Below are positions 1-64,000 of a stretch of 64,000 nt of DNA, piece after piece. The DNA lies in NCBI RefSeq assembly GCF_025717675.1, contig NZ_JAJIRT010000001.1, positions 682,001-746,000 on the forward strand, given 5' to 3'. The translations under genes were made by a program, and so were the position numbers. Origin of the DNA: Paucibacter sp. DJ2R-2 (lineage in GTDB: Bacteria; Pseudomonadota; Gammaproteobacteria; Burkholderiales; Burkholderiaceae_C). The notes beneath the pieces were generated by a model. The model worked only from the letters and a program-made list of their open reading frames with translations. It made no database searches and was not told the origin of the DNA. The number at the start of each line of letters is the position of its first letter. The first letter of the stretch is position 1.

Positions 1-830
1 AAAGCGTCATGGTGCGCCTTGGCCTCGTATTCGCCCGAGATCGCTTGGAGCCGGGCATTGGCCAGCTTCAATTCACGCTTGCCACGCAAGGCCTGATCCA
101 GTTTGCGACGCGAGCGTCGCCAGTCCCAAAAAAGGAAGGCCCCCATGCTGAACACCCAGACCGAGATGATGGCCAAACGAAACTGGGCCGGAGCAATCCA
201 CACGCCAACGAACTCGGCCGCATCCAGCTCAATCCGGTGCAAACCCGGCTGCACCGTGCCAGGGGTGGTCAGAGTCAGGTAAATCGTGCGATCCAACTGC
301 GGCCCGAGCAAGCGAACCGGCAAGGGGTGGTTTTGCACCCACCACGAGGCCACCATGAACTGTTCAAGTCGAAACTCGACCGGCAGTGCCTGCGCCGCCG
401 GGTCATAAACCACTTCATGCGGCTTGAGATCCGCCTCCTTGCCCGAGCCCGCATAGGCAGGATCGTAGTGGCGCAGAAACACCCGAACGTGCTGCTGAGG
501 TTCCGGACCGCTGGCGCGAATCCACAAGCGCACGCTGTCGAATTGGGTCAGATCCAGGCCCTGCTCCAGTTCCGCCAACTGAATCTGCAGCGCGCAGAAC
601 GGCCATTCGTAGCCGGGCTGAATATCGCAATGCAAGATCCAACCCGATCCACTGCGTTCAACCCGCCCCTCACTATTGCCCCCCTCCCCGCGATCATTGA
701 CGGCTGCCACCCAGTCGTCCCGCTGCGACATATTGTCAATGCGCAGGGTTCGCTGCATCCAGTTCGCGTTGGCATACAGCGCCAGCAAGGTGGACAAGAG
801 CAAGAGCGACAAGAGTCGACGCAGGATCAT
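1..830 (-). CDS. Membrane-anchored sensor, probable diguanylate cyclase (partial, C-terminus beyond window)
   Basis: An open frame runs from an ATG at 830 to the left edge without a stop (276 codons visible). Residues about 5-20 form a hydrophobic N-terminal helix, residues 25-215 look like a soluble beta-rich periplasmic domain, and residues about 217-236 form a second membrane helix followed by a charged helical stretch. The frame ends in A-H-H-D-A, matching the usual entry of a GGDEF domain (H-D-A-L-T-G), so a cytoplasmic GGDEF domain is expected just outside the window. The gene lies 77 bases downstream of pgk on the same strand. The diguanylate cyclase call is inference from that junction; the two-helix membrane topology is seen directly. 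The overlapping plus-strand frame at 9-905 has no recognisable protein features and is taken as its shadow. Confidence 0.72.
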   Translation of the reverse strand, partial: MILRRLLSLLLLSTLLALYANANWMQRTLRIDNMSQRDDWVAAVNDRGEGGNSEGRVERSGSGWILHCDIQPGYEWPFCALQIQLAELEQGLDLTQFDSVRLWIRASGPEPQQHVRVFLRHYDPAYAGSGKEADLKPHEVVYDPAAQALPVEFRLEQFMVASWWVQNHPLPVRLLGPQLDRTIYLTLTTPGTVQPGLHRIELDAAEFVGVWIAPAQFRLAIISVWVFSMGAFLFWDWRRSRRKLDQALRGKRELKLANARLQAISGEYEAKAHHDA

Positions 831-907
831 GAGGCTCTTGACGCGAACGTCTGCGAAGGAGTTAGGAGAAGAGGGTGGCGGGGCTGCCTTCCAATTCTGG
901 GCTGAAC

Positions 908-2113
908 TCAGCCGCCTTGAGCGTCCTGAGCGCGACGACTCAGAATCTCAAACGCCGGCAAGGTCTTGCCTTCCAGGATTTCCAGGAAAGCGCCGCCGCC
1001 GGTGGAGATGTAGCCCACATCCTTCTCGATGCCGTACTTGGCAATCGCGGCCAGGGTGTCGCCACCGCCGGCGATGCTGAAGGCCGGCGAGGCGGCGATC
1101 GCGCGGGCGATGGTCTCGGTGCCATGGGCAAAGGAGTCGAACTCGAACACGCCGACCGGGCCGTTCCAGACGATGGTGCCGGCGGCCTTGAGCTGCTCGG
1201 CCAGCATGGCGGCGGTCTTGGGGCCGATGTCCAGGATCAGGTCGTCTTCAGCCACATCGGCCGCATCCTTGACCGTGGCTTCGGCGTCGGCGGCAAAACG
1301 CTTGGCCACCACCACGTCCACAGGAATCGGCACGGCCGCGCCGCGCGCCTTCATGGCGTCGATCACGGCCTGCGCTTCGGCGACCAGATCGGGCTCAGCC
1401 AGCGACTTGCCGATCTTCAAGCCAGCGGCCAGCATGAAGGTGTTGGCGATGCCGCCGCCGACGATCAGGCCGTCGACCTTCTCGGACAGGGCCTTGAGGA
1501 TGGTCAGCTTGGTCGAGACCTTGGAGCCGGCGACGATGGCCACCAGCGGACGCTTGGGCGCGCTCAGCGCCTGGCTGATGGCGTCGATCTCGGCGGCCAG
1601 CAGCGGGCCGGCACAGGCGATCTTGGCGAATTGGGCGAGGCCGTAAGTCGTGCCCTCGGCGCGGTGGGCGGTACCGAACGCGTCGTTGACGTAGATGTCG
1701 CACAGGGCGGCCATCTTCTTGGCCAGCTCTTCGTTGTTCTTCTTTTCGCCCTTGTTGACGCGGCAGTTCTCCAGCAGCACCAGTTGGCCCGGGGCGACAT
1801 CCACGCCGTCCACCCAGTTGGCCACGACCGGGACTTCACGACCCAGCAGCTCGCCCATGCGCTTGGCCACCGGGGCCAGGGAGTCTTCAGGCTTGAATTC
1901 GCCCTCGGTCGGGCGGCCCAGGTGCGAGGTCACCATCACGGCGGCGCCGGCCTTCAAGGCCTGCTCGATGCAGGGGATGGAGGCGCGAATGCGGGTGTCT
2001 TCGGTGATGTGGCCGGCATCGTCCTGCGGCACATTCAGGTCGGCGCGAATGAAGACGCGTTGGCCGGCAACTTTGCCAGCGGCGATCAGGTCATTGAAGC
2101 GAATCACGTTCAT
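908..2113 (-). CDS. pgk: Phosphoglycerate kinase
   Basis: Cytoplasmic glycolytic enzyme that transfers phosphate from 1,3-bisphosphoglycerate to ADP. The 401-residue product has the usual family length. The N-terminal substrate site is visible (RADLNVP at residues 23-29), followed by the TSHLGRP motif near 62-68, and the C-terminal nucleotide-binding glycine loop GGGDT is at 349-353 with the STGGGA stretch after it. All hallmark motifs are intact. It is transcribed in the same direction as azlCD upstream and the membrane sensor downstream. A strong hairpin lies just upstream at 2146-2175, so it may have its own transcription start. Identification is secure. Confidence 0.98.
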
Positions 2114-2145
2114 GGGGTGAGCTCAGGGCTAGTTTGGAATTCGGG

Positions 2146-2175
2146 GCACGGCCGGGCATTCAGGCCTGGCCGTGC
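2146..2175 (-). terminator. Strong hairpin between azlD and pgk, possible terminator
   Basis: The arms GCACGGCC (2146-2153) and GGCCGTGC (2168-2175) pair perfectly. There is no clear T-run on the minus-strand side, so it may be a weak terminator of azlCD or an mRNA processing or stability element ahead of pgk. Confidence 0.35.
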
Positions 2176-2238
2176 AATGGCCGCTAGCTTACCAAGCCCG
2201 CCGCCGGGCCCGCCGTCACAAACAGAAACCAAGCGGTT

Positions 2239-2574
2239 TCACCAACCGAGGCCGATGCGCAGGACCAGCATCACGGCCGTGCCGCAGACGATGGTGCCGA
2301 GGATGCCGCGCTTCCAGAAGAAATAGGCGGTGCCGGCCGCGGTGGCGTAGAGCCGGGCGTCTTGCCAGGTGCTGATCAGCTCACCCTGTGTCATGACGAT
2401 CTCGGGCACGATCACCGCCGCCAGCGCGGCCAGGGGCGCGTAGCGCAGGCCGCTCTTGGCCCAGTCGGGCATGGGCAGCTCATTCTTGGGGATCATGAAG
2501 AAGCCTCGGGTCAGCACCGTGATCAAGCCCATGCCAACGATGGCCAGGGCGGTTTGCCAGTCGTTCATCATCAC
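2239..2574 (-). CDS. azlD: AzlD family branched-chain amino acid export subunit
   Basis: Small inner-membrane protein of 111 residues with about four hydrophobic segments, the typical AzlD size. Together with AzlC it forms a two-component exporter for branched-chain amino acids in characterised relatives (AzlCD, YgaZH). The early motif LITVLTRGFFM resembles the conserved AzlD T-R region. Its start overlaps the end of azlC by four bases (ATGA), which indicates translational coupling. Substrate specificity cannot be read from the sequence. Confidence 0.88.
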   Translation of the reverse strand: MMMNDWQTALAIVGMGLITVLTRGFFMIPKNELPMPDWAKSGLRYAPLAALAAVIVPEIVMTQGELISTWQDARLYATAAGTAYFFWKRGILGTIVCGTAVMLVLRIGLGW

Positions 2575-3308
2575 TCGCGCACCTCTCGCGCAGGCTCACT
2601 TTGCGCCGGCCACCAATGCTCCATCAGCAGGCCAGCCGTCACCGCCACGGCGATGGCCACCATGATGTTCAGGCGCAGCGGCAAGGCATAGGCCGCCACC
2701 GCGGCACAGCCTGCCAAGGCGGCCGAGACCCAGGTCTTGCGGTCCTTGAGCAAGGTGTAGGACAGGCCCAGCAGCGCCAGCACGCCGGCGAAACCCAGGC
2801 CCCACTGCGTGGGCACATGGTTGGCCAGCAAGATGCCGGCGATGGACGGGATCTGCCAAGCCGTCCAGTTCATGCAGACGCCGCCCCAGAAGTAAGGCGC
2901 TTGGTCGGGATGTGGCTTGGCCTCGGGAAAGCGCTTGAGGAAGGCCACGTAATTGAGGTCGGCCGCGAAGTAGGCAATGTGCAGGCGTCGCAGCAAGGGC
3001 AAGTGGCCGAAGTACATGCGCCACTGCACGCTGAAAATGATGAAGCGCAGGTTGACGCAAAAGGCCGTGGCCCAGAGCACCCACATCGGTGCACCGCTGG
3101 CGATCAGGGGCAAGGCGGCCAGCTGCGAGCTGCCGGCGAACACCACCAGGCTCATCAAGAGCGCCAGCCAGACGGACAGGCCGCTCTTGATCATGGCCAC
3201 GCCGGTCACAAGGCCCCAGGCCGAAATGCCCAGGGTGATGCCGGCCATCTCGCGCGCACCGCGCTGGAATTCAGGGTGGCGGTACTGCGCCCTCAGAGAT
3301 TGAAGCAT
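2571..3308 (-). CDS. azlC: AzlC family branched-chain amino acid permease
   Basis: Polytopic inner-membrane protein, large subunit of an AzlCD-type exporter. The protein has the family signature near the N-terminus (E-F-x-R-G-A-R-E-M followed by a glycine-rich helix) and the conserved F-A-G-S-S-Q-L-A-A motif. Several further hydrophobic helices follow. It overlaps azlD by four bases. I place the start at the ATG at 3308 (245 aa); an in-frame GTG at 3326 is an alternative with a slightly better purine stretch upstream. Function as an amino acid exporter is family knowledge. Confidence 0.88.
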   Translation of the reverse strand: MLQSLRAQYRHPEFQRGAREMAGITLGISAWGLVTGVAMIKSGLSVWLALLMSLVVFAGSSQLAALPLIASGAPMWVLWATAFCVNLRFIIFSVQWRMYFGHLPLLRRLHIAYFAADLNYVAFLKRFPEAKPHPDQAPYFWGGVCMNWTAWQIPSIAGILLANHVPTQWGLGFAGVLALLGLSYTLLKDRKTWVSAALAGCAAVAAYALPLRLNIMVAIAVAVTAGLLMEHWWPAQSEPAREVRE

Positions 3309-3389
3309 GCGCCATTGTCGCGGCACGCCCGCTTCTGCGCTGTCGCGCCGACATCAAAGCCGGGCCGGGCGGGCGAACTCAGCACAGGC

Positions 3390-4151
3390 TCAGGGATTGT
3401 TGAGGCGGCGCACCCGGCCACTGCCGGCCACCGAAGTGCTGACCTCGGGCGAGCCCAGATAGGCGATATCGCCCGAGCCGGCGATCGAGATCTTGAGTGT
3501 CTTGCTGGCGTTCACCTCGGCATCGCCGCTGCCCGCAATCGAAGCCTTGACGTCATCGGCCAGCAGGCCGCGGGCACGCACATCGCCCGAGCCGGCAATC
3601 GACAAGCTCAGGTTGCTGGCGCGACCATGGGCCGTGACGGTGCCGCTGCCAGCCACCTTGAGGCCCAGGCGATCGCTGCTCAGATCCACGAACAGCACAT
3701 CACCGGAGCCGGCGATGCTGGCGTCCACATCCGGAGACTTCATCGCCTCGACGCGCACATCGCCCGATCCACCGACCGCAATGCTGCGCAGCTGGGCCAT
3801 GTCCAGCACGATCTCGGGTCGCACCGAGCCCTGGACCTCATAGCCACGCTTGGGGGCAATTTCCAAGGTACGGCCTTTCTTGCCGTCGACGACGCGCGTC
3901 TCGATATAGCTCTGCAGATTGCGATCGGTCTTCACCTCGACCCGGCTCTGTGCACCTTGTCGCACCAGCACCTTGAAACCTCCGCTGAGGCTGATGCTGT
4001 CGAAGCTGCCGAGATCGCGTGTCTCGCTGCTGACATCACCCGTGCCCTTGATGCGCTCGGAATTGCCCCAGCTCCAAGCATGGCTGCTGGTGGCGGCGAA
4101 CAGGCTGAGGGCGCTCAAGGCGGAGAGGGCGAACAGGCGACGTTGCAGCAT
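3390..4151 (-). CDS. DUF2807 (head GIN domain) secreted beta-helix protein
   Basis: A 253-residue protein with a signal peptide (residues 1-25, ending S-S-H-A) and a body of repeated S-I-A-G-S-G-D units at spacings of roughly 18-20 residues, the pattern of the right-handed beta-helix of DUF2807 proteins. At least six G-S-G repeats are visible between residues 125 and 248. It is expected in the periplasm or on the surface. Function in this family is unknown; some members are annotated as putative autotransporter adhesins, but no translocator domain is present here. A GGAG ribosome binding site precedes the ATG at 4151. It is followed downstream by azlC and preceded by the lipoprotein gene, with a terminator between. 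Confidence 0.85.
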   Translation of the reverse strand: MLQRRLFALSALSALSLFAATSSHAWSWGNSERIKGTGDVSSETRDLGSFDSISLSGGFKVLVRQGAQSRVEVKTDRNLQSYIETRVVDGKKGRTLEIAPKRGYEVQGSVRPEIVLDMAQLRSIAVGGSGDVRVEAMKSPDVDASIAGSGDVLFVDLSSDRLGLKVAGSGTVTAHGRASNLSLSIAGSGDVRARGLLADDVKASIAGSGDAEVNASKTLKISIAGSGDIAYLGSPEVSTSVAGSGRVRRLNNP

Positions 4152-4271
4152 TGGGGGCTCCAGGTAAGTGAGGGGCGATCAAGATCCGTTTGGGATGACG
4201 GCATCTTCAGTGAATCACCCTCCAGCCCCCAGCTCGGTTCGACCAAATGCAAGGTCGGCGGCGCCAAGTGT

Positions 4272-4299
4272 AAAAAAGCCGTCACGGGCGGGTGACGGC
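4272..4299 (-). terminator. Rho-independent terminator of the lipoprotein gene
   Basis: Eight-base stem GCCGTCAC/GTGACGGC (4278-4285 and 4292-4299) with a six-base loop, followed on the minus strand by six T residues (4277-4272). It lies 32 bases after the stop codon of the lipoprotein gene. Confidence 0.85.
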
Positions 4300-4330
4300 A
4301 GCTTGACGGTCGTGAGGCAGCGGGCCTGAC

Positions 4331-4756
4331 TCAATGGGCTTTGGCCTTGCCCTTGGCTTCCTTGCCGCCCTCTTTCTCTGCGCTGGCCTTGGCCTCGGCG
4401 GCTGCGGCCGCCTTTTCTTCCAGCGCGAGGGCCTCGGGACTGCCAGGCTTGGGCGGCCGCGGCACGACCGGGGCCACGCCTTCGAGCTTGTTCTCGCGCA
4501 TGTACTCGTCCATCTCCTTCCAGCCATTGAAAACCGAGGCCTTGTGGGCCTTGGGGTTCAAGGTGTAGCAGTCTTCGATGGCGCGCATGGCGTGGCGGCA
4601 GGCGCTGCCGATGGCCTTGCCCTCGGCCTCCTTGGCGGCCATGACCTTGGCCGGGTCCTCGATGCCCAGCTGCTCGCAGCCAGCCAAGCCAAGCAGGCCG
4701 GCCAGCAGAGGCAAGGTCAGGAGGGCGCGATGAGGCGCAGTTGAAGAAGGCTTCAT
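4331..4756 (-). CDS. Putative lipoprotein of unknown function
   Basis: A 141-residue protein with a lipoprotein signal peptide: basic start, hydrophobic core and lipobox L-A-G-C with the lipidated Cys at residue 27. The residue after Cys is Glu, compatible with outer-membrane sorting. The mature part is short, with two further Cys residues (in S-A-C-R-H and E-D-C-Y) that could form a disulfide, and ends in an Ala/Lys/Glu-rich low-complexity tail (about residues 105-141). I do not recognise a named family. It lies between htpX and the DUF2807 gene and ends at a good terminator. Confidence 0.75.
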   Translation of the reverse strand: MKPSSTAPHRALLTLPLLAGLLGLAGCEQLGIEDPAKVMAAKEAEGKAIGSACRHAMRAIEDCYTLNPKAHKASVFNGWKEMDEYMRENKLEGVAPVVPRPPKPGSPEALALEEKAAAAAEAKASAEKEGGKEAKGKAKAH

Positions 4757-4812
4757 GTCATCAGTATCGGCCAGCCACGGGTCAGCTTGAGCACGGCGTT
4801 TGCATGCCTGCT

Positions 4813-5658
4813 TCAGCGCTGCGCCATGGCCATCAGCCGCGCCACCCGCTCCTCGGTGGCCGGATGCGTGCTGAACAGACCCGCCAAACCGCCGCCGGAG
4901 AGCGGATTCATGATCATCATCTGCGCCGTCTCTGGGTGGCGCTCGGCCGCCTCCATCGGCAGCCCTTGCGCAAAGCGATGGATCTTGTTCAGCGCCGAGG
5001 CCAGGGCCTGAGGGTCGCCGGAAATCTCGGCACCGCCGCGGTCGGCTTCGAACTCGCGGGCTCGGCTGATGGCCATCTGGATCAGGCCGGCCGCAATCGG
5101 CGCCAAGAAGGCGACCAGGATGCCGACCAAGGGATTGCTCTGCCGGCCCTCACTGTCGCGGCCGCCGAAGAACAGGGCGAAATTGGCCAGCATGGAGATC
5201 GCACCGGCCATGGTGGCGCTGATGGTGCTGATCAGAATGTCGCGGTGCTTCACATGGGCCAGCTCATGGGCCATCACGCCGCGCAGTTCGCGCTCGGACA
5301 GCACCCGCAAGATGCCCGTGGTCGCCGCCACGGCCGCATGCTCGGGGTTGCGGCCGGTGGCAAAGGCGTTGGGCGCGTCCTCGTCAATCAGGTAGACGCG
5401 CGGCATCGGCAGCTGGGCGCGCTGGGCCAACTCACGCACCATGCCGTAAAACTGCGGCGCCGAGGTCTCGTCCACCTCGCGCGCCTTGTACATCTTCAGC
5501 ACCATCTGGTCGGAGAACCAGTAGCTGAAGAAATTCATGCCCAGCGCCACCAGCAGCGCCAGCATCATGCCGGCTTGGCCGCCGATCAGGCGCCCCAGGG
5601 CCATGAACAAGGCGGTGATGGCGGCCATCAGGATGGCGGTCTTCATCAGATTGAACAT
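4813..5658 (-). CDS. htpX: Membrane zinc metalloprotease HtpX
   Basis: Inner-membrane M48 protease that degrades misfolded membrane proteins. The product begins [11 protein letters not shown], the typical HtpX start, and contains two N-terminal membrane helices, the zinc motif HELAH (H131, E132, H135) and two further hydrophobic segments. Length is 281 aa, close to the usual 285-290. I chose the ATG at 5658 because AAGGAG lies about eight bases upstream; a TTG at 5676 would add six residues. It lies downstream of def-fmt in the same orientation, an arrangement common in Burkholderiales. Confidence 0.96.
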
Positions 5659-5729
5659 GCGATGGGCTCCTTGCAAAAGGACGGTGGAGTCCAGCAGATC
5701 GGGCCGAAAGACCCGGTTTCAAGCAAGTC

Positions 5730-6758
5730 TCAGGCCGCGCCGGACTCGAAACGAGCGCCCACAACCACCGGCCGGGCCTTCAAAAAGGCTGCGGCCGGCA
5801 AGCGTTTGCCCCCGGCGCGCTGCAGCTCGGTCAGGCGCACAGCGCCCTGGCCGCAGGCGACGACGATGCCAGACTCATCCACCCGCAAGACCTGCCCCTC
5901 AAGGGCAAGACCCTCCCCGCGCTCGCAGACTTCGGCGCGCCAGATCTTGAGCAGCTCGCCGTCCAGCTGTGACGCCCCGCCCGGAAACGGATCGAAGGCG
6001 CGCAGGCGGCGCGCGATCTGGGCGGCACCTTGCCGCCAATCGATCTGCGCCTCGGCCTTCTCGATCTTGTGGGCGTAGCAAACGCCCTCGGCCGGCTGGG
6101 GCGTGGCCGTCAAACCACCGCAAGCCCCCAGCTCCAGGGCCTCGACCACCATGCGGCCGCCCAGGGCCGCCAGCTTGTCGTGCAAGCTGGCCGTGCTGTC
6201 GTCCGCGGCAATGGGCAGGCGCTCGATCAGCAACATGTCACCCGTGTCCAAACCGGCATCCATCTGCATGATGGTGATGCCGGTTTCAGCGTCACCGGCC
6301 TCGATGGCGCGGTGGATGGGCGCCGCACCACGCCAGCGCGGCAGCACCGAACCGTGGATGTTGAGGCAGCCGCGCAGGCCCGTGCTGCGGCCGGCACCGG
6401 GCAGGTCCAGCACCCACTGCGGCAAGATCAGGCCGTAAGCGGCGACCACCATCACATCGGCACGGGCGTCCAGCAAGGCCTGGCGCGCGGCCTCGGCGTC
6501 TTCCGGGAACTTGCCATCCAGGCGCAGGCTGCGCGGCTGGGCGACTGTGATGCCATGCTGCAAGGCCAGCTGCTTGACCGCCGAAGCTTGCAGCTTCATG
6601 CCACGGCCGGCGGGCCGGTCCGGCTGGGTCAGCACCAGAGGAACCTCGAAGCCTGCCGCCAACAAGGCGGCCAGCGCAGTGGCCGCGAACTCAGGCGTGC
6701 CGGCGAACACGACGCGCGGGCCGTTCGAACGCGGGGCTGACACGGCAGTGCCGGCCAT
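5730..6758 (-). CDS. fmt: Methionyl-tRNA formyltransferase
   Basis: Formylates initiator Met-tRNA using 10-formyltetrahydrofolate. The 342-aa product carries F-A-G-T-P-E-F at residues 18-24 and the catalytic Asn133, His135 and Asp171, with the same 38-residue spacing as in the E. coli enzyme, plus [12 protein letters not shown] after the His. The C-terminal oligosaccharide-binding-like domain is present. The first dozen residues are an extension compared with E. coli. Its ATG shares one base with the stop codon of def (TGATG), so the two are translationally coupled. Confidence 0.97.
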
Positions 6759-7276
6759 CAGCGGCGGCGCCCTTCTTCTTCGCGGGTCTTCTTGACCATC
6801 TTGGTCTTGATGCGCTCGCGCTTGAGCGGGCTCAGGTATTCAACGAAGACCTTGCCCATCAGGTGATCGAGCTCATGCTGAACGCAAACGGCCAGCAGGC
6901 CCTCGGCCTTGAACTCGTAGCTCTGGCCTTCGCGGTTGAGCGCGCGCACCGTGACGCGCGAATGACGCGGTACCTTGTCATAGATTTGCGGCACCGACAG
7001 GCAGCCTTCTTCGCCTTCGGTGAATTCGGCGCTGGTTTCGATGATCTCGGGGTTGATCAGGACCAGGGGCTGATCGCGCTCCTCGGAGGTGTCGATCACG
7101 ACCACGCGCTCGTGGACATCGATCTGGCTGGCCGCCAAACCCACGCCCTCCGCGGCATACATGGTTTCCAGCATGTCATCGACGAGCTGGCGGATGCGCT
7201 CGTCCACAGCGGCGACCGGCTTGGCCACCGTGTGCAAACGAGGATCGGGATAACGCAGAATGTTCAGTTTCGCCAT
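6758..7276 (-). CDS. def: Peptide deformylase
   Basis: Metalloenzyme removing the N-formyl group from nascent proteins. All three family motifs are present in the 172-residue product: G-V-G-L-A-A (44-49), E-E-G-C-L-S with metal ligand Cys92, and H-E-L-D-H with His134, Glu135 and His138. Length fits the class I enzyme. It is the first gene of the def-fmt unit and is divergent from the LysM gene, with a 245-base gap holding a terminator-like hairpin (7325-7347). Confidence 0.98.
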
Positions 7277-7324
7277 GAGCTTGCGTGTGTGGACTCAGCA
7301 CAACGCCTGTTTGTAAGTGCTTGC

Positions 7325-7347
7325 AAGAGGGCGAAAGCGCCCTCTTT
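7325..7347. other. Hairpin in the def/LysM divergent intergenic region
   Basis: AGAGGGCG (7326-7333) pairs perfectly with CGCCCTCT (7338-7345) around a four-base loop, with T-rich sequence on the plus-strand side. No gene ends here: both flanking genes start facing away. It could be a 5' leader structure of def or mark the end of a short plus-strand transcript. Nothing else coding is seen between 7277 and 7521. Confidence 0.4.
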
Positions 7348-7521
7348 GTTCATTGCGACGCCCTGTTTTTGGGGGCAGAATCGTCGCGGCCTGGGGGGAT
7401 TTTCGCTGAATTGGCGCCGCTGGTCTGAGGACGCGGCAAAGCACCCCGTGCAATGGTTTGAAAAAAAGACCCCGAAGTCTGTCCAACCCACCCGCAGCCG
7501 GTCTGCGGTAGAGAGTGCTCG

Positions 7522-8721
7522 ATGCCTGTTTGTGAATCGCTGATGTCCGCCCGGCCCACCCAGAACACCCCCCTGAATCTGCTGCTGGCCGCCAGCCTGG
7601 CCGCCTTCAGCTTCGGCGCCGTCGCCCAAACCAGCAGCCTGCCCATCAGCGGCCAGCAGCGCGCCACCGCCGACCGGGTCGCCCAAGCCGGCGTGCCCCT
7701 CAGTGAATTGGCGGCCGATGCGCCGGACTCCCACACCGTCAAGGCCGGAGACACGCTCTGGAACATTTCCAAGCTGTTCCTCAAGAGCCCGTGGCGCTGG
7801 CCCGAGCTTTGGGGCATGAACCGCGATCAGATCAGCAACCCGCATCTGATCTACCCCGGCCAGGTGCTGGTGCTGGTCAAAATCGACGGCCGCGCCCGCT
7901 TGCAAGTGGCGCAGGCCCTAGGCAGCAGCGGCACGTTCAGCGGCGACACCGTCAAGCTGTCGCCGCGCGTGCGGAGTTCGGGCGTCGACGACGGCTCCAT
8001 CAGTGCCATCGCACTCAATTTGATCGAACCCTTTCTGAACGATGCCGTGGTGTTCGACAGCGATGAGCTGGCAAAAGCACCGCGCATCGTCGCCACACCC
8101 GAGAGCCGCGTGCTCCTGACCCGCGGCGACTTGGCCTATGCCCGAGGCGACCTCAGCCAGGCCAGCGACTACCGGGTCTTCCGCAGCACCCGCCCACTGC
8201 GCGACCCGAGCACCGGTGAGATCCTCGGTTACGAAGCACCCTATCTGGGCACGGCCGAGCTGACTCGCCCGGAGCACAGCAGCCCCCTGCCCGACGGCAA
8301 GAGTGAGGTGGTGCCGGCAACGCTGACCATTAAGTCCGTGCGCCAGGAGATTGGCGTCGGTGACCGGCTTTCGCCGGTGCCGCAACGCAGCTTCTCGCGC
8401 TATGTGCCGCATGCACCGGCCCAGCCCATCGGCGGCCAGATCGTGTCCATTTACGGCGAGGGCCTCAATGCCGGCCAGAACCAGATCGTGGCCCTGAACC
8501 GCGGCAGCCGAGACGGCCTCGAACGCGGCCATGTGCTGGCCCTGTGGCAGCAAGGACGGCGCGTGGTCGACCGCACCGACGGCCTGCGCGAAACCATCAA
8601 GCTGCCCGACGAACGCCATGGCGTGCTGTTTGTGTTCCAGGTCTACGCCCGCGTGTCCTACGCCCTGATCATCTCGGTCAAGGACCCGGTTCGAGCCGGC
8701 GACCGCTTCAGCCAACCCTGA
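7522..8721 (+). CDS. Secreted LysM domain protein
   Basis: A 399-residue protein with a signal peptide (hydrophobic segment about residues 20-35, then A-V-A-Q) and one LysM domain at about residues 71-120 with the core H-T-V-K-A-G-D-T-L-W. LysM binds peptidoglycan glycan chains, so it should sit in the periplasm at the cell wall. The remaining 270 residues are a conserved but uncharacterised region; no hydrolase motif is seen. It lies immediately upstream of dprA, an arrangement common in Burkholderiales. An ATG at 7543 is an alternative start that still leaves a full signal peptide. Confidence 0.88.
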   Translation: MPVCESLMSARPTQNTPLNLLLAASLAAFSFGAVAQTSSLPISGQQRATADRVAQAGVPLSELAADAPDSHTVKAGDTLWNISKLFLKSPWRWPELWGMNRDQISNPHLIYPGQVLVLVKIDGRARLQVAQALGSSGTFSGDTVKLSPRVRSSGVDDGSISAIALNLIEPFLNDAVVFDSDELAKAPRIVATPESRVLLTRGDLAYARGDLSQASDYRVFRSTRPLRDPSTGEILGYEAPYLGTAELTRPEHSSPLPDGKSEVVPATLTIKSVRQEIGVGDRLSPVPQRSFSRYVPHAPAQPIGGQIVSIYGEGLNAGQNQIVALNRGSRDGLERGHVLALWQQGRRVVDRTDGLRETIKLPDERHGVLFVFQVYARVSYALIISVKDPVRAGDRFSQP

Positions 8722-8744
8722 GGCCCGCCACGCGGCCAGCAGCG

Positions 8745-9860
8745 ATGTGGGACCGCGCTGAACTGACCGCCTGGCTGCGTTTGCTGGAAAGCCCCGGCAT
8801 CGGCCTGGAGGCCGCGCGCCAGCTGCTGAGTCAGCTGGGTTCACCCCAGGCGGTGTTCGAATTGCCCGGCAGCGCTTGGACCGATGCGCTCAGCCCTCGG
8901 CAGCGCGAGGCCTTGAGCCAGCCGCCCGAGTACCTGGCGTCGGTGCTGGAGCACACCTGGAACTGGCTGCAGGCCGACGCCTCGCACCAGATTCTGCTGC
9001 TCGGCGATGCCGACTACCCGGCGCAGCTGCTGGCCACGGGCGACCCGCCCTTATTGCTCTACCTGAAGGGCCGGCGCGAGCTGCTGCGCGAGCCCTGTCT
9101 GGCCATGGTGGGCAGCCGCAACCCGACCGCGCAGGGCCGCGACAACGCCCGCGCCTTCGCCCGCGAGCTCAGTCAATCCGGTCTGTGCATCTGCTCGGGT
9201 CTGGCCCTGGGCGTGGACGGAGCAGCGCACCAAGGTGCGCTCGCAGCCGGAGGCGCCACCATCGCGGTCATGGGCACCGGTTTCGACCAGATCTACCCCA
9301 AGCGGCACCGGGCCCTGGCCGAGGAAATCGGCCAGCAAGGCCTGCTGATCAGCGAGTACGCCTGGGGCATGCCGGCCCTGCCGACCAATTTTCCGCGCCG
9401 CAACCGCATCATTGCTGGGCTGAGCTTAGGGACCCTGGTGGTGGAAGCGGCCTTGGCCTCGGGCTCGCTGATCACGGCACGGCTGGCCAGCGAAGCGGGT
9501 CGCGAGGTGTTCGCGATTCCCGGCTCCATCCATTCACCGCTGAGCCGCGGCTGCCACGCCTTGATCCGCCAGGGCGCCAAGCTGGTGGAGACGGCAGCCG
9601 ATGTGCTGGAGGAACTACCGCCGGGCATACTGGACCACCGGGAGGCTGCCTACCACGGCGACGTCAGCGCAGCCCTGTGCAGCCCGGCCCAGCAGCAGGT
9701 GCTGGACCTGATGGGCTTCGATCCCATCGGACTCGATGCCTTGCAGCAACGCGGCGGATGGACGGTGGCCGACTTGCAGGCCCAGCTGCTGGAGCTGGAG
9801 TTGGCGGGTCAGGTCGCGCGCCTGGCCGGGCAGCGATTTCAGCGCCGGGTCGGCGCTTGA
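8745..9860 (+). CDS. dprA: DNA processing protein DprA
   Basis: Cytoplasmic recombination mediator that binds incoming single-stranded DNA and loads RecA during natural transformation. The 371-aa product has an N-terminal helical region, then the Rossmann-like DprA fold starting near residue 120 with V-G-S-R-N-P, the C-S-G-L-A-L-G-V-D-G-A-A-H motif, and F-P-R-R-N-R-I-I-A-G. A C-terminal winged-helix region follows. I start at the ATG at 8745, 24 bases after the LysM stop, because it gives the standard DprA N-terminus; a longer frame begins inside the LysM gene. No other competence genes lie in the window. Confidence 0.96.
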   Translation: MWDRAELTAWLRLLESPGIGLEAARQLLSQLGSPQAVFELPGSAWTDALSPRQREALSQPPEYLASVLEHTWNWLQADASHQILLLGDADYPAQLLATGDPPLLLYLKGRRELLREPCLAMVGSRNPTAQGRDNARAFARELSQSGLCICSGLALGVDGAAHQGALAAGGATIAVMGTGFDQIYPKRHRALAEEIGQQGLLISEYAWGMPALPTNFPRRNRIIAGLSLGTLVVEAALASGSLITARLASEAGREVFAIPGSIHSPLSRGCHALIRQGAKLVETAADVLEELPPGILDHREAAYHGDVSAALCSPAQQQVLDLMGFDPIGLDALQQRGGWTVADLQAQLLELELAGQVARLAGQRFQRRVGA

Positions 9861-9977
9861 AGGCAGGCTGCGGCTCGCGCGCCACAGGGGCTGAATGGGG
9901 CATTCCCGAGCATTTCCAGGCTCTTTGCGGCCATTTCTCGCCATTTTTCTGCGAAGTGCCTGGGTTATAGTCAGCCC

Positions 9978-10430
9978 ATGTTTGACGTCCTGGTCTACCT
10001 CTACGAAACCTATTGGCGGCCGGACGCCTGCCCGGATCACGCCCAGCTGACGCGCAAGTTGTCGGCCGTGGGTTTCGAAACGGACGAGATCCAAGAGGCC
10101 TTGTCCTGGCTGGATGGCTTGGCCAGCGCGGCCACGTCCTTCCAGGGCCAGCAGAGCGAGAACAGCCTGCGTGTCTACTCGACCGCGGAACTTGACCATC
10201 TGGGCGAGCCCTCCGTCGGCTTCATCAGCTTCCTCGCCTCGGCCGGCGTGCTGCGCCCGCCCATGCGCGAGATGGTGATCGACCGCGCCATGGCCATTTC
10301 CGGCGGCCCCATGGATCTCGAAGACCTGAAGATCATCGTGCTGATGGTGTTCTGGAGCCTCGGCGAAGAGCCCGATGCGCTGATCCTGGACGAGCTTTTC
10401 GTGGCACCGGAAGACCGCCTGATCCACTGA
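9978..10430 (+). CDS. smg: Smg family protein (DUF494)
   Basis: The 150-residue product begins M-F-D-V-L-V-Y-L-Y-E-T-Y, the hallmark of the Smg/DUF494 family, and matches its length. Smg is commonly encoded beside dprA and, in many gammaproteobacteria, beside def-fmt; its biochemical role is not established. The protein is acidic, helical and has no signal peptide or membrane segment. It is 117 bases downstream of dprA and is followed by a perfect palindromic terminator. Confidence 0.92.
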   Translation: MFDVLVYLYETYWRPDACPDHAQLTRKLSAVGFETDEIQEALSWLDGLASAATSFQGQQSENSLRVYSTAELDHLGEPSVGFISFLASAGVLRPPMREMVIDRAMAISGGPMDLEDLKIIVLMVFWSLGEEPDALILDELFVAPEDRLIH

Positions 10431-10455
10431 GCGAATCCGTTCGCTCCATGACGAC

Positions 10456-10480
10456 AAAGGGCTGCCTAGGCAGCCCTTTT
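10456..10480. terminator. Bidirectional terminator between smg and the DUF1631 gene
   Basis: A 24-base perfect palindrome (AAAGGGCTGCCT followed by its complement, 10456-10479) with A-run and T-run flanks, placed between two convergent genes that end at 10430 and 10500. It can serve both. Confidence 0.85.
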
Positions 10481-10499
10481 GCATGGATACAGCGCAGTC

Positions 10500-12935
10500 T
10501 CAATTCAGCAGGCGAGAGGGGTCGACATCGAGCTTGGCCAGCGCATTGCGGGTGGCGCGCACGGTCAAGGCCTCGTCCTGAGCGGGGCGCAAGAGACCAG
10601 CTTGCAAGAAGGCGGCCATGCGGTTGAGAGGGAACAGCACGCCGCGGCCCGTGGGCGTGACGAACAAGGCCATCTGCCGGCGCATACCGCGCCAAGCCAG
10701 CTGCACGGCTTCGTTGCGGCCGCGGTAGTCCAGCATGAACCAACCGCCGACCTGGAGTTCGCGCGCCCAGGCCAGCATGGCCGGCGTCGGTGCCGAACCG
10801 CCTTCGGCCACCACCTCCATGCCGTCGGACTCATGCCCGGACAGATCACGCACCAACAGCTCGTTGATGTCCGCTTCCTCGCCGCCCTCAGGCAGCATGG
10901 TTTCCAGCGTTTCCAGCTGGTCCATCAGCTCGTCGAGGCGCTCGCGCGGGATGGCAGCGGTCTTGGCGGTGAAGGCCGCAGCCAAGGCATTGTTCAGGCC
11001 ACGCACATGCTCGTCCTGCTTATCGACCGACAGCCCTGCCTGGCCCATGCCGTCGCGCAGGGTCTTGAGCAAGGGCGGCAGGCGACGAATCACCTCGGCA
11101 CGCTCCTCGCGGGAGACCTTGGCACTGGCCGACCAGATCAGGTCGGCAGCGGCACGCTTCATCTGCTTAGTGTTGTCCGATTGGGCCCCAGTACGCACCG
11201 CAGTGACGGCGAGCACATCGGCCCAGATGTGGAACAGGAACTCGCGCACGCCGTCCTGCACCGGCACCTCGTTGAGCATCTTGCGCAACTCGATGGTGTA
11301 CTGGATCGCCAGAGTCTCGCGTTGCTCGACCTGCTGGGCCAGCGAAACGCCATGTCGGGTGGTCTGGTTCTCGTTCTTGAAATAGTTGTCGAGGAACTTC
11401 TCGAACTCGGTCAGCACGGTCTGGAAGACACGGCGGCCGGTGTCCGGATAGGCCTCGACCACTTGCACCACACGCTTGATTTCGCGCTCCAGCGGGTCGC
11501 CGGCGGCGCCGCTGGTGCCGGTGTTGCCACTGAAACCCATGACGCAGGCGCCCATGCGGTCGATCAGCTGGCGGGCTGGATGGTCGGTGGTGGCAAAGAA
11601 ATCAGGCTCGCTGACGGCGACGCGCAGCACCGGCATCTGCAGGCGGGCAAACCAGACCCGCACCGAGGCCGGGATGTGCTCCTCCATCAGGATGCTCTGG
11701 AACATCATGGCCACCAGCTCAATGGTGGCGCGCTCGGCCGGCGTGTCGGCGGCCTGTTTGAGCACCGACTTGAAGGCCTGGTTGCGGGTCTTGATCTCTT
11801 CCAGCAGCTTGGGGGCGGCCGAAGGCTGGCTCTCGGCGTGCACGGATTCGCGCTGCAGCGACTCCTGGGCATGCTTGATGGCCGCACTGAGACGGGGCGC
11901 GGCCGGGCGGGTGGCGGGGTGCGCCGGCTGAGCGGAAGCGAATGCCATGGGCTCGACCTGGGTCGGCGCCGAGCTGGGATCCATGCGAGCGGCCGCCTCA
12001 CTGGCCACGGCAGCGGCACGCGTCGCCACGGTTTCGGCCATGGCCGTGGCGCCAAAGGCCGGCACCTGCCGGCCGACAATCTTCTGCAGCAGCTGCAGCA
12101 CTTCTTCGGCCTGGCTGCTGGCCGGACTGCGCACGGCCGTGGCGGCACTGGCGTCGGGGAAGCCTGAAGCAGCCCGGATCTGCGGCGAACGCGCGGCGGC
12201 ACCGAACTGGGTCGCGCCATAAGGCATGCCTGCACCGGGCACATAGGCCGAGGCGGAGGCCAGCGGCGTGCTGTCGCTGCTGCGGCGAATAAAGGGCCGC
12301 AGATCCACCTCGGGCAGCACCGACTGAGAAATCAGCCAGCGGTTGGTCTCGTGATAGCACTCGACCAGCAGCAGGGAGAACTCCTCATGCAGCGTGGTCC
12401 GCAGCATCTGCCAGTCCGAACCGGCCAGCCCGCTGCGTGTCCAAGCGTCCAGCACTAGCTTGGCCACAACATTGGCGCGAAGGAGGTCCTGCGCCGGCAT
12501 GTCATCCTGCTTTTCCAGCACCTGCATGCGGGTGCGCAGGTCGGTGAACTCCCAGGTCGCCTTGTCCATCATGGCCAAGGCCAGGCGCGAGGCGGTGATC
12601 TCGCGCTCGATGGTGTCGTCGTCGACCAGGGACATGGTCACCTGCTCCGTCGGGCCTGAAGCCGCGGCTGCGGTAGACGCATCCACGATGCCGTAGACCG
12701 CCGCATGGCGCAGGCCGCTGATCACGCCAGACAGCCAGGCCGGGCCGTGCCGATTCCAGGATTGCACGCCATCACGGCGCGCCACCATCACCGCATACTC
12801 GGTCGTCTGCAAGAGCAGCTGGGCGGCAGCCTCATTGAGCACCTTGCCGAGTGCCGAGATGCCGCGCACCAGGGACTCGATATAGATGCGCCGCGCCTGG
12901 GAGGCCAAGGCCTGATTGCGGGCGGCTGCGCTCAT
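10500..12935 (-). CDS. DUF1631 family protein
   Basis: An 811-residue, largely helical cytoplasmic protein with no signal peptide or membrane helix. Its size, N-terminal region and C-terminal region (conserved W-F-x-L-D-Y-R-G-R-N-E-A-V-Q-L-A-W near residues 735-752) fit DUF1631, a betaproteobacterial family. The C-terminal segment, with the following L-F-V-T-P-x-G-R-G-V-L-F-P, resembles a small beta-barrel of the PilZ-like kind; this is a visual impression only. A low-complexity Ala/Pro/Ser region separates the halves at about 230-360. Function is not established. It stands alone, convergent with smg. Confidence 0.8.
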   Translation of the reverse strand: MSAAARNQALASQARRIYIESLVRGISALGKVLNEAAAQLLLQTTEYAVMVARRDGVQSWNRHGPAWLSGVISGLRHAAVYGIVDASTAAAASGPTEQVTMSLVDDDTIEREITASRLALAMMDKATWEFTDLRTRMQVLEKQDDMPAQDLLRANVVAKLVLDAWTRSGLAGSDWQMLRTTLHEEFSLLLVECYHETNRWLISQSVLPEVDLRPFIRRSSDSTPLASASAYVPGAGMPYGATQFGAAARSPQIRAASGFPDASAATAVRSPASSQAEEVLQLLQKIVGRQVPAFGATAMAETVATRAAAVASEAAARMDPSSAPTQVEPMAFASAQPAHPATRPAAPRLSAAIKHAQESLQRESVHAESQPSAAPKLLEEIKTRNQAFKSVLKQAADTPAERATIELVAMMFQSILMEEHIPASVRVWFARLQMPVLRVAVSEPDFFATTDHPARQLIDRMGACVMGFSGNTGTSGAAGDPLEREIKRVVQVVEAYPDTGRRVFQTVLTEFEKFLDNYFKNENQTTRHGVSLAQQVEQRETLAIQYTIELRKMLNEVPVQDGVREFLFHIWADVLAVTAVRTGAQSDNTKQMKRAAADLIWSASAKVSREERAEVIRRLPPLLKTLRDGMGQAGLSVDKQDEHVRGLNNALAAAFTAKTAAIPRERLDELMDQLETLETMLPEGGEEADINELLVRDLSGHESDGMEVVAEGGSAPTPAMLAWARELQVGGWFMLDYRGRNEAVQLAWRGMRRQMALFVTPTGRGVLFPLNRMAAFLQAGLLRPAQDEALTVRATRNALAKLDVDPSRLLN

Positions 12936-12973
12936 GGGAATTCGTAGATCATGCTAAGTGGTTTTCGGCCACT

Positions 12974-14008
12974 CTACACCACGGCTCCAGAGTTTGGATC
13001 GTCAGGATCTTCCTTGTTGATGGGCGTCTTCACCAGATCTTCGCGCTTGACACCCAACCACATGGCGATCGCCGCGGCCACGAAAACCGAGGAGTAGATG
13101 CCGAACAAAATGCCAATGGTCAGCGCCACGGCAAAGTAGTGCAGGGTCGGGCCGCCAAAGATCAGCATGGACAACACCATCAACTGGGTGCTGCCGTGCG
13201 TGATGATGGTGCGGCTCATGGTGCTGGTGATCGCGTGGTCAATCACCTGATGGGTGTTCAACTTGCGGAACTTGCGGAAGGCTTCGCGCACCCGGTCAAA
13301 AATCACCACCGACTCATTCACCGAGTAGCCCAGCACCGCCAGGATCGCGGCCAACACCGCCAGAGAGAACTCCCACTGGAAGTAGGCAAAGAAACCAAGA
13401 ATGATGACCACGTCGTGAAGGTTGGCGATGATGCCGGCCACGGCAAACTTCCATTCGAAGCGGAAGGCCAAGTAGATCATGATGCCGACCACGGTCACAA
13501 TCAGAGCCAGGGCCGCGTCATGGGCCAACTCTTCGCCCACCGCTGGGCCCACCACCTCACTGCGAGAGAGCTTGACCGGCTCGGCGCCGGCCTCGGTCAG
13601 GCAGACCTGTTTGCTGATGGCCTCGCCTTTGTCGCTGACGACTTGACGCTGGCTGATACGGCCAGATTCGGCCGAGCACAGCTCGGAGAAAACGCGGTCC
13701 ACCTGCTCGGTCTGCTTGATGTCGCCGCGCAAAGGCAGGCGCAGCATGACGTCATGCGAACTGCCGAAGTTCTGCACCACGATTTCGCCAAAGCCCATCT
13801 TTTCGACCACATGGCGGGTCTTCTCGAGTTCCGCCGTCTTGGCGTACTCGATCTCGATGACGGTGCCACCGGTGAATTCCACCGAGAAGTTCAGGCTGCG
13901 CGTGACCAGGAAGAAAACGGCTGCGGCAAAAGTCAGGAAGGAGATGACGTTGAAGATCAACGCATGCTTCATCAGCGGGAGATCCCGCTGGATTCGGAAC
14001 AGTTCCAT
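12974..14008 (-). CDS. secF: Protein translocase subunit SecF
   Basis: Inner-membrane partner of SecD that uses the proton motive force to help release and pull proteins across the Sec channel. The 344-residue protein has an N-terminal helix, a periplasmic domain and a cluster of five C-terminal helices. Family motifs are seen: E-F-T-G-G-T near residues 39-44 and G-Y-S-V-N-E-S-V-V-I-F-D-R-V-R-E near 219-234. It follows secD with an 18-base gap, giving the conserved yajC-secD-secF order. Confidence 0.97.
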   Translation of the reverse strand: MELFRIQRDLPLMKHALIFNVISFLTFAAAVFFLVTRSLNFSVEFTGGTVIEIEYAKTAELEKTRHVVEKMGFGEIVVQNFGSSHDVMLRLPLRGDIKQTEQVDRVFSELCSAESGRISQRQVVSDKGEAISKQVCLTEAGAEPVKLSRSEVVGPAVGEELAHDAALALIVTVVGIMIYLAFRFEWKFAVAGIIANLHDVVIILGFFAYFQWEFSLAVLAAILAVLGYSVNESVVIFDRVREAFRKFRKLNTHQVIDHAITSTMSRTIITHGSTQLMVLSMLIFGGPTLHYFAVALTIGILFGIYSSVFVAAAIAMWLGVKREDLVKTPINKEDPDDPNSGAVV

Positions 14009-14026
14009 GATTCGAGGCTTTCTTGA

Positions 14027-15916
14027 TTAGGCCTTGGCCGCGGGCTGCTGCTCAGCCTCGGGACTCGCTGCGGGTTTCCAGATCTGCCCAATCGACAGCG
14101 ACTTCAGCTTCTTCTGGCGGCCGTACCAAAGATTGACCAGAGCGCGCGAGAAGACGACCGAGGAGAACATCGACGTCAGGATGCCCAGGCAGTGAACAAT
14201 GGCGAAGCCCTTGACCGGACCGGAACCGAAGGCCAGCAAGGCGATGCCGGCGATCAAGGTGGTTACGTTCGAGTCCAGGATGGTCGCGAACGCGCGCTCG
14301 TAACCGATGCTGATGGCCGCCTGTGGCGCCACACCGGCGCGCAGTTCTTCCCGGATCCGCTCGTTGATCAGCACATTGGAGTCAATCGCCATGCCCAACA
14401 CCAGCGCAATCGCGGCGATACCCGGCAAGGACAGCGTGGCCTGCAGCATGGACAGCAGGGCCAGCAACATCAGCAGATTGAAGCCGAGCGCCAGGGACGA
14501 GAACACACCGAACAGCATGTAGTAGACGCACATGAACACGGCCACGGCCACAAAGCCCCAGGTCACGCTCAAGATGCCCTTGGCGATGTTCTCTGCGCCC
14601 AGGCTGGGACCGACCGTCTTCTCTTCGATGATTTCCATCGGTGCGGCCAGGGAACCGGCGCGCAACAGCAATGCAGTGTCGTTGGCTTCCTGTGTGCTCA
14701 TGGAGCCCGAGATCTGGAAGCGATTGCCCAGCTCGCCACGGATCACCGGCGCGGTCACGACCTCGCCCTTGCCCTTTTCGAACAAGATGATGGCCATGCG
14801 CTTACCGATGTTTTCGCGCGAGATGTCCTTCATGATGCGGGCGCCCTTGGCGTCCACGGTCAAGCTGACGGCAGGCTGTTGCTTGTCGTCGAAGGTCGTC
14901 TGAGCGTCGTTCAGGCTTTCACCGGTCAGCACCACCTGGCGCTTGACGATGATGGGGCCGAAACCGCGGTCGATGAACCGCTCGGTGCCGAAAGGAACAG
15001 GGCCACTACCGGCCAGTGCGGCCTGCGCCTCGGCGCTGTCGTCCACCATGCGCAGTTCCAGCGTGGCGGTGCGGCCGATGATGTCCTTGGCCTTGGCCGT
15101 GTCCTGCACGCCCGGCAGTTGCACGACCACGCGGTCAGCGCCCTGCTTCTGGATCACGGGCTCGGCCACACCGAGCTCATTGACCCGGTTGTGCAGCGTG
15201 GTGATGTTCTGCTGAAGCGCTGCATCCTGCACAGCCACCTGGGCCTTGGGCTTCAGCGTGCCGACCAAGCGCAGGTCCAGGCCTTCGGTCAGCGGCAGCC
15301 ACTGGACATCAGGCAGTTGTTCGTTGAGCACGGCCAGGGCCTGCTTGCGCACCGCTTCCTCTCGGAAGGTGATGCCCACAGCATTGCCATCGCGGCTGAT
15401 GCCGGCATGGCGGATGTTCTTCTCGCGCAGCATGGTGCGCACATCGCCGGTCAAGCTTTCGGCCTTCTTGGTCAGAGCCGACTTCATATCGACCTGCATC
15501 AGGAAGTGGACGCCGCCGCGCAAGTCCAGGCCCAAGTACATGGGGTTGGCGTGCAGTGCGGTCAACCAACGCGGCGAACGCGACAGCAGATTCAGTGCCA
15601 CGATGTATCCCGGGTCATTCGGGTCGGCGTTCAAGGCCTTGCTGATGACATCCTTGGCCTTGACCTGGGTGTCCAGGTCGGCAAATCGCGCCCGGACCGA
15701 GCCGCCTTCAAATTGAACGAAATCGGCCTTGATCTGGGCATCGCTGAGCGCCTTTTCCACGCGCGTGGCCACTGCGGAGTCGACCTTGACGGTGACCTTG
15801 CCACTGGAGACCTGCACGGCAGGCGCTTCACCGTACAGATTCGGCAGCGTGTAGATGAAGCCGATCAGCAACGCGACGACCAGGATCGCGTACTTCCACA
15901 GCGGATAACGGTTCAT
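14027..15916 (-). CDS. secD: Protein translocase subunit SecD
   Basis: Inner-membrane Sec accessory subunit with six membrane helices and a large periplasmic P1 domain. The 629-aa product shows L-G-L-D-L-R-G-G-V-H-F near residues 127-137, a hallmark of SecD, and the C-terminal helix block with G-M-A-I-D-S-N-V-L-I-N-E-R-I-R-E-E. An AGAGGA ribosome binding site precedes the ATG at 15916. It is preceded by yajC across a 147-base gap and followed closely by secF. Confidence 0.97.
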   Translation of the reverse strand: MNRYPLWKYAILVVALLIGFIYTLPNLYGEAPAVQVSSGKVTVKVDSAVATRVEKALSDAQIKADFVQFEGGSVRARFADLDTQVKAKDVISKALNADPNDPGYIVALNLLSRSPRWLTALHANPMYLGLDLRGGVHFLMQVDMKSALTKKAESLTGDVRTMLREKNIRHAGISRDGNAVGITFREEAVRKQALAVLNEQLPDVQWLPLTEGLDLRLVGTLKPKAQVAVQDAALQQNITTLHNRVNELGVAEPVIQKQGADRVVVQLPGVQDTAKAKDIIGRTATLELRMVDDSAEAQAALAGSGPVPFGTERFIDRGFGPIIVKRQVVLTGESLNDAQTTFDDKQQPAVSLTVDAKGARIMKDISRENIGKRMAIILFEKGKGEVVTAPVIRGELGNRFQISGSMSTQEANDTALLLRAGSLAAPMEIIEEKTVGPSLGAENIAKGILSVTWGFVAVAVFMCVYYMLFGVFSSLALGFNLLMLLALLSMLQATLSLPGIAAIALVLGMAIDSNVLINERIREELRAGVAPQAAISIGYERAFATILDSNVTTLIAGIALLAFGSGPVKGFAIVHCLGILTSMFSSVVFSRALVNLWYGRQKKLKSLSIGQIWKPAASPEAEQQPAAKA

Positions 15917-16063
15917 GAAGGAATCCTCTCAGGCCCGAGCCCCCCAGCCGCCCATGCGCAGGCATGGCGGGGCGGCGGCGGTGCCAGGTGAGCCGGCACG
16001 CCAATGGCGCACTGGCTGGGTAGTCCTTGCCGCGCCTTGCGGCGGACAGGACCCGGTTTCTAT

Positions 16064-16390
16064 TTACTTGATCGTGCCCTTGGGCAGCACTTGAACGACG
16101 GCGCCGCGCTGCACCTGCAGTTCCACGCCGTTGGCCACTTCCAGGCTCAGGTAGCTCTCGCCGACCTTGCTGATCTTGCCCAACAGGCCGCCCGATGTAA
16201 CGACCTCGTCGCCCTTGGCGATGGCATCGATCATGGCCTTGTGTTCCTTCTGGCGCTTCATCTGCGGACGAATCATCACGAAGTAAAGCACCACAAACAT
16301 CAGCACCAGAGGCAGCATGCTCAGCAGGCTGGACTCCGTACCAGTGGCAGCAGCAGGCGCGGCCTGGGCGAAAGCATTGGAAATGAACAC
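16064..16390 (-). CDS. yajC: Sec translocon accessory subunit YajC
   Basis: Small single-span inner-membrane protein that associates with SecDF. I start at a GTG at 16390 with AAGGGA a few bases upstream, giving 108 aa, the usual YajC size. A hydrophobic helix lies at about residues 20-42 and is followed by R-P-Q-M-K-R-Q-K-E-H, then G-D-E-V-V-T-S-G-G-L-L-G-K-I, the family signature. Longer frames upstream lack YajC similarity. tgt, which usually precedes yajC, is not here; the next gene upstream is the divergent hydroxyproline deaminase gene. Confidence 0.95.
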   Translation of the reverse strand: MFISNAFAQAAPAAATGTESSLLSMLPLVLMFVVLYFVMIRPQMKRQKEHKAMIDAIAKGDEVVTSGGLLGKISKVGESYLSLEVANGVELQVQRGAVVQVLPKGTIK

Positions 16391-16567
16391 GAAAATTCCC
16401 TTTTGATTTGAATGCGGACACCGGGCCATGCCCTTGCCACGCAGGGCCGGTGCCCGAATGAACGGCGGATTGTATGCGCCGCCTGCGGCCTGCCATGCTG
16501 GGGTCCTCCTGCATAGCGGCTGCGCGGCAAGCTTGCTGCACCGAGGCCCATCTGGGGTCGCCAGGGC

Positions 16568-16599
16568 TTGACAGCAAGTCGTGTCGTTAATATATTTAC
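16568..16599 (+). promoter_or_regulatory. Sigma-70 promoter with overlapping near-palindromic operator candidate
   Basis: TTGACA at 16568-16573, a 17-base spacer, and TATATT at 16591-16596 make a near-consensus promoter 30 bases ahead of the deaminase start. A 14-base near-palindrome with half-site GTnAATA (16586-16599) covers the -10 element, a position expected for a repressor; the GntR gene of the cluster is the obvious candidate. The promoter is seen directly; the operator role is inference. Confidence 0.75.
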
Positions 16600-16626
16600 A
16601 GAATACCAACCCAAGCAGACCCCGCC

Positions 16627-17556
16627 ATGACTTCATCCCTCGCCTCCCATCTGCCTCGCTGGACCGGCGTCTTCCCCGCCGTCACCACCAAGTTCAAGCC
16701 CAACGAGGATCTGGACATCGCCGAAATGGAGCGCCATTTCGAGTTCCAGATCCAGAACGGCGTGCACGGCCTGGTCACCGGTGGCTCGCTGGGCGAGGCC
16801 AGCACGCTGACACTGGAGGAAAAGCTGGAAGTGGCCGCCACCGCCCTGCGCGTCTCGGCCGGCCGCGTGCCGGTGCTGGCCAATGTGTCGGAAACCAGCA
16901 CGCGCAATGCCATCCGCTATGTCGAAGCCGCCGCCAAGCTGGGCGTGCAGGGCCTGATGCTGATGCCCGCCGTGCTCTACCCGGCTGACACGCGCGAAGC
17001 CATGGCCAATGTGCGCACCATCGCCGAGGCCGCCCAGCTGCCCATCATGATTTACAACAACCCGGTGTCCTATCGGGTCGACCTCAAGCCCGAGGACATG
17101 GCCGAGCTGGCCGATTGCGAATGGCTGGTGGCCATCAAGGAATCGACTGACAACATCCGCCGCATCACCGACCTGCGCAACACCCTGGGCACGCGCTACC
17201 AGCTCTTCATCGGCGTCGATGACCTCAGCTTCGAGGCCCTGGCCTTGGGCTGCGAGGGTCTGCTGGCCGGCCTGTGCGACGCCTTTCCAGCCGAGACCGT
17301 GGCCATCTACAAACTCATGCAGGCCAAGCGCTACGACGAAGCACTGAAGATCTACCAGTGGTTCATGCCCCTGCTGCATCTCGATGTCAGCGCCAAGCTG
17401 GTGCAGAACATCAAGCTGGCGGAAGCCATGGCCGGGGTCGGCAATGAAATCGTGCGTCGCCCTCGCCTGCCTTTGGTCGGCGCAGAGCGCGAACGCGTGA
17501 CAGCCATCATCCAGAAAGGCTTGGACACCCGCCCGGATCTGAGCGGCCTGTTCTGA
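16627..17556 (+). CDS. lhpC: DapA-family aldolase, probable 1-pyrroline-4-hydroxy-2-carboxylate deaminase
   Basis: A 309-residue TIM-barrel protein of the dihydrodipicolinate synthase family. Catalytic residues are visible: Tyr143 in I-Y-N-N-P-V-S-Y and Schiff-base Lys171 in V-A-I-K-E-S. By sequence alone it could be any DapA-family lyase. Its place ahead of a hydroxyproline epimerase and a three-subunit D-hydroxyproline dehydrogenase points to the deaminase that turns 1-pyrroline-4-hydroxy-2-carboxylate into 2-oxoglutarate semialdehyde. It has a strong promoter immediately upstream. Confidence 0.8.
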   Translation: MTSSLASHLPRWTGVFPAVTTKFKPNEDLDIAEMERHFEFQIQNGVHGLVTGGSLGEASTLTLEEKLEVAATALRVSAGRVPVLANVSETSTRNAIRYVEAAAKLGVQGLMLMPAVLYPADTREAMANVRTIAEAAQLPIMIYNNPVSYRVDLKPEDMAELADCEWLVAIKESTDNIRRITDLRNTLGTRYQLFIGVDDLSFEALALGCEGLLAGLCDAFPAETVAIYKLMQAKRYDEALKIYQWFMPLLHLDVSAKLVQNIKLAEAMAGVGNEIVRRPRLPLVGAERERVTAIIQKGLDTRPDLSGLF

Positions 17557-17596
17557 ACGTCGCTGACGCGGCCCGCCGGCCTGCGATGATGTGCGT

Positions 17597-18289
17597 ATGA
17601 AACACAGCCCACAGGACGCCACTCCAACTTCAGCCGCAGCGGGCCTGGCCGACCCGGACAAACGTCGCTATGCCGACCAGGCTTACGACGCGCTGGAGTC
17701 CATGATTGCCACACTGGAGTTGCGCCCGGGCGCACCCATCGTCGAGGCGGAGCTGATCGAACGCACCGGCTTGGGCCGCACGCCCACGCGCGAGGCCCTG
17801 ATGCGCCTGGTGGCCAGCGGCCTGATCGTGCAGCAGCCGCGCCGCGGCCTGCTGGTCAGCGACATTCGCTTGGCCGAGCACCTGGATCTGATCGAGGCGC
17901 GCCGGGCGCTGGAACGCTTGATTTCCGCCACCGCGGCGCGGCGTGCCACGCCTCAGCAACGCCAGGACCTGCTGCATTGCGCCCAGCAGATGATCGAAGC
18001 CAGCCAAGTGGGCGATCTGGCGGCTTATATGGCGGCCGACCAGGCTCTGGACCATGTGGCTCACGCGGCTTGCCGCAACCCGTTCGCTGTGGCCGCCGTC
18101 GTACCCATGATCATTCAGTGCAGGCGCTTCTGGTATGCCTATCAACACCAGGGCGATATGAGCGAAGGCTCGCGTTGCCATCTGATGCTGGCGCAAGCCA
18201 TCGCGGCCGGCGAGTCCGAGCGCGCCAGCGCTGCGGCCGATGGCTTGATGGACTATCTACGCAGCTTCGCCAGCGTCGTCATCGCCTGA
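17597..18289 (+). CDS. GntR family transcriptional regulator (FCD-type)
   Basis: The product (231-232 aa) has an N-terminal winged helix-turn-helix (about residues 28-90, with [14 protein letters not shown] in the recognition region) and an all-helical C-terminal effector domain of the FCD/FadR class. The start is the ATG at 17597; the frame could also begin slightly upstream at a non-ATG codon at 17591. It lies within the hydroxyproline cluster, 40 bases after the deaminase gene and 25 bases before the epimerase gene, so it likely controls the cluster in response to hydroxyproline or an intermediate. The near-palindrome at 16586-16599 is a candidate site. Confidence 0.88.
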
Positions 18290-18314
18290 CATTTTTTTCA
18301 GCCACCCTCACGCC

Positions 18315-19259
18315 ATGCGCATCATCGATTCCCACACCGGCGGCGAGCCGACCCGCATCCTGATTGACGGCGGCCCGGACCTGGGCAGCGGCAGCATGGC
18401 AGAGCGACTGACGCGGCTGCGCGAGCAGCACGACGCCTGGCGCAGCGCCATCGTCAACGAGCCGCGCGGCTCGGATGTGCTGGTTGGCGCACTGCTGTGC
18501 GCGCCACAAGACCCAAGCTGCAGCGCCGGCGTGATCTTCTTCAACAATGTCGGCTACCTCGGCATGTGTGGTCACGGCACCATCGGCCTGGTCGCCACCC
18601 TGGCTTATCTCGGGCGCATCGAGCCCGGCGAGCACCGCATCGAAACGCCGGTCGGCACAGTCAGCGCCACGCTCCACGAAGACGGCAGTGTCACCGTCGC
18701 CAATGTGCCGGCCTACCGCTGGGCACGCCAACTGCCCGTCGAGGTGCCCGGCCATGGCTTCGTTCATGGCGATGTGGCTTGGGGCGGCAACTGGTTCTTT
18801 CTCTGCGAAGACCATGGTTTGGACTTGCGCCTGAGCGAAGTCGAAGCCCTGACCGATCTGTCCTGGCGCATCCGCCAGGCCCTGCAGGCGCAGGGCATCC
18901 GTGGCGAGCATGGCCAGGAAATCGACCACATCGAGCTGATCGGTCCGGCCCGGAACCCCGTCCACCATGGCCGCAACTTCGTACTCTGCCCGGGCAAGGC
19001 TTATGACCGCTCACCCTGCGGCACCGGCACCAGCGCCAAGATCGCCTGCCTGGCGGCCGAGGGCAAGCTGGCGCCCGGCGCGCACTGGGTGCAGGAAAGC
19101 GTGATCGGCAGCCACTTCACGGCCAGCTATCAGCCCGCAGACCACGGCCGTGTGCTGCCCAGCATTCATGGCCAGGCCTTCGTCACCCTCGATGCGAATC
19201 TGGTCTTCCAGCCCGGCGACCCCTTTGCCTGGGGCATCAGGGGCGAAAGCGGCGGCTGA
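18315..19259 (+). CDS. lhpA: 4-hydroxyproline 2-epimerase
   Basis: Proline racemase superfamily enzyme, 314 aa. Both catalytic cysteines of the racemase/epimerase type are present: Cys85 in M-C-G-H-G-T-I-G and Cys235 in [10 protein letters not shown]. This excludes the trans-3-hydroxyproline dehydratases, which carry Thr in place of the second Cys. It would interconvert trans-4-hydroxy-L-proline and cis-4-hydroxy-D-proline. Between proline racemase and hydroxyproline epimerase, the neighbouring dehydrogenase and deaminase genes favour the epimerase. The stop codon shares a base with the start of the next gene (TGATG). Confidence 0.92.
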
Positions 19260-20416
19260 TGGCCGCCCAGTCCCTACCCACCCGACGTCATGCCGATGTG
19301 ATCATCATCGGCGGCGGCATCATCGGCGCGGCCTGCGCGCGCGAGTACGCGCGCCAAGGCTTGAGCGTGGCCGTGGTCGAAGCTGGGCCCATCGGTGGCG
19401 GAGCGACCGCCGCGTCCATGGGCCATCTGCTGACCGTCGACGCTCTGGATCCGGCGGACCAGATTGAATCGGACCTGAGTCGTCGCAGCCTGCAGCTCTG
19501 GCAAGACTGGCTGCTGGAGCAAGAGGCGCACCGCGAGCTGGCCGAATACAGCCGCTGCGGGACGCTCTGGCTGGCCGCCGACGCCGAAGAGTTGGACCTG
19601 GCCGAACGCAAGCGAGACTGGTTCCACAAACAGGGCCTGGCCGCTGAGCTACTGAGCCCCGAAGAATTGGCACAAGCTGAGCCCATGTTGCGCCGTGACC
19701 TGCTCGGTGCTCTGCATGTGCCGGACGACGGCCGCGTCTACCCCCCGCGTGTGGCCGCTCGCTGGCTGCAGGAGGCGCAGGCCAAGGTCTTCCGCGCTCG
19801 GGCCGTAGGTTTCGAGGGTGCTTCCGTACGCCTGGACGACGGTCGCGAGCTCTGGGGTGCCATGACGGTGATCTGCACCGGCCTGGCCGCGCAAGAGCAG
19901 CTGCCTACCGGCTGGCTGCTGCCAAAGAAGGGGCATCTGGCCATCACCCAGCGCCACCCCGGCCGGGTGCAGCACCAACTGGTCGAGCTGGGCTACCTGA
20001 AACGCGCCCATCTGGTGGATCAGGACACCGTGTCCTTCAATTTGCAGCCGCGGCCAGGCGGGCAGCTGTTGATCGGCTCCTCACGCCAGATTGGCCGTGA
20101 CGACCGAGAACTGGATCCCCTCTTGCTGCAGCAGATGCTGCGCCAGGCCCTGCACTACCTGCCCGGCCTGGCCGAACTCAGCCTGCTGCGCTGCTGGACC
20201 GGCGTGCGCCCGGCCAGCCGCGACGGCCAACCCTTGATCGGCGCCCACCCAGGCCTGCACCGCGGCTGGCTGGCCACCGGGCACGAAGGCCTGGGCATCA
20301 CCACCGCCCTGGCCACGGCCGAGCTGCTGGTGCAGCTGAGCCTGGGGCAGGCCACGACATTGAAACCCGACCCGTTCAGACCCGAGCGTTTCCAAGAAAG
20401 CCCCGCCCATGCCTGA
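19259..20416 (+). CDS. lhpB: FAD-dependent D-amino acid dehydrogenase, D-hydroxyproline dehydrogenase subunit
   Basis: A 385-residue DAO-family flavoprotein with the dinucleotide motif I-I-G-G-G-I-I-G near residues 16-23 and the C-terminal G-H-E-G-L-G-I-T loop typical of glycine oxidase-like enzymes. It overlaps the epimerase by one base and the ferredoxin-like gene by eight. The three-gene set (DAO subunit, small [2Fe-2S] protein, FAD/NAD-binding protein) matches the heteromeric D-hydroxyproline dehydrogenase described in Pseudomonas. It would oxidise cis-4-hydroxy-D-proline to the pyrroline. The lhpB/E/F letter assignments follow that set and are my inference. Confidence 0.86.
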   Translation: MAAQSLPTRRHADVIIIGGGIIGAACAREYARQGLSVAVVEAGPIGGGATAASMGHLLTVDALDPADQIESDLSRRSLQLWQDWLLEQEAHRELAEYSRCGTLWLAADAEELDLAERKRDWFHKQGLAAELLSPEELAQAEPMLRRDLLGALHVPDDGRVYPPRVAARWLQEAQAKVFRARAVGFEGASVRLDDGRELWGAMTVICTGLAAQEQLPTGWLLPKKGHLAITQRHPGRVQHQLVELGYLKRAHLVDQDTVSFNLQPRPGGQLLIGSSRQIGRDDRELDPLLLQQMLRQALHYLPGLAELSLLRCWTGVRPASRDGQPLIGAHPGLHRGWLATGHEGLGITTALATAELLVQLSLGQATTLKPDPFRPERFQESPAHA

Positions 20417-20669
20417 TGCGCCCGCCGCCGATATCCAGGTCTATATCAACGGCCAAGCCCAACGCGTGCCCGCCCACTGCCATGTCGCCGCCGCGCTGAA
20501 GCGTGCGGGCCTGGCGCACAGCCGCCGCGCCGAGAACGGGCAGCCGCGGGCCGCGTTCTGCGGTATGGGCCAATGCCAGGAATGCCGCGTCCGTATCGAT
20601 GGCCTGGATCATTGCCTGGGCTGCATGACACCGGTGGCCGAGGGCATGCGCATCGAGACCCAGGCATGA
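20409..20669 (+). CDS. Small (2Fe-2S)-binding subunit of D-hydroxyproline dehydrogenase
   Basis: An 86-aa protein with a ferredoxin-like cysteine cluster: C-G-M-G-Q-C-Q-E-C (about residues 51-59) and a fourth cysteine pair in H-C-L-G-C (about 69-72). This is the pattern of the small iron-sulfur subunit found with three-part D-amino acid or sarcosine/octopine-type dehydrogenases. It overlaps its upstream neighbour by eight bases and the next gene by four (ATGA), so the three products are likely made together and form one complex. It would carry electrons between the two flavin subunits. Confidence 0.88.
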   Translation: MPDAPAADIQVYINGQAQRVPAHCHVAAALKRAGLAHSRRAENGQPRAAFCGMGQCQECRVRIDGLDHCLGCMTPVAEGMRIETQA

Positions 20670-21964
20670 AAACGGTCGTGCAAGCAAGCTCGGCCCGGCG
20701 GGAGGCCGATGTCATCATCGTCGGCGCCGGCCCTGCGGGCATCGCGGCACTGCTCCCCCTGCTAGACGCGGGCCGCCGGGTCATCTGGATCGATCAATCG
20801 ATGCGCGCCGGCGGCCAGATCTGGCGAGCCGGATTGCCAATGGACTGGCAGCGCCAGCTCGACAGCGCCTTGCGCCACCCGCTGTTGCAGACCTGCTTCG
20901 GATGTACGGTGATCGCCGCAGAGCCCCGAGAGCAAGCTCCGGGGGCTCTGCACGGCCTGCGCCTACAGACGCCTGCAGCGACGGGATCGCAGGCCTTGCA
21001 CGTCGCGGCGCCACAACTGCTGCTGGCCCTCGGTGGCCGTGAGCGTCACCTGCCTTTCCCCGGCTGGACCCTGCCCGGCGTGACGGGCGCCGGCGGCCTG
21101 CAAGCGCTGGTCAAGCAGGGCTGGCCCATTGCCGGCCAGCGCGTAGTCCTGGCGGGCAGCGGTCCTTTGCTGCTGGCGGCGGCCGACACGGTGCGACAGG
21201 CCGGCGCTCAGGTCCTGCTGATCGCCGAACAGGCCTCGCGTGGGCAGCTGATCCGCTTTGCGGCCGGCCTGAAAGCCAGCAAGGCCACGCAAGCAGTGAG
21301 CCTGGCCTGGCGCTTGCGTGGTATTCCATACCGAGCTGGCACCTGGGTGCAGGCGGCCATGGGGCAGGACCGTTTGCAATCGGTGCAAATTACTCAGGGC
21401 CAGGCTCGCTGGGAACTGCCATGCGATGCCCTGGGCATTGGCTTTGGCTTGCTGCCCAACACCGAATTGGCGCAGCTGCTGGGCTGCCAGCTGCGACCGG
21501 ACGGCGCGATTGCCGTCGACGAAGGCATGGGCAGTTCGGTCCCCGGGATCTATGCCGCCGGCGAGTGCACCGGCATTGGCGGCGTGGACAAATCCCTGGC
21601 GGAGGGCGCGCTTGCGGCTCAGTCGCTGCTGTCATCTCAAACGCTGGCGACGGCAACAGCGCGTCGACATGCGTTGCGCTTCGCCCGGCATTTGGAGACG
21701 CACTTTGCTTTGCGACCGGAATTGCTGCAATTGCCCGATGCCCAGACCTTGGTGTGCCGCTGTGAAGACATCCGTCTTGGCGCCCTCAAGGCCCACAGCG
21801 ACTGGCGCGATGCCAAGTTGCAGACCCGCTGCGGCATGGGCGCCTGCCAAGGCCGCATCTGCGGCCCGATCACAGAATCCCTGCTGGGCTGGCCTGCGCA
21901 ACAGACTCGCGGACTCCGAGCGCCCTTACAGCCAGGGAGGCTGGGCGCCTTCGCAGAAGACTGA
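20666..21964 (+). CDS. FAD/NAD(P)-binding subunit of D-hydroxyproline dehydrogenase with BFD-like [2Fe-2S] domain
   Basis: A 432-residue oxidoreductase of the octopine/sarcosine dehydrogenase alpha-subunit type. The N-terminal FAD motif V-G-A-G-P-A-G-I lies near residues 15-22, a second nucleotide-binding stretch (V-L-A-G-S-G-P-L-L-L) near 160, and a C-terminal BFD-like cysteine set (C-R-C then C-G-M-G-A-C-Q-G-R-I-C) near 375-412. I start at the ATG at 20666, which overlaps the previous stop by four bases; longer versions read into the preceding gene. It is the last gene of the cluster, followed by a terminator. Confidence 0.88.
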   Translation: MKTVVQASSARREADVIIVGAGPAGIAALLPLLDAGRRVIWIDQSMRAGGQIWRAGLPMDWQRQLDSALRHPLLQTCFGCTVIAAEPREQAPGALHGLRLQTPAATGSQALHVAAPQLLLALGGRERHLPFPGWTLPGVTGAGGLQALVKQGWPIAGQRVVLAGSGPLLLAAADTVRQAGAQVLLIAEQASRGQLIRFAAGLKASKATQAVSLAWRLRGIPYRAGTWVQAAMGQDRLQSVQITQGQARWELPCDALGIGFGLLPNTELAQLLGCQLRPDGAIAVDEGMGSSVPGIYAAGECTGIGGVDKSLAEGALAAQSLLSSQTLATATARRHALRFARHLETHFALRPELLQLPDAQTLVCRCEDIRLGALKAHSDWRDAKLQTRCGMGACQGRICGPITESLLGWPAQQTRGLRAPLQPGRLGAFAED

Positions 21965-21997
21965 TCGCCCAGTTCGCCGGCCAGTGCATCGACCATG

Positions 21998-22024
21998 AAA
22001 AAAGCGACCCGAAGGTCGCTTTTT
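21998..22024. terminator. Bidirectional terminator between the hydroxyproline cluster and the porin gene
   Basis: Stem GCGACC/GGTCGC (22004-22009 and 22014-22019) with loop CGAA, flanked by an A-run and a T-run, between convergent genes ending at 21964 and 22043. Confidence 0.88.
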
Positions 22025-22042
22025 GCTTGTGATCGGGGTCGA

Positions 22043-22978
22043 TCAGAAGTTGTGGCGGATACCAGCGGCCAGCGAGCTGAAATCGCCAGCGCTCTTCGCT
22101 GCTGTCGAATCGATGGCCGTGTAGAAACCGTACAGCTTGGTGCGCTTGCTCAGGTTGTAGTTGTAACCCAGGGTGTACTGCTTGGCACCATTGGAGCCGA
22201 TCGAACCGCCAGCCTTGGAACCACCGACATTCAGGTGGAATTCCGAAGCGCCCATGACGTACATGGCCGAAACGCGAGCGATAGTACGCGAGTCGTTCTT
22301 GCCAGTACCCATGTCTTCACGCTGGACATAGGCGCCCAGGATGACCGAACCCAATTCATACAGACCGCGCACGGCATACTGCTTGGCGCTGCCGACCTTG
22401 CTGTAGCCAGCACCCAGGTGCAGAGGGCCTTGGTCGTAGTAACCCGAGGCGTCGAAGCTGCGTTTTTCAGGTGCGCCTTCGCCGGCACCAACGGAGAATT
22501 CGCCGGAGAATCCACCCACGGTGGGGGTGAAATAGCCGACCTTGTTCTTTTGCTTGAAGGTCGCAAACGAATACAGCTCGTCCGAGGAAGAACCGGTGTC
22601 GTGGTTGTGGTTGCTGATGTAGTCAGCAGTGGCGAAGTAGGAGCCCGGGGTCCAACGACCCAGACGCACGGCACCGAAAGCGCCGCTCAGCTGCACGGAG
22701 GACTCACGGCCCCAGAAGTCGCCGGAAGCCTTGCCGTCGTCGGAATTCAGGCCGTGCTCCAGGGCGAAGCTGACCTTCAAGCCGCCACCCAGATCTTCTT
22801 GGCCCTTGAAGCCAAGACGCGAGGCGTTGTTTGCCACGACGACCTTGCGATCACCGGCGCCAACCTTCTGGCTCTCAACGGTGGTGTTGATACGGCCCCA
22901 CAGGGTGACCGAGCTTTGGGCGAAAACAGCGGGAGCGGCCAGTGCTGCAATAGCAGCCACGAGTGCGATCTTTTTCAT
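22043..22978 (-). CDS. Gram-negative trimeric porin
   Basis: Outer-membrane general diffusion porin of the betaproteobacterial OmpC/Omp32-like class. The 311-residue product starts with a signal peptide (M-K-K-I-A-L-V-A-A-I-A-A-L, cleavage after V-F-A), then S-S-V-T-L-W-G-R-I-N-T-T, the typical first strand, with many amphipathic beta-strands, and ends in a terminal Phe (H-N-F), the BAM assembly signal. I chose the ATG at 22978, which gives the signal peptide directly; an upstream in-frame start would add 14 residues. A TATACT -10-like box lies at 23051-23046, about 70 bases ahead. Confidence 0.95.
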   Translation of the reverse strand: MKKIALVAAIAALAAPAVFAQSSVTLWGRINTTVESQKVGAGDRKVVVANNASRLGFKGQEDLGGGLKVSFALEHGLNSDDGKASGDFWGRESSVQLSGAFGAVRLGRWTPGSYFATADYISNHNHDTGSSSDELYSFATFKQKNKVGYFTPTVGGFSGEFSVGAGEGAPEKRSFDASGYYDQGPLHLGAGYSKVGSAKQYAVRGLYELGSVILGAYVQREDMGTGKNDSRTIARVSAMYVMGASEFHLNVGGSKAGGSIGSNGAKQYTLGYNYNLSKRTKLYGFYTAIDSTAAKSAGDFSSLAAGIRHNF

Positions 22979-23145
22979 CGTATGCCTTATGTGAGTTGAA
23001 TTTGTGCCGGGCTTAGCCACCCGGTCTTCTACGCAATGTGACGGGAGTATAGAAGTCGACCGCGCAAGGAATCAGTCAGCGACGCGAAATTGCAACACTT
23101 CTCTGTTAAACCCTTTTCTGTGCGCTTCAGCACTTGCGCCGACCG

Positions 23146-23790
23146 TCAGGCGAACTCGTCTTGCGCGGCCCCATCCAAGTGAGCGCCATCATTCCAGCCC
23201 ACCAGGATGAAGCCCGCATCCGAATAGAGCAGACGGTTGATGGCTGCATTACCCAGGGTCCAGGTGCGGGCCGCTTGCAAGGGCAGGCGGGTGGCGGCCC
23301 GATAGAGGCAGTCGAGCACGCCGCCATGCGTCACCAGGACCACGGTCTGCCCTGCATGCCGGGCCAGCAGCCGCTCTGTAGCCGCCACGCTGCGGGCATA
23401 AAAGTCGGCCAACGTTTCGCCGCCGGCAGCGCCGAATTCGGGATCGCGGCGGCGCCAGCGTTCGCTCTGCTCGGGCCACCGCTCGGCAATTTCTGACCAA
23501 GTCTGCCCTTCGAAGATGCCGAACTGGCGCTCACGCAGACCCGGATCCAGTTGCAAGGCTTGCCCGGCCCCTTCCGCCAGCGCCATGGCGGTCTGACGGG
23601 CTCGCCCCAGATCACTGCTGTAAACCGCATCAATACGCTCACCCGCCAAGGCGGCAGCCAACCGTCGGGCCTGCGCCTCGCCAACGGCGTTCAGGGGCAC
23701 ATCGAGCTGACCCTGGATGCGCTTGTCGCGATTCCAGGCGGTTTCACCATGGCGTATGGCCAGAACGCGGGTGCTGCTGTCGAGCGGCAT
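23146..23790 (-). CDS. Histidine phosphatase (phosphoglycerate mutase-like) family protein
   Basis: A 214-residue cytoplasmic protein with the branch-1 signature R-H-G-E (R13, H14) where the His is the phosphoryl acceptor, a second catalytic region L-R-E-R-Q-F-G, and the later V-T-H-G-G with the second catalytic His. The length and motifs fit GpmB/CobC-like phosphatases; the substrate is unknown. I start at the ATG at 23790, four bases after the stop of the DUF1840 gene; a start at 23835 would overlap that gene. It is probably co-transcribed with it. Confidence 0.88.
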   Translation of the reverse strand: MPLDSSTRVLAIRHGETAWNRDKRIQGQLDVPLNAVGEAQARRLAAALAGERIDAVYSSDLGRARQTAMALAEGAGQALQLDPGLRERQFGIFEGQTWSEIAERWPEQSERWRRRDPEFGAAGGETLADFYARSVAATERLLARHAGQTVVLVTHGGVLDCLYRAATRLPLQAARTWTLGNAAINRLLYSDAGFILVGWNDGAHLDGAAQDEFA

Positions 23791-23794
23791 GGAC

Positions 23795-24118
23795 TCAGCC
23801 ACCCCAGACCACATCAGCCTCGGCCCGCTGGGCATGACCGATCAGCTCCAGCAAAGGCCAGACGCGTTGACGCAGACTGATGCCTTCGCGCCGCGGCGGC
23901 GACTCGCCAGCCGCAGCGGCTTCGTCTTGCAGTCGGGCAAAAGCGGCTTCGTCCTCGGCCACGGCCCGCTCCAGCGCGGCACTGGCTTCAGGTAGCTGCG
24001 CGCCTCGCAGCAAGCCTGGGTCGGCCGTTTCGCGACCCAACAGGCGAAGGATCTGTTCGCCCTGGGGCTGAAGCATGATGACGTCAGCACCAGCCTTGGA
24101 TTTGAATCGATAAATCAT
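23795..24118 (-). CDS. DUF1840 family protein
   Basis: A 107-residue soluble protein beginning M-I-Y-R-F-K-S-K-A-G-A-D-V-I-M-L, which is characteristic of the betaproteobacterial DUF1840 family, with a helical acidic body and no signal peptide. I chose the ATG at 24118 because GGAGG sits nine bases upstream; the ATG at 24127 is directly abutted by that site. Function is unknown. It is coupled with the downstream phosphatase gene. Confidence 0.85.
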   Translation of the reverse strand: MIYRFKSKAGADVIMLQPQGEQILRLLGRETADPGLLRGAQLPEASAALERAVAEDEAAFARLQDEAAAAGESPPRREGISLRQRVWPLLELIGHAQRAEADVVWGG

Positions 24119-24191
24119 GGCGGACATCCTCCACGAGATCGCTGTTGAACACGCCTCATTGTGGGCCTAAGCCCAGCGCGCATCTGGCGAT

Positions 24192-26324
24192 TCAGATCAG
24201 CAAGCCACCCATCAAACGCATACCCACACCCGGTGGATTGGGGCCGCCGCGCCGCCAGACTCGCTCCTCGAACTCCTGCGGCCCCAGAGCGGGTGCGTAA
24301 AGATAGCCCTGGAACTCATCGCAGCCGGCGCGCAGTAGAAAGTCGCGCTGGGCCTCGGTCTCCACCCCTTCGGCAATGACGTGCAGGCGCAAGGCCTGGC
24401 CCATCTGGATGATGGCATTGACGATGCCGGCGTCGCTGGCATCGGCGGGCAGGCCGGTGACAAAACTGCGGTCGATTTTGAGCCTCTGGATCGGGAAGCG
24501 CTTGAGATAGCCCAAGCTTGAATAGCCGGTACCAAAGTCGTCGATGGACATGCCGACGCCGAGCGCAGCCAGTGACTGGAGCCGGCGCAGCGCTTCCTCG
24601 GCATCGCGCAGCAGGATGGATTCGGTCAGTTCGAGTTCCAACAAGCCCGGCGGCAGGCCCGAGGCACGCAAAGCATGGGCCACCGTGTCGGCAAATTGGC
24701 TTTGCTGAAACTGCAGGGCCGAGACGTTCACAGCCACCGGCATGCGCCAACCCTGGCGCAACCAACGCGCGGCCTGCTCCACGGCCTGATGCAAGACCCA
24801 CTCGCCAATGGCGACGATGAAGCCGCTTTCTTCGGCCACAGGAATGAACTCCGACGGCGAAATCTCGCCGCGCAAGGGATCACGCCAGCGGATCAGCGCC
24901 TCCGCGCCAATCACCTGGCCATTGGCCAGATTGATCTGTGGCTGGTAGTGCAGACGGAACTGTCCTTCCTGCAAGGCTTGCCGCATGGCATGGTCCAAGC
25001 GCATGCGCGACAACAGGTCGACGTCCTTGCGCGGCTGGTGGAAGTGGAAAGCCGCGCGACCGCTCTCCTTGACCCAATGCATGGCCTGCTCGGCACTGCC
25101 CAGCAACTCGTCGGCGCTGCTGCCGTCGCCCGGAAACAGGGCGATGCCGGTGCTGCAAGTGACGGTGAAGCTCAGGGTGTCGAAGCAAAAAGGCCGCGCC
25201 ATGGCTTCTTGCACGCGCCGGGCCGCATTCTCGGCACCGCGGGCATCGGCCTGATGAATCAGCAGCGCAAACTCATCGGCGCCCAGTCGGGCCACCAGAT
25301 CCACTTCGCGCAAGCAAGCCTTCAAGCGCTCCGCCACCTCGCGCAGCACCCGGTCGCCATACGAGTGGCCAAGGGTGTCATTGATCTGTTTGAAGCGGTC
25401 CAGGTCAACGTTGAGCAGCGCAAACGGCGCACTTTCGCGTTTGGCCATGGCCTGGGCGTGATCGATGCGTTCGGCCAGGGCGCGCCGGTTGGGCAGGCCG
25501 GTCAACATATCGGAATGCGCGAGCTCCTCGATGCGCTGGCTGGCGGCCAGCTTTTCACTGAGGTCGCGGTAGGAATAGACACGCCCGATCGGCCGACCGC
25601 GGCTGAACTGCGGCAGCGACACCCGCTCCAGCACACGGCCATCGAGCAGGCTGATGACATCGCTGCTCTGCAGCAGAGCAGCGTCCTGGATGGCTGCTTG
25701 GCGCGCCATATAAGCCGCCCCGTCGACCACGCTGCGCCGCATCCAGGTTTGCACGGCCTCGTCATTGCGCTCGCGCAAGAGGTCCGGCGGGATGCCCCAG
25801 AGCGAGGCAAAACGACGATTGAAGGAGCGAATGCGCCCGGCCAGATCGACCACGAGAATGCCATCGGCCGTCGACTCCAGCGTGGCCTGCAACTCGGCCA
25901 CCAAGGCCTCGCGCTCTTCCTCGGCCTGGCGCTGCGGCGTCTGATCCCGCACCGAGACCAGCCAGAAGCCACCGCCCGGCGCTGCCCCATCACGGATGAA
26001 ACTGATGCGCCGAGTCACCCAGAGCATCTGGCCATCGGCATGGCGCAGCAAGGTATCCGAGAGCAGCTGAGCGCTGCTGTCCTGCGCTGCCTCTTGCCAG
26101 AACAGCAGGTCCTCGGGTGTGCAGGCCAGGGACTCCACGCTCTGCCCGACCCACTGCCCGGCACTCGATCCGAGCAAGGCCACGGCGCCCGCATTCACCG
26201 CAAGGATGCGGCGGCTGCCCCCATCGACCAGCCACGCGGCCTCCAGCATGCCCTCGAGAAGGGCGGCTTGAGCGAGCGGGGCGGCGGTCGGAAAGGGGGG
26301 AAGCTGCAGGCTGACCAGGGTCAC
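24192..26324 (-). CDS. PAS-GGDEF-EAL protein, probable c-di-GMP phosphodiesterase
   Basis: A 710-residue signalling protein without membrane helices. Two PAS-like domains (about 20-130 and 145-260) are followed by a GGDEF domain (about 262-430) whose signature is G-A-D-E-F at 348-352, and an EAL domain (about 440-700) with intact E475-A-L and D-D-F-G-T-G. The EAL module is expected to hydrolyse c-di-GMP; the altered GGDEF motif suggests a regulatory rather than synthetic role. It starts with GTG, overlapping the stop of the HD-GYP gene by four bases, so the two proteins are co-expressed. Confidence 0.92.
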   Translation of the reverse strand: MTLVSLQLPPFPTAAPLAQAALLEGMLEAAWLVDGGSRRILAVNAGAVALLGSSAGQWVGQSVESLACTPEDLLFWQEAAQDSSAQLLSDTLLRHADGQMLWVTRRISFIRDGAAPGGGFWLVSVRDQTPQRQAEEEREALVAELQATLESTADGILVVDLAGRIRSFNRRFASLWGIPPDLLRERNDEAVQTWMRRSVVDGAAYMARQAAIQDAALLQSSDVISLLDGRVLERVSLPQFSRGRPIGRVYSYRDLSEKLAASQRIEELAHSDMLTGLPNRRALAERIDHAQAMAKRESAPFALLNVDLDRFKQINDTLGHSYGDRVLREVAERLKACLREVDLVARLGADEFALLIHQADARGAENAARRVQEAMARPFCFDTLSFTVTCSTGIALFPGDGSSADELLGSAEQAMHWVKESGRAAFHFHQPRKDVDLLSRMRLDHAMRQALQEGQFRLHYQPQINLANGQVIGAEALIRWRDPLRGEISPSEFIPVAEESGFIVAIGEWVLHQAVEQAARWLRQGWRMPVAVNVSALQFQQSQFADTVAHALRASGLPPGLLELELTESILLRDAEEALRRLQSLAALGVGMSIDDFGTGYSSLGYLKRFPIQRLKIDRSFVTGLPADASDAGIVNAIIQMGQALRLHVIAEGVETEAQRDFLLRAGCDEFQGYLYAPALGPQEFEERVWRRGGPNPPGVGMRLMGGLLI

Positions 26325-27601
26325 GCAGCCAGCTCCGAACTGCCGAGCCCTTGGACGGGCTCGAAGAAATAGGCCACGCGGGTGCGCGGGCTCAGGTATT
26401 CCAGCGAAGCGCGCGGCAGGTGCTGCGGCTTCAGGCTGCGCCGTATGCCCAGATCGGCATGCTGCTCCAGGTTCAGGACCAAGGCCTCTTCCCGCGGCAC
26501 GCGCGGGTCGTGAACCATGACCTTGGGCTTGAGCGGCCTCGACGAATTGACCGCCACCACCAAGGCGAAGCGGTCATCGGTCAACTGCACCGTCGAGCCC
26601 GGCGGATAGACGCCCATCATGCGGATGAAAGCATTCAGCATGGTGGCGTCAAAACGATTGCGCCCTTGCGCAAACATCAAGGACAAGCCTTCATGCGGCG
26701 TCATCGCCTTAGAAGCCAACAAGGGGTTGCACAGGCCGTCGAAACGGTTGACCAAGGAGACGATGCGGGCACCTGCGCTCATACGATCGACGTTGATGCG
26801 CTGCGGAAAGCCACTGCCGTCGGCGTTCTCATGGTGCTGGGCGATCACCAGCAGTGGGCCGGTCGAAAGCCCCATGCTCTGCGCCAGAGCCACACCTTTG
26901 GCCACGTGGTCCTGATAGCCTTGCAGCTCGGCTGCGGTGAAGCTGTCGTCACGGTGGCGCAGACGAGCCAGCACCTCGGTCTTGCCGATATCGTGCAGCA
27001 GCGCTCCCACGCCCAGGTCCATCATCTCCTCGCGCCCCAAGCCAAAGGCACGGCCCAGCAACAAGGAGATGATCGAGACATTGAGCGCATGTGCAGTGCC
27101 GCGGTCGCCGGCACCTTCGTTGAGCAGGCGGATATTGAGATCGCCCTCCACCAGCATCTTGTCCAGCAAGGCGGCGGTCAGGGCGGTGGCCTGGTCCCGG
27201 GAATTACGTGGCTGCGTTGCCAGTTGCTCCATCACGCCGCGAAAGGCTCCGGCCGCCTCGGCATACTGGCGCTCACACAGGCTCAGCGCGGCACGCTGTG
27301 CCTCCAGAGACTTGCGATGAGCCTCACGGGCCAACTCTTCGGCCGACAACTCCGCGGGCAGCGTCGCCGCAACCGACTCGGCGGGCAGGGGGACAGCCTC
27401 CGCCTGCAACTCGCTCTTGCTCGGGCTCCAGCGCACCTGCGTCAGCCCAAGCCGACGCAGGATCAGCAATTGGTCCTCAGAACTCAGCTTGAAACTGCTG
27501 AGCGGAAAGGGATGCGACATCCAGCCCAAATCCAGGTGGATGAACATCCCCACCTTGAGCTGGCCCACATCGATCAAAGGATCGGCAGTTGTGTCCTTCA
27601 T
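26321..27601 (-). CDS. HD-GYP domain protein, probable c-di-GMP phosphodiesterase
   Basis: A 426-residue protein with an N-terminal DUF3391-like region (D-V-G-Q-L-K-V-G-M-F-I-H) and an HD-GYP domain. Metal ligands H203-D204 in L-L-H-D-I-G-K and H256-H257-E258 are present; the GYP signature reads G-F-P (264-266), a known variant. HD-GYP enzymes degrade c-di-GMP. I prefer the ATG at 27601, preceded by AGGA, over a longer start at 27652 whose first residues are a Lys/Arg run. It is the first gene of a two-gene unit with the GGDEF-EAL gene. Confidence 0.9.
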   Translation of the reverse strand: MKDTTADPLIDVGQLKVGMFIHLDLGWMSHPFPLSSFKLSSEDQLLILRRLGLTQVRWSPSKSELQAEAVPLPAESVAATLPAELSAEELAREAHRKSLEAQRAALSLCERQYAEAAGAFRGVMEQLATQPRNSRDQATALTAALLDKMLVEGDLNIRLLNEGAGDRGTAHALNVSIISLLLGRAFGLGREEMMDLGVGALLHDIGKTEVLARLRHRDDSFTAAELQGYQDHVAKGVALAQSMGLSTGPLLVIAQHHENADGSGFPQRINVDRMSAGARIVSLVNRFDGLCNPLLASKAMTPHEGLSLMFAQGRNRFDATMLNAFIRMMGVYPPGSTVQLTDDRFALVVAVNSSRPLKPKVMVHDPRVPREEALVLNLEQHADLGIRRSLKPQHLPRASLEYLSPRTRVAYFFEPVQGLGSSELAA

Positions 27602-27770
27602 ATTCTTCCTACGCCTTTTTTTTGCGGCGCCCTCTGGCTGAGCTTCGGCCACGCTGCGGCCAAACTTGAGCCCTTCTGCGAGTATTGCCGATGGAAGCTG
27701 ACCGCCCGCCGAATCGCGTGCAAATTGTCACGCTGTCAAGCGCTTGAACAGGACCCTGCATGCCGGGATT

Positions 27771-27804
27771 GTTCATCAAATGAACCAATGTTCTAATTAA
27801 GAAC
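27771..27804. promoter_or_regulatory. Tandem palindromic operator upstream of the 3-oxoadipyl-CoA thiolase gene
   Basis: Two 15-base palindromes of the form GTTC-N7-GAAC lie in tandem at 27771-27785 and 27790-27804, separated by four bases (centres 19 bases apart). They sit in the 312-base gap between the divergent HD-GYP gene and the thiolase gene. Tandem arms starting GTTC resemble binding sites of PcaR/PobR-type IclR regulators, and such a regulator is encoded at 29716. The palindromes are seen directly; the assignment is inference. Nothing coding is seen elsewhere in 27602-27913. Confidence 0.7.
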
Positions 27805-27913
27805 CAAATCCCAATCGACCCACACACTGCCTGACTGATATCGGCGCTCCGCGGCTCAGCTGCAGCTGGGCGAGATGCAAGGGTAGTTTTACCTTTTCGC
27901 TGGAGCCAGAGCC

Positions 27914-29116
27914 ATGAACCACGCCTACATCTGCGACGCAATCCGCACACCTTTCGGCCGCTACGGTGGCGCACTCGCCTCGCTGCGCGCCGACGATCTG
28001 GGCGCGATTCCGCTGCGCGCCTTGATGTCGCGACACCCCAAGCTGGACTGGGAGGCCATTGACGATGTGTTCTATGGCTGCGCAAACCAAGCCGGCGAGG
28101 ACAACCGCAATGTCGCGCGCATGTCGGCCCTGCTGGCCGGCTTGCCGGTCGGCGTTGCTGGCATGACGCTGAACCGCCTCTGCGGTTCGGGCCTCGACGC
28201 GGTCGGCTCGGCGGCGCGCGCCATCCGAGCCGGTGAAGCCGAGCTGATGTTGGCCGGTGGAGTTGAGAGCATGAGTCGGGCGCCTTTTGTCATGCCCAAG
28301 GCCGAAAGCGCCTTTGCCCGCAGCAATGCCATTTATGACACCACCATCGGTTGGCGTTTCATCAACCCATTGATGAAGGCGCAGTACGGCGTGGACTCCA
28401 TGCCGGAAACAGCAGAAAACGTGGCCAGCGACTTCGGCATCTCACGCGCCGACCAAGACCGTATGGCCCTGGCCAGCCAAGAGAAAGCCGTGGCAGCGCA
28501 GCGAGCCGGCTTTTTCGCCAACGAGATCGTCGCTGTGAGCCTGGCGCAGAAAAAGGGCGAGCCCATCATCGTGGACCAGGACGAGCATCCGCGCGCCACC
28601 AGCCTCGAGGCCCTGGCGCGACTCAAGCCCATCGTCCGGCCCGATGGCACGATCACGGCCGGCAACGCCTCGGGCGTCAATGATGGTGCCTGCGCTCTGC
28701 TGCTGGCCAGCGAAGGCGCCGCCGCGCGCCATGGCCTGACCCCGCGGGCCCGCGTGCTGGGCATGGCCACCGCCGGCGTGCCGCCTCGCATCATGGGCAT
28801 AGGCCCGGCGCCGGCCACGCTCAAAGTACTGGCTCAGACCGGCCTGAGCTTCGCGCAGATGGACGTGATCGAACTCAATGAAGCATTCGCGGCCCAGGGC
28901 CTGGCCGTGCTGCGCCAGCTGGGGCTGGCCGATGATGACGCTCGCGTCAACCCAAACGGTGGGGCCATTGCACTGGGTCACCCGCTCGGCGCCAGCGGCG
29001 CACGCCTGCTGACCACAGCGGTCAACCAACTGGAGCGCAGTGGCGGTCGCTACGCTTTGTGCACCATGTGCATCGGGGTGGGTCAGGGCATCGCGGTGGT
29101 GATCGAGCGGGTCTAA
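27914..29116 (+). CDS. pcaF: 3-oxoadipyl-CoA thiolase
   Basis: A 400-residue thiolase that cleaves 3-oxoadipyl-CoA to succinyl-CoA and acetyl-CoA, the last step of the beta-ketoadipate and phenylacetate pathways. Catalytic Cys is in N-R-L-C-G-S-G (near residue 91), and the C-terminal G-H-P-L-G-A-S-G and [10 protein letters not shown] motifs are intact. The start [16 protein letters not shown] and the segment D-T-T-I-G-W-R-F are typical of PcaF/PaaJ rather than general acetyl-CoA acetyltransferases. It has its own operator-like region and is the only recognisable pca gene here. Confidence 0.9.
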
Positions 29117-29715
29117 GCCCGGCGGCACAAAGCCAAGAAAGGGAAAGATTTTCGATTGAAAATCGCGTCAATCGAAATTTTTCCCGCTCAAACAAAAGCC
29201 AACACCCCAAGCAATTGCACCCAAGAACGCCAGATTGGAACTTTCGGGGCAGCCTCACAAGACCTCCGCATGTCTTTTGGCATGGACTGATGTGCATGGG
29301 ATACTGAATTCAATTCACCGAGCGGACATCACGCGAGGAACTTGCTCTGAGGGGGGCAAGACCGGGGCCAAACACCCGAAGTGATGTGCGCTGAGGCCAT
29401 AGATTTCAGCTTTCGTCTTTCTCTTCTTTCACTCTCGCCGGACTTCCAAGCGCCGATTTCGCCGCACTCATCGACTTGTTTTTGTCCGTCAGCGCAAATG
29501 CGAAGCATTCGCTGATAGAAAATGCGCGCTGCAGCAGGCCATGGCTGCACCGCGTGTGTGTCTGCCCTGATCGGGCGGCCTTGCAAGACGGTGAGCGCGC
29601 CAGCTCGACGCCAGTGCCTGAACCGGGACGCGGTGCCCGGCGGCAGTGAAATTTTTGATTGTTCTTGAATCCTGAAACGCGCTCTGAGCCTTGAGGGCGC
29701 CCAACACACATCATC
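29117..29715. other. 599-base intergenic region with inverted repeats
   Basis: No convincing coding frame is seen; codon pattern and GC drop in parts. It holds an inverted repeat GATTTTC/GAAAATC around GATT at 29147-29164, echoed by AATCGAAA shortly after, and a hairpin AATGC-GAA-GCATT at 29497-29509 within outer arms TCAGCG/CGCTGA (29489-29515). The second lies about 200 bases ahead of the IclR gene and could be part of its promoter control. The first may end the thiolase transcript, though it lacks a T-run directly after it. Confidence 0.5.
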
Positions 29716-30597
29716 ATGTCTGCTGCCCGCGCATTTGAAGACCTGTCCGCCCTGGCGCTCACAACGCCTGCCGAACCCGCCCTCGACAAGGGTGGCCTGA
29801 ACTCCAGCTCCCAGAAGCCAGAAGCTGCCGCAGCGAACGAAGGTCCGCTCAAGCGCGATCTCGTGGCCGGCTTGGAAAAAGGCCTGGCCGTGATCGAAGC
29901 CTTCGATCAGGAGCGCCCCCGCCTGACCATCAGCGAAGTCGCCGGCCGCACCGGTCTGACCCGAGCCGCTGCACGCCGTTACCTGCTGACCCTGACCCAT
30001 CTGGGCTTTGTCACCCAGGACCGCAAGATGTTCGCCCTTTCGCCCAAGGTGCTGCGCCTGGGGCAAAGCTATATGCACTCGGCCCGGCTGCCTCGCATCG
30101 TCGAGCCTGAGCTGCACAAGCTGGCCTATGCGCTCAAGGAAGCCAGCTCGGCCGGCGTGCTGGATGGCGGCGACGTCATCTGCATCGCCGCCACGAGCGC
30201 AGGCCGCGTGGTCTCCCCCACGCTGCAGCCGGGCGCCCGCGTGCCGGCCTACTGTGCCGCCAACGGTCGCGTCATGCTGGCCGCCCTGCCGCAGGCCGAA
30301 GTGGACGACTGGATCGCCCGCCAGCAGCTGACCCCGCTGACGCCGCACACCATCACCCACCCGGAACGCCTGCGCATCGAGATCGCCCGCGCCCGCGCCC
30401 TTGGTTACGCCTGCATCGACCAGGAGCTGGAGCTGGGCCTGCGCACCGTGGCCGTGCCGCTGCGCAACTACCGCGGCGACGTGGTGGCGGCCATGAACAT
30501 CAGCGTCCACGCCTCACGCATGAGCATGGACCAGATGGTCGAGCATTGCTTGCCGCCGCTGCTGCAGGCGCAAGCCCATCTGCGCATGCTGCTCTGA
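29716..30597 (+). CDS. IclR family regulator, PcaR/PobR-like
   Basis: The 293-residue product has a disordered 50-residue N-terminal extension, a winged helix domain (about residues 55-115, with L-T-I-S-E-V-A-G-R-T-G-L-T-R-A-A-A-R-R-Y) and a C-terminal IclR effector domain. The A-A-A-R-R-Y-L-L-T-L recognition helix and L-x-Y-V/F-x-x-x-x-R-K-M-F wing are those of the PcaR/PobR/PcaU group, which control beta-ketoadipate and 4-hydroxybenzoate genes and often activate them in response to 3-oxoadipate. The thiolase gene upstream and the PaaH-like gene downstream fit that role. It ends at a bidirectional terminator. Confidence 0.88.
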   Translation: MSAARAFEDLSALALTTPAEPALDKGGLNSSSQKPEAAAANEGPLKRDLVAGLEKGLAVIEAFDQERPRLTISEVAGRTGLTRAAARRYLLTLTHLGFVTQDRKMFALSPKVLRLGQSYMHSARLPRIVEPELHKLAYALKEASSAGVLDGGDVICIAATSAGRVVSPTLQPGARVPAYCAANGRVMLAALPQAEVDDWIARQQLTPLTPHTITHPERLRIEIARARALGYACIDQELELGLRTVAVPLRNYRGDVVAAMNISVHASRMSMDQMVEHCLPPLLQAQAHLRMLL

Positions 30598-30616
30598 AGC
30601 TCGCACTGCGCCCATG

Positions 30617-30659
30617 AAAAAAGCCACCCCGCCGAACCGGCGCGGTGGCTTTGTTTTTT
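30617..30659. terminator. Bidirectional terminator between the IclR and PaaH-like genes
   Basis: Stem GCCACC/GGTGGC (30623-30628 and 30644-30649) with an inner CGCC/GGCG stem, flanked by six A residues on the left and a T-rich run on the right, between convergent genes. Confidence 0.88.
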
Positions 30660-30679
30660 GCCGCTGAGGCGGCCGCTGA

Positions 30680-32209
30680 TCAGGCCCAGCGGCGCTGCTG
30701 CAGCAAGGGGCTGACGCGGTAGCGCTCGCTGCGGTAGGCGGCAAACAAAGCATCCAACAGCTCGACCACGCGCGCCGCGCCCAGCAGCGCCAGCCACTCG
30801 AAAGGCCCGGCCGGGTAGTTGACACCCAGCTTCATCGCCAGATCGGCGCCTTGCTCGTCGCAGACGCCCTGCCAGACGGCATCGCTGCCCTCGTTGACCA
30901 GCATGGCCACGGTGCGTGCCACAGCCAGGCCCGGCACATCGCGCAACTCCAGTAGCTCCCAGCCCAGCGCATGCCAGAGCTGACGCACCGCCTCGCGTGC
31001 CGCCGCCGAACAACGCGGGCCAAAAGCGACGGCCAGGCCGTCGATACGATCGGGCGCCACCGGCCAGTCCATCACGGCCAGCTCGCCATAGCGGCGCTCA
31101 TGCGCGAGCTGAGCGGCCGTGCGGCCATCGCTGAGGTGCAGATGCATCTCGCCCAAGACCAGACCCGCCCAGTCGGCCGATTCGCCGCGGCTGAAGCTCA
31201 GGCCCCGATGACTGAACCAAGCCGCCAACGCCTCGACCAGCGGACCACGCCCCACCAGGCTGAGCGGCGGCAGAGCAGAACTGGCCGGCTCAAGCGGTAA
31301 GGGCGGCGCCGGCGGGCCGGCGTAGAAGCCCTTGCCGACCTTGCGGCCCAGGCGGCCGCCGTCGACCAAGGCCTTTTGCACCAGCGAAGGCTGGTAACGC
31401 TTGTCGCCGAAATTGGCCTCGAACACCGACTGGGTGACCAAATAATTGGTGTCGTGCCCGATCAGATCCATCAGCTCGCAAGGCCCCATGCGGAAGCCTG
31501 CACTGCGCAAGGCGCGGTCGATCAACTCGGGCGTTCCAGCCTGCTCTTGCAACAAGGCCAGGGTCTCGGCGTAGTAAGGCCGGGCGATGCGATTGACAAT
31601 GAAGCCCGGCGTGCTCTTGGCGTGCACCGGCGTCTTGCCCCAGCTGCGCGCCAGCTGAGCGATCACCCCGGCCACGCCGGCATCCGTCTCAGCGCCCCAG
31701 ACCACCTCGACCAGCTTCATCAAGGGCACCGGGTTGAAGAAGTGCATGCCGACCAGGCGCTGCGGATGCTTCATGCCATTGGCCAGCGCCGTGACGCTGA
31801 TGGACGAGGTGTTGGTGGCAATGATGGCGCCCTCGCCGAGCAAGCCGTCCAGCTCCTGCAGCAAGGCCTGCTTGGGCTCCAGCTTCTCGACGATGACCTC
31901 GATCACCAGAGTGGCCTGCGCCAGCTCGCTGGCGAGGCGGGCTGGCTGGATGCGAGCCATGATCTCGGCCCGCTCGGCCGCTTCCATGCGGCCCTTGTTG
32001 ACCAGGCCGTCCAAGCCCTTGCCGATTTGGGCCAAGGCCGCAGCAGCTGCGCCTTCACGGACATCGAGCAAACGCACCGGATGGCCGGCCTGGGCCGCCA
32101 CCTGGGCAATGCCTGCGCCCATCACACCCGCGCCAACCACGCCGACCAGGGCATCGGCAGCCGGCAGCCGGGCGATCTGCCAAGCGCTGGAATTCAGCGA
32201 ATCCGTCAT
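30680..32209 (-). CDS. paaH: 3-hydroxyacyl-CoA dehydrogenase, PaaH-like
   Basis: A 509-residue NAD-dependent dehydrogenase. The N-terminal motif V-G-A-G-V-M-G-A-G-I-A-Q, the H-F-F-N-P-V-P-L-M-K-L-V-E-V segment and S-T-P-G-F-I-V-N-R are all present, followed by a second C-terminal dehydrogenase-like domain, which gives the length typical of PaaH (3-hydroxyadipyl-CoA dehydrogenase, about 500 aa) rather than the 280-aa short forms. The product 3-oxoadipyl-CoA is the substrate of the thiolase encoded 1.5 kb away. The ATG at 32209 shares one base with the stop of the upstream hydratase gene; a GTG lies one codon earlier. Confidence 0.88.
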   Translation of the reverse strand: MTDSLNSSAWQIARLPAADALVGVVGAGVMGAGIAQVAAQAGHPVRLLDVREGAAAAALAQIGKGLDGLVNKGRMEAAERAEIMARIQPARLASELAQATLVIEVIVEKLEPKQALLQELDGLLGEGAIIATNTSSISVTALANGMKHPQRLVGMHFFNPVPLMKLVEVVWGAETDAGVAGVIAQLARSWGKTPVHAKSTPGFIVNRIARPYYAETLALLQEQAGTPELIDRALRSAGFRMGPCELMDLIGHDTNYLVTQSVFEANFGDKRYQPSLVQKALVDGGRLGRKVGKGFYAGPPAPPLPLEPASSALPPLSLVGRGPLVEALAAWFSHRGLSFSRGESADWAGLVLGEMHLHLSDGRTAAQLAHERRYGELAVMDWPVAPDRIDGLAVAFGPRCSAAAREAVRQLWHALGWELLELRDVPGLAVARTVAMLVNEGSDAVWQGVCDEQGADLAMKLGVNYPAGPFEWLALLGAARVVELLDALFAAYRSERYRVSPLLQQRRWA

Positions 32210-33021
32210 CACACGCCCTCCTTGGCGGAATCATCGAGCGCCGGCACCCAGGCCGCCGGTCGTTTGGCGAGAAAGGCCGAAAACCCTTCGCGCGCCTCGT
32301 CGCCCAGGCGCACACGAGCGATGGTCTGCGCGGTCAGCTCGCGCACCTCGGCCGTCACCGGGCCCACCTCCAGCTGGGCAAACAGCTGCTTGATCTCGCC
32401 TTGCGCACCGGGCCCGTTTTGCAGCAACTCGTGGATCCAGCGCGCCAGCGCCGCGTCGAGCTGATAAGCATCGACCACCTCGTGCACGAGACCCAGACTC
32501 AAGGCCTCGGCGGCACCGATGCGACTGGCCGTCAGGGCCAGTCGCTTGGCCTGGCGCGGGCCGACGGCATTGATCACATAGGGGCCGATGACGGCCGGCA
32601 GGATGCCGAAGCGGGCCTCGCTGACCGCGAATTTGGCCTCGCTGCTGGCCACGGCGATGTCACAGGCCGCAGCCAGGCCGACACCACCGCCCAGGGCCAG
32701 ACCCTGGATGCGTGCGAGCACCGGTTTGGGGCAATGGGCGATGCGCTGCAACATATCGGCAAACTTGCGGGCATCGGCCAGATTCCAGTCCTGGCTGGCC
32801 TCGGACGCTCGCTTCATCCACTGAATGTCGGCGCCGGCGCTGAAGGCCTTGCCGGCACCGGCCAGCACGATCATGCGCACATGAGGGTCGGCCACCAGAC
32901 GCTCAAAGGCCTGGGCCAATTCGGCAATCATCAGCTCGTTGAAGGCGTTGAACACCTCGGGGCGGTTCATGGTCAGACGCGCAACGCCGCGCGCATCGAC
33001 CTCGATATGCAATGTCTCCAC
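32209..33021 (-). CDS. Enoyl-CoA hydratase/isomerase family protein
   Basis: A 270-residue crotonase-fold enzyme. The oxyanion-hole segments A-F-S-A-G-A-D-I-Q-W-M and A-L-G-G-G-V-G-L are visible, and a catalytic Glu follows in the A-R-F-G-I-L-P region. The S-A-G-A-D-x-x-W-M-K-R and V-I-G-P-Y-V segments recall methylglutaconyl-CoA hydratases (LiuC), but coupling with the PaaH-like gene suggests 2,3-dehydroadipyl-CoA as a possible substrate. I start at a GTG at 33021 because AAGGAG lies nine bases upstream and the standard crotonase N-terminus begins here; longer frames add unrelated sequence. Confidence 0.86.
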   Translation of the reverse strand: METLHIEVDARGVARLTMNRPEVFNAFNELMIAELAQAFERLVADPHVRMIVLAGAGKAFSAGADIQWMKRASEASQDWNLADARKFADMLQRIAHCPKPVLARIQGLALGGGVGLAAACDIAVASSEAKFAVSEARFGILPAVIGPYVINAVGPRQAKRLALTASRIGAAEALSLGLVHEVVDAYQLDAALARWIHELLQNGPGAQGEIKQLFAQLEVGPVTAEVRELTAQTIARVRLGDEAREGFSAFLAKRPAAWVPALDDSAKEGV

Positions 33022-33099
33022 GGAAGAATGCTCCTTGTTGTGCGACAAGTATCGCAGCGCAGTGGCACCGGGCTGGAGGCTTGGCGGCACAATCGCCGC

Positions 33100-33228
33100 A
33101 TGTTCGCGCCCTTCATCCAGCCCCGGCAATTGCAGGGCGAAGCGTTGCAGATCGAAGCCATCGCGCGGGAGCAGCCTGAGGCCGACTCTGAGCACACCCA
33201 AGCGCTGTTTCAGCGCTGCCTGGCATGA
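33100..33228 (+). CDS. Possible small protein of 42 residues
   Basis: A short frame, ATG at 33100 to TGA at 33228, overlaps the start of the next gene by four bases (ATGA), as in translationally coupled pairs. The product is acidic and Gln/Glu-rich with no membrane helix. A GGAGG lies 17 bases upstream of the ATG, which is far. I recognise no family. It may be real or just the leader of the binding-protein gene. Confidence 0.35.
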   Translation: MFAPFIQPRQLQGEALQIEAIAREQPEADSEHTQALFQRCLA

Positions 33229-34121
33229 GCCTGCCACGCCGCTCCTTGCTGAGCCTGCTGGGCGGCGCCCTGCTCAGCCCACTCAGCCAAGCGCAGGACG
33301 AGACGGTTCTGGTGGTGCGCCACGCATTGAGCCAAGGGCAGAACGCCAAGGTCTTGAGCTACGAGCAAACGGTTCTGCAGCTGCTGCTGGACAAAACCGT
33401 GGCCAGCCACGGACCCTACCGCCTGGAGGCGAGCGAGGTGGTGTCGCAGAACCGCGCGTTTTTGCAGATCCAGAGTGGCGAGATCGACTTGATCAGCGCC
33501 ATGAGCTCGTCGACCCGCGAACGGCAAAGCTTGCCGGTGCGCGTCTGCCTCTACCGCGGGCTGATGGGCGTGCGCCTACCGATTGCCTTGCGCAGCCGCA
33601 TGGCCGAGCTGGACGCGGTGAGCAGCAACGCCCAGGCGCAGGCCTTGCGCATGGGTCAGGTGGCCGATTGGCCGGACACCCAGATCCTGGCCGCGGCCGG
33701 CTGGCGCCTGGAGCGACTGCCCAAGCTCGCCACTTTCCCGGAGATGCTGCGCCGCCAGCGCGTGGACCTGTTCGCCCTGGGCGCCACCGAGGTCTACCCA
33801 ATCATTGACGCCCTGCCTGATTTGGGGGTGCTGGAACGCTGGCTGATTGCCTACCCGGCCGCCTTCTATTTCTTCGTCAGTCCGCAGAAACCGATCTTGG
33901 CCGAGCGGCTTCGCAAAGGCTGGGAGCTGGTACTGGCCGATGGCAGCTTTCTGGCCCTGTTCGAACGCACGGTGGGCGCGCAACTCACGCGGGCCCGCCT
34001 GGCCGAGCGGCTTTGGTTGCGCGTGCCCAACCCCGATCTGCCGCCCGAAACCCCGCTGCAGGACAGCCGCCTCTGGCACCCTCTGGTGCGCAGCCGCCTG
34101 CATCAAGCGGACGGGCACTGA
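33225..34121 (+). CDS. Periplasmic substrate-binding-like protein
   Basis: A 298-residue protein with a short twin-basic N-terminus and hydrophobic stretch (residues 4-22, S-Q-A cleavage) and a body with features of type 2 periplasmic binding proteins related to solute receptors. Segments such as R-A-F-L-Q-I-Q-S-G-E-I-D-L-I and R-R-Q-R-V-D-L-F-A-L-G-A-T-E match the pattern where substrate-binding folds carry Asp/Glu in the hinge. No permease or ATPase gene is adjacent, so it may be a stand-alone sensor or orphan receptor. Substrate unknown. Confidence 0.7.
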   Translation: MSLPRRSLLSLLGGALLSPLSQAQDETVLVVRHALSQGQNAKVLSYEQTVLQLLLDKTVASHGPYRLEASEVVSQNRAFLQIQSGEIDLISAMSSSTRERQSLPVRVCLYRGLMGVRLPIALRSRMAELDAVSSNAQAQALRMGQVADWPDTQILAAAGWRLERLPKLATFPEMLRRQRVDLFALGATEVYPIIDALPDLGVLERWLIAYPAAFYFFVSPQKPILAERLRKGWELVLADGSFLALFERTVGAQLTRARLAERLWLRVPNPDLPPETPLQDSRLWHPLVRSRLHQADGH

Positions 34122-34174
34122 TCCGAGCCCCGTCTTCATCCCTGACCTTTCCCTTGCCCACGAAGGAAGCCCGC

Positions 34175-34465
34175 ATGATTCTTGAAGTCGCCGACATCCG
34201 CATACAGCCCGGCCAGCAGGCCGATTTCGAAGCTGCCATTCAGCACGGCATCGCCAGCGTCATCAGCCAGGCCCGAGGCTTCATCAGTGCCCAGGTCCAA
34301 CACGGCATCGAGTCGCCCGAACGCTATCTGCTGCAGATCCAATGGGCCACGTTGGAAGACCACACCGTGCATTTCCGAGGCAGCCCGCTGTTCCCCGCCT
34401 GGCGTGCCATCGTCGGGCCCTTCTTCGCGGAGCCGCCCAAGGTCGAGCACTTCGGCGCCATCTGA
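34175..34465 (+). CDS. ABM-domain (antibiotic biosynthesis monooxygenase family) protein
   Basis: A 96-aa protein matching the small dimeric alpha+beta ABM fold: M-I-L-E-V-A-D-I-R-I start, central A-R-G-F-I-S-A-Q-V-Q strand and the L-E-D-H-T-V-H-F-R-G-S stretch common in this family. Such proteins act as quinol or heme monooxygenases or have unknown substrates. A GAAGGAAG ribosome binding site precedes the ATG at 34175; longer frames upstream overlap the preceding gene. It is 53 bases after the binding-protein gene and ends at a terminator. Confidence 0.85.
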   Translation: MILEVADIRIQPGQQADFEAAIQHGIASVISQARGFISAQVQHGIESPERYLLQIQWATLEDHTVHFRGSPLFPAWRAIVGPFFAEPPKVEHFGAI

Positions 34466-34522
34466 GGCTCCCCAGCCACAGCGGGGAATATTCACGGCGG
34501 CTCGCAGCAGATGCCATGAATC

Positions 34523-34562
34523 AAAAAAGCCGCTGACCCCGAACAGGGGCAGCGGCTTTTTC
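34523..34562. terminator. Bidirectional terminator between the ABM and HU genes
   Basis: Stem GCCGCTG/CAGCGGC with an inner CCCC/GGGG pair (34529-34556), A-run on the left and T-run on the right, between convergent genes. Confidence 0.9.
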
Positions 34563-34619
34563 TTTCTTTCATCGCTCGCCACGAGCGCCAGTCGGCGCTC
34601 ATCGCTCAGACGGCAAGAA

Positions 34620-34994
34620 TTACTTCTTGGCCTTCTTGGCAGCCGGCTTGGCAGCGGGCTTGGCGGCAGCAGCCTTGGCCGGAGCCGCAGCGGTCTTGGC
34701 AGCCTTGCGAGCCGCAGCCTTGGGGTCCACGGCGGCCTTGAAGCCAGCGCCCGGAGTGAACTTGGGCAGCTTGGCAGCGGCGATCTTGATCTTGTCGCCG
34801 GTGCTGGGGTTCACGCCGGTGCGGGCTGCGCGGGCGTGTTGCTTGAAGGAACCGAAGCCGGGGATAGACACAGCGCCACCCTTCTTGACGGTGGTGACCA
34901 CAGCGTCCAGCAGGGTTTCCAGGATGCGGCCGGCTTCGGCCTTGGTCAGTTCGTGCTTGCTGGCCAGGTGTTCGATCAGTTCGGTTTTGTTCAT
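34620..34994 (-). CDS. HU-family DNA-binding protein with Lys/Ala-rich tail
   Basis: Nucleoid protein of 124 residues. The first 90 form a standard HU/IHF fold: M-N-K-T-E-L-I start, G-F-G-S-F-K near residues 45-50 and the DNA-binding beta-arm region R-T-G-V-N-P. After about residue 90 it continues as a histone H1-like tail of Lys, Ala and Pro repeats (A-A-K, P-A-K) for about 35 residues. Such tailed HU proteins occur in Burkholderiales and actinobacteria. It should bind DNA non-specifically with extra charge from the tail. It is a single gene, divergent from the GGDEF-EAL gene. Confidence 0.95.
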   Translation of the reverse strand: MNKTELIEHLASKHELTKAEAGRILETLLDAVVTTVKKGGAVSIPGFGSFKQHARAARTGVNPSTGDKIKIAAAKLPKFTPGAGFKAAVDPKAAARKAAKTAAAPAKAAAAKPAAKPAAKKAKK

Positions 34995-35180
34995 TCCAGA
35001 ATCTCGTCTCAGGTAGTTGCCCGACCATCTCGGGCGGGCCTATTTTCTACGAATCCGCGACAAGCCCGATGATTGCTTGCAAAAAGCTGGCTCTGCAGGT
35101 TCAATCAATGCAGTCATCGCAGTCCGGCGCCGCTCCGCTCTGGCAGTCGCGCCGTCCACTTTGAGCGTTTGAAGGCGGCC

Positions 35181-37343
35181 ATGGCGCGACGCTCTCAACC
35201 GCTTGTTAGTCCCCGCAGCCTTGTTTCGATGCCGCAAGAGAACGCGACGCCCCGACAACCACTCTTGAGTGGACATGCGCCAGAGCCGGCCAGCAGCGCC
35301 CTGCTGCAAGCCTTGCCGCAGCAGCTGTGGCTGCTCGATGCCAGCCTGCAGCCCAGCCTCGCATCGCCCTCTCTGCTGGACTTCCTGGGCTTGAGCCTGC
35401 ATGAGCTGCAAACCCTGGGTTGGCGCCAAATCATCCATCCCCTCGACCGCCTCGAATTCGACCTGCGCTGGCAACAAGCACTGCTTTGCGGCCGCTTCGA
35501 GATGGACTACCGCCTGCGCGACGCCGAAGGCCGCTACCGCTGGCAACTGGCCCTGGCCCAGGCCCTGCCCTCGCAAGCCGGCCAACCATTGCGCCTGCTC
35601 GGCACCCACACCGACATCAGCGCCCGCAAGGAAGCCGAGGCGCGCCTGCGCGAGGCCGACGAACTCTGGAAGCTGGCCTTGGAAAGCGTCGGAGACGGCG
35701 TCTGGGATTGGTACATCCAGGAGGACGTCGAGATCTATTCGGCCCGCATCCTGCAGATGTACGGCTTCTCGGAAACCGAGATCAAGCCCAGCCCGAGCGA
35801 GCTCGACGCGCGCACCCACCCCGAAGACCGGGCGCAGATGGAGCTGGACCGTGCCGCTCATTTTGCGGGTCAGGTGCCCATCTACAGCAACGAGCACCGC
35901 GTGCTGTGCAAGGACGGCAGCTGGAAGTGGATCCACAGCCGTGGCATGGTGATCAGCCGCGACGCCCAGGGCCGGCCGCTGCGCATGGTGGGCACGCACA
36001 CCGACATCACCCAGCGCAAGCAAGCCGAAGCGCTGATCTGGCACCAGGCGCATTTCGACGCCCTGACTGGCCTGCCCAACCGACGCACCCTGCGCGATCG
36101 CCTGGAGCTGCTGCTGATGGCGGCGGAGCGCGGAGGTGGGCGCCTCGCCCTGCTCTTCATCGACCTGGATCACTTCAAGGAAGTCAACGACACCCTGGGC
36201 CACGATATGGGCGACGCCCTGCTGCTGCAGGCCGCCGAGCGGATACGTGCATGCGTGCGCCCGCAAGAGACCGTGGCCCGCATGGGTGGCGACGAGTTCA
36301 CGGTCGTGCTCTCAGACTTGACGGACAGCGCCGAGGCCGAAGCCGTGGCGCAAAAAATCATTCTGGCCATGGCGGCCGCCTTCCATCTGCATGAAGAACG
36401 GGTGTTCGTCTCGGCCAGTGTCGGCATCAGTGTGTTCCCCGACGATGGCCGACAGATCGAAGAACTGTTCAAGCATGCCGATCAAGCGCTCTATGTGGCC
36501 AAGGGCGCCGGGCGCAACCGGCTGGGGCATTTCACGCCCGACCTGCAACAGGCAGCGCTGCTGCGCATGCGCCTGAGCAATGACTTGCGCGAAGCCCTGC
36601 CGCAGGGGCAGCTGAGCCTGGAGTACCAAGCCATCGTGGCCATGGACAGCCGCGTCATCTGCAAAGCCGAGGCTTTGCTGCGCTGGACCCACCCGAGCCG
36701 TGGCAGGATCGGGCCGGACCTGTTCATCCCTCTGGCCGAAAGCAGTGGTCTGATCATCGAGATCGGCGAATGGGTGTTCCAGCAAGCCGCACGCCAGGTC
36801 CTGGATTGGCGCCAGCGCCTGCATCCCGGCCTGCAAATCAGCATCAACAAAAGCCCGGTGCAGTTCCGCCAACAGCAAGGCCAAGCCGACCACGACCAGT
36901 GGGTGGCCACCGCGCAAGAGCTGGGCCTGGCGGACGGCGCACTGGCGATCGAGATCACCGAGGGACTGCTGCTCGAGGGCGACAGCGAGGTCAACCGCCA
37001 GCTGGAAACCTTGCGCCAGGGTGGCTTCCTGGTCTCGCTGGACGACTTCGGCACCGGTTTCTCGTCGCTGTCCTACCTGCATCAGTACGCGATCGACCTG
37101 CTCAAGATCGACCAGCGCTTCGTACGCAATCTGCGCCCTGGTACCAAGGATCTGGCCTTGTGCAAGGCCATCATCACCATGGCGCATGAGCTGGGCCTGC
37201 AGGTGGTGGCTGAAGGCGTGGAAACCCAGGAGCAGTACGAGCTGCTGCGCAGCGCCGGCTGCGACTACGGCCAGGGCTATCTGTTCGCCCGCCCACTGCC
37301 GGTCGAAGCGTTCGAGCTGCTGCTGCGCCAGGGCAAGGCCTGA
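35181..37343 (+). CDS. PAS-PAS-GGDEF-EAL protein, dual c-di-GMP enzyme
   Basis: A 720-residue cytoplasmic protein. Two PAS/PAC modules (about 45-150 and 160-285) each end in the characteristic G-T-H-T-D-I-S/T. The GGDEF domain (about 290-450) has an intact G-G-D-E-F at 369-373, and the EAL domain (about 465-715) has E497-A-L and D-D-F-G-T-G. Both catalytic signatures look complete, so it may make or break c-di-GMP according to PAS input. I chose the ATG at 35181, with AAGG six bases upstream; an ATG at 35229 lacks a binding site. Divergent from the HU gene and followed by a terminator. Confidence 0.92.
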
Positions 37344-37372
37344 GCTTCCACAAAAAGGCGTCGCGCAATGAC

Positions 37373-37403
37373 AAAAGGCCAGCACTTTCGTGCTGGCCTT
37401 TTT
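37373..37403. terminator. Bidirectional terminator between the GGDEF-EAL gene and tRNA-Leu
   Basis: Perfect 13-base stem (AAAAGGCCAGCAC and its complement) with loop TTTC, with T-runs on both strands. It serves both the plus-strand gene ending at 37343 and the minus-strand tRNA starting at 37493. Confidence 0.9.
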
Positions 37404-37408
37404 CAATT

Positions 37409-37493
<85 letters not shown>

Positions 37494-37525
37494 TTTTCTC
37501 CACTGCCGTAACAGCGAAGACCGCT

Positions 37526-37553
37526 AGTATAGCCTTAATTTTCTGGCTTGCAA
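37526..37553 (-). promoter_or_regulatory. Promoter of tRNA-Leu
   Basis: On the minus strand TTGCAA (37553-37548), a 16-base spacer and TATACT (37531-37526) form a sigma-70 promoter. Three bases later GGTCTTCGCTG follows (37522-37512); the same box with the same spacing follows the -10 of tRNA-Phe. Confidence 0.72.
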
Positions 37554-37576
37554 GGACTAATTGAAAAACTTGGGGC

Positions 37577-38992
37577 TCAGGCGCTCTGGACCAGCGCCAG
37601 CAAGGCGGCATGAACGCGCTGTACATCGCGGGCCTCGCTGCGCCAGTTGCTGAACGCCGCACGCACGGCCCAGCGGCCGAGGAAGTAGGTCGGCGTCAGA
37701 AACGCCTCTCCGCTGTCGCGCAGTCGCTCCAGAAAGCGCTGCACGCTGGCGGCGTCCGTGCAGCCTGCCACGGCAAAGCAGACGATGTTGAGCCGGACCG
37801 GCGCCAGCAGCTCGAAGGCGGGGCCGCCGTCGGGCCCGGGGGTCAGGTCTTGCTGCAGCAGTTCGGCCAGCAGACGGGCGCAGTCGATATTGCGCCGCAC
37901 GATCTCGGCCTGGCCGGCGCGGCCATAGGCCTGCACAGCAAACCAGGCTGGCAAGGCGCGCCAGCGGCGCGAGTTCTCGGGCGTCAGATGGACGAAATCG
38001 GGGCGCTCGCCGATCTCACCCAGATAGGCCGCCGAGTTCTGGAACACACGCAGCTGCAGGGCACGATGGCGGCTGAACTGCAAGGCGCTGTCATAGGGCA
38101 CGTTCAGCCATTTGTGGCAGTCGATGCACACCGAGTCGGCGCCGTCCAAACCCTGGACCTGAGCGGCCACCCGCTCATCGAGGGCCGCAAAGGCCCCGAA
38201 AGCGGCATCAACATGGAGCCAGAAGGGGTAGCGTGCGCGCAAGGCCAGCAGGGCCGGCAGCTCGTCGAAATCACCGCTGTTGACCGTGCCGGCATTGGCC
38301 ACCACGATCACCGGCGCGCCGGCCTGCGCTTGCAAGGCCAGCTCCAGCGCCTGCGGGTCTATCGCATCACGACCCGGCAAGGTCGCCACCGGATGGACCG
38401 CATTCCGCCCCATACCGAGCATGGACAAGGCCTTGTGGATGCTGGAATGCGCAGCGCCGGACAAGACCGTCACGGGGCCCAGTGCGGCCGCGCCGGCCTC
38501 GCTGACGCGCACACCGCGCTGCTCACCCAGCCATTCGCGCGCCAGGGCCAGGCCGACAAAATTGGACATGGTCGCGCCCGAGACGAAGGCGCCCTCATGC
38601 GCTTCGCTGAGGCCAAACCAGGAACCCAGCTCGCGCACGGTCTGGCGCTCCAGCTCCGGTGCTTCGGAATCCCAGCCGGCGGTCGGATTCTGATCCAGAG
38701 CCGAGGTCAGCCAGTCGCCCATCAGGCTGGCCGGGGTGGCGCCACCGGTGACAAAGCCCAGATAGCGTGGCCCGGCGCTGGCGCTCAGGCGCGGCAGCCA
38801 ACGTTGCTCGAACAGGCGCAAGGCCGCCTCGGCGCCACCTCCGGCTGCGCGCTGCAGCTCAGCCTGCGGAGTCTGCGGCTGCACAGCCACCGGCTGCGAG
38901 TCCAAGCCCTGCAGGCTCTGCAGCGCCGTCGCGCGCGTCTGCGCCAGCAGCTCGGGCAGCGTCTCCAAATCGTGTTTCAACAGCTCATGCAT
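37577..38992 (-). CDS. Group II PLP-dependent amino acid decarboxylase family protein
   Basis: A 471-residue fold-type I PLP enzyme of the aromatic-amino-acid/glutamate decarboxylase family. The PLP lysine lies in D-C-H-K-W-L-N-V-P-Y, the cofactor-pairing Asp in H-V-D-A-A-F-G, and the G-x-x-T-P-A-S-L-M-G-D and S-G-A-T-M-S-N segments match the family. The substrate cannot be read from sequence. I start at the ATG at 38992 with GGAG seven bases upstream. The divergent MocR gene 73 bases away is its likely regulator, which argues for an amino acid or PLP-linked control. Confidence 0.85.
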   Translation of the reverse strand: MHELLKHDLETLPELLAQTRATALQSLQGLDSQPVAVQPQTPQAELQRAAGGGAEAALRLFEQRWLPRLSASAGPRYLGFVTGGATPASLMGDWLTSALDQNPTAGWDSEAPELERQTVRELGSWFGLSEAHEGAFVSGATMSNFVGLALAREWLGEQRGVRVSEAGAAALGPVTVLSGAAHSSIHKALSMLGMGRNAVHPVATLPGRDAIDPQALELALQAQAGAPVIVVANAGTVNSGDFDELPALLALRARYPFWLHVDAAFGAFAALDERVAAQVQGLDGADSVCIDCHKWLNVPYDSALQFSRHRALQLRVFQNSAAYLGEIGERPDFVHLTPENSRRWRALPAWFAVQAYGRAGQAEIVRRNIDCARLLAELLQQDLTPGPDGGPAFELLAPVRLNIVCFAVAGCTDAASVQRFLERLRDSGEAFLTPTYFLGRWAVRAAFSNWRSEARDVQRVHAALLALVQSA

Positions 38993-39030
38993 GGCAAGCT
39001 CCAGGTGATGCAAGCCGCCATGCTAGAGTC

Positions 39031-39060
39031 GATTGGACTGATTCAAGCAATCCAATTCAA
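39031..39060. promoter_or_regulatory. Candidate MocR operator in the divergent promoter region
   Basis: The 73-base gap between the decarboxylase and MocR starts contains inverted arms ATTGGA (39032-39037) and TCCAAT (39051-39056) and a direct repeat ATTCAA (39041-39046, 39055-39060). MocR regulators typically bind repeated sites in such divergent gaps. Role is inference. Confidence 0.45.
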
Positions 39061-39065
39061 ACGCC

Positions 39066-40472
39066 GTGGACTGGCCCCTTCAACCTTCTCTTCTTGCAGC
39101 CTTGCGCGCGGCCCTGCAGCAATCGCCACGCTACGCCGCCCTGGCAACCACGCTGCAAGGCCTGATCCTGCAAGGCGAGTTGCTGCCCGGCGACCGCCTG
39201 CCCGCCGAGCGACGCCTGGCCGACCAGCTGGGTCTGAGCCGCAGCACGGTGGTGGCCGCCTATGCACGCTTGGCCGAGGGCGGCTGGGTCAGCACACGAC
39301 AGGGTCAGGGCAGCAGCGTCTGCGCCGGCCCGCCCGGCCATGTCGCCAGCCGCAAGCGGCGCGTGGCGCTGGGCAGCCCGGCTTTGCGCCGACTCAGCGG
39401 CAGCGAGCACGAGACCTGGATTGATTTCGCCCTGGCCACCGCCGTGCCCGATCTGGCCTGGCTGCAGCCCAGCGCCGCCGCCGCCAGCCTGGTGCTGCGC
39501 GAGAGCGCCTACCAGCCTGAAGGCATGCTGGCCCTGCGCGAGCGCATCGCCGCGCGCTACAGCCGGCAGGGTCTGGCCACGACACCCGATCAGATCCTGG
39601 TTTGCGCGGGCGCGCAGCAAGCCATCAGCCTGGTCGCCCAGCAATACCTGGCGCCGGGCGACTCGGTGCTGATGGAGACACCCAACTACTTCGGCGCCAT
39701 CGATGTGCTGCGCAGCTGCGGCGTGCATCTGGACGGCATCGCCGTGCAAGCCCAGGCCCGGCATGCGCCGGCCTTCATAGCCGCCCTGGCACAAAGCCGC
39801 CACAAGCTCGCCTATGTCTGCCCGGCCCTGCACAACCCCACGGGCCTGAGCTGGAGCCAGGCGGCCGTCGAGCGCCTGGCGCGCACGGCCGCCCAGAGCA
39901 GCTGCCTGCTGCTGGTGGACGACTCCCTGGCCGAGCTGCACTTCGAGGCCTGCCCTCGGCCGCTGCCGGCCGCAGCGGGCGCACCGATCGTTCACATCGG
40001 CAGCCTGTCCAAGACGCTCTGGGCCGGCTTGCGCATCGGCTGGCTGCGGGCACCTGCGCCCATCATCGAGACCTTGCGGCGCGCCAAGGCCAATGCCGAC
40101 ATCGCCTGCAGCTCGCTCAGCGCCGCCCTGGCCTGCGATTTGCTCGACCGCTACGACAGCTTGCTCACGCTCCGGCGCAGCCAGTTGCAGGAGCAAGCCC
40201 GCCATCTGCACGCCTTGCTGCAAGAGCATCTGCCCGGCTGGCATGTGCGCCAGCCCGAAGGCGGCCTGTTTCTATGGGCCGGCCTGCCCGCGCAAGGCCG
40301 CGATGCCTCCGCCTGGGTCGAGACGGCCGCGGCCCTGCGCGTGCGCCTGAGCCCAGGGCCCGCCTTGTCCGTGGGCGCCGGACATGAGCGTCATCTGCGC
40401 CTGGCCTTCACCCAGGCGCCTGCCCTGGCTCGCGAGGGTGTGCTGCGTCTGGCGGCAAGCCTGGCGTGTTGA
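39066..40472 (+). CDS. MocR/PdxR-type regulator (GntR winged helix fused to aminotransferase domain)
   Basis: A 468-residue fusion. Residues about 15-95 form a GntR winged helix (L-P-A-E-R-R-L-A-D-Q-L-G-L-S-R-S-T-V-V), and the rest is a class I aminotransferase fold with the PLP-binding Lys in S-L-S-K-T-L-W-A-G. These proteins bind PLP or its amino acid adduct as effector; some retain transaminase chemistry. The start is a GTG at 39066, the earliest fitting the domain. Divergent from the decarboxylase gene. Its 3' end overlaps the convergent FAD dehydrogenase gene by 65 bases. Confidence 0.9.
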   Translation: MDWPLQPSLLAALRAALQQSPRYAALATTLQGLILQGELLPGDRLPAERRLADQLGLSRSTVVAAYARLAEGGWVSTRQGQGSSVCAGPPGHVASRKRRVALGSPALRRLSGSEHETWIDFALATAVPDLAWLQPSAAAASLVLRESAYQPEGMLALRERIAARYSRQGLATTPDQILVCAGAQQAISLVAQQYLAPGDSVLMETPNYFGAIDVLRSCGVHLDGIAVQAQARHAPAFIAALAQSRHKLAYVCPALHNPTGLSWSQAAVERLARTAAQSSCLLLVDDSLAELHFEACPRPLPAAAGAPIVHIGSLSKTLWAGLRIGWLRAPAPIIETLRRAKANADIACSSLSAALACDLLDRYDSLLTLRRSQLQEQARHLHALLQEHLPGWHVRQPEGGLFLWAGLPAQGRDASAWVETAAALRVRLSPGPALSVGAGHERHLRLAFTQAPALAREGVLRLAASLAC

Positions 40473-41874
40473 TGGCAGCAGTGCCCCAATGGGTCAGGCC
40501 GAGCAGGGCCTGCGGGTCGAACAGGCGCTGCAAGCGGCCCGACCAATCGAGCAGGTTCGTCTCGCTGAGCTGCCAGTAGCTGTCCTGCAGCTGCGGGCCA
40601 ATGCCATGCTCGGCACTGAAGCTGCCCTCGAATTGCTGCACCAGAGCGTAGACCCCGGCGCGCAAGCGCGCCTCATCCAGGGCCGGCGCACTCTGGGGCC
40701 AGACCAGGTTGAAATGCAGGCCGCCATCGCCCAGATGCCCGAAGTCAGCCAGCTCGGCGGCCGCGAAGTGCTCGGCCAACCAGGCGCGGCCGGCCTCACG
40801 GAAGGCCATGAAGTGGCGCCGCGGCAGCGACACGTCGAAGCCCAACACCTTGCCACGCGCGCGCAAGCCTTCGCTGATATGGTGACGCAAGGCCCAACAG
40901 GCGGCGTCGGCCCCGAGCACAGCGTCGCTGACCCGCTCGCCGAACTCGCCTTCCAGCCAAGTTTGCAGCAAGGCCTGCAGATCGAGCTGCTCGGCGCGCA
41001 GATCCGAGCTCAGCTCGACCAGCAGCGTGTACTCGGGCAGATCACCGCCGAACCAGCGCATGCGCTCCGTCCCCAGGTCGCCGCCACAGCTGAGCGCCGC
41101 CTCCATGGCCGGGCGCGACATGCCTTCACAGGCACTGACCAGACTGCCCATCGCCGCCATCAGGCTTTGGTACAGCGGCAGCACGGCTTCCAGGCTGCTC
41201 GGCGACACCAGGGCCACCGCCTGCTGACGTGGGCGGCTGGCGAGCTTGAAGACCGCTTCGCTGATCACGCCCAGGCTGCCCGAGGAGCCGATGAAGAGCT
41301 GCTGCAGCGGCAAGGCGGCATTGTCTTTTTGCAGGCCACGCCCCAGGCGCAAGACCTGACCCTCGGCCAGCACCACGGTCAGACCCAGGGTGTTGGCGCG
41401 CACATCGCCGTAACGCAGCATGCGCGTGCCGCCCGTGTTGTGCGCCAGCATGCCGCCGACGCTGGGGTCGGCGCTCAGGTCGATGGCCAGCATCAAATCA
41501 TGCGCGGCCAGGCGCTCGTTGATCTCGCTGAGCCGGAAACCCGCCGAGACACGCAGCGTGCGGTCCAGCAGGTCCAGCTCGAACACCTCGCGCAGGCGCT
41601 CGGTGGACAGCAAAAGATCGCGTTCAGCGTCCACCGGCGTGGCCGCGCGCACCAGGCCGGTGTGGGCGCCTTGCGGCAGCACACGCAGGCCATGGCGGGC
41701 AGCCAGGGGCAGCAGCTGGGCCAGCTCGGCCGTGCTGGCAGGTCGCGCCAAAGCAGCGGCCTGGCCCGGTGCATAACGCGCCGGTTCCAGATAGCGCGGC
41801 TCGATGGCGCTACCGGCGCTCACATGGGCGGCGCCGCAAATGCGCGCCGCGGCCAGGAGGAAATCCGCCGACAT
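40408..41874 (-). CDS. FAD-linked oxidase, probable D-2-hydroxyglutarate dehydrogenase
   Basis: A 488-residue GlcD-type flavoprotein. The N-terminal FAD-binding PCMH segment shows G-A-H-T-G-L-V-R-A and S-V-G-G-M-L-A-H-N-T-G-G, and the C-terminal part has G-H-L-G-D-G-G-L-H-F-N and S-A-E-H-G-I-G, metal- and substrate-site motifs of D-lactate/D-2-hydroxyglutarate dehydrogenases. Next to an HglS-like dioxygenase it most plausibly oxidises D-2-hydroxyglutarate to 2-oxoglutarate. Last gene of the lysine operon; I start at the ATG at 41874, five bases after the stop of the upstream gene. Confidence 0.85.
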   Translation of the reverse strand: MSADFLLAAARICGAAHVSAGSAIEPRYLEPARYAPGQAAALARPASTAELAQLLPLAARHGLRVLPQGAHTGLVRAATPVDAERDLLLSTERLREVFELDLLDRTLRVSAGFRLSEINERLAAHDLMLAIDLSADPSVGGMLAHNTGGTRMLRYGDVRANTLGLTVVLAEGQVLRLGRGLQKDNAALPLQQLFIGSSGSLGVISEAVFKLASRPRQQAVALVSPSSLEAVLPLYQSLMAAMGSLVSACEGMSRPAMEAALSCGGDLGTERMRWFGGDLPEYTLLVELSSDLRAEQLDLQALLQTWLEGEFGERVSDAVLGADAACWALRHHISEGLRARGKVLGFDVSLPRRHFMAFREAGRAWLAEHFAAAELADFGHLGDGGLHFNLVWPQSAPALDEARLRAGVYALVQQFEGSFSAEHGIGPQLQDSYWQLSETNLLDWSGRLQRLFDPQALLGLTHWGTAAINTPGLPPDAAHPREPGQAPG

Positions 41875-41879
41875 CGGAC

Positions 41880-42896
41880 TCAGCAAGCCGAGACCGCGCC
41901 TTGCGCCGTCATCTTGAAGATGCCGGTGGCATTGCCGGCGTCGAAGGCCAGGTCGAGTTCGCTGCCCACCCGCGCCCGCTCGATGAACTCGTAGAAGGAG
42001 CCCGGCACGGTCAAAGCGATCAACTTTCCTTCGCTCAAGAACTGACGCTGCACCTGAGCGGCATGAAAGGCGGTCTGCTTGACCCGGCCCGAGCGCGAGA
42101 CTTCGATCTTGGCCTTGACCGGCCGTCCCAGGGCACGCTGCGCCTCGGCCAGTGCCTCAAGGTCGGTGACGCGGTCGGTGGCATGGTTGAAAGCCGTGCC
42201 TTCGGTGGCGATCCAGGCCATCTCGGCCGACTCCTGCAGCAGCAGCTGGTAGTCGCTCAAGCTGACCGGGCCATGCTGGCGGTCGAAGCAGGCGATCAAG
42301 CGCGGCAAGAGCGCCAAGGCAGCAGCCCAGGGCAAGGTCTGGTCGCGCGCCAGCTGCTCCAGCCAGGCCATGTCTTGCGGGCCCAGCGGATCGCGGGAAC
42401 TGGCCAGCACGCGCGTCACCGCCGCCTGGAATTCGGCCGAGAAACGCTCGGGATGCAGCTCGGAGACAAAAAACTGGGCAATGTCTTCGGGCATGTCTTC
42501 GTGGCACCAGGCGCGGCCGCTCATCTTGAGCGCCGGCAGCGGGTAGTTGTCGGCCAGGGCAAAGCCCAGCGGGCGCAGCACCCGGGTGATGGCAGCTTCA
42601 CCGGGTGGCAGCGCACCACTGGGCCAGGCCACCGTGCGCAGTGCGCCATGGTCGAAGCACAGGCGCTGGCCGCGGCCCTGCTGCTCGGCCACATAGTCGG
42701 CTGCGGCCGGCACACGCAGCGTGACGTCTCGGAACAGCGCCATATTGAGCGCCTGTGCCAGCTCAGCCCGCGAGACAAGCTCGCCCACGGGCCGCAGCAA
42801 GGCCGGGGCGACCTGCAACTGTGCAAAGGTTTCGGTGGCTGCGGCGGCGCCCAGGGCGCTGTCGAGCAGACGGTACAAGCCGGATTCCAGCATCAT
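41880..42896 (-). CDS. hglS: DUF1338 protein, HglS-like 2-oxoadipate dioxygenase/decarboxylase
   Basis: A non-heme iron enzyme of the DUF1338 family; HglS of Pseudomonas turns 2-oxoadipate into D-2-hydroxyglutarate. The 338-aa product retains the metal triad pattern: His83 and Arg87 in F-D-H-G-A-L-R-T-V, His238 in A-F-N-H-A-T-D-R-V, and Glu303 in S-F-Y-E-F. Spacing matches what I recall of HglS, while the C-terminal part is about 130 residues shorter. I start at the ATG at 42896 with GGAG ten bases upstream; a second ATG follows directly. It sits between the semialdehyde dehydrogenase and hydroxyglutarate dehydrogenase genes. Confidence 0.83.
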   Translation of the reverse strand: MMLESGLYRLLDSALGAAAATETFAQLQVAPALLRPVGELVSRAELAQALNMALFRDVTLRVPAAADYVAEQQGRGQRLCFDHGALRTVAWPSGALPPGEAAITRVLRPLGFALADNYPLPALKMSGRAWCHEDMPEDIAQFFVSELHPERFSAEFQAAVTRVLASSRDPLGPQDMAWLEQLARDQTLPWAAALALLPRLIACFDRQHGPVSLSDYQLLLQESAEMAWIATEGTAFNHATDRVTDLEALAEAQRALGRPVKAKIEVSRSGRVKQTAFHAAQVQRQFLSEGKLIALTVPGSFYEFIERARVGSELDLAFDAGNATGIFKMTAQGAVSAC

Positions 42897-42923
42897 GAGG
42901 ATCGATCTCCAGGCAGGGCAAAA

Positions 42924-42948
42924 CAAAGCCCGGGCATGCCGGGCTTTG
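42924..42948 (-). terminator. Intra-operon hairpin between amaB and hglS
   Basis: A perfect 10-base stem CAAAGCCCGG/CCGGGCTTTG (42924-42933 and 42939-42948) with a five-base loop in the 75-base gap between the two genes, followed on the minus strand by TTTTG. It could act as a partial terminator or mRNA stabiliser that lowers expression of the last two genes. Confidence 0.6.
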
Positions 42949-42971
42949 CGCCATCAATGAAACAGGGGGGG

Positions 42972-44489
42972 TCAGATGTCGAACTTCACGCCTTGTGCCA
43001 GCGGCAGCGAGCGCGAGTAATTGACCGTGTTGGTCGTGCGGCGCATATAGGCCTTCCAGGCGTCGGAGCCGGACTCACGGCCACCGCCGGTTTCCTTCTC
43101 GCCACCGAAAGCGCCGCCGATTTCGGCGCCCGAGGTGCCGATATTGACGTTGGCAATGCCGCAGTCCGAACCGCTGGCCGACATGAAGGCCTCGGCCTCG
43201 CGCACATCGTTGCTGAAGATGGCCGAAGACAAGCCTTGCGGCACCTCGTTCTGCAGGGCGATCGCTTCGTCCAGGGTCTTGTACTTCAGCGTGTACAGGA
43301 TGGGCGCGAAGGTCTCGTGCTTGACGATGTCGGTCTGCGCCGGCATGCGCACCAGGGCCGGCGTGGCGTACCAGGCGTTCGGGTACTGGTTGGCCAGGGC
43401 GCGCTCGCCGCCGGAGACCTCGCCGCCTTGCTCGCGCGCGGCAGCCAGAGCCTTCTGCATGGACTCGAAGCTGGCGCCGTCGATCAGCGGGCCGATCAGG
43501 GTGCCGGCCTCGACCGGGCTGCCGATCTTGAGCTGGGCGCGGGCGCGGTCCAGGCGAGCGACCAGCTCATCATGGATGCTCTCGTGAATGATGACGCGGC
43601 GGGTGGTGGTGCAGCGCTGGCCGGCCGTGCCGTAGGCACCGAACAAGATGCCGCGCACGGCCAGCTCCAGGTCGGCACTGGGCGTGACGATGATGGCATT
43701 GTTGCCGCCCAGCTCGAGCAGGCAACGGCCGAAGCGGGCCGCCACACGCGGGCCGACCGCGCGACCCATGCGGGTGGAGCCGGTGGCCGAGACCAAGGCG
43801 ACCTGGGGGTGGTCCACCATGGCCTCGCCGACGGCGGCCCCGCCGTTCAGTAGCTGGGACAGGTGCGCGGGCGCCGTGCCGCCGGCCGCGTTGTAGCGGG
43901 CCAGCGCGCGCTCGAACAAGGCCTGGGTGGCGATGGCTGTCAGCGGGGTCTTCTCCGACGGTTTCCAGATGCAGCTGTCGCCGCAGACCAGGGCCAGGGC
44001 CGAGTTCCAGGCCCAGACGGCGACGGGGAAGTTGAAGGCCGAGATGATGCCGACCACGCCCAGGGGCAGGTACTGCTCCATCATGCGGTGGCCGGGGCGC
44101 TCGCTGGCGATGGTCAGGCCATGCAGCTGACGGCTCAGGCCGACGGCGAAGTCGCAGATGTCGATCATCTCCTGCACCTCGCCCTCGCCTTCGCTGCTGA
44201 CCTTGCCGGCCTCCAGCGAGACCAGGCGAGCCAGGTCCATCTTGTGCGCGCGCAGCTCTTCGCCGAACAGGCGCACCAGCTCGCCGCGCTTTGGGGCAGG
44301 CACATTGCGCCAGTCCAGGAAAGCGGCATGGGCGCGCGCCACGGCGGCGCGCATGTCTTCAGCGCTGGCCTCGTGGACGGCGCCGAGCGCGGCGCCGTCG
44401 ATGGGCGAGCGCACGTTCAGCGTGCCGCCGGTGAAAGCCGAGGAAGGAACGCCGAGGGCGCTCAGGAGTTCAGTGATGTGCGTAGTCAT
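42972..44489 (-). CDS. amaB: L-2-aminoadipate-6-semialdehyde/piperideine-6-carboxylate dehydrogenase (ALDH7 family)
   Basis: A 505-residue NAD-dependent aldehyde dehydrogenase. Catalytic Cys293 in G-Q-R-C-T-T-T-R-R and general base Glu259 in L-L-E-L-G-G-N-N are present. The G-Q-R-C-T-T-T-R-R context and E-I-G-G-A-F-G-G-E-K-E-T-G-G-G-R-E-S-G-S-D end mark the ALDH7/AmaB subfamily, which oxidises aminoadipate semialdehyde to L-2-aminoadipate. It is 15 bases downstream of the lysine dehydrogenase gene that would supply its substrate. GGAG lies nine bases before the ATG. Confidence 0.92.
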   Translation of the reverse strand: MTTHITELLSALGVPSSAFTGGTLNVRSPIDGAALGAVHEASAEDMRAAVARAHAAFLDWRNVPAPKRGELVRLFGEELRAHKMDLARLVSLEAGKVSSEGEGEVQEMIDICDFAVGLSRQLHGLTIASERPGHRMMEQYLPLGVVGIISAFNFPVAVWAWNSALALVCGDSCIWKPSEKTPLTAIATQALFERALARYNAAGGTAPAHLSQLLNGGAAVGEAMVDHPQVALVSATGSTRMGRAVGPRVAARFGRCLLELGGNNAIIVTPSADLELAVRGILFGAYGTAGQRCTTTRRVIIHESIHDELVARLDRARAQLKIGSPVEAGTLIGPLIDGASFESMQKALAAAREQGGEVSGGERALANQYPNAWYATPALVRMPAQTDIVKHETFAPILYTLKYKTLDEAIALQNEVPQGLSSAIFSNDVREAEAFMSASGSDCGIANVNIGTSGAEIGGAFGGEKETGGGRESGSDAWKAYMRRTTNTVNYSRSLPLAQGVKFDI

Positions 44490-44504
44490 TGCGAGATTCT
44501 CCGC

Positions 44505-45596
44505 TCAACCGATGCTTTCCACTTGGCGCGACTGCTGGTAGGCCTTGCCGAACTCATTGGCCAGGAACTCGGGCAGCGAGACTTCCTCTTGCGACACGAA
44601 GCCCGACTGCGGCAGCTTGCCCTGACGGAACAAGTCGACGGCGGCGCACATGCCGGCCGCGGTGGTGATCTGGATGGCCGACAGCGGGCGGGCGCCGTCG
44701 CGCTCGGCGAAGATCTTGCGGGCGAACACTTCCTGCACCAGGCGGCCGTTCTTCATGCCCGAGACGGTCACGAAGACCAGGACCACGTCCTGCATGGTGG
44801 CCGGCATGCTCTTGCGCATGATGTCCTTGAGCAGTTCCTGGTCGCTCTTCAGGGCCAGGTCGCCGAGCAGGAATTGCATCAGGTCGCGGTGGCCGGGGTA
44901 GCGCACGGTCTTGTAGTCGAGGTTCTTGACCTTGCCGGCCAGAGTTTCGCACAAGGTGCCCAGGCCGCCCGAGGTGTTGAAGGCCTCGTACTCGGTGCCG
45001 TCCAGCGAGAAATGCTCCAGGCCTTCCAGCGGCAAGGCGTCGATCTTCTCGCCGTCGTGGATGCATTCGCAGGGGTGGCAGTACTCGTTGATCAGGCCGT
45101 CGACCGACCAGGTCAGGTTGTACTTCAGGGCATTGGTCGGGAAGGCCGGCAGCGCGCCGACGCGCATTTTGACGTCGTTGAGGCTGTCAAAGCTCTTGGC
45201 CAGATGGGCGGCGACGATGCCGATGAAGCCCGGGGCCAGGCCGCATTGCGGCATGAAGGCGGTCTTGGCGCCTTCGGCGATGCGCATGATCTCCTTGGTG
45301 GCGGCCACATCTTCGGTCAGGTCGAAATAGTGGCAGCCAGCTTCCAGAGCCATATGGGCTGCGGGGATCGCCAGTTGGTAGGGCAAGGCATTGACGATGG
45401 CGGCATAGCCTTTGACCAGGCCGGCCGCGCCGGCGCCGATTTCGGCGATCACCTGGGTGCGGATGCCCTCGGCGGCCAGCACTTGCAAGGCGGCGGCGTT
45501 CTTGTCGAAAACGGTGACTTCGTAATGGCCCGAGCCATGCAGCAAGCGAGCAATGGTTTCACCGATATGGCCTGCGCCCAGCAATGCGATCTTCAT
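44505..45596 (-). CDS. Saccharopine dehydrogenase family protein, probable L-lysine 6-dehydrogenase
   Basis: A 363-residue Rossmann-fold oxidoreductase beginning M-K-I-A-L-L-G-A-G-H-I-G with the NAD motif at residues 7-12. The family includes saccharopine dehydrogenases and the shorter lysine 6-dehydrogenases; length and pairing with AmaB favour the latter, which oxidises L-lysine at C6 to aminoadipate semialdehyde (cyclising to piperideine-6-carboxylate). GAGG lies eight bases before the ATG at 45596. First gene of the lysine operon, divergent from an Lrp-type regulator. Confidence 0.86.
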   Translation of the reverse strand: MKIALLGAGHIGETIARLLHGSGHYEVTVFDKNAAALQVLAAEGIRTQVIAEIGAGAAGLVKGYAAIVNALPYQLAIPAAHMALEAGCHYFDLTEDVAATKEIMRIAEGAKTAFMPQCGLAPGFIGIVAAHLAKSFDSLNDVKMRVGALPAFPTNALKYNLTWSVDGLINEYCHPCECIHDGEKIDALPLEGLEHFSLDGTEYEAFNTSGGLGTLCETLAGKVKNLDYKTVRYPGHRDLMQFLLGDLALKSDQELLKDIMRKSMPATMQDVVLVFVTVSGMKNGRLVQEVFARKIFAERDGARPLSAIQITTAAGMCAAVDLFRQGKLPQSGFVSQEEVSLPEFLANEFGKAYQQSRQVESIG

Positions 45597-45663
45597 TTGA
45601 TTTGCCTCAAGAGGATTGGATGAGCCGCAGTCTAGGCAGAGACGCTGACGAAAAAAAGCCGGA

Positions 45664-45702
45664 GTTCGTCGAACTTTGAAGAGAAAATGACGAATCGTCG
45701 AT
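45664..45702. promoter_or_regulatory. Candidate Lrp/AsnC sites in the lysine-operon divergent region
   Basis: Two related 9-base palindromes, TTCGTCGAA (45665-45673) and ATCGTCGAT (45694-45702), share core TCGTCGA with centres 29 bases apart, close to three helical turns. They lie in the 141-base gap between the divergent lysDH and Lrp genes. Multiple phased weak palindromes fit Lrp/AsnC octamer binding. Role is inference. Confidence 0.5.
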
Positions 45703-45737
45703 GAATTTCGCCACAATGAATCAAACAAGGGTTTCCC

Positions 45738-46238
45738 ATGAGCAGCTCCGAGAACGACCCTGACGCCGCAAGCGCCGCAGTCAAACCTCGTGCGCCGGCC
45801 CAGGCCAAGGACCAGACCGACCGCGAGCTGATCGCCCTGCTGCAGGCCAATGCCCGCGAGAGCACGGCCAATCTGGCGCGGAAATTGGGCGTGGCGCGCA
45901 CCACCGTGGTGGCGCGGCTGGCTCGGCTGGAGGCAGAGGGCGTGCTGGTCGGCTACACCGCCAAGCTCGGTTCGGACGCGGCCGATCGCGGCGTGCAGGC
46001 CTTTGTCGGCATCACCGTGCAGCCCAAGGCCGGGCGCGAGGTGGTCAAGCGCCTGTCGGGCCTGCCCGAGCTGCGCCAACTGGCCTCGGTCAGCGGCGAG
46101 TTCGACTACATGGCCTTGCTGCGCGCCGACTCGACCATGCGCCTGGACGCCCTGCTCGACGAGATCGGCGAGATCGACGGCGTCATCAAGACCACCAGCT
46201 CGGTGGTGTTGGCCTTGCGCGTGGACCGCAGCGCTTGA
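45738..46238 (+). CDS. Lrp/AsnC family transcriptional regulator
   Basis: A 166-residue regulator with a disordered 25-residue N-terminus, a helix-turn-helix (about 28-75, with A-N-L-A-R-K-L-G-V-A-R-T-T-V-V-A-R-L) and a C-terminal RAM ligand-binding domain (G-x-T-V-Q-P-K-A-G-R and V-S-G-E-F-D-Y-M). Lrp-type proteins sense amino acids; its divergent position beside lysine 6-dehydrogenase suggests it responds to lysine or an intermediate. AAGG precedes the ATG. Confidence 0.92.
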   Translation: MSSSENDPDAASAAVKPRAPAQAKDQTDRELIALLQANARESTANLARKLGVARTTVVARLARLEAEGVLVGYTAKLGSDAADRGVQAFVGITVQPKAGREVVKRLSGLPELRQLASVSGEFDYMALLRADSTMRLDALLDEIGEIDGVIKTTSSVVLALRVDRSA

Positions 46239-46333
46239 ATGCACAGGCACAGGGGCCGACGCTGCGCACAAGCGCACGGCCCAGCGGCTCGTCTCTAGCC
46301 AAGTGCTAGGCAGACAGGCTACGCTGCACATCT

Positions 46334-48010
46334 GTGAGCAATGGGGGGTCTGTGTCAAAACACCAGCTTGGGCCGGCACCGCGGTTCAATATCGCCCTGG
46401 CCAGCGGCGCCCCGGGAGGGGCGCTGAAAGCGTTGATCATTGACGAGGGCGAGCTGTCGCGCTCGGTGATCAGCACCATGCTGCGCGATATGGGCGTGCA
46501 GCAGGTGCACACCGCACGCCGCCCCGAGCAAGCGCGCCGCCAGATCAAAGAGGCCGGTCATGCCTACGACATCATCATCACCGAGTTCCATTTCCGCCGC
46601 CTGAGCAACCACGACATGAGCGGGCAGGACCTGCTCGATGAGCTGCGCCAGGCGCGCGGCCTGCCCATGCAGACCATCTTCATCATGGTGACCGATGAGG
46701 CTCGCTACCAGCATGTCGCCGACGCCGTGGAAGGCGCGCTCGACGACTACCTGCTCAAGCCCTTCACCGCCCGCCAGTTCGAGGAGCGGCTGCAGATCAT
46801 CCTGGACCGCAAGCATGCGCTGCGCGAGGTCTTCGCCGCCATCGAGGCCAGCGACTACGCCGGCGCGGCCGAGCTCTGCGAGGCCATGTTCCGCAACAAC
46901 GTCCAGTACAAGGTCTATGCCGCACGGATCGGCTCCGAGCTCTACCTGCGGCTGGGCCAGCTCGATGCGGCGCGGCGCATGTTCGAAGCCTTGCTGGAAT
47001 ACAAGGCCGTACCCTGGGCACGCCTGGGTCTGGCCAAGATCGACCTCGGCAATGCAGACACCGCCACCGCCTGCCGCAGCCTGGAGACCCTGCTGGCCGA
47101 CAACCCGAGCTATGTCGATGCCTACGACGTCTACGGTCGAGCCCTGTTGGAGGAGATGAATTTCACCGGTGCCGCTGAAATGCTGGCCAAGGCTGTGCAG
47201 ATCACCCCCGGCAATGTCGCGCGCTTGCAAAAGCTCGGCTCCCTGCAGCTGTTCCTGGGCTTCAGTGAGTCGGCGGCCAAGCACCTGATGGCGGCGCTCA
47301 ATATCGGCTCGCAGTCGCGCTCGCTCGACTACCAGGGCCTGGTCGCCCTGGGCCTCGCCTGCCTGGACGAGGAGGACCGGGACGGCTGCGAACGTGCCGC
47401 GCGCTTTTTGCAGGACGCGCAGCAGCGCTTTCCGGACAGCTTCCGCGTCCGCACCCTGGCACAGACTCTGGAGGTGGTGCTGGCCTTGTCAGAACGACGC
47501 GCCGATGCTGCCCAGAACGGGCTGCGCCAGCTGGCGGCCGAGCTCGACCACCCCGAACTGAGTTTCGAGATGGGCTGCAATCTGATCATGCTGCTGGTGC
47601 GCAGTGCCGGCCGCCAGGCCATGCCCGAGGCGCGCGCCTGGACCGAGCGGACCACGCAGCGCTTCGCCGTGTCACGGCCACGCACCCGCATGCTGGAAAT
47701 GGCGGCCGCGGCCATGCCGCCCATCGAGGCGATCGTGCGCAATGCTGCGGCCGGCATCAACGAGGCGGCGCGCGAGGCCATGTCCCACTTGGTCAGCAAG
47801 CAGCACGAACGCACCTTGCAGGCCTTGCTGGAGCTGGCCCAGCGCAGCCTCAATGCCCGCATCATCAATCTGGCCCACGCAAGCCTGAAGCATCACGGCC
47901 AGCACCTGCCCGAAGCCACCGCACAGCGCCTTGGCATGGTGATCGATGACTTGCACGCACGCTACACGGACGGCGGACGGCGCTTCGTCGAACGCGAGCA
48001 GCAAAGCTGA
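46334..48010 (+). CDS. Receiver-domain protein with C-terminal TPR-like repeats (Glu at phosphoacceptor site)
   Basis: A 558-aa protein: an N-terminal CheY-like receiver (about 30-155) and helical TPR-like repeats (about 160-430). In the receiver, the acidic pair D37-E38, Thr120 and Lys142 are conserved, but the phosphoacceptor position holds Glu84 (in I-I-I-T-E-F-H-F) instead of Asp. The protein may therefore be constitutively in an active-like state or signal without phosphate. The start is a GTG at 46334; a GTG at 46352 with a G-rich stretch upstream is an alternative. The overall architecture resembles VieB-like adaptors. It faces the CHASE2 kinase gene, ending 29 bases from it. Confidence 0.85.
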   Translation: MSNGGSVSKHQLGPAPRFNIALASGAPGGALKALIIDEGELSRSVISTMLRDMGVQQVHTARRPEQARRQIKEAGHAYDIIITEFHFRRLSNHDMSGQDLLDELRQARGLPMQTIFIMVTDEARYQHVADAVEGALDDYLLKPFTARQFEERLQIILDRKHALREVFAAIEASDYAGAAELCEAMFRNNVQYKVYAARIGSELYLRLGQLDAARRMFEALLEYKAVPWARLGLAKIDLGNADTATACRSLETLLADNPSYVDAYDVYGRALLEEMNFTGAAEMLAKAVQITPGNVARLQKLGSLQLFLGFSESAAKHLMAALNIGSQSRSLDYQGLVALGLACLDEEDRDGCERAARFLQDAQQRFPDSFRVRTLAQTLEVVLALSERRADAAQNGLRQLAAELDHPELSFEMGCNLIMLLVRSAGRQAMPEARAWTERTTQRFAVSRPRTRMLEMAAAAMPPIEAIVRNAAAGINEAAREAMSHLVSKQHERTLQALLELAQRSLNARIINLAHASLKHHGQHLPEATAQRLGMVIDDLHARYTDGGRRFVEREQQS

Positions 48011-48039
48011 GCAAGGCCTGAACGGCGCGGCCGAGCGGC

Positions 48040-50466
48040 TCAGTCGGCTGGCGGCGCCCAGCGCTCCAAGGCCTGCAACAAGGCCTGCAGGCTGATGGGC
48101 TTGCTCAGATGGGCATCGCAGCCCGCCGCCAGGCATTGCGCCACATCTTGGGCGAAGGCATTGGCGGTCAGGGCGATGATGGGCAGGCGCTTGCGGCCCG
48201 CGGCCGCTTCTTGCTCGCGCCAGCGCCGGGTCGCCGTCATGCCGTCGAGTCGCGGCATCTGCACATCCATCAACACCAGGTCATAGCGCCCCTGCAGCAA
48301 GCAAACCAAGGCCTGCTCGCCATCGCCGGCCACTTCAATGACATGGCCCAACGGCTCGAGCATGGCCTCGATCACCAGAACATTGACCTCGTTGTCTTCG
48401 CACAGCAAGAGGCGCAGCGGCCTCACTGGCCCGGCGGGCGCCTGCGCCGGGGCCGGAGAAGCAGCAGGCGGTGCCTCATGCGGCGGCAGCGGTAGATTCA
48501 GCTCGAAGCAACTGCCCTTCCCTGCTTCACTGTGCAAGCGCAGCTCGCCGCCCATCAGCTGAACCAGGCTGCGCGAAATGGCCAAGCCCAGCCCCGTGCC
48601 GCCGAACTCGCGCGCGGTGCTCGCATCGGCCTGGCTGTAGGGCTGAAAGATGCGCTCTTGCAGATGAGCGGGAATGCCGATGCCCGTGTCCTGAACGCTG
48701 ATCCGGACCCAGCCGGCCGCATCGCGCCCGGCCGTCACGCGGACGCCGCCGACCCGCGTGAACTTGATCGCGTTGCTGAGCAGGTTGGCCAGCACCTGGG
48801 CCAGGCGCTGGGCATCGCCCCAGACCCAGGCCTGCACTTCCACTGCACAGCTGAGCTCCAGGCTCAGGCCGCGCTCCTGGGCGCGGCCACGCTGCAACTC
48901 AATCTGCTGACGCAGAAGCTCACCCAGATCGAAGGCATGAGGCGACAGACTCAGCTTGCCGGCTTCGATCTTGGCGTTGTCCAGCAAGTCATTGATCAGG
49001 GCGAACAGCTGCTGGCCGGCCCCCTGAAAGACTTGCACATAGCGGCGCTGCTCAGCACTCAACTCGGTGCGCGCCAAAATCTCCGCCATGCCCAGCACCG
49101 CATTCATGGGCGTACGGATCTCGTGGCTGACGTGAGCCAGAAAGCGGGTCTTGGCCTGGTTGGCCGCCTCGGCCACTTCGCGTGCGTGGCGCAGCTCACG
49201 GTGGTGCAGGCTTTGCCAGCGCTGCTCGGCCAGGCCGGCCAACATCAAGGCCAAGGTCAGCGTGGCCAGGGGGCCAAGCAAGGAAGGCAGCAAGAGCTGA
49301 CTTTGCACCAGCCAGACCGCCAGGCCCAACAGCAAGACCAGACTCAGCGCCGAGCTTCCCAGCAGCACGGCCCGGCGCTGCTGCGGTTGAAACGCGCGCG
49401 ATCGGGCATGCAGCACACCCGGCACCGCGGCAAGTGCCAGCAAGACCGCCGCCCAGATCCAGCCGGCTGGCGCCAGCAGATGGCCGCGCGCAAGCAAGGC
49501 CGTGGTCGTGGCAAGAAAGGCCGAGCCGGACAAACGACCTTGTGGCGTGCTCACCGAATCGGCAAAGAAGGCGCTGCTGCCGACGAACACGGTGCGGCCG
49601 CGCAAGCTCTCGCGCAAGGCCGGGTCATCACGCTGGCCCAGCGCCGCGCGCATCAGCCGGCCCCAGCTCAGATCGGGAAGCCCCTCCAGCCGGCTGGGCA
49701 GCTTGAGCTGCACGCGCCCTTGGGCATCGAGCGGCCAAGCCTTGATCGTCTGCAGCCGCTCGGGCTGCTCTTGCAGCAGCACCGCCAGTGGCAGCGCAGG
49801 CAAGACCTGACCCTGGTAGCGGTGCCAGAGCGGCTGCCGGCGCAGCAGGCCGTCGCTGTCCAAGGGCGAGGACACCAGGCCGACCCGGCCCAGCGCCACC
49901 GGCGCCTCGCGCAGCAGGGGCGTGGCCGGCAACATCAAGGCATTCCAGCTCAGACTGGACTGGCCCGGTGGCGCGTCGGACCAGGCGAGTCGCTTGAGCA
50001 GATCCTGCTCTTCGGCCGGCAAGGCCGAAGGAGCCGCCTCCAGCTGCAGGCCGGCCGCCGCCAAGACCGAGGGCGGCCCCTTGTGCAGCGCTCGTGCCAG
50101 CTCAGCATCGCCCTCGCGCTCGCCCGCGAGCACCAGATCGATCACCACCCGGCGCGCACCGGCCTGCTGCAGATAGTCCAGCAGCAGGGCGTAGACCGAG
50201 CGCGAATAGGGCCAATCACCCAGCTCGGCCTGCATCTCGCGCAGGGCGTCGTCGTCGATGTCCAGCAGCGCCAGCTCGTCCACGCGCAAGGGCTGTGCGG
50301 TCCAACGCAGCAGACCGTCTTCGAGCGCCAGGTCCAGGGGCCGCAAGGGGCCGCTGCCCTGCGCTAGCACGATCACGCACAGGGCCAGAGGCAAGGCCAG
50401 GCAAGACGGCCCCCAGCGCCGTAAGTGGCGCCAACTGCGCCATCCCCACCCGCGATCCGCGGCCAT
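48040..50466 (-). CDS. CHASE2-domain hybrid histidine kinase
   Basis: An 808-residue membrane sensor. An N-terminal helix (about 20-37) leads into a periplasmic CHASE2 domain (about 40-330), then two to three helices (about 335-410), a coiled linker, HisKA with phosphorylated His448 in [12 protein letters not shown], HATPase with N- and G-boxes, and a C-terminal receiver with Asp734 in L-M-D-V-Q-M-P. The start ATG at 50466 shares a base with the upstream FecR stop. CHASE2 kinases paired with FecR-domain proteins suggest periplasmic or envelope sensing. Confidence 0.93.
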
Positions 50467-52151
50467 CAAAGCCCCAGCAGGAGCAAAGGCAGCAGCCAGA
50501 GCCAGCGCGGGTACGGCACCTCGATCTCCTGCACCTGTCCATAGGGGCCGGCTTGCCCCAGCTCATCCAGCCCGCGCACGCGCAGGAAGTAGCGGCCAGG
50601 CCCGGGGCGCGGCAGGCTCAGGCTGGGGCTGTCGCTGCTGAAATTCTGCAGCTCCTGGCTGAAGGATGCATCGCGCGCCCATTGCAGCTCATAACGCGCC
50701 ACGCCCGCGGATGCACGCCAGCGCAGGTTCAGCTGCTCGTCGGCCACTTCGGCCTCGGCCGGTTTCGGGCTGGGCGGCAGCGGTCGCAGCTCGAAGGCCT
50801 GGCCATCGCCGAAGGGACCGCGCGCCTCGCTCTGCATCGAAGCCAGACGCCAGTGGTAGCGGCCATGAGGCAGGCGGGCGCTGTGGCTGACATCGGCGAT
50901 GTCGGCCTGGTCCAGCTGCAGCTCGCGGAAGACGACATCGCGTGCGACCTGAAGTCGGTAGGCCTGGGCGGCGCTGTTGCGGGTCCAGCGGAACTCGACC
51001 TGCTCGCCATAGAGGCGAGCATCGGCCGCTGGCGCCTGGCTGAACGGCGGCTCGGGCCGGGCCTGAATCTGCAGCAAGCGATCGCTGGCCAGCCCCTCCA
51101 GGCCGAGCGTGTCGATGGCGCGCAGGCGCAAGCTGTAGCGTCCATCGGGCGGCAGCGCCTCCCAGCTCAGCTCGGGCTCGCTGCCGCGGTGGTCGAGCAG
51201 CAGGCGGCTGAAATCGCCTTCGGCAAAGAGCTGGGCACGGTAGCCATGCGCGCCCGGATGCGCGGCCCAGCGCAGGCGCAGCGGCAAGCGGTCGACCACG
51301 GCCAATTCGGCCGGCAAGGCCGGCGCAGCCAGCAAGGGCGCCGACTGGGGGCGGCCTCGGCCGTCGGCCACCATGCCCATGCCGGCCGGCACCGCCAAGA
51401 AAGCGTGGCCGCTGCTGTCCGCCGCCACCCGACCTTCCAGCACCGCCATGTGCGCCTTCTCGGCCTGCACTTGCACGCGGAACTCGGTGCCACGCACGCC
51501 CAGATTCACATGCGGCGTGCGGATCTCGTAATGCGGTACGCGTCCGCCCTTGGGCGCGACCTGGCTGTCCGCCCCACCTTCGTGCAAACGCAGCTGCACC
51601 GCGGGGATGGCGCTGCGGCCGTAGACCAGCAGCTGCTCGAGGCTGAGGTCGCTGAGCGGCGGGATCAGCAGCCGCGAACCATCGACAAAGCGCAGAGTGA
51701 CGGAGGACTGGGCCGCGCTGCGCAAGCGGTCGCCGCTGCGCAACTCCTGACCGACGGTCAGGCGCTGCTCAGCCTGGCCGCTGCGGAGCAACATGACCTC
51801 ACCCTGCACAAACACGGTCTGGGCCACGCTGGCCTCACGATTCAGCCAGGCCAGAGGCATGCGCAGCACCCCGCCCGGCGGCAGGCGCAAGGGGTCGGCC
51901 ACCCGGTTGAGACGCTGCAGCTCGCGCCAATGACGGCCCGGCAGCAGATAGCGCTCGGTCAAACCGATCAAGGTATCGCCCGCCTGGATGCTGTAGTGCC
52001 AGTCGCTGTCGGCCGCGGCAGGGCTGGAGGCCAAGGCCGGCCGGCTTTGTGCCCATGCCGGAGCCGGCATCAGCGCCCACAGTCCAAGTGCCAGTACAGC
52101 GGCAGCGGCTGCGCCTCCGTGGCCACCCGAGTTCCTGATGGTGTGTCGCAT
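50466..52151 (-). CDS. Secreted LysM-FecR domain protein
   Basis: A 561-residue protein with a signal peptide (about 1-35, ending A-W-A-Q), a LysM domain (about 50-105, Y-S-I-Q-A-G-D-T-L-I), a FecR domain (about 110-240, with G-V-R-G-T-E-F-R-V) and a C-terminal region of repeated beta-rich segments each with R-L-R-A-I/V or Y-x-L-Q-x-A-R-D, resembling FN3-like modules. It should sit in the periplasm bound to peptidoglycan. Overlap with the CHASE2 kinase gene suggests it supplies or modulates that kinase's input. Confidence 0.85.
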   Translation of the reverse strand: MRHTIRNSGGHGGAAAAAVLALGLWALMPAPAWAQSRPALASSPAAADSDWHYSIQAGDTLIGLTERYLLPGRHWRELQRLNRVADPLRLPPGGVLRMPLAWLNREASVAQTVFVQGEVMLLRSGQAEQRLTVGQELRSGDRLRSAAQSSVTLRFVDGSRLLIPPLSDLSLEQLLVYGRSAIPAVQLRLHEGGADSQVAPKGGRVPHYEIRTPHVNLGVRGTEFRVQVQAEKAHMAVLEGRVAADSSGHAFLAVPAGMGMVADGRGRPQSAPLLAAPALPAELAVVDRLPLRLRWAAHPGAHGYRAQLFAEGDFSRLLLDHRGSEPELSWEALPPDGRYSLRLRAIDTLGLEGLASDRLLQIQARPEPPFSQAPAADARLYGEQVEFRWTRNSAAQAYRLQVARDVVFRELQLDQADIADVSHSARLPHGRYHWRLASMQSEARGPFGDGQAFELRPLPPSPKPAEAEVADEQLNLRWRASAGVARYELQWARDASFSQELQNFSSDSPSLSLPRPGPGRYFLRVRGLDELGQAGPYGQVQEIEVPYPRWLWLLPLLLLGL

Positions 52152-52310
52152 GCGCCTTCTCCCTGGCCTTGGCGGCCATCAGCGTCCTTATTGCCGGCAT
52201 GGTAGCCAAAAAGGGCTGTGGGCTGGACGGGAATGGCCCGGGGGCGCAGCACCGATTTACGGCTGACAGCGTGCCAGGCTGGGACGGCTGAGAGCGCTCA
52301 GCCCAAAACG

Positions 52311-52338
52311 CAAAAAGCCCGTCGCAAGCGGCGGGCTT
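52311..52338 (-). terminator. Terminator downstream of tRNA-Thr
   Basis: Minus-strand stem AAGCCCG...CGGGCTT (52315-52338) with inner CGC/GCG, followed by T residues (52316-52312). Confidence 0.8.
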
Positions 52339-52355
52339 CGAGAGCGGCAATTCAA

Positions 52356-52430
<75 letters not shown>

Positions 52431-52476
52431 AGTTGGAGGGCTTCCAGCTGCTTCCGGCCCCGCAGAAGGAACCGGA

Positions 52477-52507
52477 AAAACAAAAGCCCACCGAGGCGAT
52501 GGGCTTG
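52477..52507 (-). terminator. Hairpin terminator between tRNA-Phe and tRNA-Thr
   Basis: Minus-strand stem AAGCCCA/TGGGCTT (52484-52490 and 52500-52506) followed by TTTTGTTTTT. No clear promoter for tRNA-Thr is seen after it, so some read-through is probably needed. Confidence 0.7.
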
Positions 52508-52519
52508 TGTCTGATATTT

Positions 52520-52595
52520 TGGTGGCCTGGGGCGGAATCGAACCACCGACACGCGGATTTTCAATCCGCTGCTCTACCAACTGAGCTACCAGGCC
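52520..52595 (-). tRNA. tRNA-Phe (anticodon GAA)
   Basis: A 76-base minus-strand cloverleaf with acceptor arms GGCCTGG/CCAGGCC, 3' CCA encoded, anticodon stem GCGGA/TCCGC and loop TTGAAAA giving GAA. A -10-like TATAGT (52679-52674) and a GGTCTTCGCTG box (52670-52660) lie upstream; no good -35 is seen. Confidence 0.96.
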
Positions 52596-52682
52596 GTCGT
52601 CTTGAATGACGTTCTTGCTTTTTTCGCTGCCTTGCTTTGCTTCTAGAAGCGCTGCAAATCAGCGAAGACCACGACTATAGCA

Positions 52683-53378
52683 CTAAATTCCGGCTCCGCG
52701 CTTATTTCTGCTGAGGTCGACACCCAATTGTTTCAACTTTCTGTACAGATGGGTGCGCTCCAGGCCGGTTTTCTCAGCCACGCGGGTCATGGAACCGTTC
52801 TCCTTGGCCAGATGGAACTCGAAATAGCTCTTCTCGAAGGCATCACGGGCTTCGCGCAAGGGGCGGTCCAGCTCGAAGCTCTGCTCCGAAGCCAGGCCGG
52901 CCGACGGCAGGCTGCTCTGCGGCAGGGTGCTGAGGCTGGGCGCCACGTATTGCGGCGTCAGTTCGCTGCGGGCATAGCTGCTGGGCAGACCGACGGCCGG
53001 CGCCGGGCGCGGCGCTGCCTTGACCAGGGACTGCTCCACCGCGCGCAGCAGCTTTTGCAGGGTGATGGGCTTTTCCAGGAAGGCGATGGCGCCGAACTTG
53101 GTCGCTTCAACCGCGGTGTCGATGGTGCCGTGGCCGCTCATCATGATGACGGGCATGGTCAGCAAGCCTGCACCGCCCCACTCCTTCAGCAAGGTGATGC
53201 CGTCGACATCGGGCATCCAGATGTCCAGCAGCACCAGGTCGGGGCGCATGCGCTCTCGCACCGCGCGCGCCTGCGCTGCGTTTTCTGCCAACTCGATCGT
53301 GTGGCCCTCGTCACTGAGGATTTCAGAGAGCAGAGCACGTATGCCCAGCTCGTCGTCGACTACAAGAATGGTTGCCAT
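52683..53378 (-). CDS. NtrX-like response regulator lacking the AAA+ domain
   Basis: A 231-residue regulator: an N-terminal receiver (1-120) with D8-D9 and phosphoacceptor Asp52 in L-L-D-I-W-M-P-D-V-D-G, a Ser/Pro-rich linker, and a C-terminal Fis-type helix-turn-helix (R-V-A-E-K-T-G-L-E-R-T-H-L-Y-R-K-L). NtrX proteins usually have a sigma-54 AAA+ domain between these; here it is absent, so the protein is unlikely to activate sigma-54 promoters and may act as a DNA-binding repressor or sigma-70 activator. Follows the NtrY-like kinase gene by 11 bases. Confidence 0.9.
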   Translation of the reverse strand: MATILVVDDELGIRALLSEILSDEGHTIELAENAAQARAVRERMRPDLVLLDIWMPDVDGITLLKEWGGAGLLTMPVIMMSGHGTIDTAVEATKFGAIAFLEKPITLQKLLRAVEQSLVKAAPRPAPAVGLPSSYARSELTPQYVAPSLSTLPQSSLPSAGLASEQSFELDRPLREARDAFEKSYFEFHLAKENGSMTRVAEKTGLERTHLYRKLKQLGVDLSRNKRGAGI

Positions 53379-53389
53379 GGAGTCCTAGT

Positions 53390-55654
53390 TCAATGGGGCT
53401 TTTCAGCAGAGCCCGCATCGGCTGCTGCAGTCGCGAGTTTTGAAAATGATAACGAAACTTGCGCACCGGTCACCGCTTGCGCCTCGTCGCCCTGGGCGTG
53501 CAGGTTGCTGAGGCGTATGCGTGCGGCGTGTTCATCGGCAATTTTCTTGACCACCGCCAGACCCAGGCCGGTGCCCTTGGTCTTGGTGGTCACATAAGGT
53601 TCAAAGGCGCGTTTGAGCACTTTCTCGGCAAAGCCCGGGCCGTTGTCAGTGATCTGCAGCCGCACGGAGCGGGGCGCGCCGGCCTCGGTGAAGGCCTGCT
53701 GGGTGCGCACCAGCACCTGCCCGCCCGCCTGCTCCTGCACGGCGTCGAGCGCATTCTGTACCAAGTTGTGAATGACCTGCCGCAATTGCGAGGCGTCGCC
53801 GAGGATGCGGCTGGCGTCAGGCGCCAGTTCGGCGTGCAGGCGACCTTGTTCCTGGGCCTCGGCATACAGGGTCAGCACCTCGGCGACCAGGGCATTGAGA
53901 TCCAGCGCCTTGAGCTGGGCCGAGGGCAACCGGGCGTAGTCGCGGAACTCATTGACCAGCTGCTTCATGGACTGCACTTGGTTGACGATGGTGGCCACCG
54001 AACGCACCAGCATGGCCTGGTCGGCGCCTTCCAGCTTGGCTTCGAGCTTGTGCTGCAGGCGCTCGGCCGAGAGCTGGATGGGGGTCAAGGGGTTCTTGAT
54101 CTCATGGGCCAGGCGCCGCGCCACCTCGCTCCAGGCGGCCGAGCGCTGGGCCGAGACGACTTCGGAGATGTCATCGAACACCATCAGCCGCGCGCCCTGG
54201 GGCAGCGGCGCGCCGCGCACCAGCAGGGTCTGCACATCCTGGCTGCTGTCGAGCTGCAGCTCAAAGGCGTCCTGCCAATGGTCGCGTTCGCCGCTCTCGG
54301 GGTTGTACTGCTCGAAACGCTGCCAGACGGCCTCGGCAAACGCCTCCAGATGCGGCACCTCGCCCAGCTGCCGGCCCTGGTAGACCGACAGCGGCAGGCG
54401 CAGGATGCGGGTAGCGCCGGGGTTGACGGTGTCGATGTGGCGCTGGGCGTCGAACACGATCACGCCGGCGGTCAGGTTGTCCAGAATCGTCTGCAAATGG
54501 GTGCGCGCGCTTTCCAGCTGGGCCACACTGCGCTCGACCATGACCCGCGCCTCGGACAGCTGCTCGGTCATGTCGGCGAAGGAACGGGTCAGGCCGCCGA
54601 GCTCGTCGCGCGTGCTCAGCATGGGCTTACGGCTGAGGTCACCCTGGGCCACCTGGCGCACGCCGTCGGCCAGCAGCAAAAGGGGCCGCGCCAGCTGGTT
54701 GCCGAAGGTGACGGCCAAGAGCAAGGCGGCAAACACCGCCAGCACCAGCACCAGGGTCAGGGTGCCCAGATACATGCGGCGCAGGCCGTCGCGCTCCAAG
54801 GCGCGCTGCTGGTATTCGCTGCTGGCGTTTTGCACCGCCAAGGCATTGGCCAGCACCGTGGCCGGCAGGCGCTGCACCACCATCAAGAAACGCTCGCCCG
54901 AATTGCCCAAGCCCAGGCGCATCTCGCTATTGGGCAGCTGGGCAATGGCTCGGATGCGGGCTTGGCCTTGCAGGGCCTGAGCCTCGTCCTCCAGGCCCTC
55001 CAGATGGCTGACAACACGGGCATTGCGCGCCTGGCGCAGCAGGGACTCTGCCGGCCGGTCGGTCATCAAGGAATTGGTGTCGCCACCGACCGACAGCAGG
55101 ATCTGGCCATTGCCGGCCACCACCGCGACCACACGAGCACCCATCTGCTCGCGCAGACGTTCCAGCACCAGGGGCTGCGGCAGGCTGCCGGCTTCGCCGA
55201 GACGCTCGGCAGCATCCAGGGTGCGGTTGGACAGGTCATTGACCAGACCGTCCAGGGTGCCGCGGCCCAGATTCAAGCCGGCCTCCAAGGCCGAGGCCAG
55301 ACGCACATCGAACCAGCTGTCGATACTGCGGTTGACGAACTGGTAGGACACGCCGTAAATCAAGATGCCAGGCACCATGCCCACCAAGGCAAAAATGCCG
55401 GCCAGTTTCATCAGCAGGCGGCTGCCGAACTTGCCGCTGCGCACGCGCAGGAACAAGCGCAGGGCCGCGCCGACGATGACCAGCAGCAGCAGCCCGGCGA
55501 CCAAGGCATTGAGCCAAAACAGCCACTCGTAGTGGCGATCGAAGAAGCCGCGCTGGCTGGTGGCGCTGATCGACAGCAAAAAGGCCAGAACGCCACAAAT
55601 GCCGGTGATGATCACCAGGGCGATGATCCAGGCCCAACGCGCCCGTTTGCTCAT
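53390..55654 (-). CDS. NtrY-like membrane histidine kinase
   Basis: A 754-residue kinase with three to four membrane helices (about 8-30, 45-70, 85-105 and 300-322), a HAMP domain after the last, a PAS domain (about 385-490), HisKA with R-L-A-H-E-I-K-N-P-L-T-P-I-Q and HATPase with N-, G1- and G2-boxes. The K-N-P-L-T-P-I-Q sequence and arrangement are those of NtrY, which senses redox or nitrogen status in alphaproteobacteria. Overlaps DUF4390 by four bases and precedes its regulator gene. Confidence 0.92.
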   Translation of the reverse strand: MSKRARWAWIIALVIITGICGVLAFLLSISATSQRGFFDRHYEWLFWLNALVAGLLLLVIVGAALRLFLRVRSGKFGSRLLMKLAGIFALVGMVPGILIYGVSYQFVNRSIDSWFDVRLASALEAGLNLGRGTLDGLVNDLSNRTLDAAERLGEAGSLPQPLVLERLREQMGARVVAVVAGNGQILLSVGGDTNSLMTDRPAESLLRQARNARVVSHLEGLEDEAQALQGQARIRAIAQLPNSEMRLGLGNSGERFLMVVQRLPATVLANALAVQNASSEYQQRALERDGLRRMYLGTLTLVLVLAVFAALLLAVTFGNQLARPLLLLADGVRQVAQGDLSRKPMLSTRDELGGLTRSFADMTEQLSEARVMVERSVAQLESARTHLQTILDNLTAGVIVFDAQRHIDTVNPGATRILRLPLSVYQGRQLGEVPHLEAFAEAVWQRFEQYNPESGERDHWQDAFELQLDSSQDVQTLLVRGAPLPQGARLMVFDDISEVVSAQRSAAWSEVARRLAHEIKNPLTPIQLSAERLQHKLEAKLEGADQAMLVRSVATIVNQVQSMKQLVNEFRDYARLPSAQLKALDLNALVAEVLTLYAEAQEQGRLHAELAPDASRILGDASQLRQVIHNLVQNALDAVQEQAGGQVLVRTQQAFTEAGAPRSVRLQITDNGPGFAEKVLKRAFEPYVTTKTKGTGLGLAVVKKIADEHAARIRLSNLHAQGDEAQAVTGAQVSLSFSKLATAAADAGSAEKPH

Positions 55655-56295
55655 GGGGTGGGCGCGGATGCTGCGGCCGTTCGCAGGCTGAAGTCGGGGT
55701 TCAGCCCCAGATTGCGCTCCACCCCCAAATTCCAGCCCTGGCCAATGCTGAGGCCGATCTGCATGGGCTTGGGCAACTGTGAGGTGTCGAGCCGGTAACT
55801 AAATTCCAGGTAATGGCTGCCGTCCTCGTCGAGCTCGCGCGCTTCGGCGATGCGCCAGCCCGAGACGCCGCGCAAGGAGGCCAAGGCCTCGGGCAGGTTG
55901 TTGAAGCTCTGCGTCAGCCCGCCGGAGCTGACCCGGTACTGCCGCGTCAGCGCATACCAGTACAGGCGCCAGCTTCGCGACGCCTTGCTGGCCCGCGCAT
56001 CGCGCCAGTACCAGCGCTTGCGCTGCACCGACACCTCAGCCACAAAGTACAGCGAGACCCCTTTCATCAAGGCGTCCTCGGCGGCGCGCGGCAGCTCGAA
56101 GCGGGTGCTGAAACTCAGCTCCAGGCCCTCATCGCTGCGTATCGTGCTCATGGCACTGAGCTCCACGCCATCGGCTCGAACCGGCATGGCCGAGGCCGCC
56201 AGCAGACAAGCCAGAGCCCAGGTCAGCCAAAGCCGCCAGAAACTGGCCGGGCGGCTGGCGCGGCGATGAAGGATGACAGGCGAACTCAAGGGCAA
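55651..56295 (-). CDS. DUF4390 family protein
   Basis: A 214-residue secreted or membrane-anchored protein: hydrophobic N-terminus (about 18-40, ending V-R-A) and a beta-rich body with W-Y-W-R-D and the L-T-R-Q-Y-R-V-S-S-G-G-L motif conserved in DUF4390. Function unknown; always found between rsmB and the NtrY-like kinase gene in Burkholderiales. No good ATG exists at the 5' end, so the start is probably a TTG (56295 or 56289). Overlaps the kinase gene by four bases, so co-expressed. Confidence 0.8.
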   Translation of the reverse strand: MPLSSPVILHRRASRPASFWRLWLTWALACLLAASAMPVRADGVELSAMSTIRSDEGLELSFSTRFELPRAAEDALMKGVSLYFVAEVSVQRKRWYWRDARASKASRSWRLYWYALTRQYRVSSGGLTQSFNNLPEALASLRGVSGWRIAEARELDEDGSHYLEFSYRLDTSQLPKPMQIGLSIGQGWNLGVERNLGLNPDFSLRTAAASAPTP

Positions 56296-56365
56296 TGCAA
56301 ACGGAGTAAAGACGAGAAATTGGGGTCAGAGCGATTTTTGCCAGGCTGCCGCAGCCCTCGCAAGC

Positions 56366-57778
56366 TCAGGCCCGCTTGTGCAACAAGGCATAGAAAAAGC
56401 CATCGAACACCGCCTCGGCCGAAGCTCGCGGCTGGGTCGACACGGCCATGTCCTCCGGCGCCTCATTGTGTGCGAGCGGCAGCAGATGCCCCGTGAAGCC
56501 GCTCACCTCCAAGCGACTCGCGTCGGCTTGACGTTGCAAAAATGCATCGATCTGCGCTTCACCCTCGGCTTTGAACATGGAGCAGGTGGCGTAAACCAGA
56601 CGACCGCCCGGCCTCAGCGTCGGCCACAGGGCGGCCAGCAGCTCCGCCTGGATGGCGGCCAGTTGGGCGATGTCGCCGGGCCGGCGCAACCAGCGCACAT
56701 CGGGGTGGCGGCGCACGATGCCGGAGGCGCTGCAGGGCGCATCAAGCAGGATGGCATCGAACATACGGCCATCCCACCAGGACGCGGTCGTGCGGGCGTC
56801 GGCCGCCTTCAACTCGGCACGCTGGCCCAAACGGGCCAGGTTGTCCTGCACGCGCAGCAGGCGCTTGGGGTCGCTGTCCAGGGCCAGCAGATCGAAGTCA
56901 CCCAGTTCCAAGAGATGGGCGGTCTTGCCGCCCGGCGCGGAGCAGGCATCGAGCACGCGCGCGCCGGCCTGCAAGGCCGGCAGCACGCCTTGGGCCTGGA
57001 CCAGCAAAGGCGCGGCGATCTGGGCGGCGGCGTCCTGAACCGAGACCGCGCCCTGGGCGAAACCGGGCAAGGCCGTGACCGGCACGGCGCGCTCCAGCAG
57101 CAGCGCCTGCGGTACCAACGGCCCCAGGGCGTGAGCGGCAATGCCGGCCTCCTGCAAGCGCTGCAGATAGTCGGCCGCTGAACCCTGCCGGGCATTGACG
57201 CGCAAGGTCATGGGCGGATGCTGGTTGTTGGCGAGCAGCAGCGCGGGCCAGACCTCGGGCCAGTCCGCACGCAAGCGCTCGCTCCACCAGAGCGGGTGGT
57301 TGTAGACCGCCACCGGCCCATTGGATCCCTGGCCAGCCTGAGCCTGCAAGGCCGGCCGTTCCCGCAAGAAGCGGCGCAACACGGCGTTGACGAAGCCCGC
57401 GCTGGCGGGCAGGCGCTTGCGCACAGCGCTGACGGCCTGGTCCACCACCGTGTGGTCGGCATAGGGCGCAGGCGGCTGGTCCGGGCCGCCGGCCCAGAGC
57501 AGGGCCAGCGCACTCAAAAGCAGACCCTCGACCTTGGGCGGCGGGCTCTTGGGCGCGAGGATGGCGCGCACCGCCTCGGCACTGCCCAGGCGACGCAGCA
57601 CATGGAAGCTCAGGGACTGGGTGGCCGGGCGCAGCTCGGCGGGGCATTTCGCCAGAACATCGGTCAAGGAGCGGCCGCCGCGCACGGCCTGCACGGCATC
57701 GGCCACTTGCATCAACAGTTGCTGAAGCGGCGGCGCCAGGGCAGGACCGGCGGGGTTCGACGGCGCGGGCTTGGGCAT
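56366..57778 (-). CDS. rsmB: 16S rRNA (cytosine-967-C5) methyltransferase RsmB
   Basis: A 470-residue methyltransferase: an N-terminal NusB-like domain (about 15-150) and a C-terminal Rossmann SAM-binding domain. SAM motif D-A-C-S-A-P-G-G-K-T lies near 270, D-A-P-C-S-A-S-G near 340 and the catalytic Y-A-T-C-S near 400, giving the two-cysteine mechanism of m5C enzymes. I start at the ATG at 57778; an in-frame GTG at 57802 is possible. First gene of the rsmB-DUF4390-NtrYX run. Confidence 0.94.
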   Translation of the reverse strand: MPKPAPSNPAGPALAPPLQQLLMQVADAVQAVRGGRSLTDVLAKCPAELRPATQSLSFHVLRRLGSAEAVRAILAPKSPPPKVEGLLLSALALLWAGGPDQPPAPYADHTVVDQAVSAVRKRLPASAGFVNAVLRRFLRERPALQAQAGQGSNGPVAVYNHPLWWSERLRADWPEVWPALLLANNQHPPMTLRVNARQGSAADYLQRLQEAGIAAHALGPLVPQALLLERAVPVTALPGFAQGAVSVQDAAAQIAAPLLVQAQGVLPALQAGARVLDACSAPGGKTAHLLELGDFDLLALDSDPKRLLRVQDNLARLGQRAELKAADARTTASWWDGRMFDAILLDAPCSASGIVRRHPDVRWLRRPGDIAQLAAIQAELLAALWPTLRPGGRLVYATCSMFKAEGEAQIDAFLQRQADASRLEVSGFTGHLLPLAHNEAPEDMAVSTQPRASAEAVFDGFFYALLHKRA

Positions 57779-57913
57779 GGGGGGGGCAGAGGGAAGGCTC
57801 ACCCTTTCAGTGTAGGTGAGCCCTCCGTACGCCGAGCAGGCAAGACCTGGCCCTGCACAGTCTTTGCAATCCGTACACAATCGCCCGATTGCACCGAACA
57901 GCGAGATCCCCCC

Positions 57914-58642
57914 ATGACCGGCGTCCTGCCTGCAAACCCCTCTCCCCGCGACGAGCGCGAGCTGGCCGAGCTGCCCGCTTCGGAGCGCGTGCGCTACCGA
58001 CTGGTCGGCGCAGGCTGCCGCCACCACGCCAATGACAATATCGCCGACTTCATCAAGGACGGTGAGCTCGACGAGATCCAGGCCGAAGTGCAGGCCAAGC
58101 TGCAAGAGGTGCTGCGCGCCCTGGTGATCGACACCGACAGCGACCACAACACCCAGGACACCGCCAAACGCGTGGCCAAGATGTTTGTGCGCGAGGTCTT
58201 CAAGGGCCGCTATGTGCCCATGCCGCCGGTCACCGAGTTCCCCAACTTCACCCGGCTCAACGAGCTGATGATTGTGGGCCCCATCACCGTGCGCAGCGCC
58301 TGCTCGCACCACCTCTGCCCCATCATGGGCCGGGTCTGGATCGGCCTGCTGCCCAACGAGCACTCCAACCTGATCGGCCTGTCCAAGTACACCCGCATCT
58401 GCGACTGGATCATGAGCCGCCCGCAAATCCAGGAAGAGGCCGTCACCATGCTGGCCAACGAATTGCAGGAACGCGTGCAACCCGACGGCCTGGCCATCGT
58501 CATGGAGGCCGACCACTTCTGCATGCATTGGCGCGGCGTCAAGGACACGGAAACCAAGATGACCAACAGCGTCATGCGCGGCGCTTTCCTCAAGGACCCG
58601 AATCTGCGCCGCGAGTTTCTCTCGCTGCTGAGCAAGAAGTAA
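57914..58642 (+). CDS. folE: GTP cyclohydrolase I
   Basis: A 242-residue enzyme converting GTP to dihydroneopterin triphosphate, feeding folate and, through QueD, queuosine. Zinc ligands C-S-H-H near residue 132 and the later H of N-E-H-S-N-L-I-G-L-S-K are present. Unusual detail: the common C-x-H-H-x-x-P-F-x-G reads C-S-H-H-L-C-P-I-M-G, which fits the betaproteobacterial-type FolE. It is divergent from rsmB and 38 bases upstream of a BLUF photoreceptor gene. Confidence 0.93.
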   Translation: MTGVLPANPSPRDERELAELPASERVRYRLVGAGCRHHANDNIADFIKDGELDEIQAEVQAKLQEVLRALVIDTDSDHNTQDTAKRVAKMFVREVFKGRYVPMPPVTEFPNFTRLNELMIVGPITVRSACSHHLCPIMGRVWIGLLPNEHSNLIGLSKYTRICDWIMSRPQIQEEAVTMLANELQERVQPDGLAIVMEADHFCMHWRGVKDTETKMTNSVMRGAFLKDPNLRREFLSLLSKK

Positions 58643-58680
58643 GTCCAAGAACAGACCTCAGCCCCAACGGAGCCCACCCC

Positions 58681-59103
58681 ATGCTAGTTCGCCTTCTCTA
58701 CGCCAGCCGCGCCCACATTCCCATGGGCGAGGCTGAGCTCAGCACCATCCTGAAGCAGTCGCGCGAGCACAACCCGGCCGAGGGCATCACTGGCCTGCTC
58801 TGCTACAGCGATGGCATCTTCATGCAAGTGCTGGAGGGTGGCCGTGACGCGATCAACGCACGCTACAAGCGCATCGTCGGCGACACCCGCCACCACGATG
58901 TGATCCTGCTCAGCTATGAAGAAGTGGGCGAACGCGTGTTCGCTGGCTGGTCCATGGGCCAGGTCAATTTGCAGCGCCTCAACCCGGGCCTGGTACTCAA
59001 GTACTCCGAAACCGCCAAGCTCGACCCCTACAGCATGAGCGGCAACTCGCTCATGGCCCTGTTCCACGAACTGGTCAGCTCGGGCGCCATCGTCTGCAGC
59101 TGA
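58681..59103 (+). CDS. BLUF-domain blue-light sensor
   Basis: A 140-residue stand-alone BLUF protein that would bind FAD and sense blue light. Key residues are all found: Tyr7 in L-L-Y-A-S-R, Asn31, Gln49 in F-M-Q-V-L-E-G and Trp90 in F-A-G-W-S-M-G. GGAG lies eight bases ahead of the ATG at 58681. It has no output domain, so it must act through a partner. Its proximity to folE, 38 bases, suggests co-transcription. Confidence 0.94.
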   Translation: MLVRLLYASRAHIPMGEAELSTILKQSREHNPAEGITGLLCYSDGIFMQVLEGGRDAINARYKRIVGDTRHHDVILLSYEEVGERVFAGWSMGQVNLQRLNPGLVLKYSETAKLDPYSMSGNSLMALFHELVSSGAIVCS

Positions 59104-59135
59104 GGCTGCATTTGGCACGGAGCCCTCGTTCGCTG

Positions 59136-59251
59136 AGATTTGAATACGAGCGCAGAGTGCGCGGAGGACCGCAGAGGTCGCGGAGAAGAAAGCAGGATTT
59201 CTAGTCTCAGCGTCCTCTGCGGTCCTCTGTGAGCTCTGCGTGCTGAAATCT
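59136..59251. repeat. 116-base palindromic intergenic element
   Basis: Nested inverted arms lie between the convergent BLUF and lemA genes: AGATTT/AAATCT at the ends (59136-59141, 59246-59251), CGCAGAG/CTCTGCG (59151-59157, 59234-59240) and a perfect 14-base arm GAGGACCGCAGAGG with its complement (59164-59177, 59214-59227), around a loop of about 36 bases. It looks like a REP/MITE-class element of the CTCTGCGGTCCTCTG type and could also end transcription from either side. Confidence 0.8.
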
Positions 59252-59304
59252 CCTTGCAAACGGCAGTTCAGTGCCGTTTTCGGTCAGCACCTTCCCATTC
59301 GCCC

Positions 59305-59868
59305 TCAGAGTGAGCGCGCCTCCCGAAAACCGTAGAAGCTGGCCAGCACTCGGGTCGGGAACTGGATGATGGCTTCGTTGTAGGCGCCCACAGCTTGGTT
59401 GAAAACCTGGCGGGTGAAGGAGCGTTGCCGCTCGATCATCTTGAGCTCATCCACCTGGGCAAACAGCTCCGGGTGCTCACGTAAATCGGCATGGTGTTCG
59501 AGCATGGACATCAGCCGCGTCAGCGCCGCCGCATGCACCGCGCTGGCCACGCCCAAGCTGGCCACAGGATCACCGGCATAAGGCCGAGCACGCACGGCCT
59601 GCAGCGCCACCTGCACCTCCTGCTGCGCGGCATCCAGGGCATCAAAGGTCGCCTGCTCGCTGGGCAGCAAGGGTCGCAGCACGGCCAGCAGGTTGGCGCA
59701 CACCGCGGCGCGCGCGCTCAGATGGGTATCCAGTTGGGCGAAAGCCGCGGCAATCGCGTTGCGCAAACTCATGACGCGGTTGTAGGCGCCGATGGCCCAG
59801 AACAACAGCACAGCCGCCAGACCCCAACCGGCCCAGCCCCAGTCCCAACCGCCTTCGCTCGGGCCCAT
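59305..59868 (-). CDS. LemA family membrane protein
   Basis: A 187-residue protein with one N-terminal membrane helix (about 14-32) and a long helical body showing N-x-V-x-x-L-R-N-A-I-A-A-A-F-A-Q-L-D and the C-terminal Y-N-E-A-I-I-Q-F-P-T-R-V-L-A, both LemA hallmarks. The body resembles the four-helix LemA fold exposed outside the inner membrane. Function unknown; partner TPM-domain genes usually downstream are absent. Two bases after queC. Confidence 0.87.
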   Translation of the reverse strand: MGPSEGGWDWGWAGWGLAAVLLFWAIGAYNRVMSLRNAIAAAFAQLDTHLSARAAVCANLLAVLRPLLPSEQATFDALDAAQQEVQVALQAVRARPYAGDPVASLGVASAVHAAALTRLMSMLEHHADLREHPELFAQVDELKMIERQRSFTRQVFNQAVGAYNEAIIQFPTRVLASFYGFREARSL

Positions 59869-59870
59869 GT

Positions 59871-60602
59871 TCAGGCCTCCACGCGGCCAGCCTGGAACTC
59901 CTCGAAGCCGCGCGCACGCAGCTCGCAGGCCGGGCAGCTGCCGCAGCCATAGCCCCAGGCGTGGCGCTGGCTGCGCTCACCCAGATAGCAGGTGTGGGTG
60001 TGCTCGATAACCAAGTCATTCAGGGCCCTGCCGCCGAGCTGCTCGGTCAAGGCCCAGGTCTGGGCCTTGGTGATGAACATCAGCGGGGTTTCCAGCGTCA
60101 TCGGCGCATCCAGACCCAGGCTCAGCGCCACCTGCAAAGCCTTCAGCGTGTTGTCTCGGCAGTCGGGGTAGCCCGAGTAATCGGTCTCGCACATGCCGCC
60201 CACCAACACCGAGGCGCCGCGTCGGTAAGCCAGCGTAGCGGCGAAAGTCAGAAACAGCAGATTGCGGCCCGGCACAAAGGTGTTGGGCAGGCCATTGGCC
60301 TGCATCTCGATGGCGCGGTGCTCGGTCAGCGCCGTGCTGGAGATCTGGCCCAGCAGGCTCAAGTCCAGCACATGGTCCTCACCCAGCTTGGCCGCCCAGT
60401 ATGGGAAGGCGGCGGCCAGTTCACGGCGCACGGTCTGGCGGCATTCCAGCTCGACGCGGTGGCGCTGGCCATAGTCGAAGCCCAGGGTTTCGACCTCGGC
60501 ATAGCGTTCCAAGGCCCAAGCCAGGCAGGCGGTGGAATCCTGGCCGCCCGAGAACAGGACCAGGGCTTTGCGTTGGGTATTGGCTTGGGGAGAGGTGTTC
60601 AT
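59871..60602 (-). CDS. queC: 7-cyano-7-deazaguanine synthase QueC
   Basis: A 243-residue ATP-dependent enzyme of queuosine biosynthesis that turns 7-carboxy-7-deazaguanine into preQ0. The PP-loop F-S-G-G-Q-D-S-T is at residues 17-24, followed by [10 protein letters not shown] and the zinc-binding cysteines C-Y-L-G...C-G-S-C-P-A-C near the end. I choose the ATG at 60602 over a TTG nine bases upstream. Together with folE nearby it covers two queuosine-pathway steps; queD and queE are not in the window. Confidence 0.95.
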
Positions 60603-60742
60603 GCGTTCCAACTCTGACAGGGCCGCGCAGTCGCGGCAGACGATGCCCGCCAGTGTGCCAGGGTCGCCCGACCTGGGTTCGACGCCGCGGACTGCGCCAA
60701 GGCGCTAAGCTCGCATTTGCACGCACTCGAGGATTGCCGATC

Positions 60743-62341
60743 ATGAAACACAAGCTCCCGAACTTCTGCCTCTGTCTTCTGCTGCCGGGCTTGGCCGTGG
60801 CGCAGCTGCCGAACGCCCCGATCAGCCAGGTGCTGGTCTACCCCGGCGGCGCCACGGTACAGCGCACGGCCACTGTGGCCACCGGTGCGCGCGAACTCGT
60901 GGTCCGCTGCCTGCCGGCTCGCTTCGAGGCCGACTCGCTGCAGGTGCAGGCCGATGCTGGCATCCAGATTGGCGAGATCAGCATTCAGACCTTGGATCGT
61001 GTCCGTGCCCCGGAGTGCAATAGCAGCCCGCTGGACCAACGCATCCGCGAGCTGGAGGATCAGCGCGCCGCACTGCAGGCCGAGAACGAAGCGCAAGACC
61101 TGGCCCTCGGCTTCCTCAAGAACTATGGCGGCAACGAGAGTGCCGGCAAGCCGACTGCGCCCATCGCCTCGACCGTGGACGCGCTTCGCCGCAGCGGCCA
61201 GGACGCGCTGCAACGCAAGCACCAGCTTTCCCGCCGCCTGCAAGACATCGACGAGAAGCTCACACCGCTGCAAGCCGAACGTGACCGCCTGATCCAAGCC
61301 AACCCGCAGCTGCGCAGCGTGCGCATCAACCTGGCCGCGACTCGCACTGGCGAGCTGCGCCTGAGCTACCGCCTGAATCAAGCAGGCTGGAGCCCCATCT
61401 ACCGCGCCCACCTCGACACGCAGACCCAGCAGCTGCGCTTAGAGCGCCTGGCGCAAGTGGCCCAGACCAGTGGCGAGGACTGGAACGGCGTGGCACTGCG
61501 TCTGAGCACCAGCACGCCTCGCGGTCAGAGCGGTCTGCCTTCGCCCTACCCCTGGACCCTGGACATCCTGCCACCCATCTCCGCACGCGAAGTTCAGGTC
61601 ACGGGGTCGCGCATGGCCGCGCCGGCAATGGCCGCAGCGGCGCCCGCGCCAGCCTTTAAGTCGGACGCCGGTGCCTTTGAGGCGATCGCCCTGCCCAACT
61701 TCGACATCAGCGCTCAGCAAGGCGAGTACAGCGCCGAGTTCGAAGTGCCCGGCCGCGTCAGCGTCAACAGCGACGGTCAGCGCGTCAGCTTCGCGCTCGG
61801 CAGCGAAAAGATGGCCGCCCAGGTCTTCGCCCGCGTGCAGCCACAGCAGGACCGCCAGGCCTATCTGCTGGCCGAGCTGAGCCGCCCCAGCGGCAGCTGG
61901 CCGGTCGGCGCGCTGCAACTCTTCCGCGACGGGGCCTTCATCGGCAACAGCCAGCTGCAACTGGGCAGCGAGGAGAAACTCGAGCTCTTCTTCGGCCGCG
62001 ACGAGTTACTGCGCGTGGCAGTGGAGCCGCCGCTGAAGGACGGCGCCGAACGCGGTTTCATCGGCAGTCGCAACGAGCAAAACATCCGCCGCGCTTATGT
62101 GATCGAGAACCTGCATCGCCAGCCCGTCCTGCTGCAGCTGATCGAGCCCTCGCCGGTGGCCCAGCATGAGGACATCAAGGTGCAGACCCAGTTCAGCCCA
62201 CAGCCCAGCCAGCTGCGTTGGAAACAACTGCCCGGCGTGATCGCCTGGCAACTGCCGCTCGCAGCCGGCCAGAGCCAGCGCTTCACGGCCGAATACCTGA
62301 TCAGCGCACCCAAGGATGCGCGCGTCAGCGGCTTGCGTTGA
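60743..62341 (+). CDS. DUF4139 (MuiA-like) secreted protein
   Basis: A 532-residue protein with a signal peptide (1-20) and the DUF4140 N-terminal region (V-L-V-Y-P-G-G-A-T-V-Q-R), a coiled-coil segment (about 97-190), and a DUF4139 C-terminal beta-rich domain (Y-R-L-N-Q-A-G-W-S-P-I-Y, then F-x-V-P-G-R-V). This is the MuiA/mucoidy-inhibitor A layout, found in the periplasm or outer membrane; function unknown. GAGG precedes the ATG by ten bases. Alone and convergent with the right-edge gene. Confidence 0.87.
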   Translation: MKHKLPNFCLCLLLPGLAVAQLPNAPISQVLVYPGGATVQRTATVATGARELVVRCLPARFEADSLQVQADAGIQIGEISIQTLDRVRAPECNSSPLDQRIRELEDQRAALQAENEAQDLALGFLKNYGGNESAGKPTAPIASTVDALRRSGQDALQRKHQLSRRLQDIDEKLTPLQAERDRLIQANPQLRSVRINLAATRTGELRLSYRLNQAGWSPIYRAHLDTQTQQLRLERLAQVAQTSGEDWNGVALRLSTSTPRGQSGLPSPYPWTLDILPPISAREVQVTGSRMAAPAMAAAAPAPAFKSDAGAFEAIALPNFDISAQQGEYSAEFEVPGRVSVNSDGQRVSFALGSEKMAAQVFARVQPQQDRQAYLLAELSRPSGSWPVGALQLFRDGAFIGNSQLQLGSEEKLELFFGRDELLRVAVEPPLKDGAERGFIGSRNEQNIRRAYVIENLHRQPVLLQLIEPSPVAQHEDIKVQTQFSPQPSQLRWKQLPGVIAWQLPLAAGQSQRFTAEYLISAPKDARVSGLR

Positions 62342-62347
62342 CGCGAC

Positions 62348-64000
62348 TCAGAACCAGCCCCCCAGATCCGGCCGGATCTCGGGCGCATGGGCGGCGCCAC
62401 GCCGCAGGGCCATATGCAGCGCCGCACGGGCCTGCCGAATGGCGGCGGTTTCTCCGGCTGGAGCTTCAAGCTGCGCCTGCATGAGCGCCTGCAGCGCATC
62501 GAATGGATGTCCCGCCGGCATCTCGGGTGGCCGGGCCTGCTGGGCGGCGGCCAGCGCCGCAGCGGCGTCGGGCGCACCCATCATCACCAGGGTCAGGGCC
62601 AGATCCAGCCGGGCCTGCCAGAGCGGCGGCACCTGGCGATCCGGGCTGGTTTCCAGCAAGGCCACACGGCGCTCCAGCAGGCGGCGGCTTCCTGCCAGAT
62701 CGCCACGGGCGCGCAGCAGCGCGCCCTCGACCTGCGCGACGCGACTCTCCAACCACAGATCGCGCTCCAGATGCAGGTCGGCATCGCCGCGCAGGCGGCT
62801 GATGGCGTCGGCCGCCAGAACCAAGTCACCCAGCACCAGGCTGCTGCGCGCCAGGGCCAGCCAGGCTTCGGCCCGGCTCACGCCCATCTGCGCCCGGGTC
62901 GACTCAATCTCTTCCAGCAACTCAAAAGCCTCGCTGCGCAAGCTCGCCGCCGGCGCCGCGCCCGCCTGTGCGCGAGCCAGCAAGAGCGAGGCCTTGGCGG
63001 CCGTCCGGGCATTGAAGGGCGCGCCATTGCCCAGGGTGTTGAAAGCCTGGCGGGCCGCCAGGGCCTGGGCATACTCGGCGCGGTCGCTGTGATAACGGGC
63101 AATCTCCGGGTACATGAAAGCACGCATGGAGTTGCCGCGGCCATGCAGACGGTCCATCTCCTCGCCCAGCGCTTGGGCACGCGCCTGGGCACCCTCGTAC
63201 TTCCCTGCGCGGATATCCATGGTCAGGATGTTGCGACGGATGGCCAAGGCATGACGTAAGTTTTCCTTGGGCGGGTTCTGCAGCGCCGGCTCGGTCAGGC
63301 GCAGCTGCTCCCTGGCCTCGCCGATGCGCCCCTCGCCGGCCAGGCGCACCGCCTCGACCATGTGATGGAAGGTTCGGTAGAAATGACCCTCGGGGTAGAG
63401 CAGGCGCACCAGCTCGCCTGCTTGATCCAAGGCCGCTTTCGCCTCGGCCAGGCGACCGGTTTTCATATAGCCATTGGCCAGCGCATAGTGGATCTCGCGC
63501 ATGCGGTCGGACTTGGGGCCATGCAGGCGCGCCACGCGCTCGCGCAGCGGCTCCAGCTCGGCGACCACGAGGTCGTGCGGCCCGGTGGGCACGTAAATCT
63601 GCGCCAGCTTGATGTGCGCGTCCACCGTGCGCTCATCATCCTCACCGTAGAGCTGGGCGGTCAGAGCCACCCATTCGCGGGCCAGGGGCGCGGCCAGATC
63701 GTAGCGATCCAGCGAGGCGTAAGTCTGGGCCAGCACCGAGAGCAGACGCGCCTTGGTCGTGGGCTCGTCCTGGAACTTGCCGGCCAGCTCGCTGCGACTC
63801 TTTTCCAGCAAGGCCATCACCGTGGGTGCCTGGCCGCCGTGAACATCGGGGCTGGCACTGGCCAGCAACTCGGTCAGGTAAAGCGTCACCTGGTCGGATT
63901 CCCGGGCCGCCGCTTGCGCCCGGCGCCATTGGTCCAGGCTCACGCCCAGACCCAACAGCACCGCAAGAGCCAGGCCGCCAGACAAGGACGCCGCCAGGGC
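62348..64000 (-). CDS. TPR-repeat C-terminal part of a membrane-anchored protein, probably Ser/Thr kinase-linked (partial)
   Basis: An open frame reaches the right edge (551 codons visible). The visible part starts within a hydrophobic helix (A-L-A-A-S-L-S-G-G-L-A-L-A-V-L-L-G) and continues as TPR-like helical repeats over the whole remainder, without a catalytic motif. A membrane helix followed by a long TPR region is the layout of bacterial Hanks-type Ser/Thr kinases, whose kinase domain would lie beyond the edge; this is inference. The apparent start near 63985 is only an internal TTG. Confidence 0.75.
   Translation of the reverse strand, partial: ALAASLSGGLALAVLLGLGVSLDQWRRAQAAARESDQVTLYLTELLASASPDVHGGQAPTVMALLEKSRSELAGKFQDEPTTKARLLSVLAQTYASLDRYDLAAPLAREWVALTAQLYGEDDERTVDAHIKLAQIYVPTGPHDLVVAELEPLRERVARLHGPKSDRMREIHYALANGYMKTGRLAEAKAALDQAGELVRLLYPEGHFYRTFHHMVEAVRLAGEGRIGEAREQLRLTEPALQNPPKENLRHALAIRRNILTMDIRAGKYEGAQARAQALGEEMDRLHGRGNSMRAFMYPEIARYHSDRAEYAQALAARQAFNTLGNGAPFNARTAAKASLLLARAQAGAAPAASLRSEAFELLEEIESTRAQMGVSRAEAWLALARSSLVLGDLVLAADAISRLRGDADLHLERDLWLESRVAQVEGALLRARGDLAGSRRLLERRVALLETSPDRQVPPLWQARLDLALTLVMMGAPDAAAALAAAQQARPPEMPAGHPFDALQALMQAQLEAPAGETAAIRQARAALHMALRRGAAHAPEIRPDLGGWF

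Follow-up and report, generated by a model that had tools for sequence, protein, structure and literature searches.

A putative L-lysine catabolic operon in Paucibacter linking a lysine 6-dehydrogenase-like enzyme to a short-form HglS

The locus described here, which lies within a 64,000-nucleotide stretch of the Paucibacter sp. DJ2R-2 genome (the window), is likely to be an operon for aerobic catabolism of L-lysine to 2-oxoglutarate, a reading built on protein families, key residues, gene order and conservation established from the DNA itself. In the proposed pathway an L-lysine 6-dehydrogenase-like enzyme (LysDH) would serve as the entry enzyme for L-lysine, and an ALDH7 dehydrogenase would oxidize its product to L-2-aminoadipate, which a LysN-type aminotransferase encoded elsewhere may convert to 2-oxoadipate. 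The Fe(II) enzyme HglS would then convert 2-oxoadipate and O2 to D-2-hydroxyglutarate and CO2, and an FAD dehydrogenase would oxidize D-2-hydroxyglutarate to 2-oxoglutarate. What each enzyme acts on, which transaminase takes part, how the operon is regulated and how much flux it carries are predictions. The features of the locus are as follows.

44505..45596, minus strand: LysDH, L-lysine 6-dehydrogenase-like enzyme, 363 aa (putative function)
42972..44489, minus strand: ALDH7, predicted L-piperidine-6-carboxylate / aminoadipate semialdehyde dehydrogenase, 505 aa (NF050084; PDB matches)
41880..42893, minus strand: HglS, short-form DUF1338, predicted 2-oxoadipate dioxygenase-decarboxylase, 337 aa (PF07063, residues)
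40408..41874, minus strand: FAD-linked D-2-hydroxyacid dehydrogenase, proposed D-2-hydroxyglutarate dehydrogenase, ~488 aa
45738..46238, plus strand: Lrp/AsnC-family regulator, divergent (Pfam AsnC_trans_reg and HTH_AsnC; synteny)
45597..45737, no strand: divergent regulatory region with palindrome AGTTCGTCGAACT, a putative Lrp operator (recurrent word)
39066..40472, plus strand: MocR-type GntR-aminotransferase regulator, a neighbour probably outside the pathway (NCBIfam, Pfam)
37577..39013, minus strand: PLP-dependent decarboxylase, a neighbour (PF00282, 126 bits)

All five reading frames of the four minus-strand genes and the divergent plus-strand Lrp gene are open, and their Pfam families agree with a preliminary description that had placed the four contiguous genes in this order opposite an Lrp-type regulator and had ended its finding at position 46238, where the Lrp gene stops. 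The ATG at 45596 is a LysDH start consistent with homologues and corrects that account. Gene spacing is operon-like, with gaps of 15 bp between LysDH and ALDH7, 78 bp between ALDH7 and HglS, and 5 bp between HglS and the FAD gene when the ATG at 41874 is taken as the start of the latter. Scans for sigma-70 promoters and for terminators found none of either and are uninformative, and a PADLOC search returned no match.

LysDH, ALDH7 and HglS, with the Lrp gene divergent from LysDH, are kept together in 22 of 25 same-family HglS loci and so reflect more than chance arrangement. The three enzyme genes are adjacent in 29 of 80 named loci (the best 80 of 550 candidate loci), and the neighbouring-genome survey proposed in the preliminary description thus finds the adjacency conserved. 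LysDH is present in 24 of 26 genomes with HglS versus 75 of 273 without it, and linkage to LysDH on the HglS tree requires 2 label changes versus 26.0 in shuffles. The second change falls on a row located at the end of a contig, and the pattern resembles a single recruitment. Within the genus HglS is an accessory, found in 3 of 18 genomes, and LysDH occurs in 12 of 18, nine of which gave no HglS match. The earlier claim that an L-lysine entry enzyme is joined to an HglS exit therefore stands as adjacency at HglS loci but does not extend to most genus members that carry LysDH. An HglS–FAD dehydrogenase module was probably added, within the Roseateles group (Burkholderiales), to an Lrp/LysDH/ALDH7 core of wider occurrence, and has been gained or lost among relatives. 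Further afield, a search of 369 genomes of the class matched nine including the window's own, the other eight being weak (best 36.6 bits) and left out of the context analysis, and 14 of 72,556 plasmid records contained a relative, all at no more than 61.5% identity.

This distribution bears directly on a different reading, in which the main output of the core is aminoadipate or piperideine-6-carboxylate, serving stress or nitrogen needs, and HglS is an optional drain with no growth pathway behind it. ALDH7 and Lrp genes lie beside LysDH in all nine genus genomes that have LysDH and no HglS match, and in four of these (L083-L086) a GGDEF gene flanks ALDH7 at 314-537 bp, with nothing found in the gap (LysDH context outside HglS loci comes from 20 of 99 LysDH genomes). 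Lysine catabolism enzymes also respond to osmotic stress in bacteria, according to a review (PMC7253579). Since HglS lies in the same operon in 23 of the 26 HglS genomes of the family sample, window included, we consider the optional-drain reading rather improbable.

The HglS protein scores 84.7 bits against HGLS/PF07063 (cut-off 25) and belongs to a short form that is close to PDB 3iuz (348 bits) and weakly similar to P. putida HglS 6w1g (19.3 bits). Its score of 25.5 against the NCBIfam HglS equivalog NF050083 falls below the cut-off of 600, and it is therefore not filed under that family. Residues H82, R86 and H237 align with H70, R74 and H226 of 6w1g, and because that alignment ends before the metal-binding glutamate, E302 was equated with E294 through a conserved YEF motif common to 3iuz and 3lho (numbering follows the 336-residue alignment row and is one less than counting from 42893). 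All four residues, the HHE metal triad and the specificity arginine, are invariant in 21 of 21 rows, and together with the PF07063 score they support the DUF1338 HglS-like assignment made earlier from sequence; the host genome holds a single match at E 0.001. In P. putida, D-lysine catabolism runs through HglS, which converts 2-oxoadipate to D-2-hydroxyglutarate (PMC7286885). The route proposed here would share that chemistry and has equivalents of the HHE triad and Arg74, but differs from the route outlined in that source in its short-form DUF1338 protein close to 3iuz, its entry by a predicted L-lysine 6-dehydrogenase, and a linked FAD dehydrogenase of another type.

The FAD enzyme carries the Pfam domains FAD_binding_4 and FAD-oxidase_C and shares with human D-2-hydroxyglutarate dehydrogenase (6lpn; PMC7801405) its fold, FAD type, five catalytic or zinc residues and Asn443. 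Across an alignment of 62 rows (49 distinct), Arg386, His434, His441, Glu475 and His476 of the human type are all kept in 62 of 62. The human enzyme binds the distal (C5) carboxylate of its substrate through Lys401 (PMC7801405), a position that here is Gly in 44 rows and Ala in 18, with lysine in none; the window's protein differs from the human one by Lys401 to Gly, Tyr432 to Phe and Thr390 to Ser. For this reason the FAD enzyme is best said to work like, not to be, a human-type D-2-hydroxyglutarate dehydrogenase, and the earlier assignment needs qualifying to that extent. The protein also scores 48.6 against the YdiJ D-2-hydroxyglutarate dehydrogenase family NF049975, where the cut-off is 1350. 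An alternative is that the enzyme acts on another D-2-hydroxy acid, such as D-lactate, with D-2-hydroxyglutarate handled elsewhere: besides the loss of Lys401, 58 of 62 rows have Phe in place of Tyr432, D-lactate dehydrogenases and GlcD have small residues at both of these positions (PMC7801405), the fold matches D-lactate dehydrogenases almost equally well, and no FAD gene was seen beside HglS in 5 of 29 LysDH-linked loci among the best 80 of 550, one of which, L128, is at a contig end. We nonetheless judge such a substrate unlikely. All 62 rows retain Asn443, where GlcD and the majority of D-lactate dehydrogenases have a hydrophobic residue (PMC7801405), and 61 of the 62 have Ser or Thr at the Thr390 position. 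A relative of the FAD enzyme also adjoins HglS in Collimonas, Undibacterium, Planctomycetota and Holophagaceae loci, and in Ramlibacter sp. WS9 the gene that takes its place after HglS passes the YdiJ cut-off (1460.8 vs 1350). The proposed role in D-2-hydroxyglutarate oxidation thus draws on position, retained catalytic residues and the YdiJ-type enzyme at the same place in one relative.

At the entry to the pathway, both Pfam domains of LysDH are named for saccharopine dehydrogenase (NADP-binding, 45.9 bits; C-terminal, 68.7 bits), as are its relatives in the sources that name them, which would fit a saccharopine dehydrogenase or other amine dehydrogenase and entry by the saccharopine route or from a different diamine. 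We consider this quite doubtful and rejected the saccharopine route as first choice, as L-lysine dehydrogenase is the nearest match in solved fold and profile, with saccharopine and carboxyspermidine dehydrogenases ranking behind it, which favours the earlier proposal of an L-lysine 6-dehydrogenase. Identity to the P. horikoshii enzyme 3abi is ~23%, and LysDH shares with L-lysine 6-dehydrogenases (3abi; LysEDH of G. stearothermophilus, PMC6697735) its fold and length class. It also has a Y-x-[T/S]-x-R motif, with Y228 and R232 invariant in 32 of 32 rows, that may correspond to theirs: Y228, T230 and R232 are spaced as the LysEDH substrate-binding residues Y238, T240 and R242 (PMC6697735), a comparison made by published residue numbers. 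Unlike 3abi and LysEDH as described there, LysDH here adjoins ALDH7 and HglS; it is the single match in the host genome at E 0.001. The predicted L-lysine dehydrogenase would be followed by ALDH7, for which the ALDH7/AmaB semialdehyde dehydrogenase assignment is borne out by a Pfam Aldedh score of 432 bits, PDB matches that include Pcd and AASADH entries, and a score of 817.8 bits against NCBIfam NF050084 (L-piperidine-6-carboxylate dehydrogenase; cut-off 730).

Transamination of aminoadipate had been regarded as the only unassigned step. No transaminase is encoded within the operon, but the step is not wholly blank. The host carries a standalone LysN-type gene away from the operon that scores 330.3 bits against the T. 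thermophilus 2-aminoadipate transaminase and is a candidate for converting aminoadipate to 2-oxoadipate. Among relatives, a LysN-like aminotransferase gene lies in the stretch around HglS in 21 of 80 loci (best 80 of 550), with ALDH7 in 21 of 21 and the FAD gene in one; that of G467 has the same T. thermophilus enzyme as its best PDB match. Such clusters in Polaromonas, Trinickia, Burkholderia, Caballeronia and Paraburkholderia share the HglS subfamily and ALDH7 with the window but include a transaminase gene and showed no LysDH in that stretch; those inspected (L058, L120, L132, L170) have a LysR-type gene opposite, identified by family search for L120 only. That the MocR-type gene abutting the operon supplies the transaminase is very improbable and was rejected as first choice. 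Its PLP domain does have the T. thermophilus enzyme as best PDB match, but at 123.6 bits, far below the standalone gene; it also carries a GntR DNA-binding domain, lies on the opposite strand and diverges from the decarboxylase gene 52 bp away. Its close relatives are rare too: they flank the operon in 2 of 25 same-family loci and occur in 3 of the 80 named ones (best 80 of 550). The MocR-type gene scores 399 bits against NCBIfam MocR_like_YczR, below the 487 cut-off, and the decarboxylase reached none of the NCBIfam cut-offs.

Taken as a whole, the locus combines known parts in a new way and adds no new kind of chemistry; every step is of a type already represented in pathway collections, and the linkage is lineage-specific. 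No paper on LysDH joined to HglS was found in the openly licensed PMC literature by title and abstract start, and the words 2-oxoadipate, aminoadipate and hydroxyglutarate are absent from the main text of the GapMind catabolism paper (PMC9007349). A fuller account, to which we give an even chance, is that the operon takes L-lysine to 2-oxoglutarate with O2 but without CoA, having arisen when a resident LysDH–ALDH7 core captured a portable HglS–dehydrogenase exit in a single event close to the base of the Roseateles group, and that the dehydrogenase belongs to a distinct HglS-associated D-2-hydroxyglutarate dehydrogenase subfamily (Burkholderiales, Planctomycetota, Holophagaceae) whose members bind the distal carboxylate by means other than the canonical lysine. 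If so, a complete L-lysine pathway, apart from a single transaminase encoded in trans, would reside in four deletable or movable genes of environmental bacteria; HglS would extend to direct L-lysine degradation in bacteria; its exit would be a module with varied partners, LysDH here and aminotransferase clusters in Polaromonas and Burkholderia relatives; a new dehydrogenase subgroup would be named; and the presence of the HglS part in some related strains and its absence from others would provide a natural experiment.

The operon is probably Lrp-controlled. The divergent gene has an AsnC HTH domain (49.7 bits) and a ligand-binding domain (55.3 bits) in Pfam, and the palindrome between it and LysDH may be its operator. 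Of the 51 distinct divergent regions compared, 26 contain the word TTCGTCGAA on one strand or the other, a raw count over related rows that carries no chance level.

The joining of an L-lysine 6-dehydrogenase-like enzyme (LysDH) to a short DUF1338 protein of the HglS kind, proposed to act as a 2-oxoadipate dioxygenase-decarboxylase, makes this operon, as judged from its sequence, a novel variation on established routes of lysine breakdown, prior descriptions having been sought in openly licensed papers. The four-gene operon and the Lrp/AsnC gene opposite it span 40408-46238 of the window, and the minus-strand order LysDH, ALDH7, HglS and FAD gene, with the Lrp gene facing them, was found where the preliminary description had placed it.

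Genes of the proposed lysine operon and the gene opposite it, in window coordinates.
44505-45596, minus strand: LysDH, first in transcription order
42972-44489, minus strand: ALDH7, a predicted piperidine-6-carboxylate / aminoadipate semialdehyde dehydrogenase, second in transcription order
41880-42893, minus strand: short DUF1338/HglS protein, third in transcription order
40408-41874, minus strand: FAD-linked dehydrogenase, proposed to act on D-2-hydroxyglutarate, fourth in transcription order
45738-46238, divergent from LysDH: Lrp/AsnC gene

LysDH begins at an ATG at 45596, a start that agrees with its homologues, and the HglS family and LysDH each have a single match in the window's genome (each at E 0.001). 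The divergent region, 45597-45737, contains the palindromes AGTTCGTCGAACT and GACGAATCGTC, and many relatives hold words related to them.

The identities of the second and third enzymes, claimed earlier as a semialdehyde dehydrogenase of the ALDH7 type and an HglS-like DUF1338 protein, are both supported by comparison with characterized families and structures. ALDH7 scores 817.8 bits against a cut-off of 730 in the NCBI model for L-piperidine-6-carboxylate dehydrogenase, and Pcd and aminoadipate semialdehyde dehydrogenases are among the PDB entries that match it best. Residues H70, H226 and R74 of P. putida HglS (6w1g) align with two histidines and an arginine of the window protein, and a glutamate of the latter lies beyond the end of the 6w1g alignment, in a YEF motif common to 3iuz and 3lho; none of these four residues varies across the 21 family sequences compared. 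The nearest solved relative of the window HglS is 3iuz (348 bits). According to a 2020 study (PMC7286885), enzymes of low identity that have the triad and the arginine, namely HglS, YdcJ of E. coli and enzymes from plants, act on 2-oxoadipate, and the metal motif is shared by the DUF1338 structures, including 3IUZ.

Conservation of the gene neighborhood was examined in a family sample of 299 genomes. HglS occurs in 26 of them, the window's own counted (E 1e-20 or better), and LysDH in 99 (E 1e-60 or better); LysDH is present in 24 of the 26 HglS genomes versus 75 of the 273 others (Fisher p 6.6e-11, with relatedness among genomes ignored). Of the four-gene adjacency for which the preliminary description had suggested a survey, the LysDH, ALDH7 and HglS part was recovered in 22 of the 25 loci from other HglS genomes, and the same 22 have a divergent Lrp gene. 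The FAD gene is present in 18 of these 25 loci, and one of the seven without it, L059, is truncated where its contig ends. Among named loci, taken as the best 80 of 550 candidates, HglS stands with LysDH, ALDH7 and Lrp in 29, of which 24 also carry the FAD gene; by record titles these 29 come from Roseateles, Pelomonas, Mitsuaria, Paucibacter, Inhella, Rivibacter and related or unclassified genomes. When the LysDH label is mapped onto a tree of 85 HglS proteins it requires 2 changes, compared with 26.0 in shuffles, the second change being L098, a 3.4 kb contig that stops short of the relevant position. The branch joining the LysDH-linked HglS rows has a support of 92/76, which is below the starred level.

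The HglS part of the operon seems, from these comparisons, to have a history that differs from that of the LysDH/ALDH7/Lrp core. Of 18 genomes in the genus, 3 have HglS and 12 have LysDH, and the nine genomes with LysDH alone (L083-L091) have ALDH7 and Lrp beside it, with 314-537 bp between ALDH7 and a flanking GGDEF gene in L083-L086. In genome G668, which has HglS at locus L082, protein identity to the window is 97-98% for LysDH, ALDH7 and Lrp, whereas it is 63-74% for HglS and two neighbors, a MocR-type regulator and a decarboxylase; the FAD gene was not found at this locus. It is this disparity, together with the occurrence of LysDH without HglS in the genus, that suggests different histories. 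Further LysDH loci (n=20) comprise eight at 67-82% identity, with ALDH7 in all eight and Lrp in seven, and 12 at 46-56% identity, with Lrp in 11 and ALDH7 in one (L178). Comparison of window positions 37577-42893 with L082 places the divergence, at 63-74% identity, in the segment that runs from the HglS gene as far as the decarboxylase gene, with flanking genes on both sides at 83-98%, as if this segment had been exchanged by recombination.

The earlier reading, of a compact lysine operon joining LysDH to HglS, holds in outline, and the gap noted earlier at aminoadipate transamination is real within the operon, which carries no transaminase gene, but a LysN-type candidate is present elsewhere in the genome, on contig C29. 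This standalone gene (C29:163090-164238) is the best of 13 matches, and the best PDB match of its product is the 2-aminoadipate transaminase of T. thermophilus (330.3 bits). The gene occurs in all 29 genomes that were checked for it, of which 24 have HglS and 5 do not, so the product would be a general transaminase candidate rather than a dedicated one. A LysN-like aminotransferase is encoded around HglS in 21 of the 80 named loci (best 80 of 550), all 21 of which have ALDH7 and one the FAD gene; that of genome G467 (L058) also has the T. thermophilus enzyme as its best PDB match, at 234 bits.

Several further features of the neighborhood were observed. At 37577-40472 of the window, a PLP-dependent decarboxylase and the MocR-type regulator are divergent and 52 bp apart, an arrangement that looks like a regulator and its target, and the pair also occurs in L038, L057/L112, L082/L096 and L098. 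In Ramlibacter sp. WS9 a YdiJ-type D-2-hydroxyglutarate dehydrogenase (L153:8017-11148) directly follows HglS, replacing the short FAD enzyme. Loci L044, L045 and L050 encode near HglS a protein of one cluster, assigned to the MOSC domain by Pfam in L050 (L050:8673-9254); the FAD gene was not found in L045 or L050. In the HglS cluster of Paraburkholderia kirstenboschensis, a DAO-family FAD oxidase (L170:9822-11015) lies between ALDH7 and the aminotransferase and may perhaps feed the pathway.
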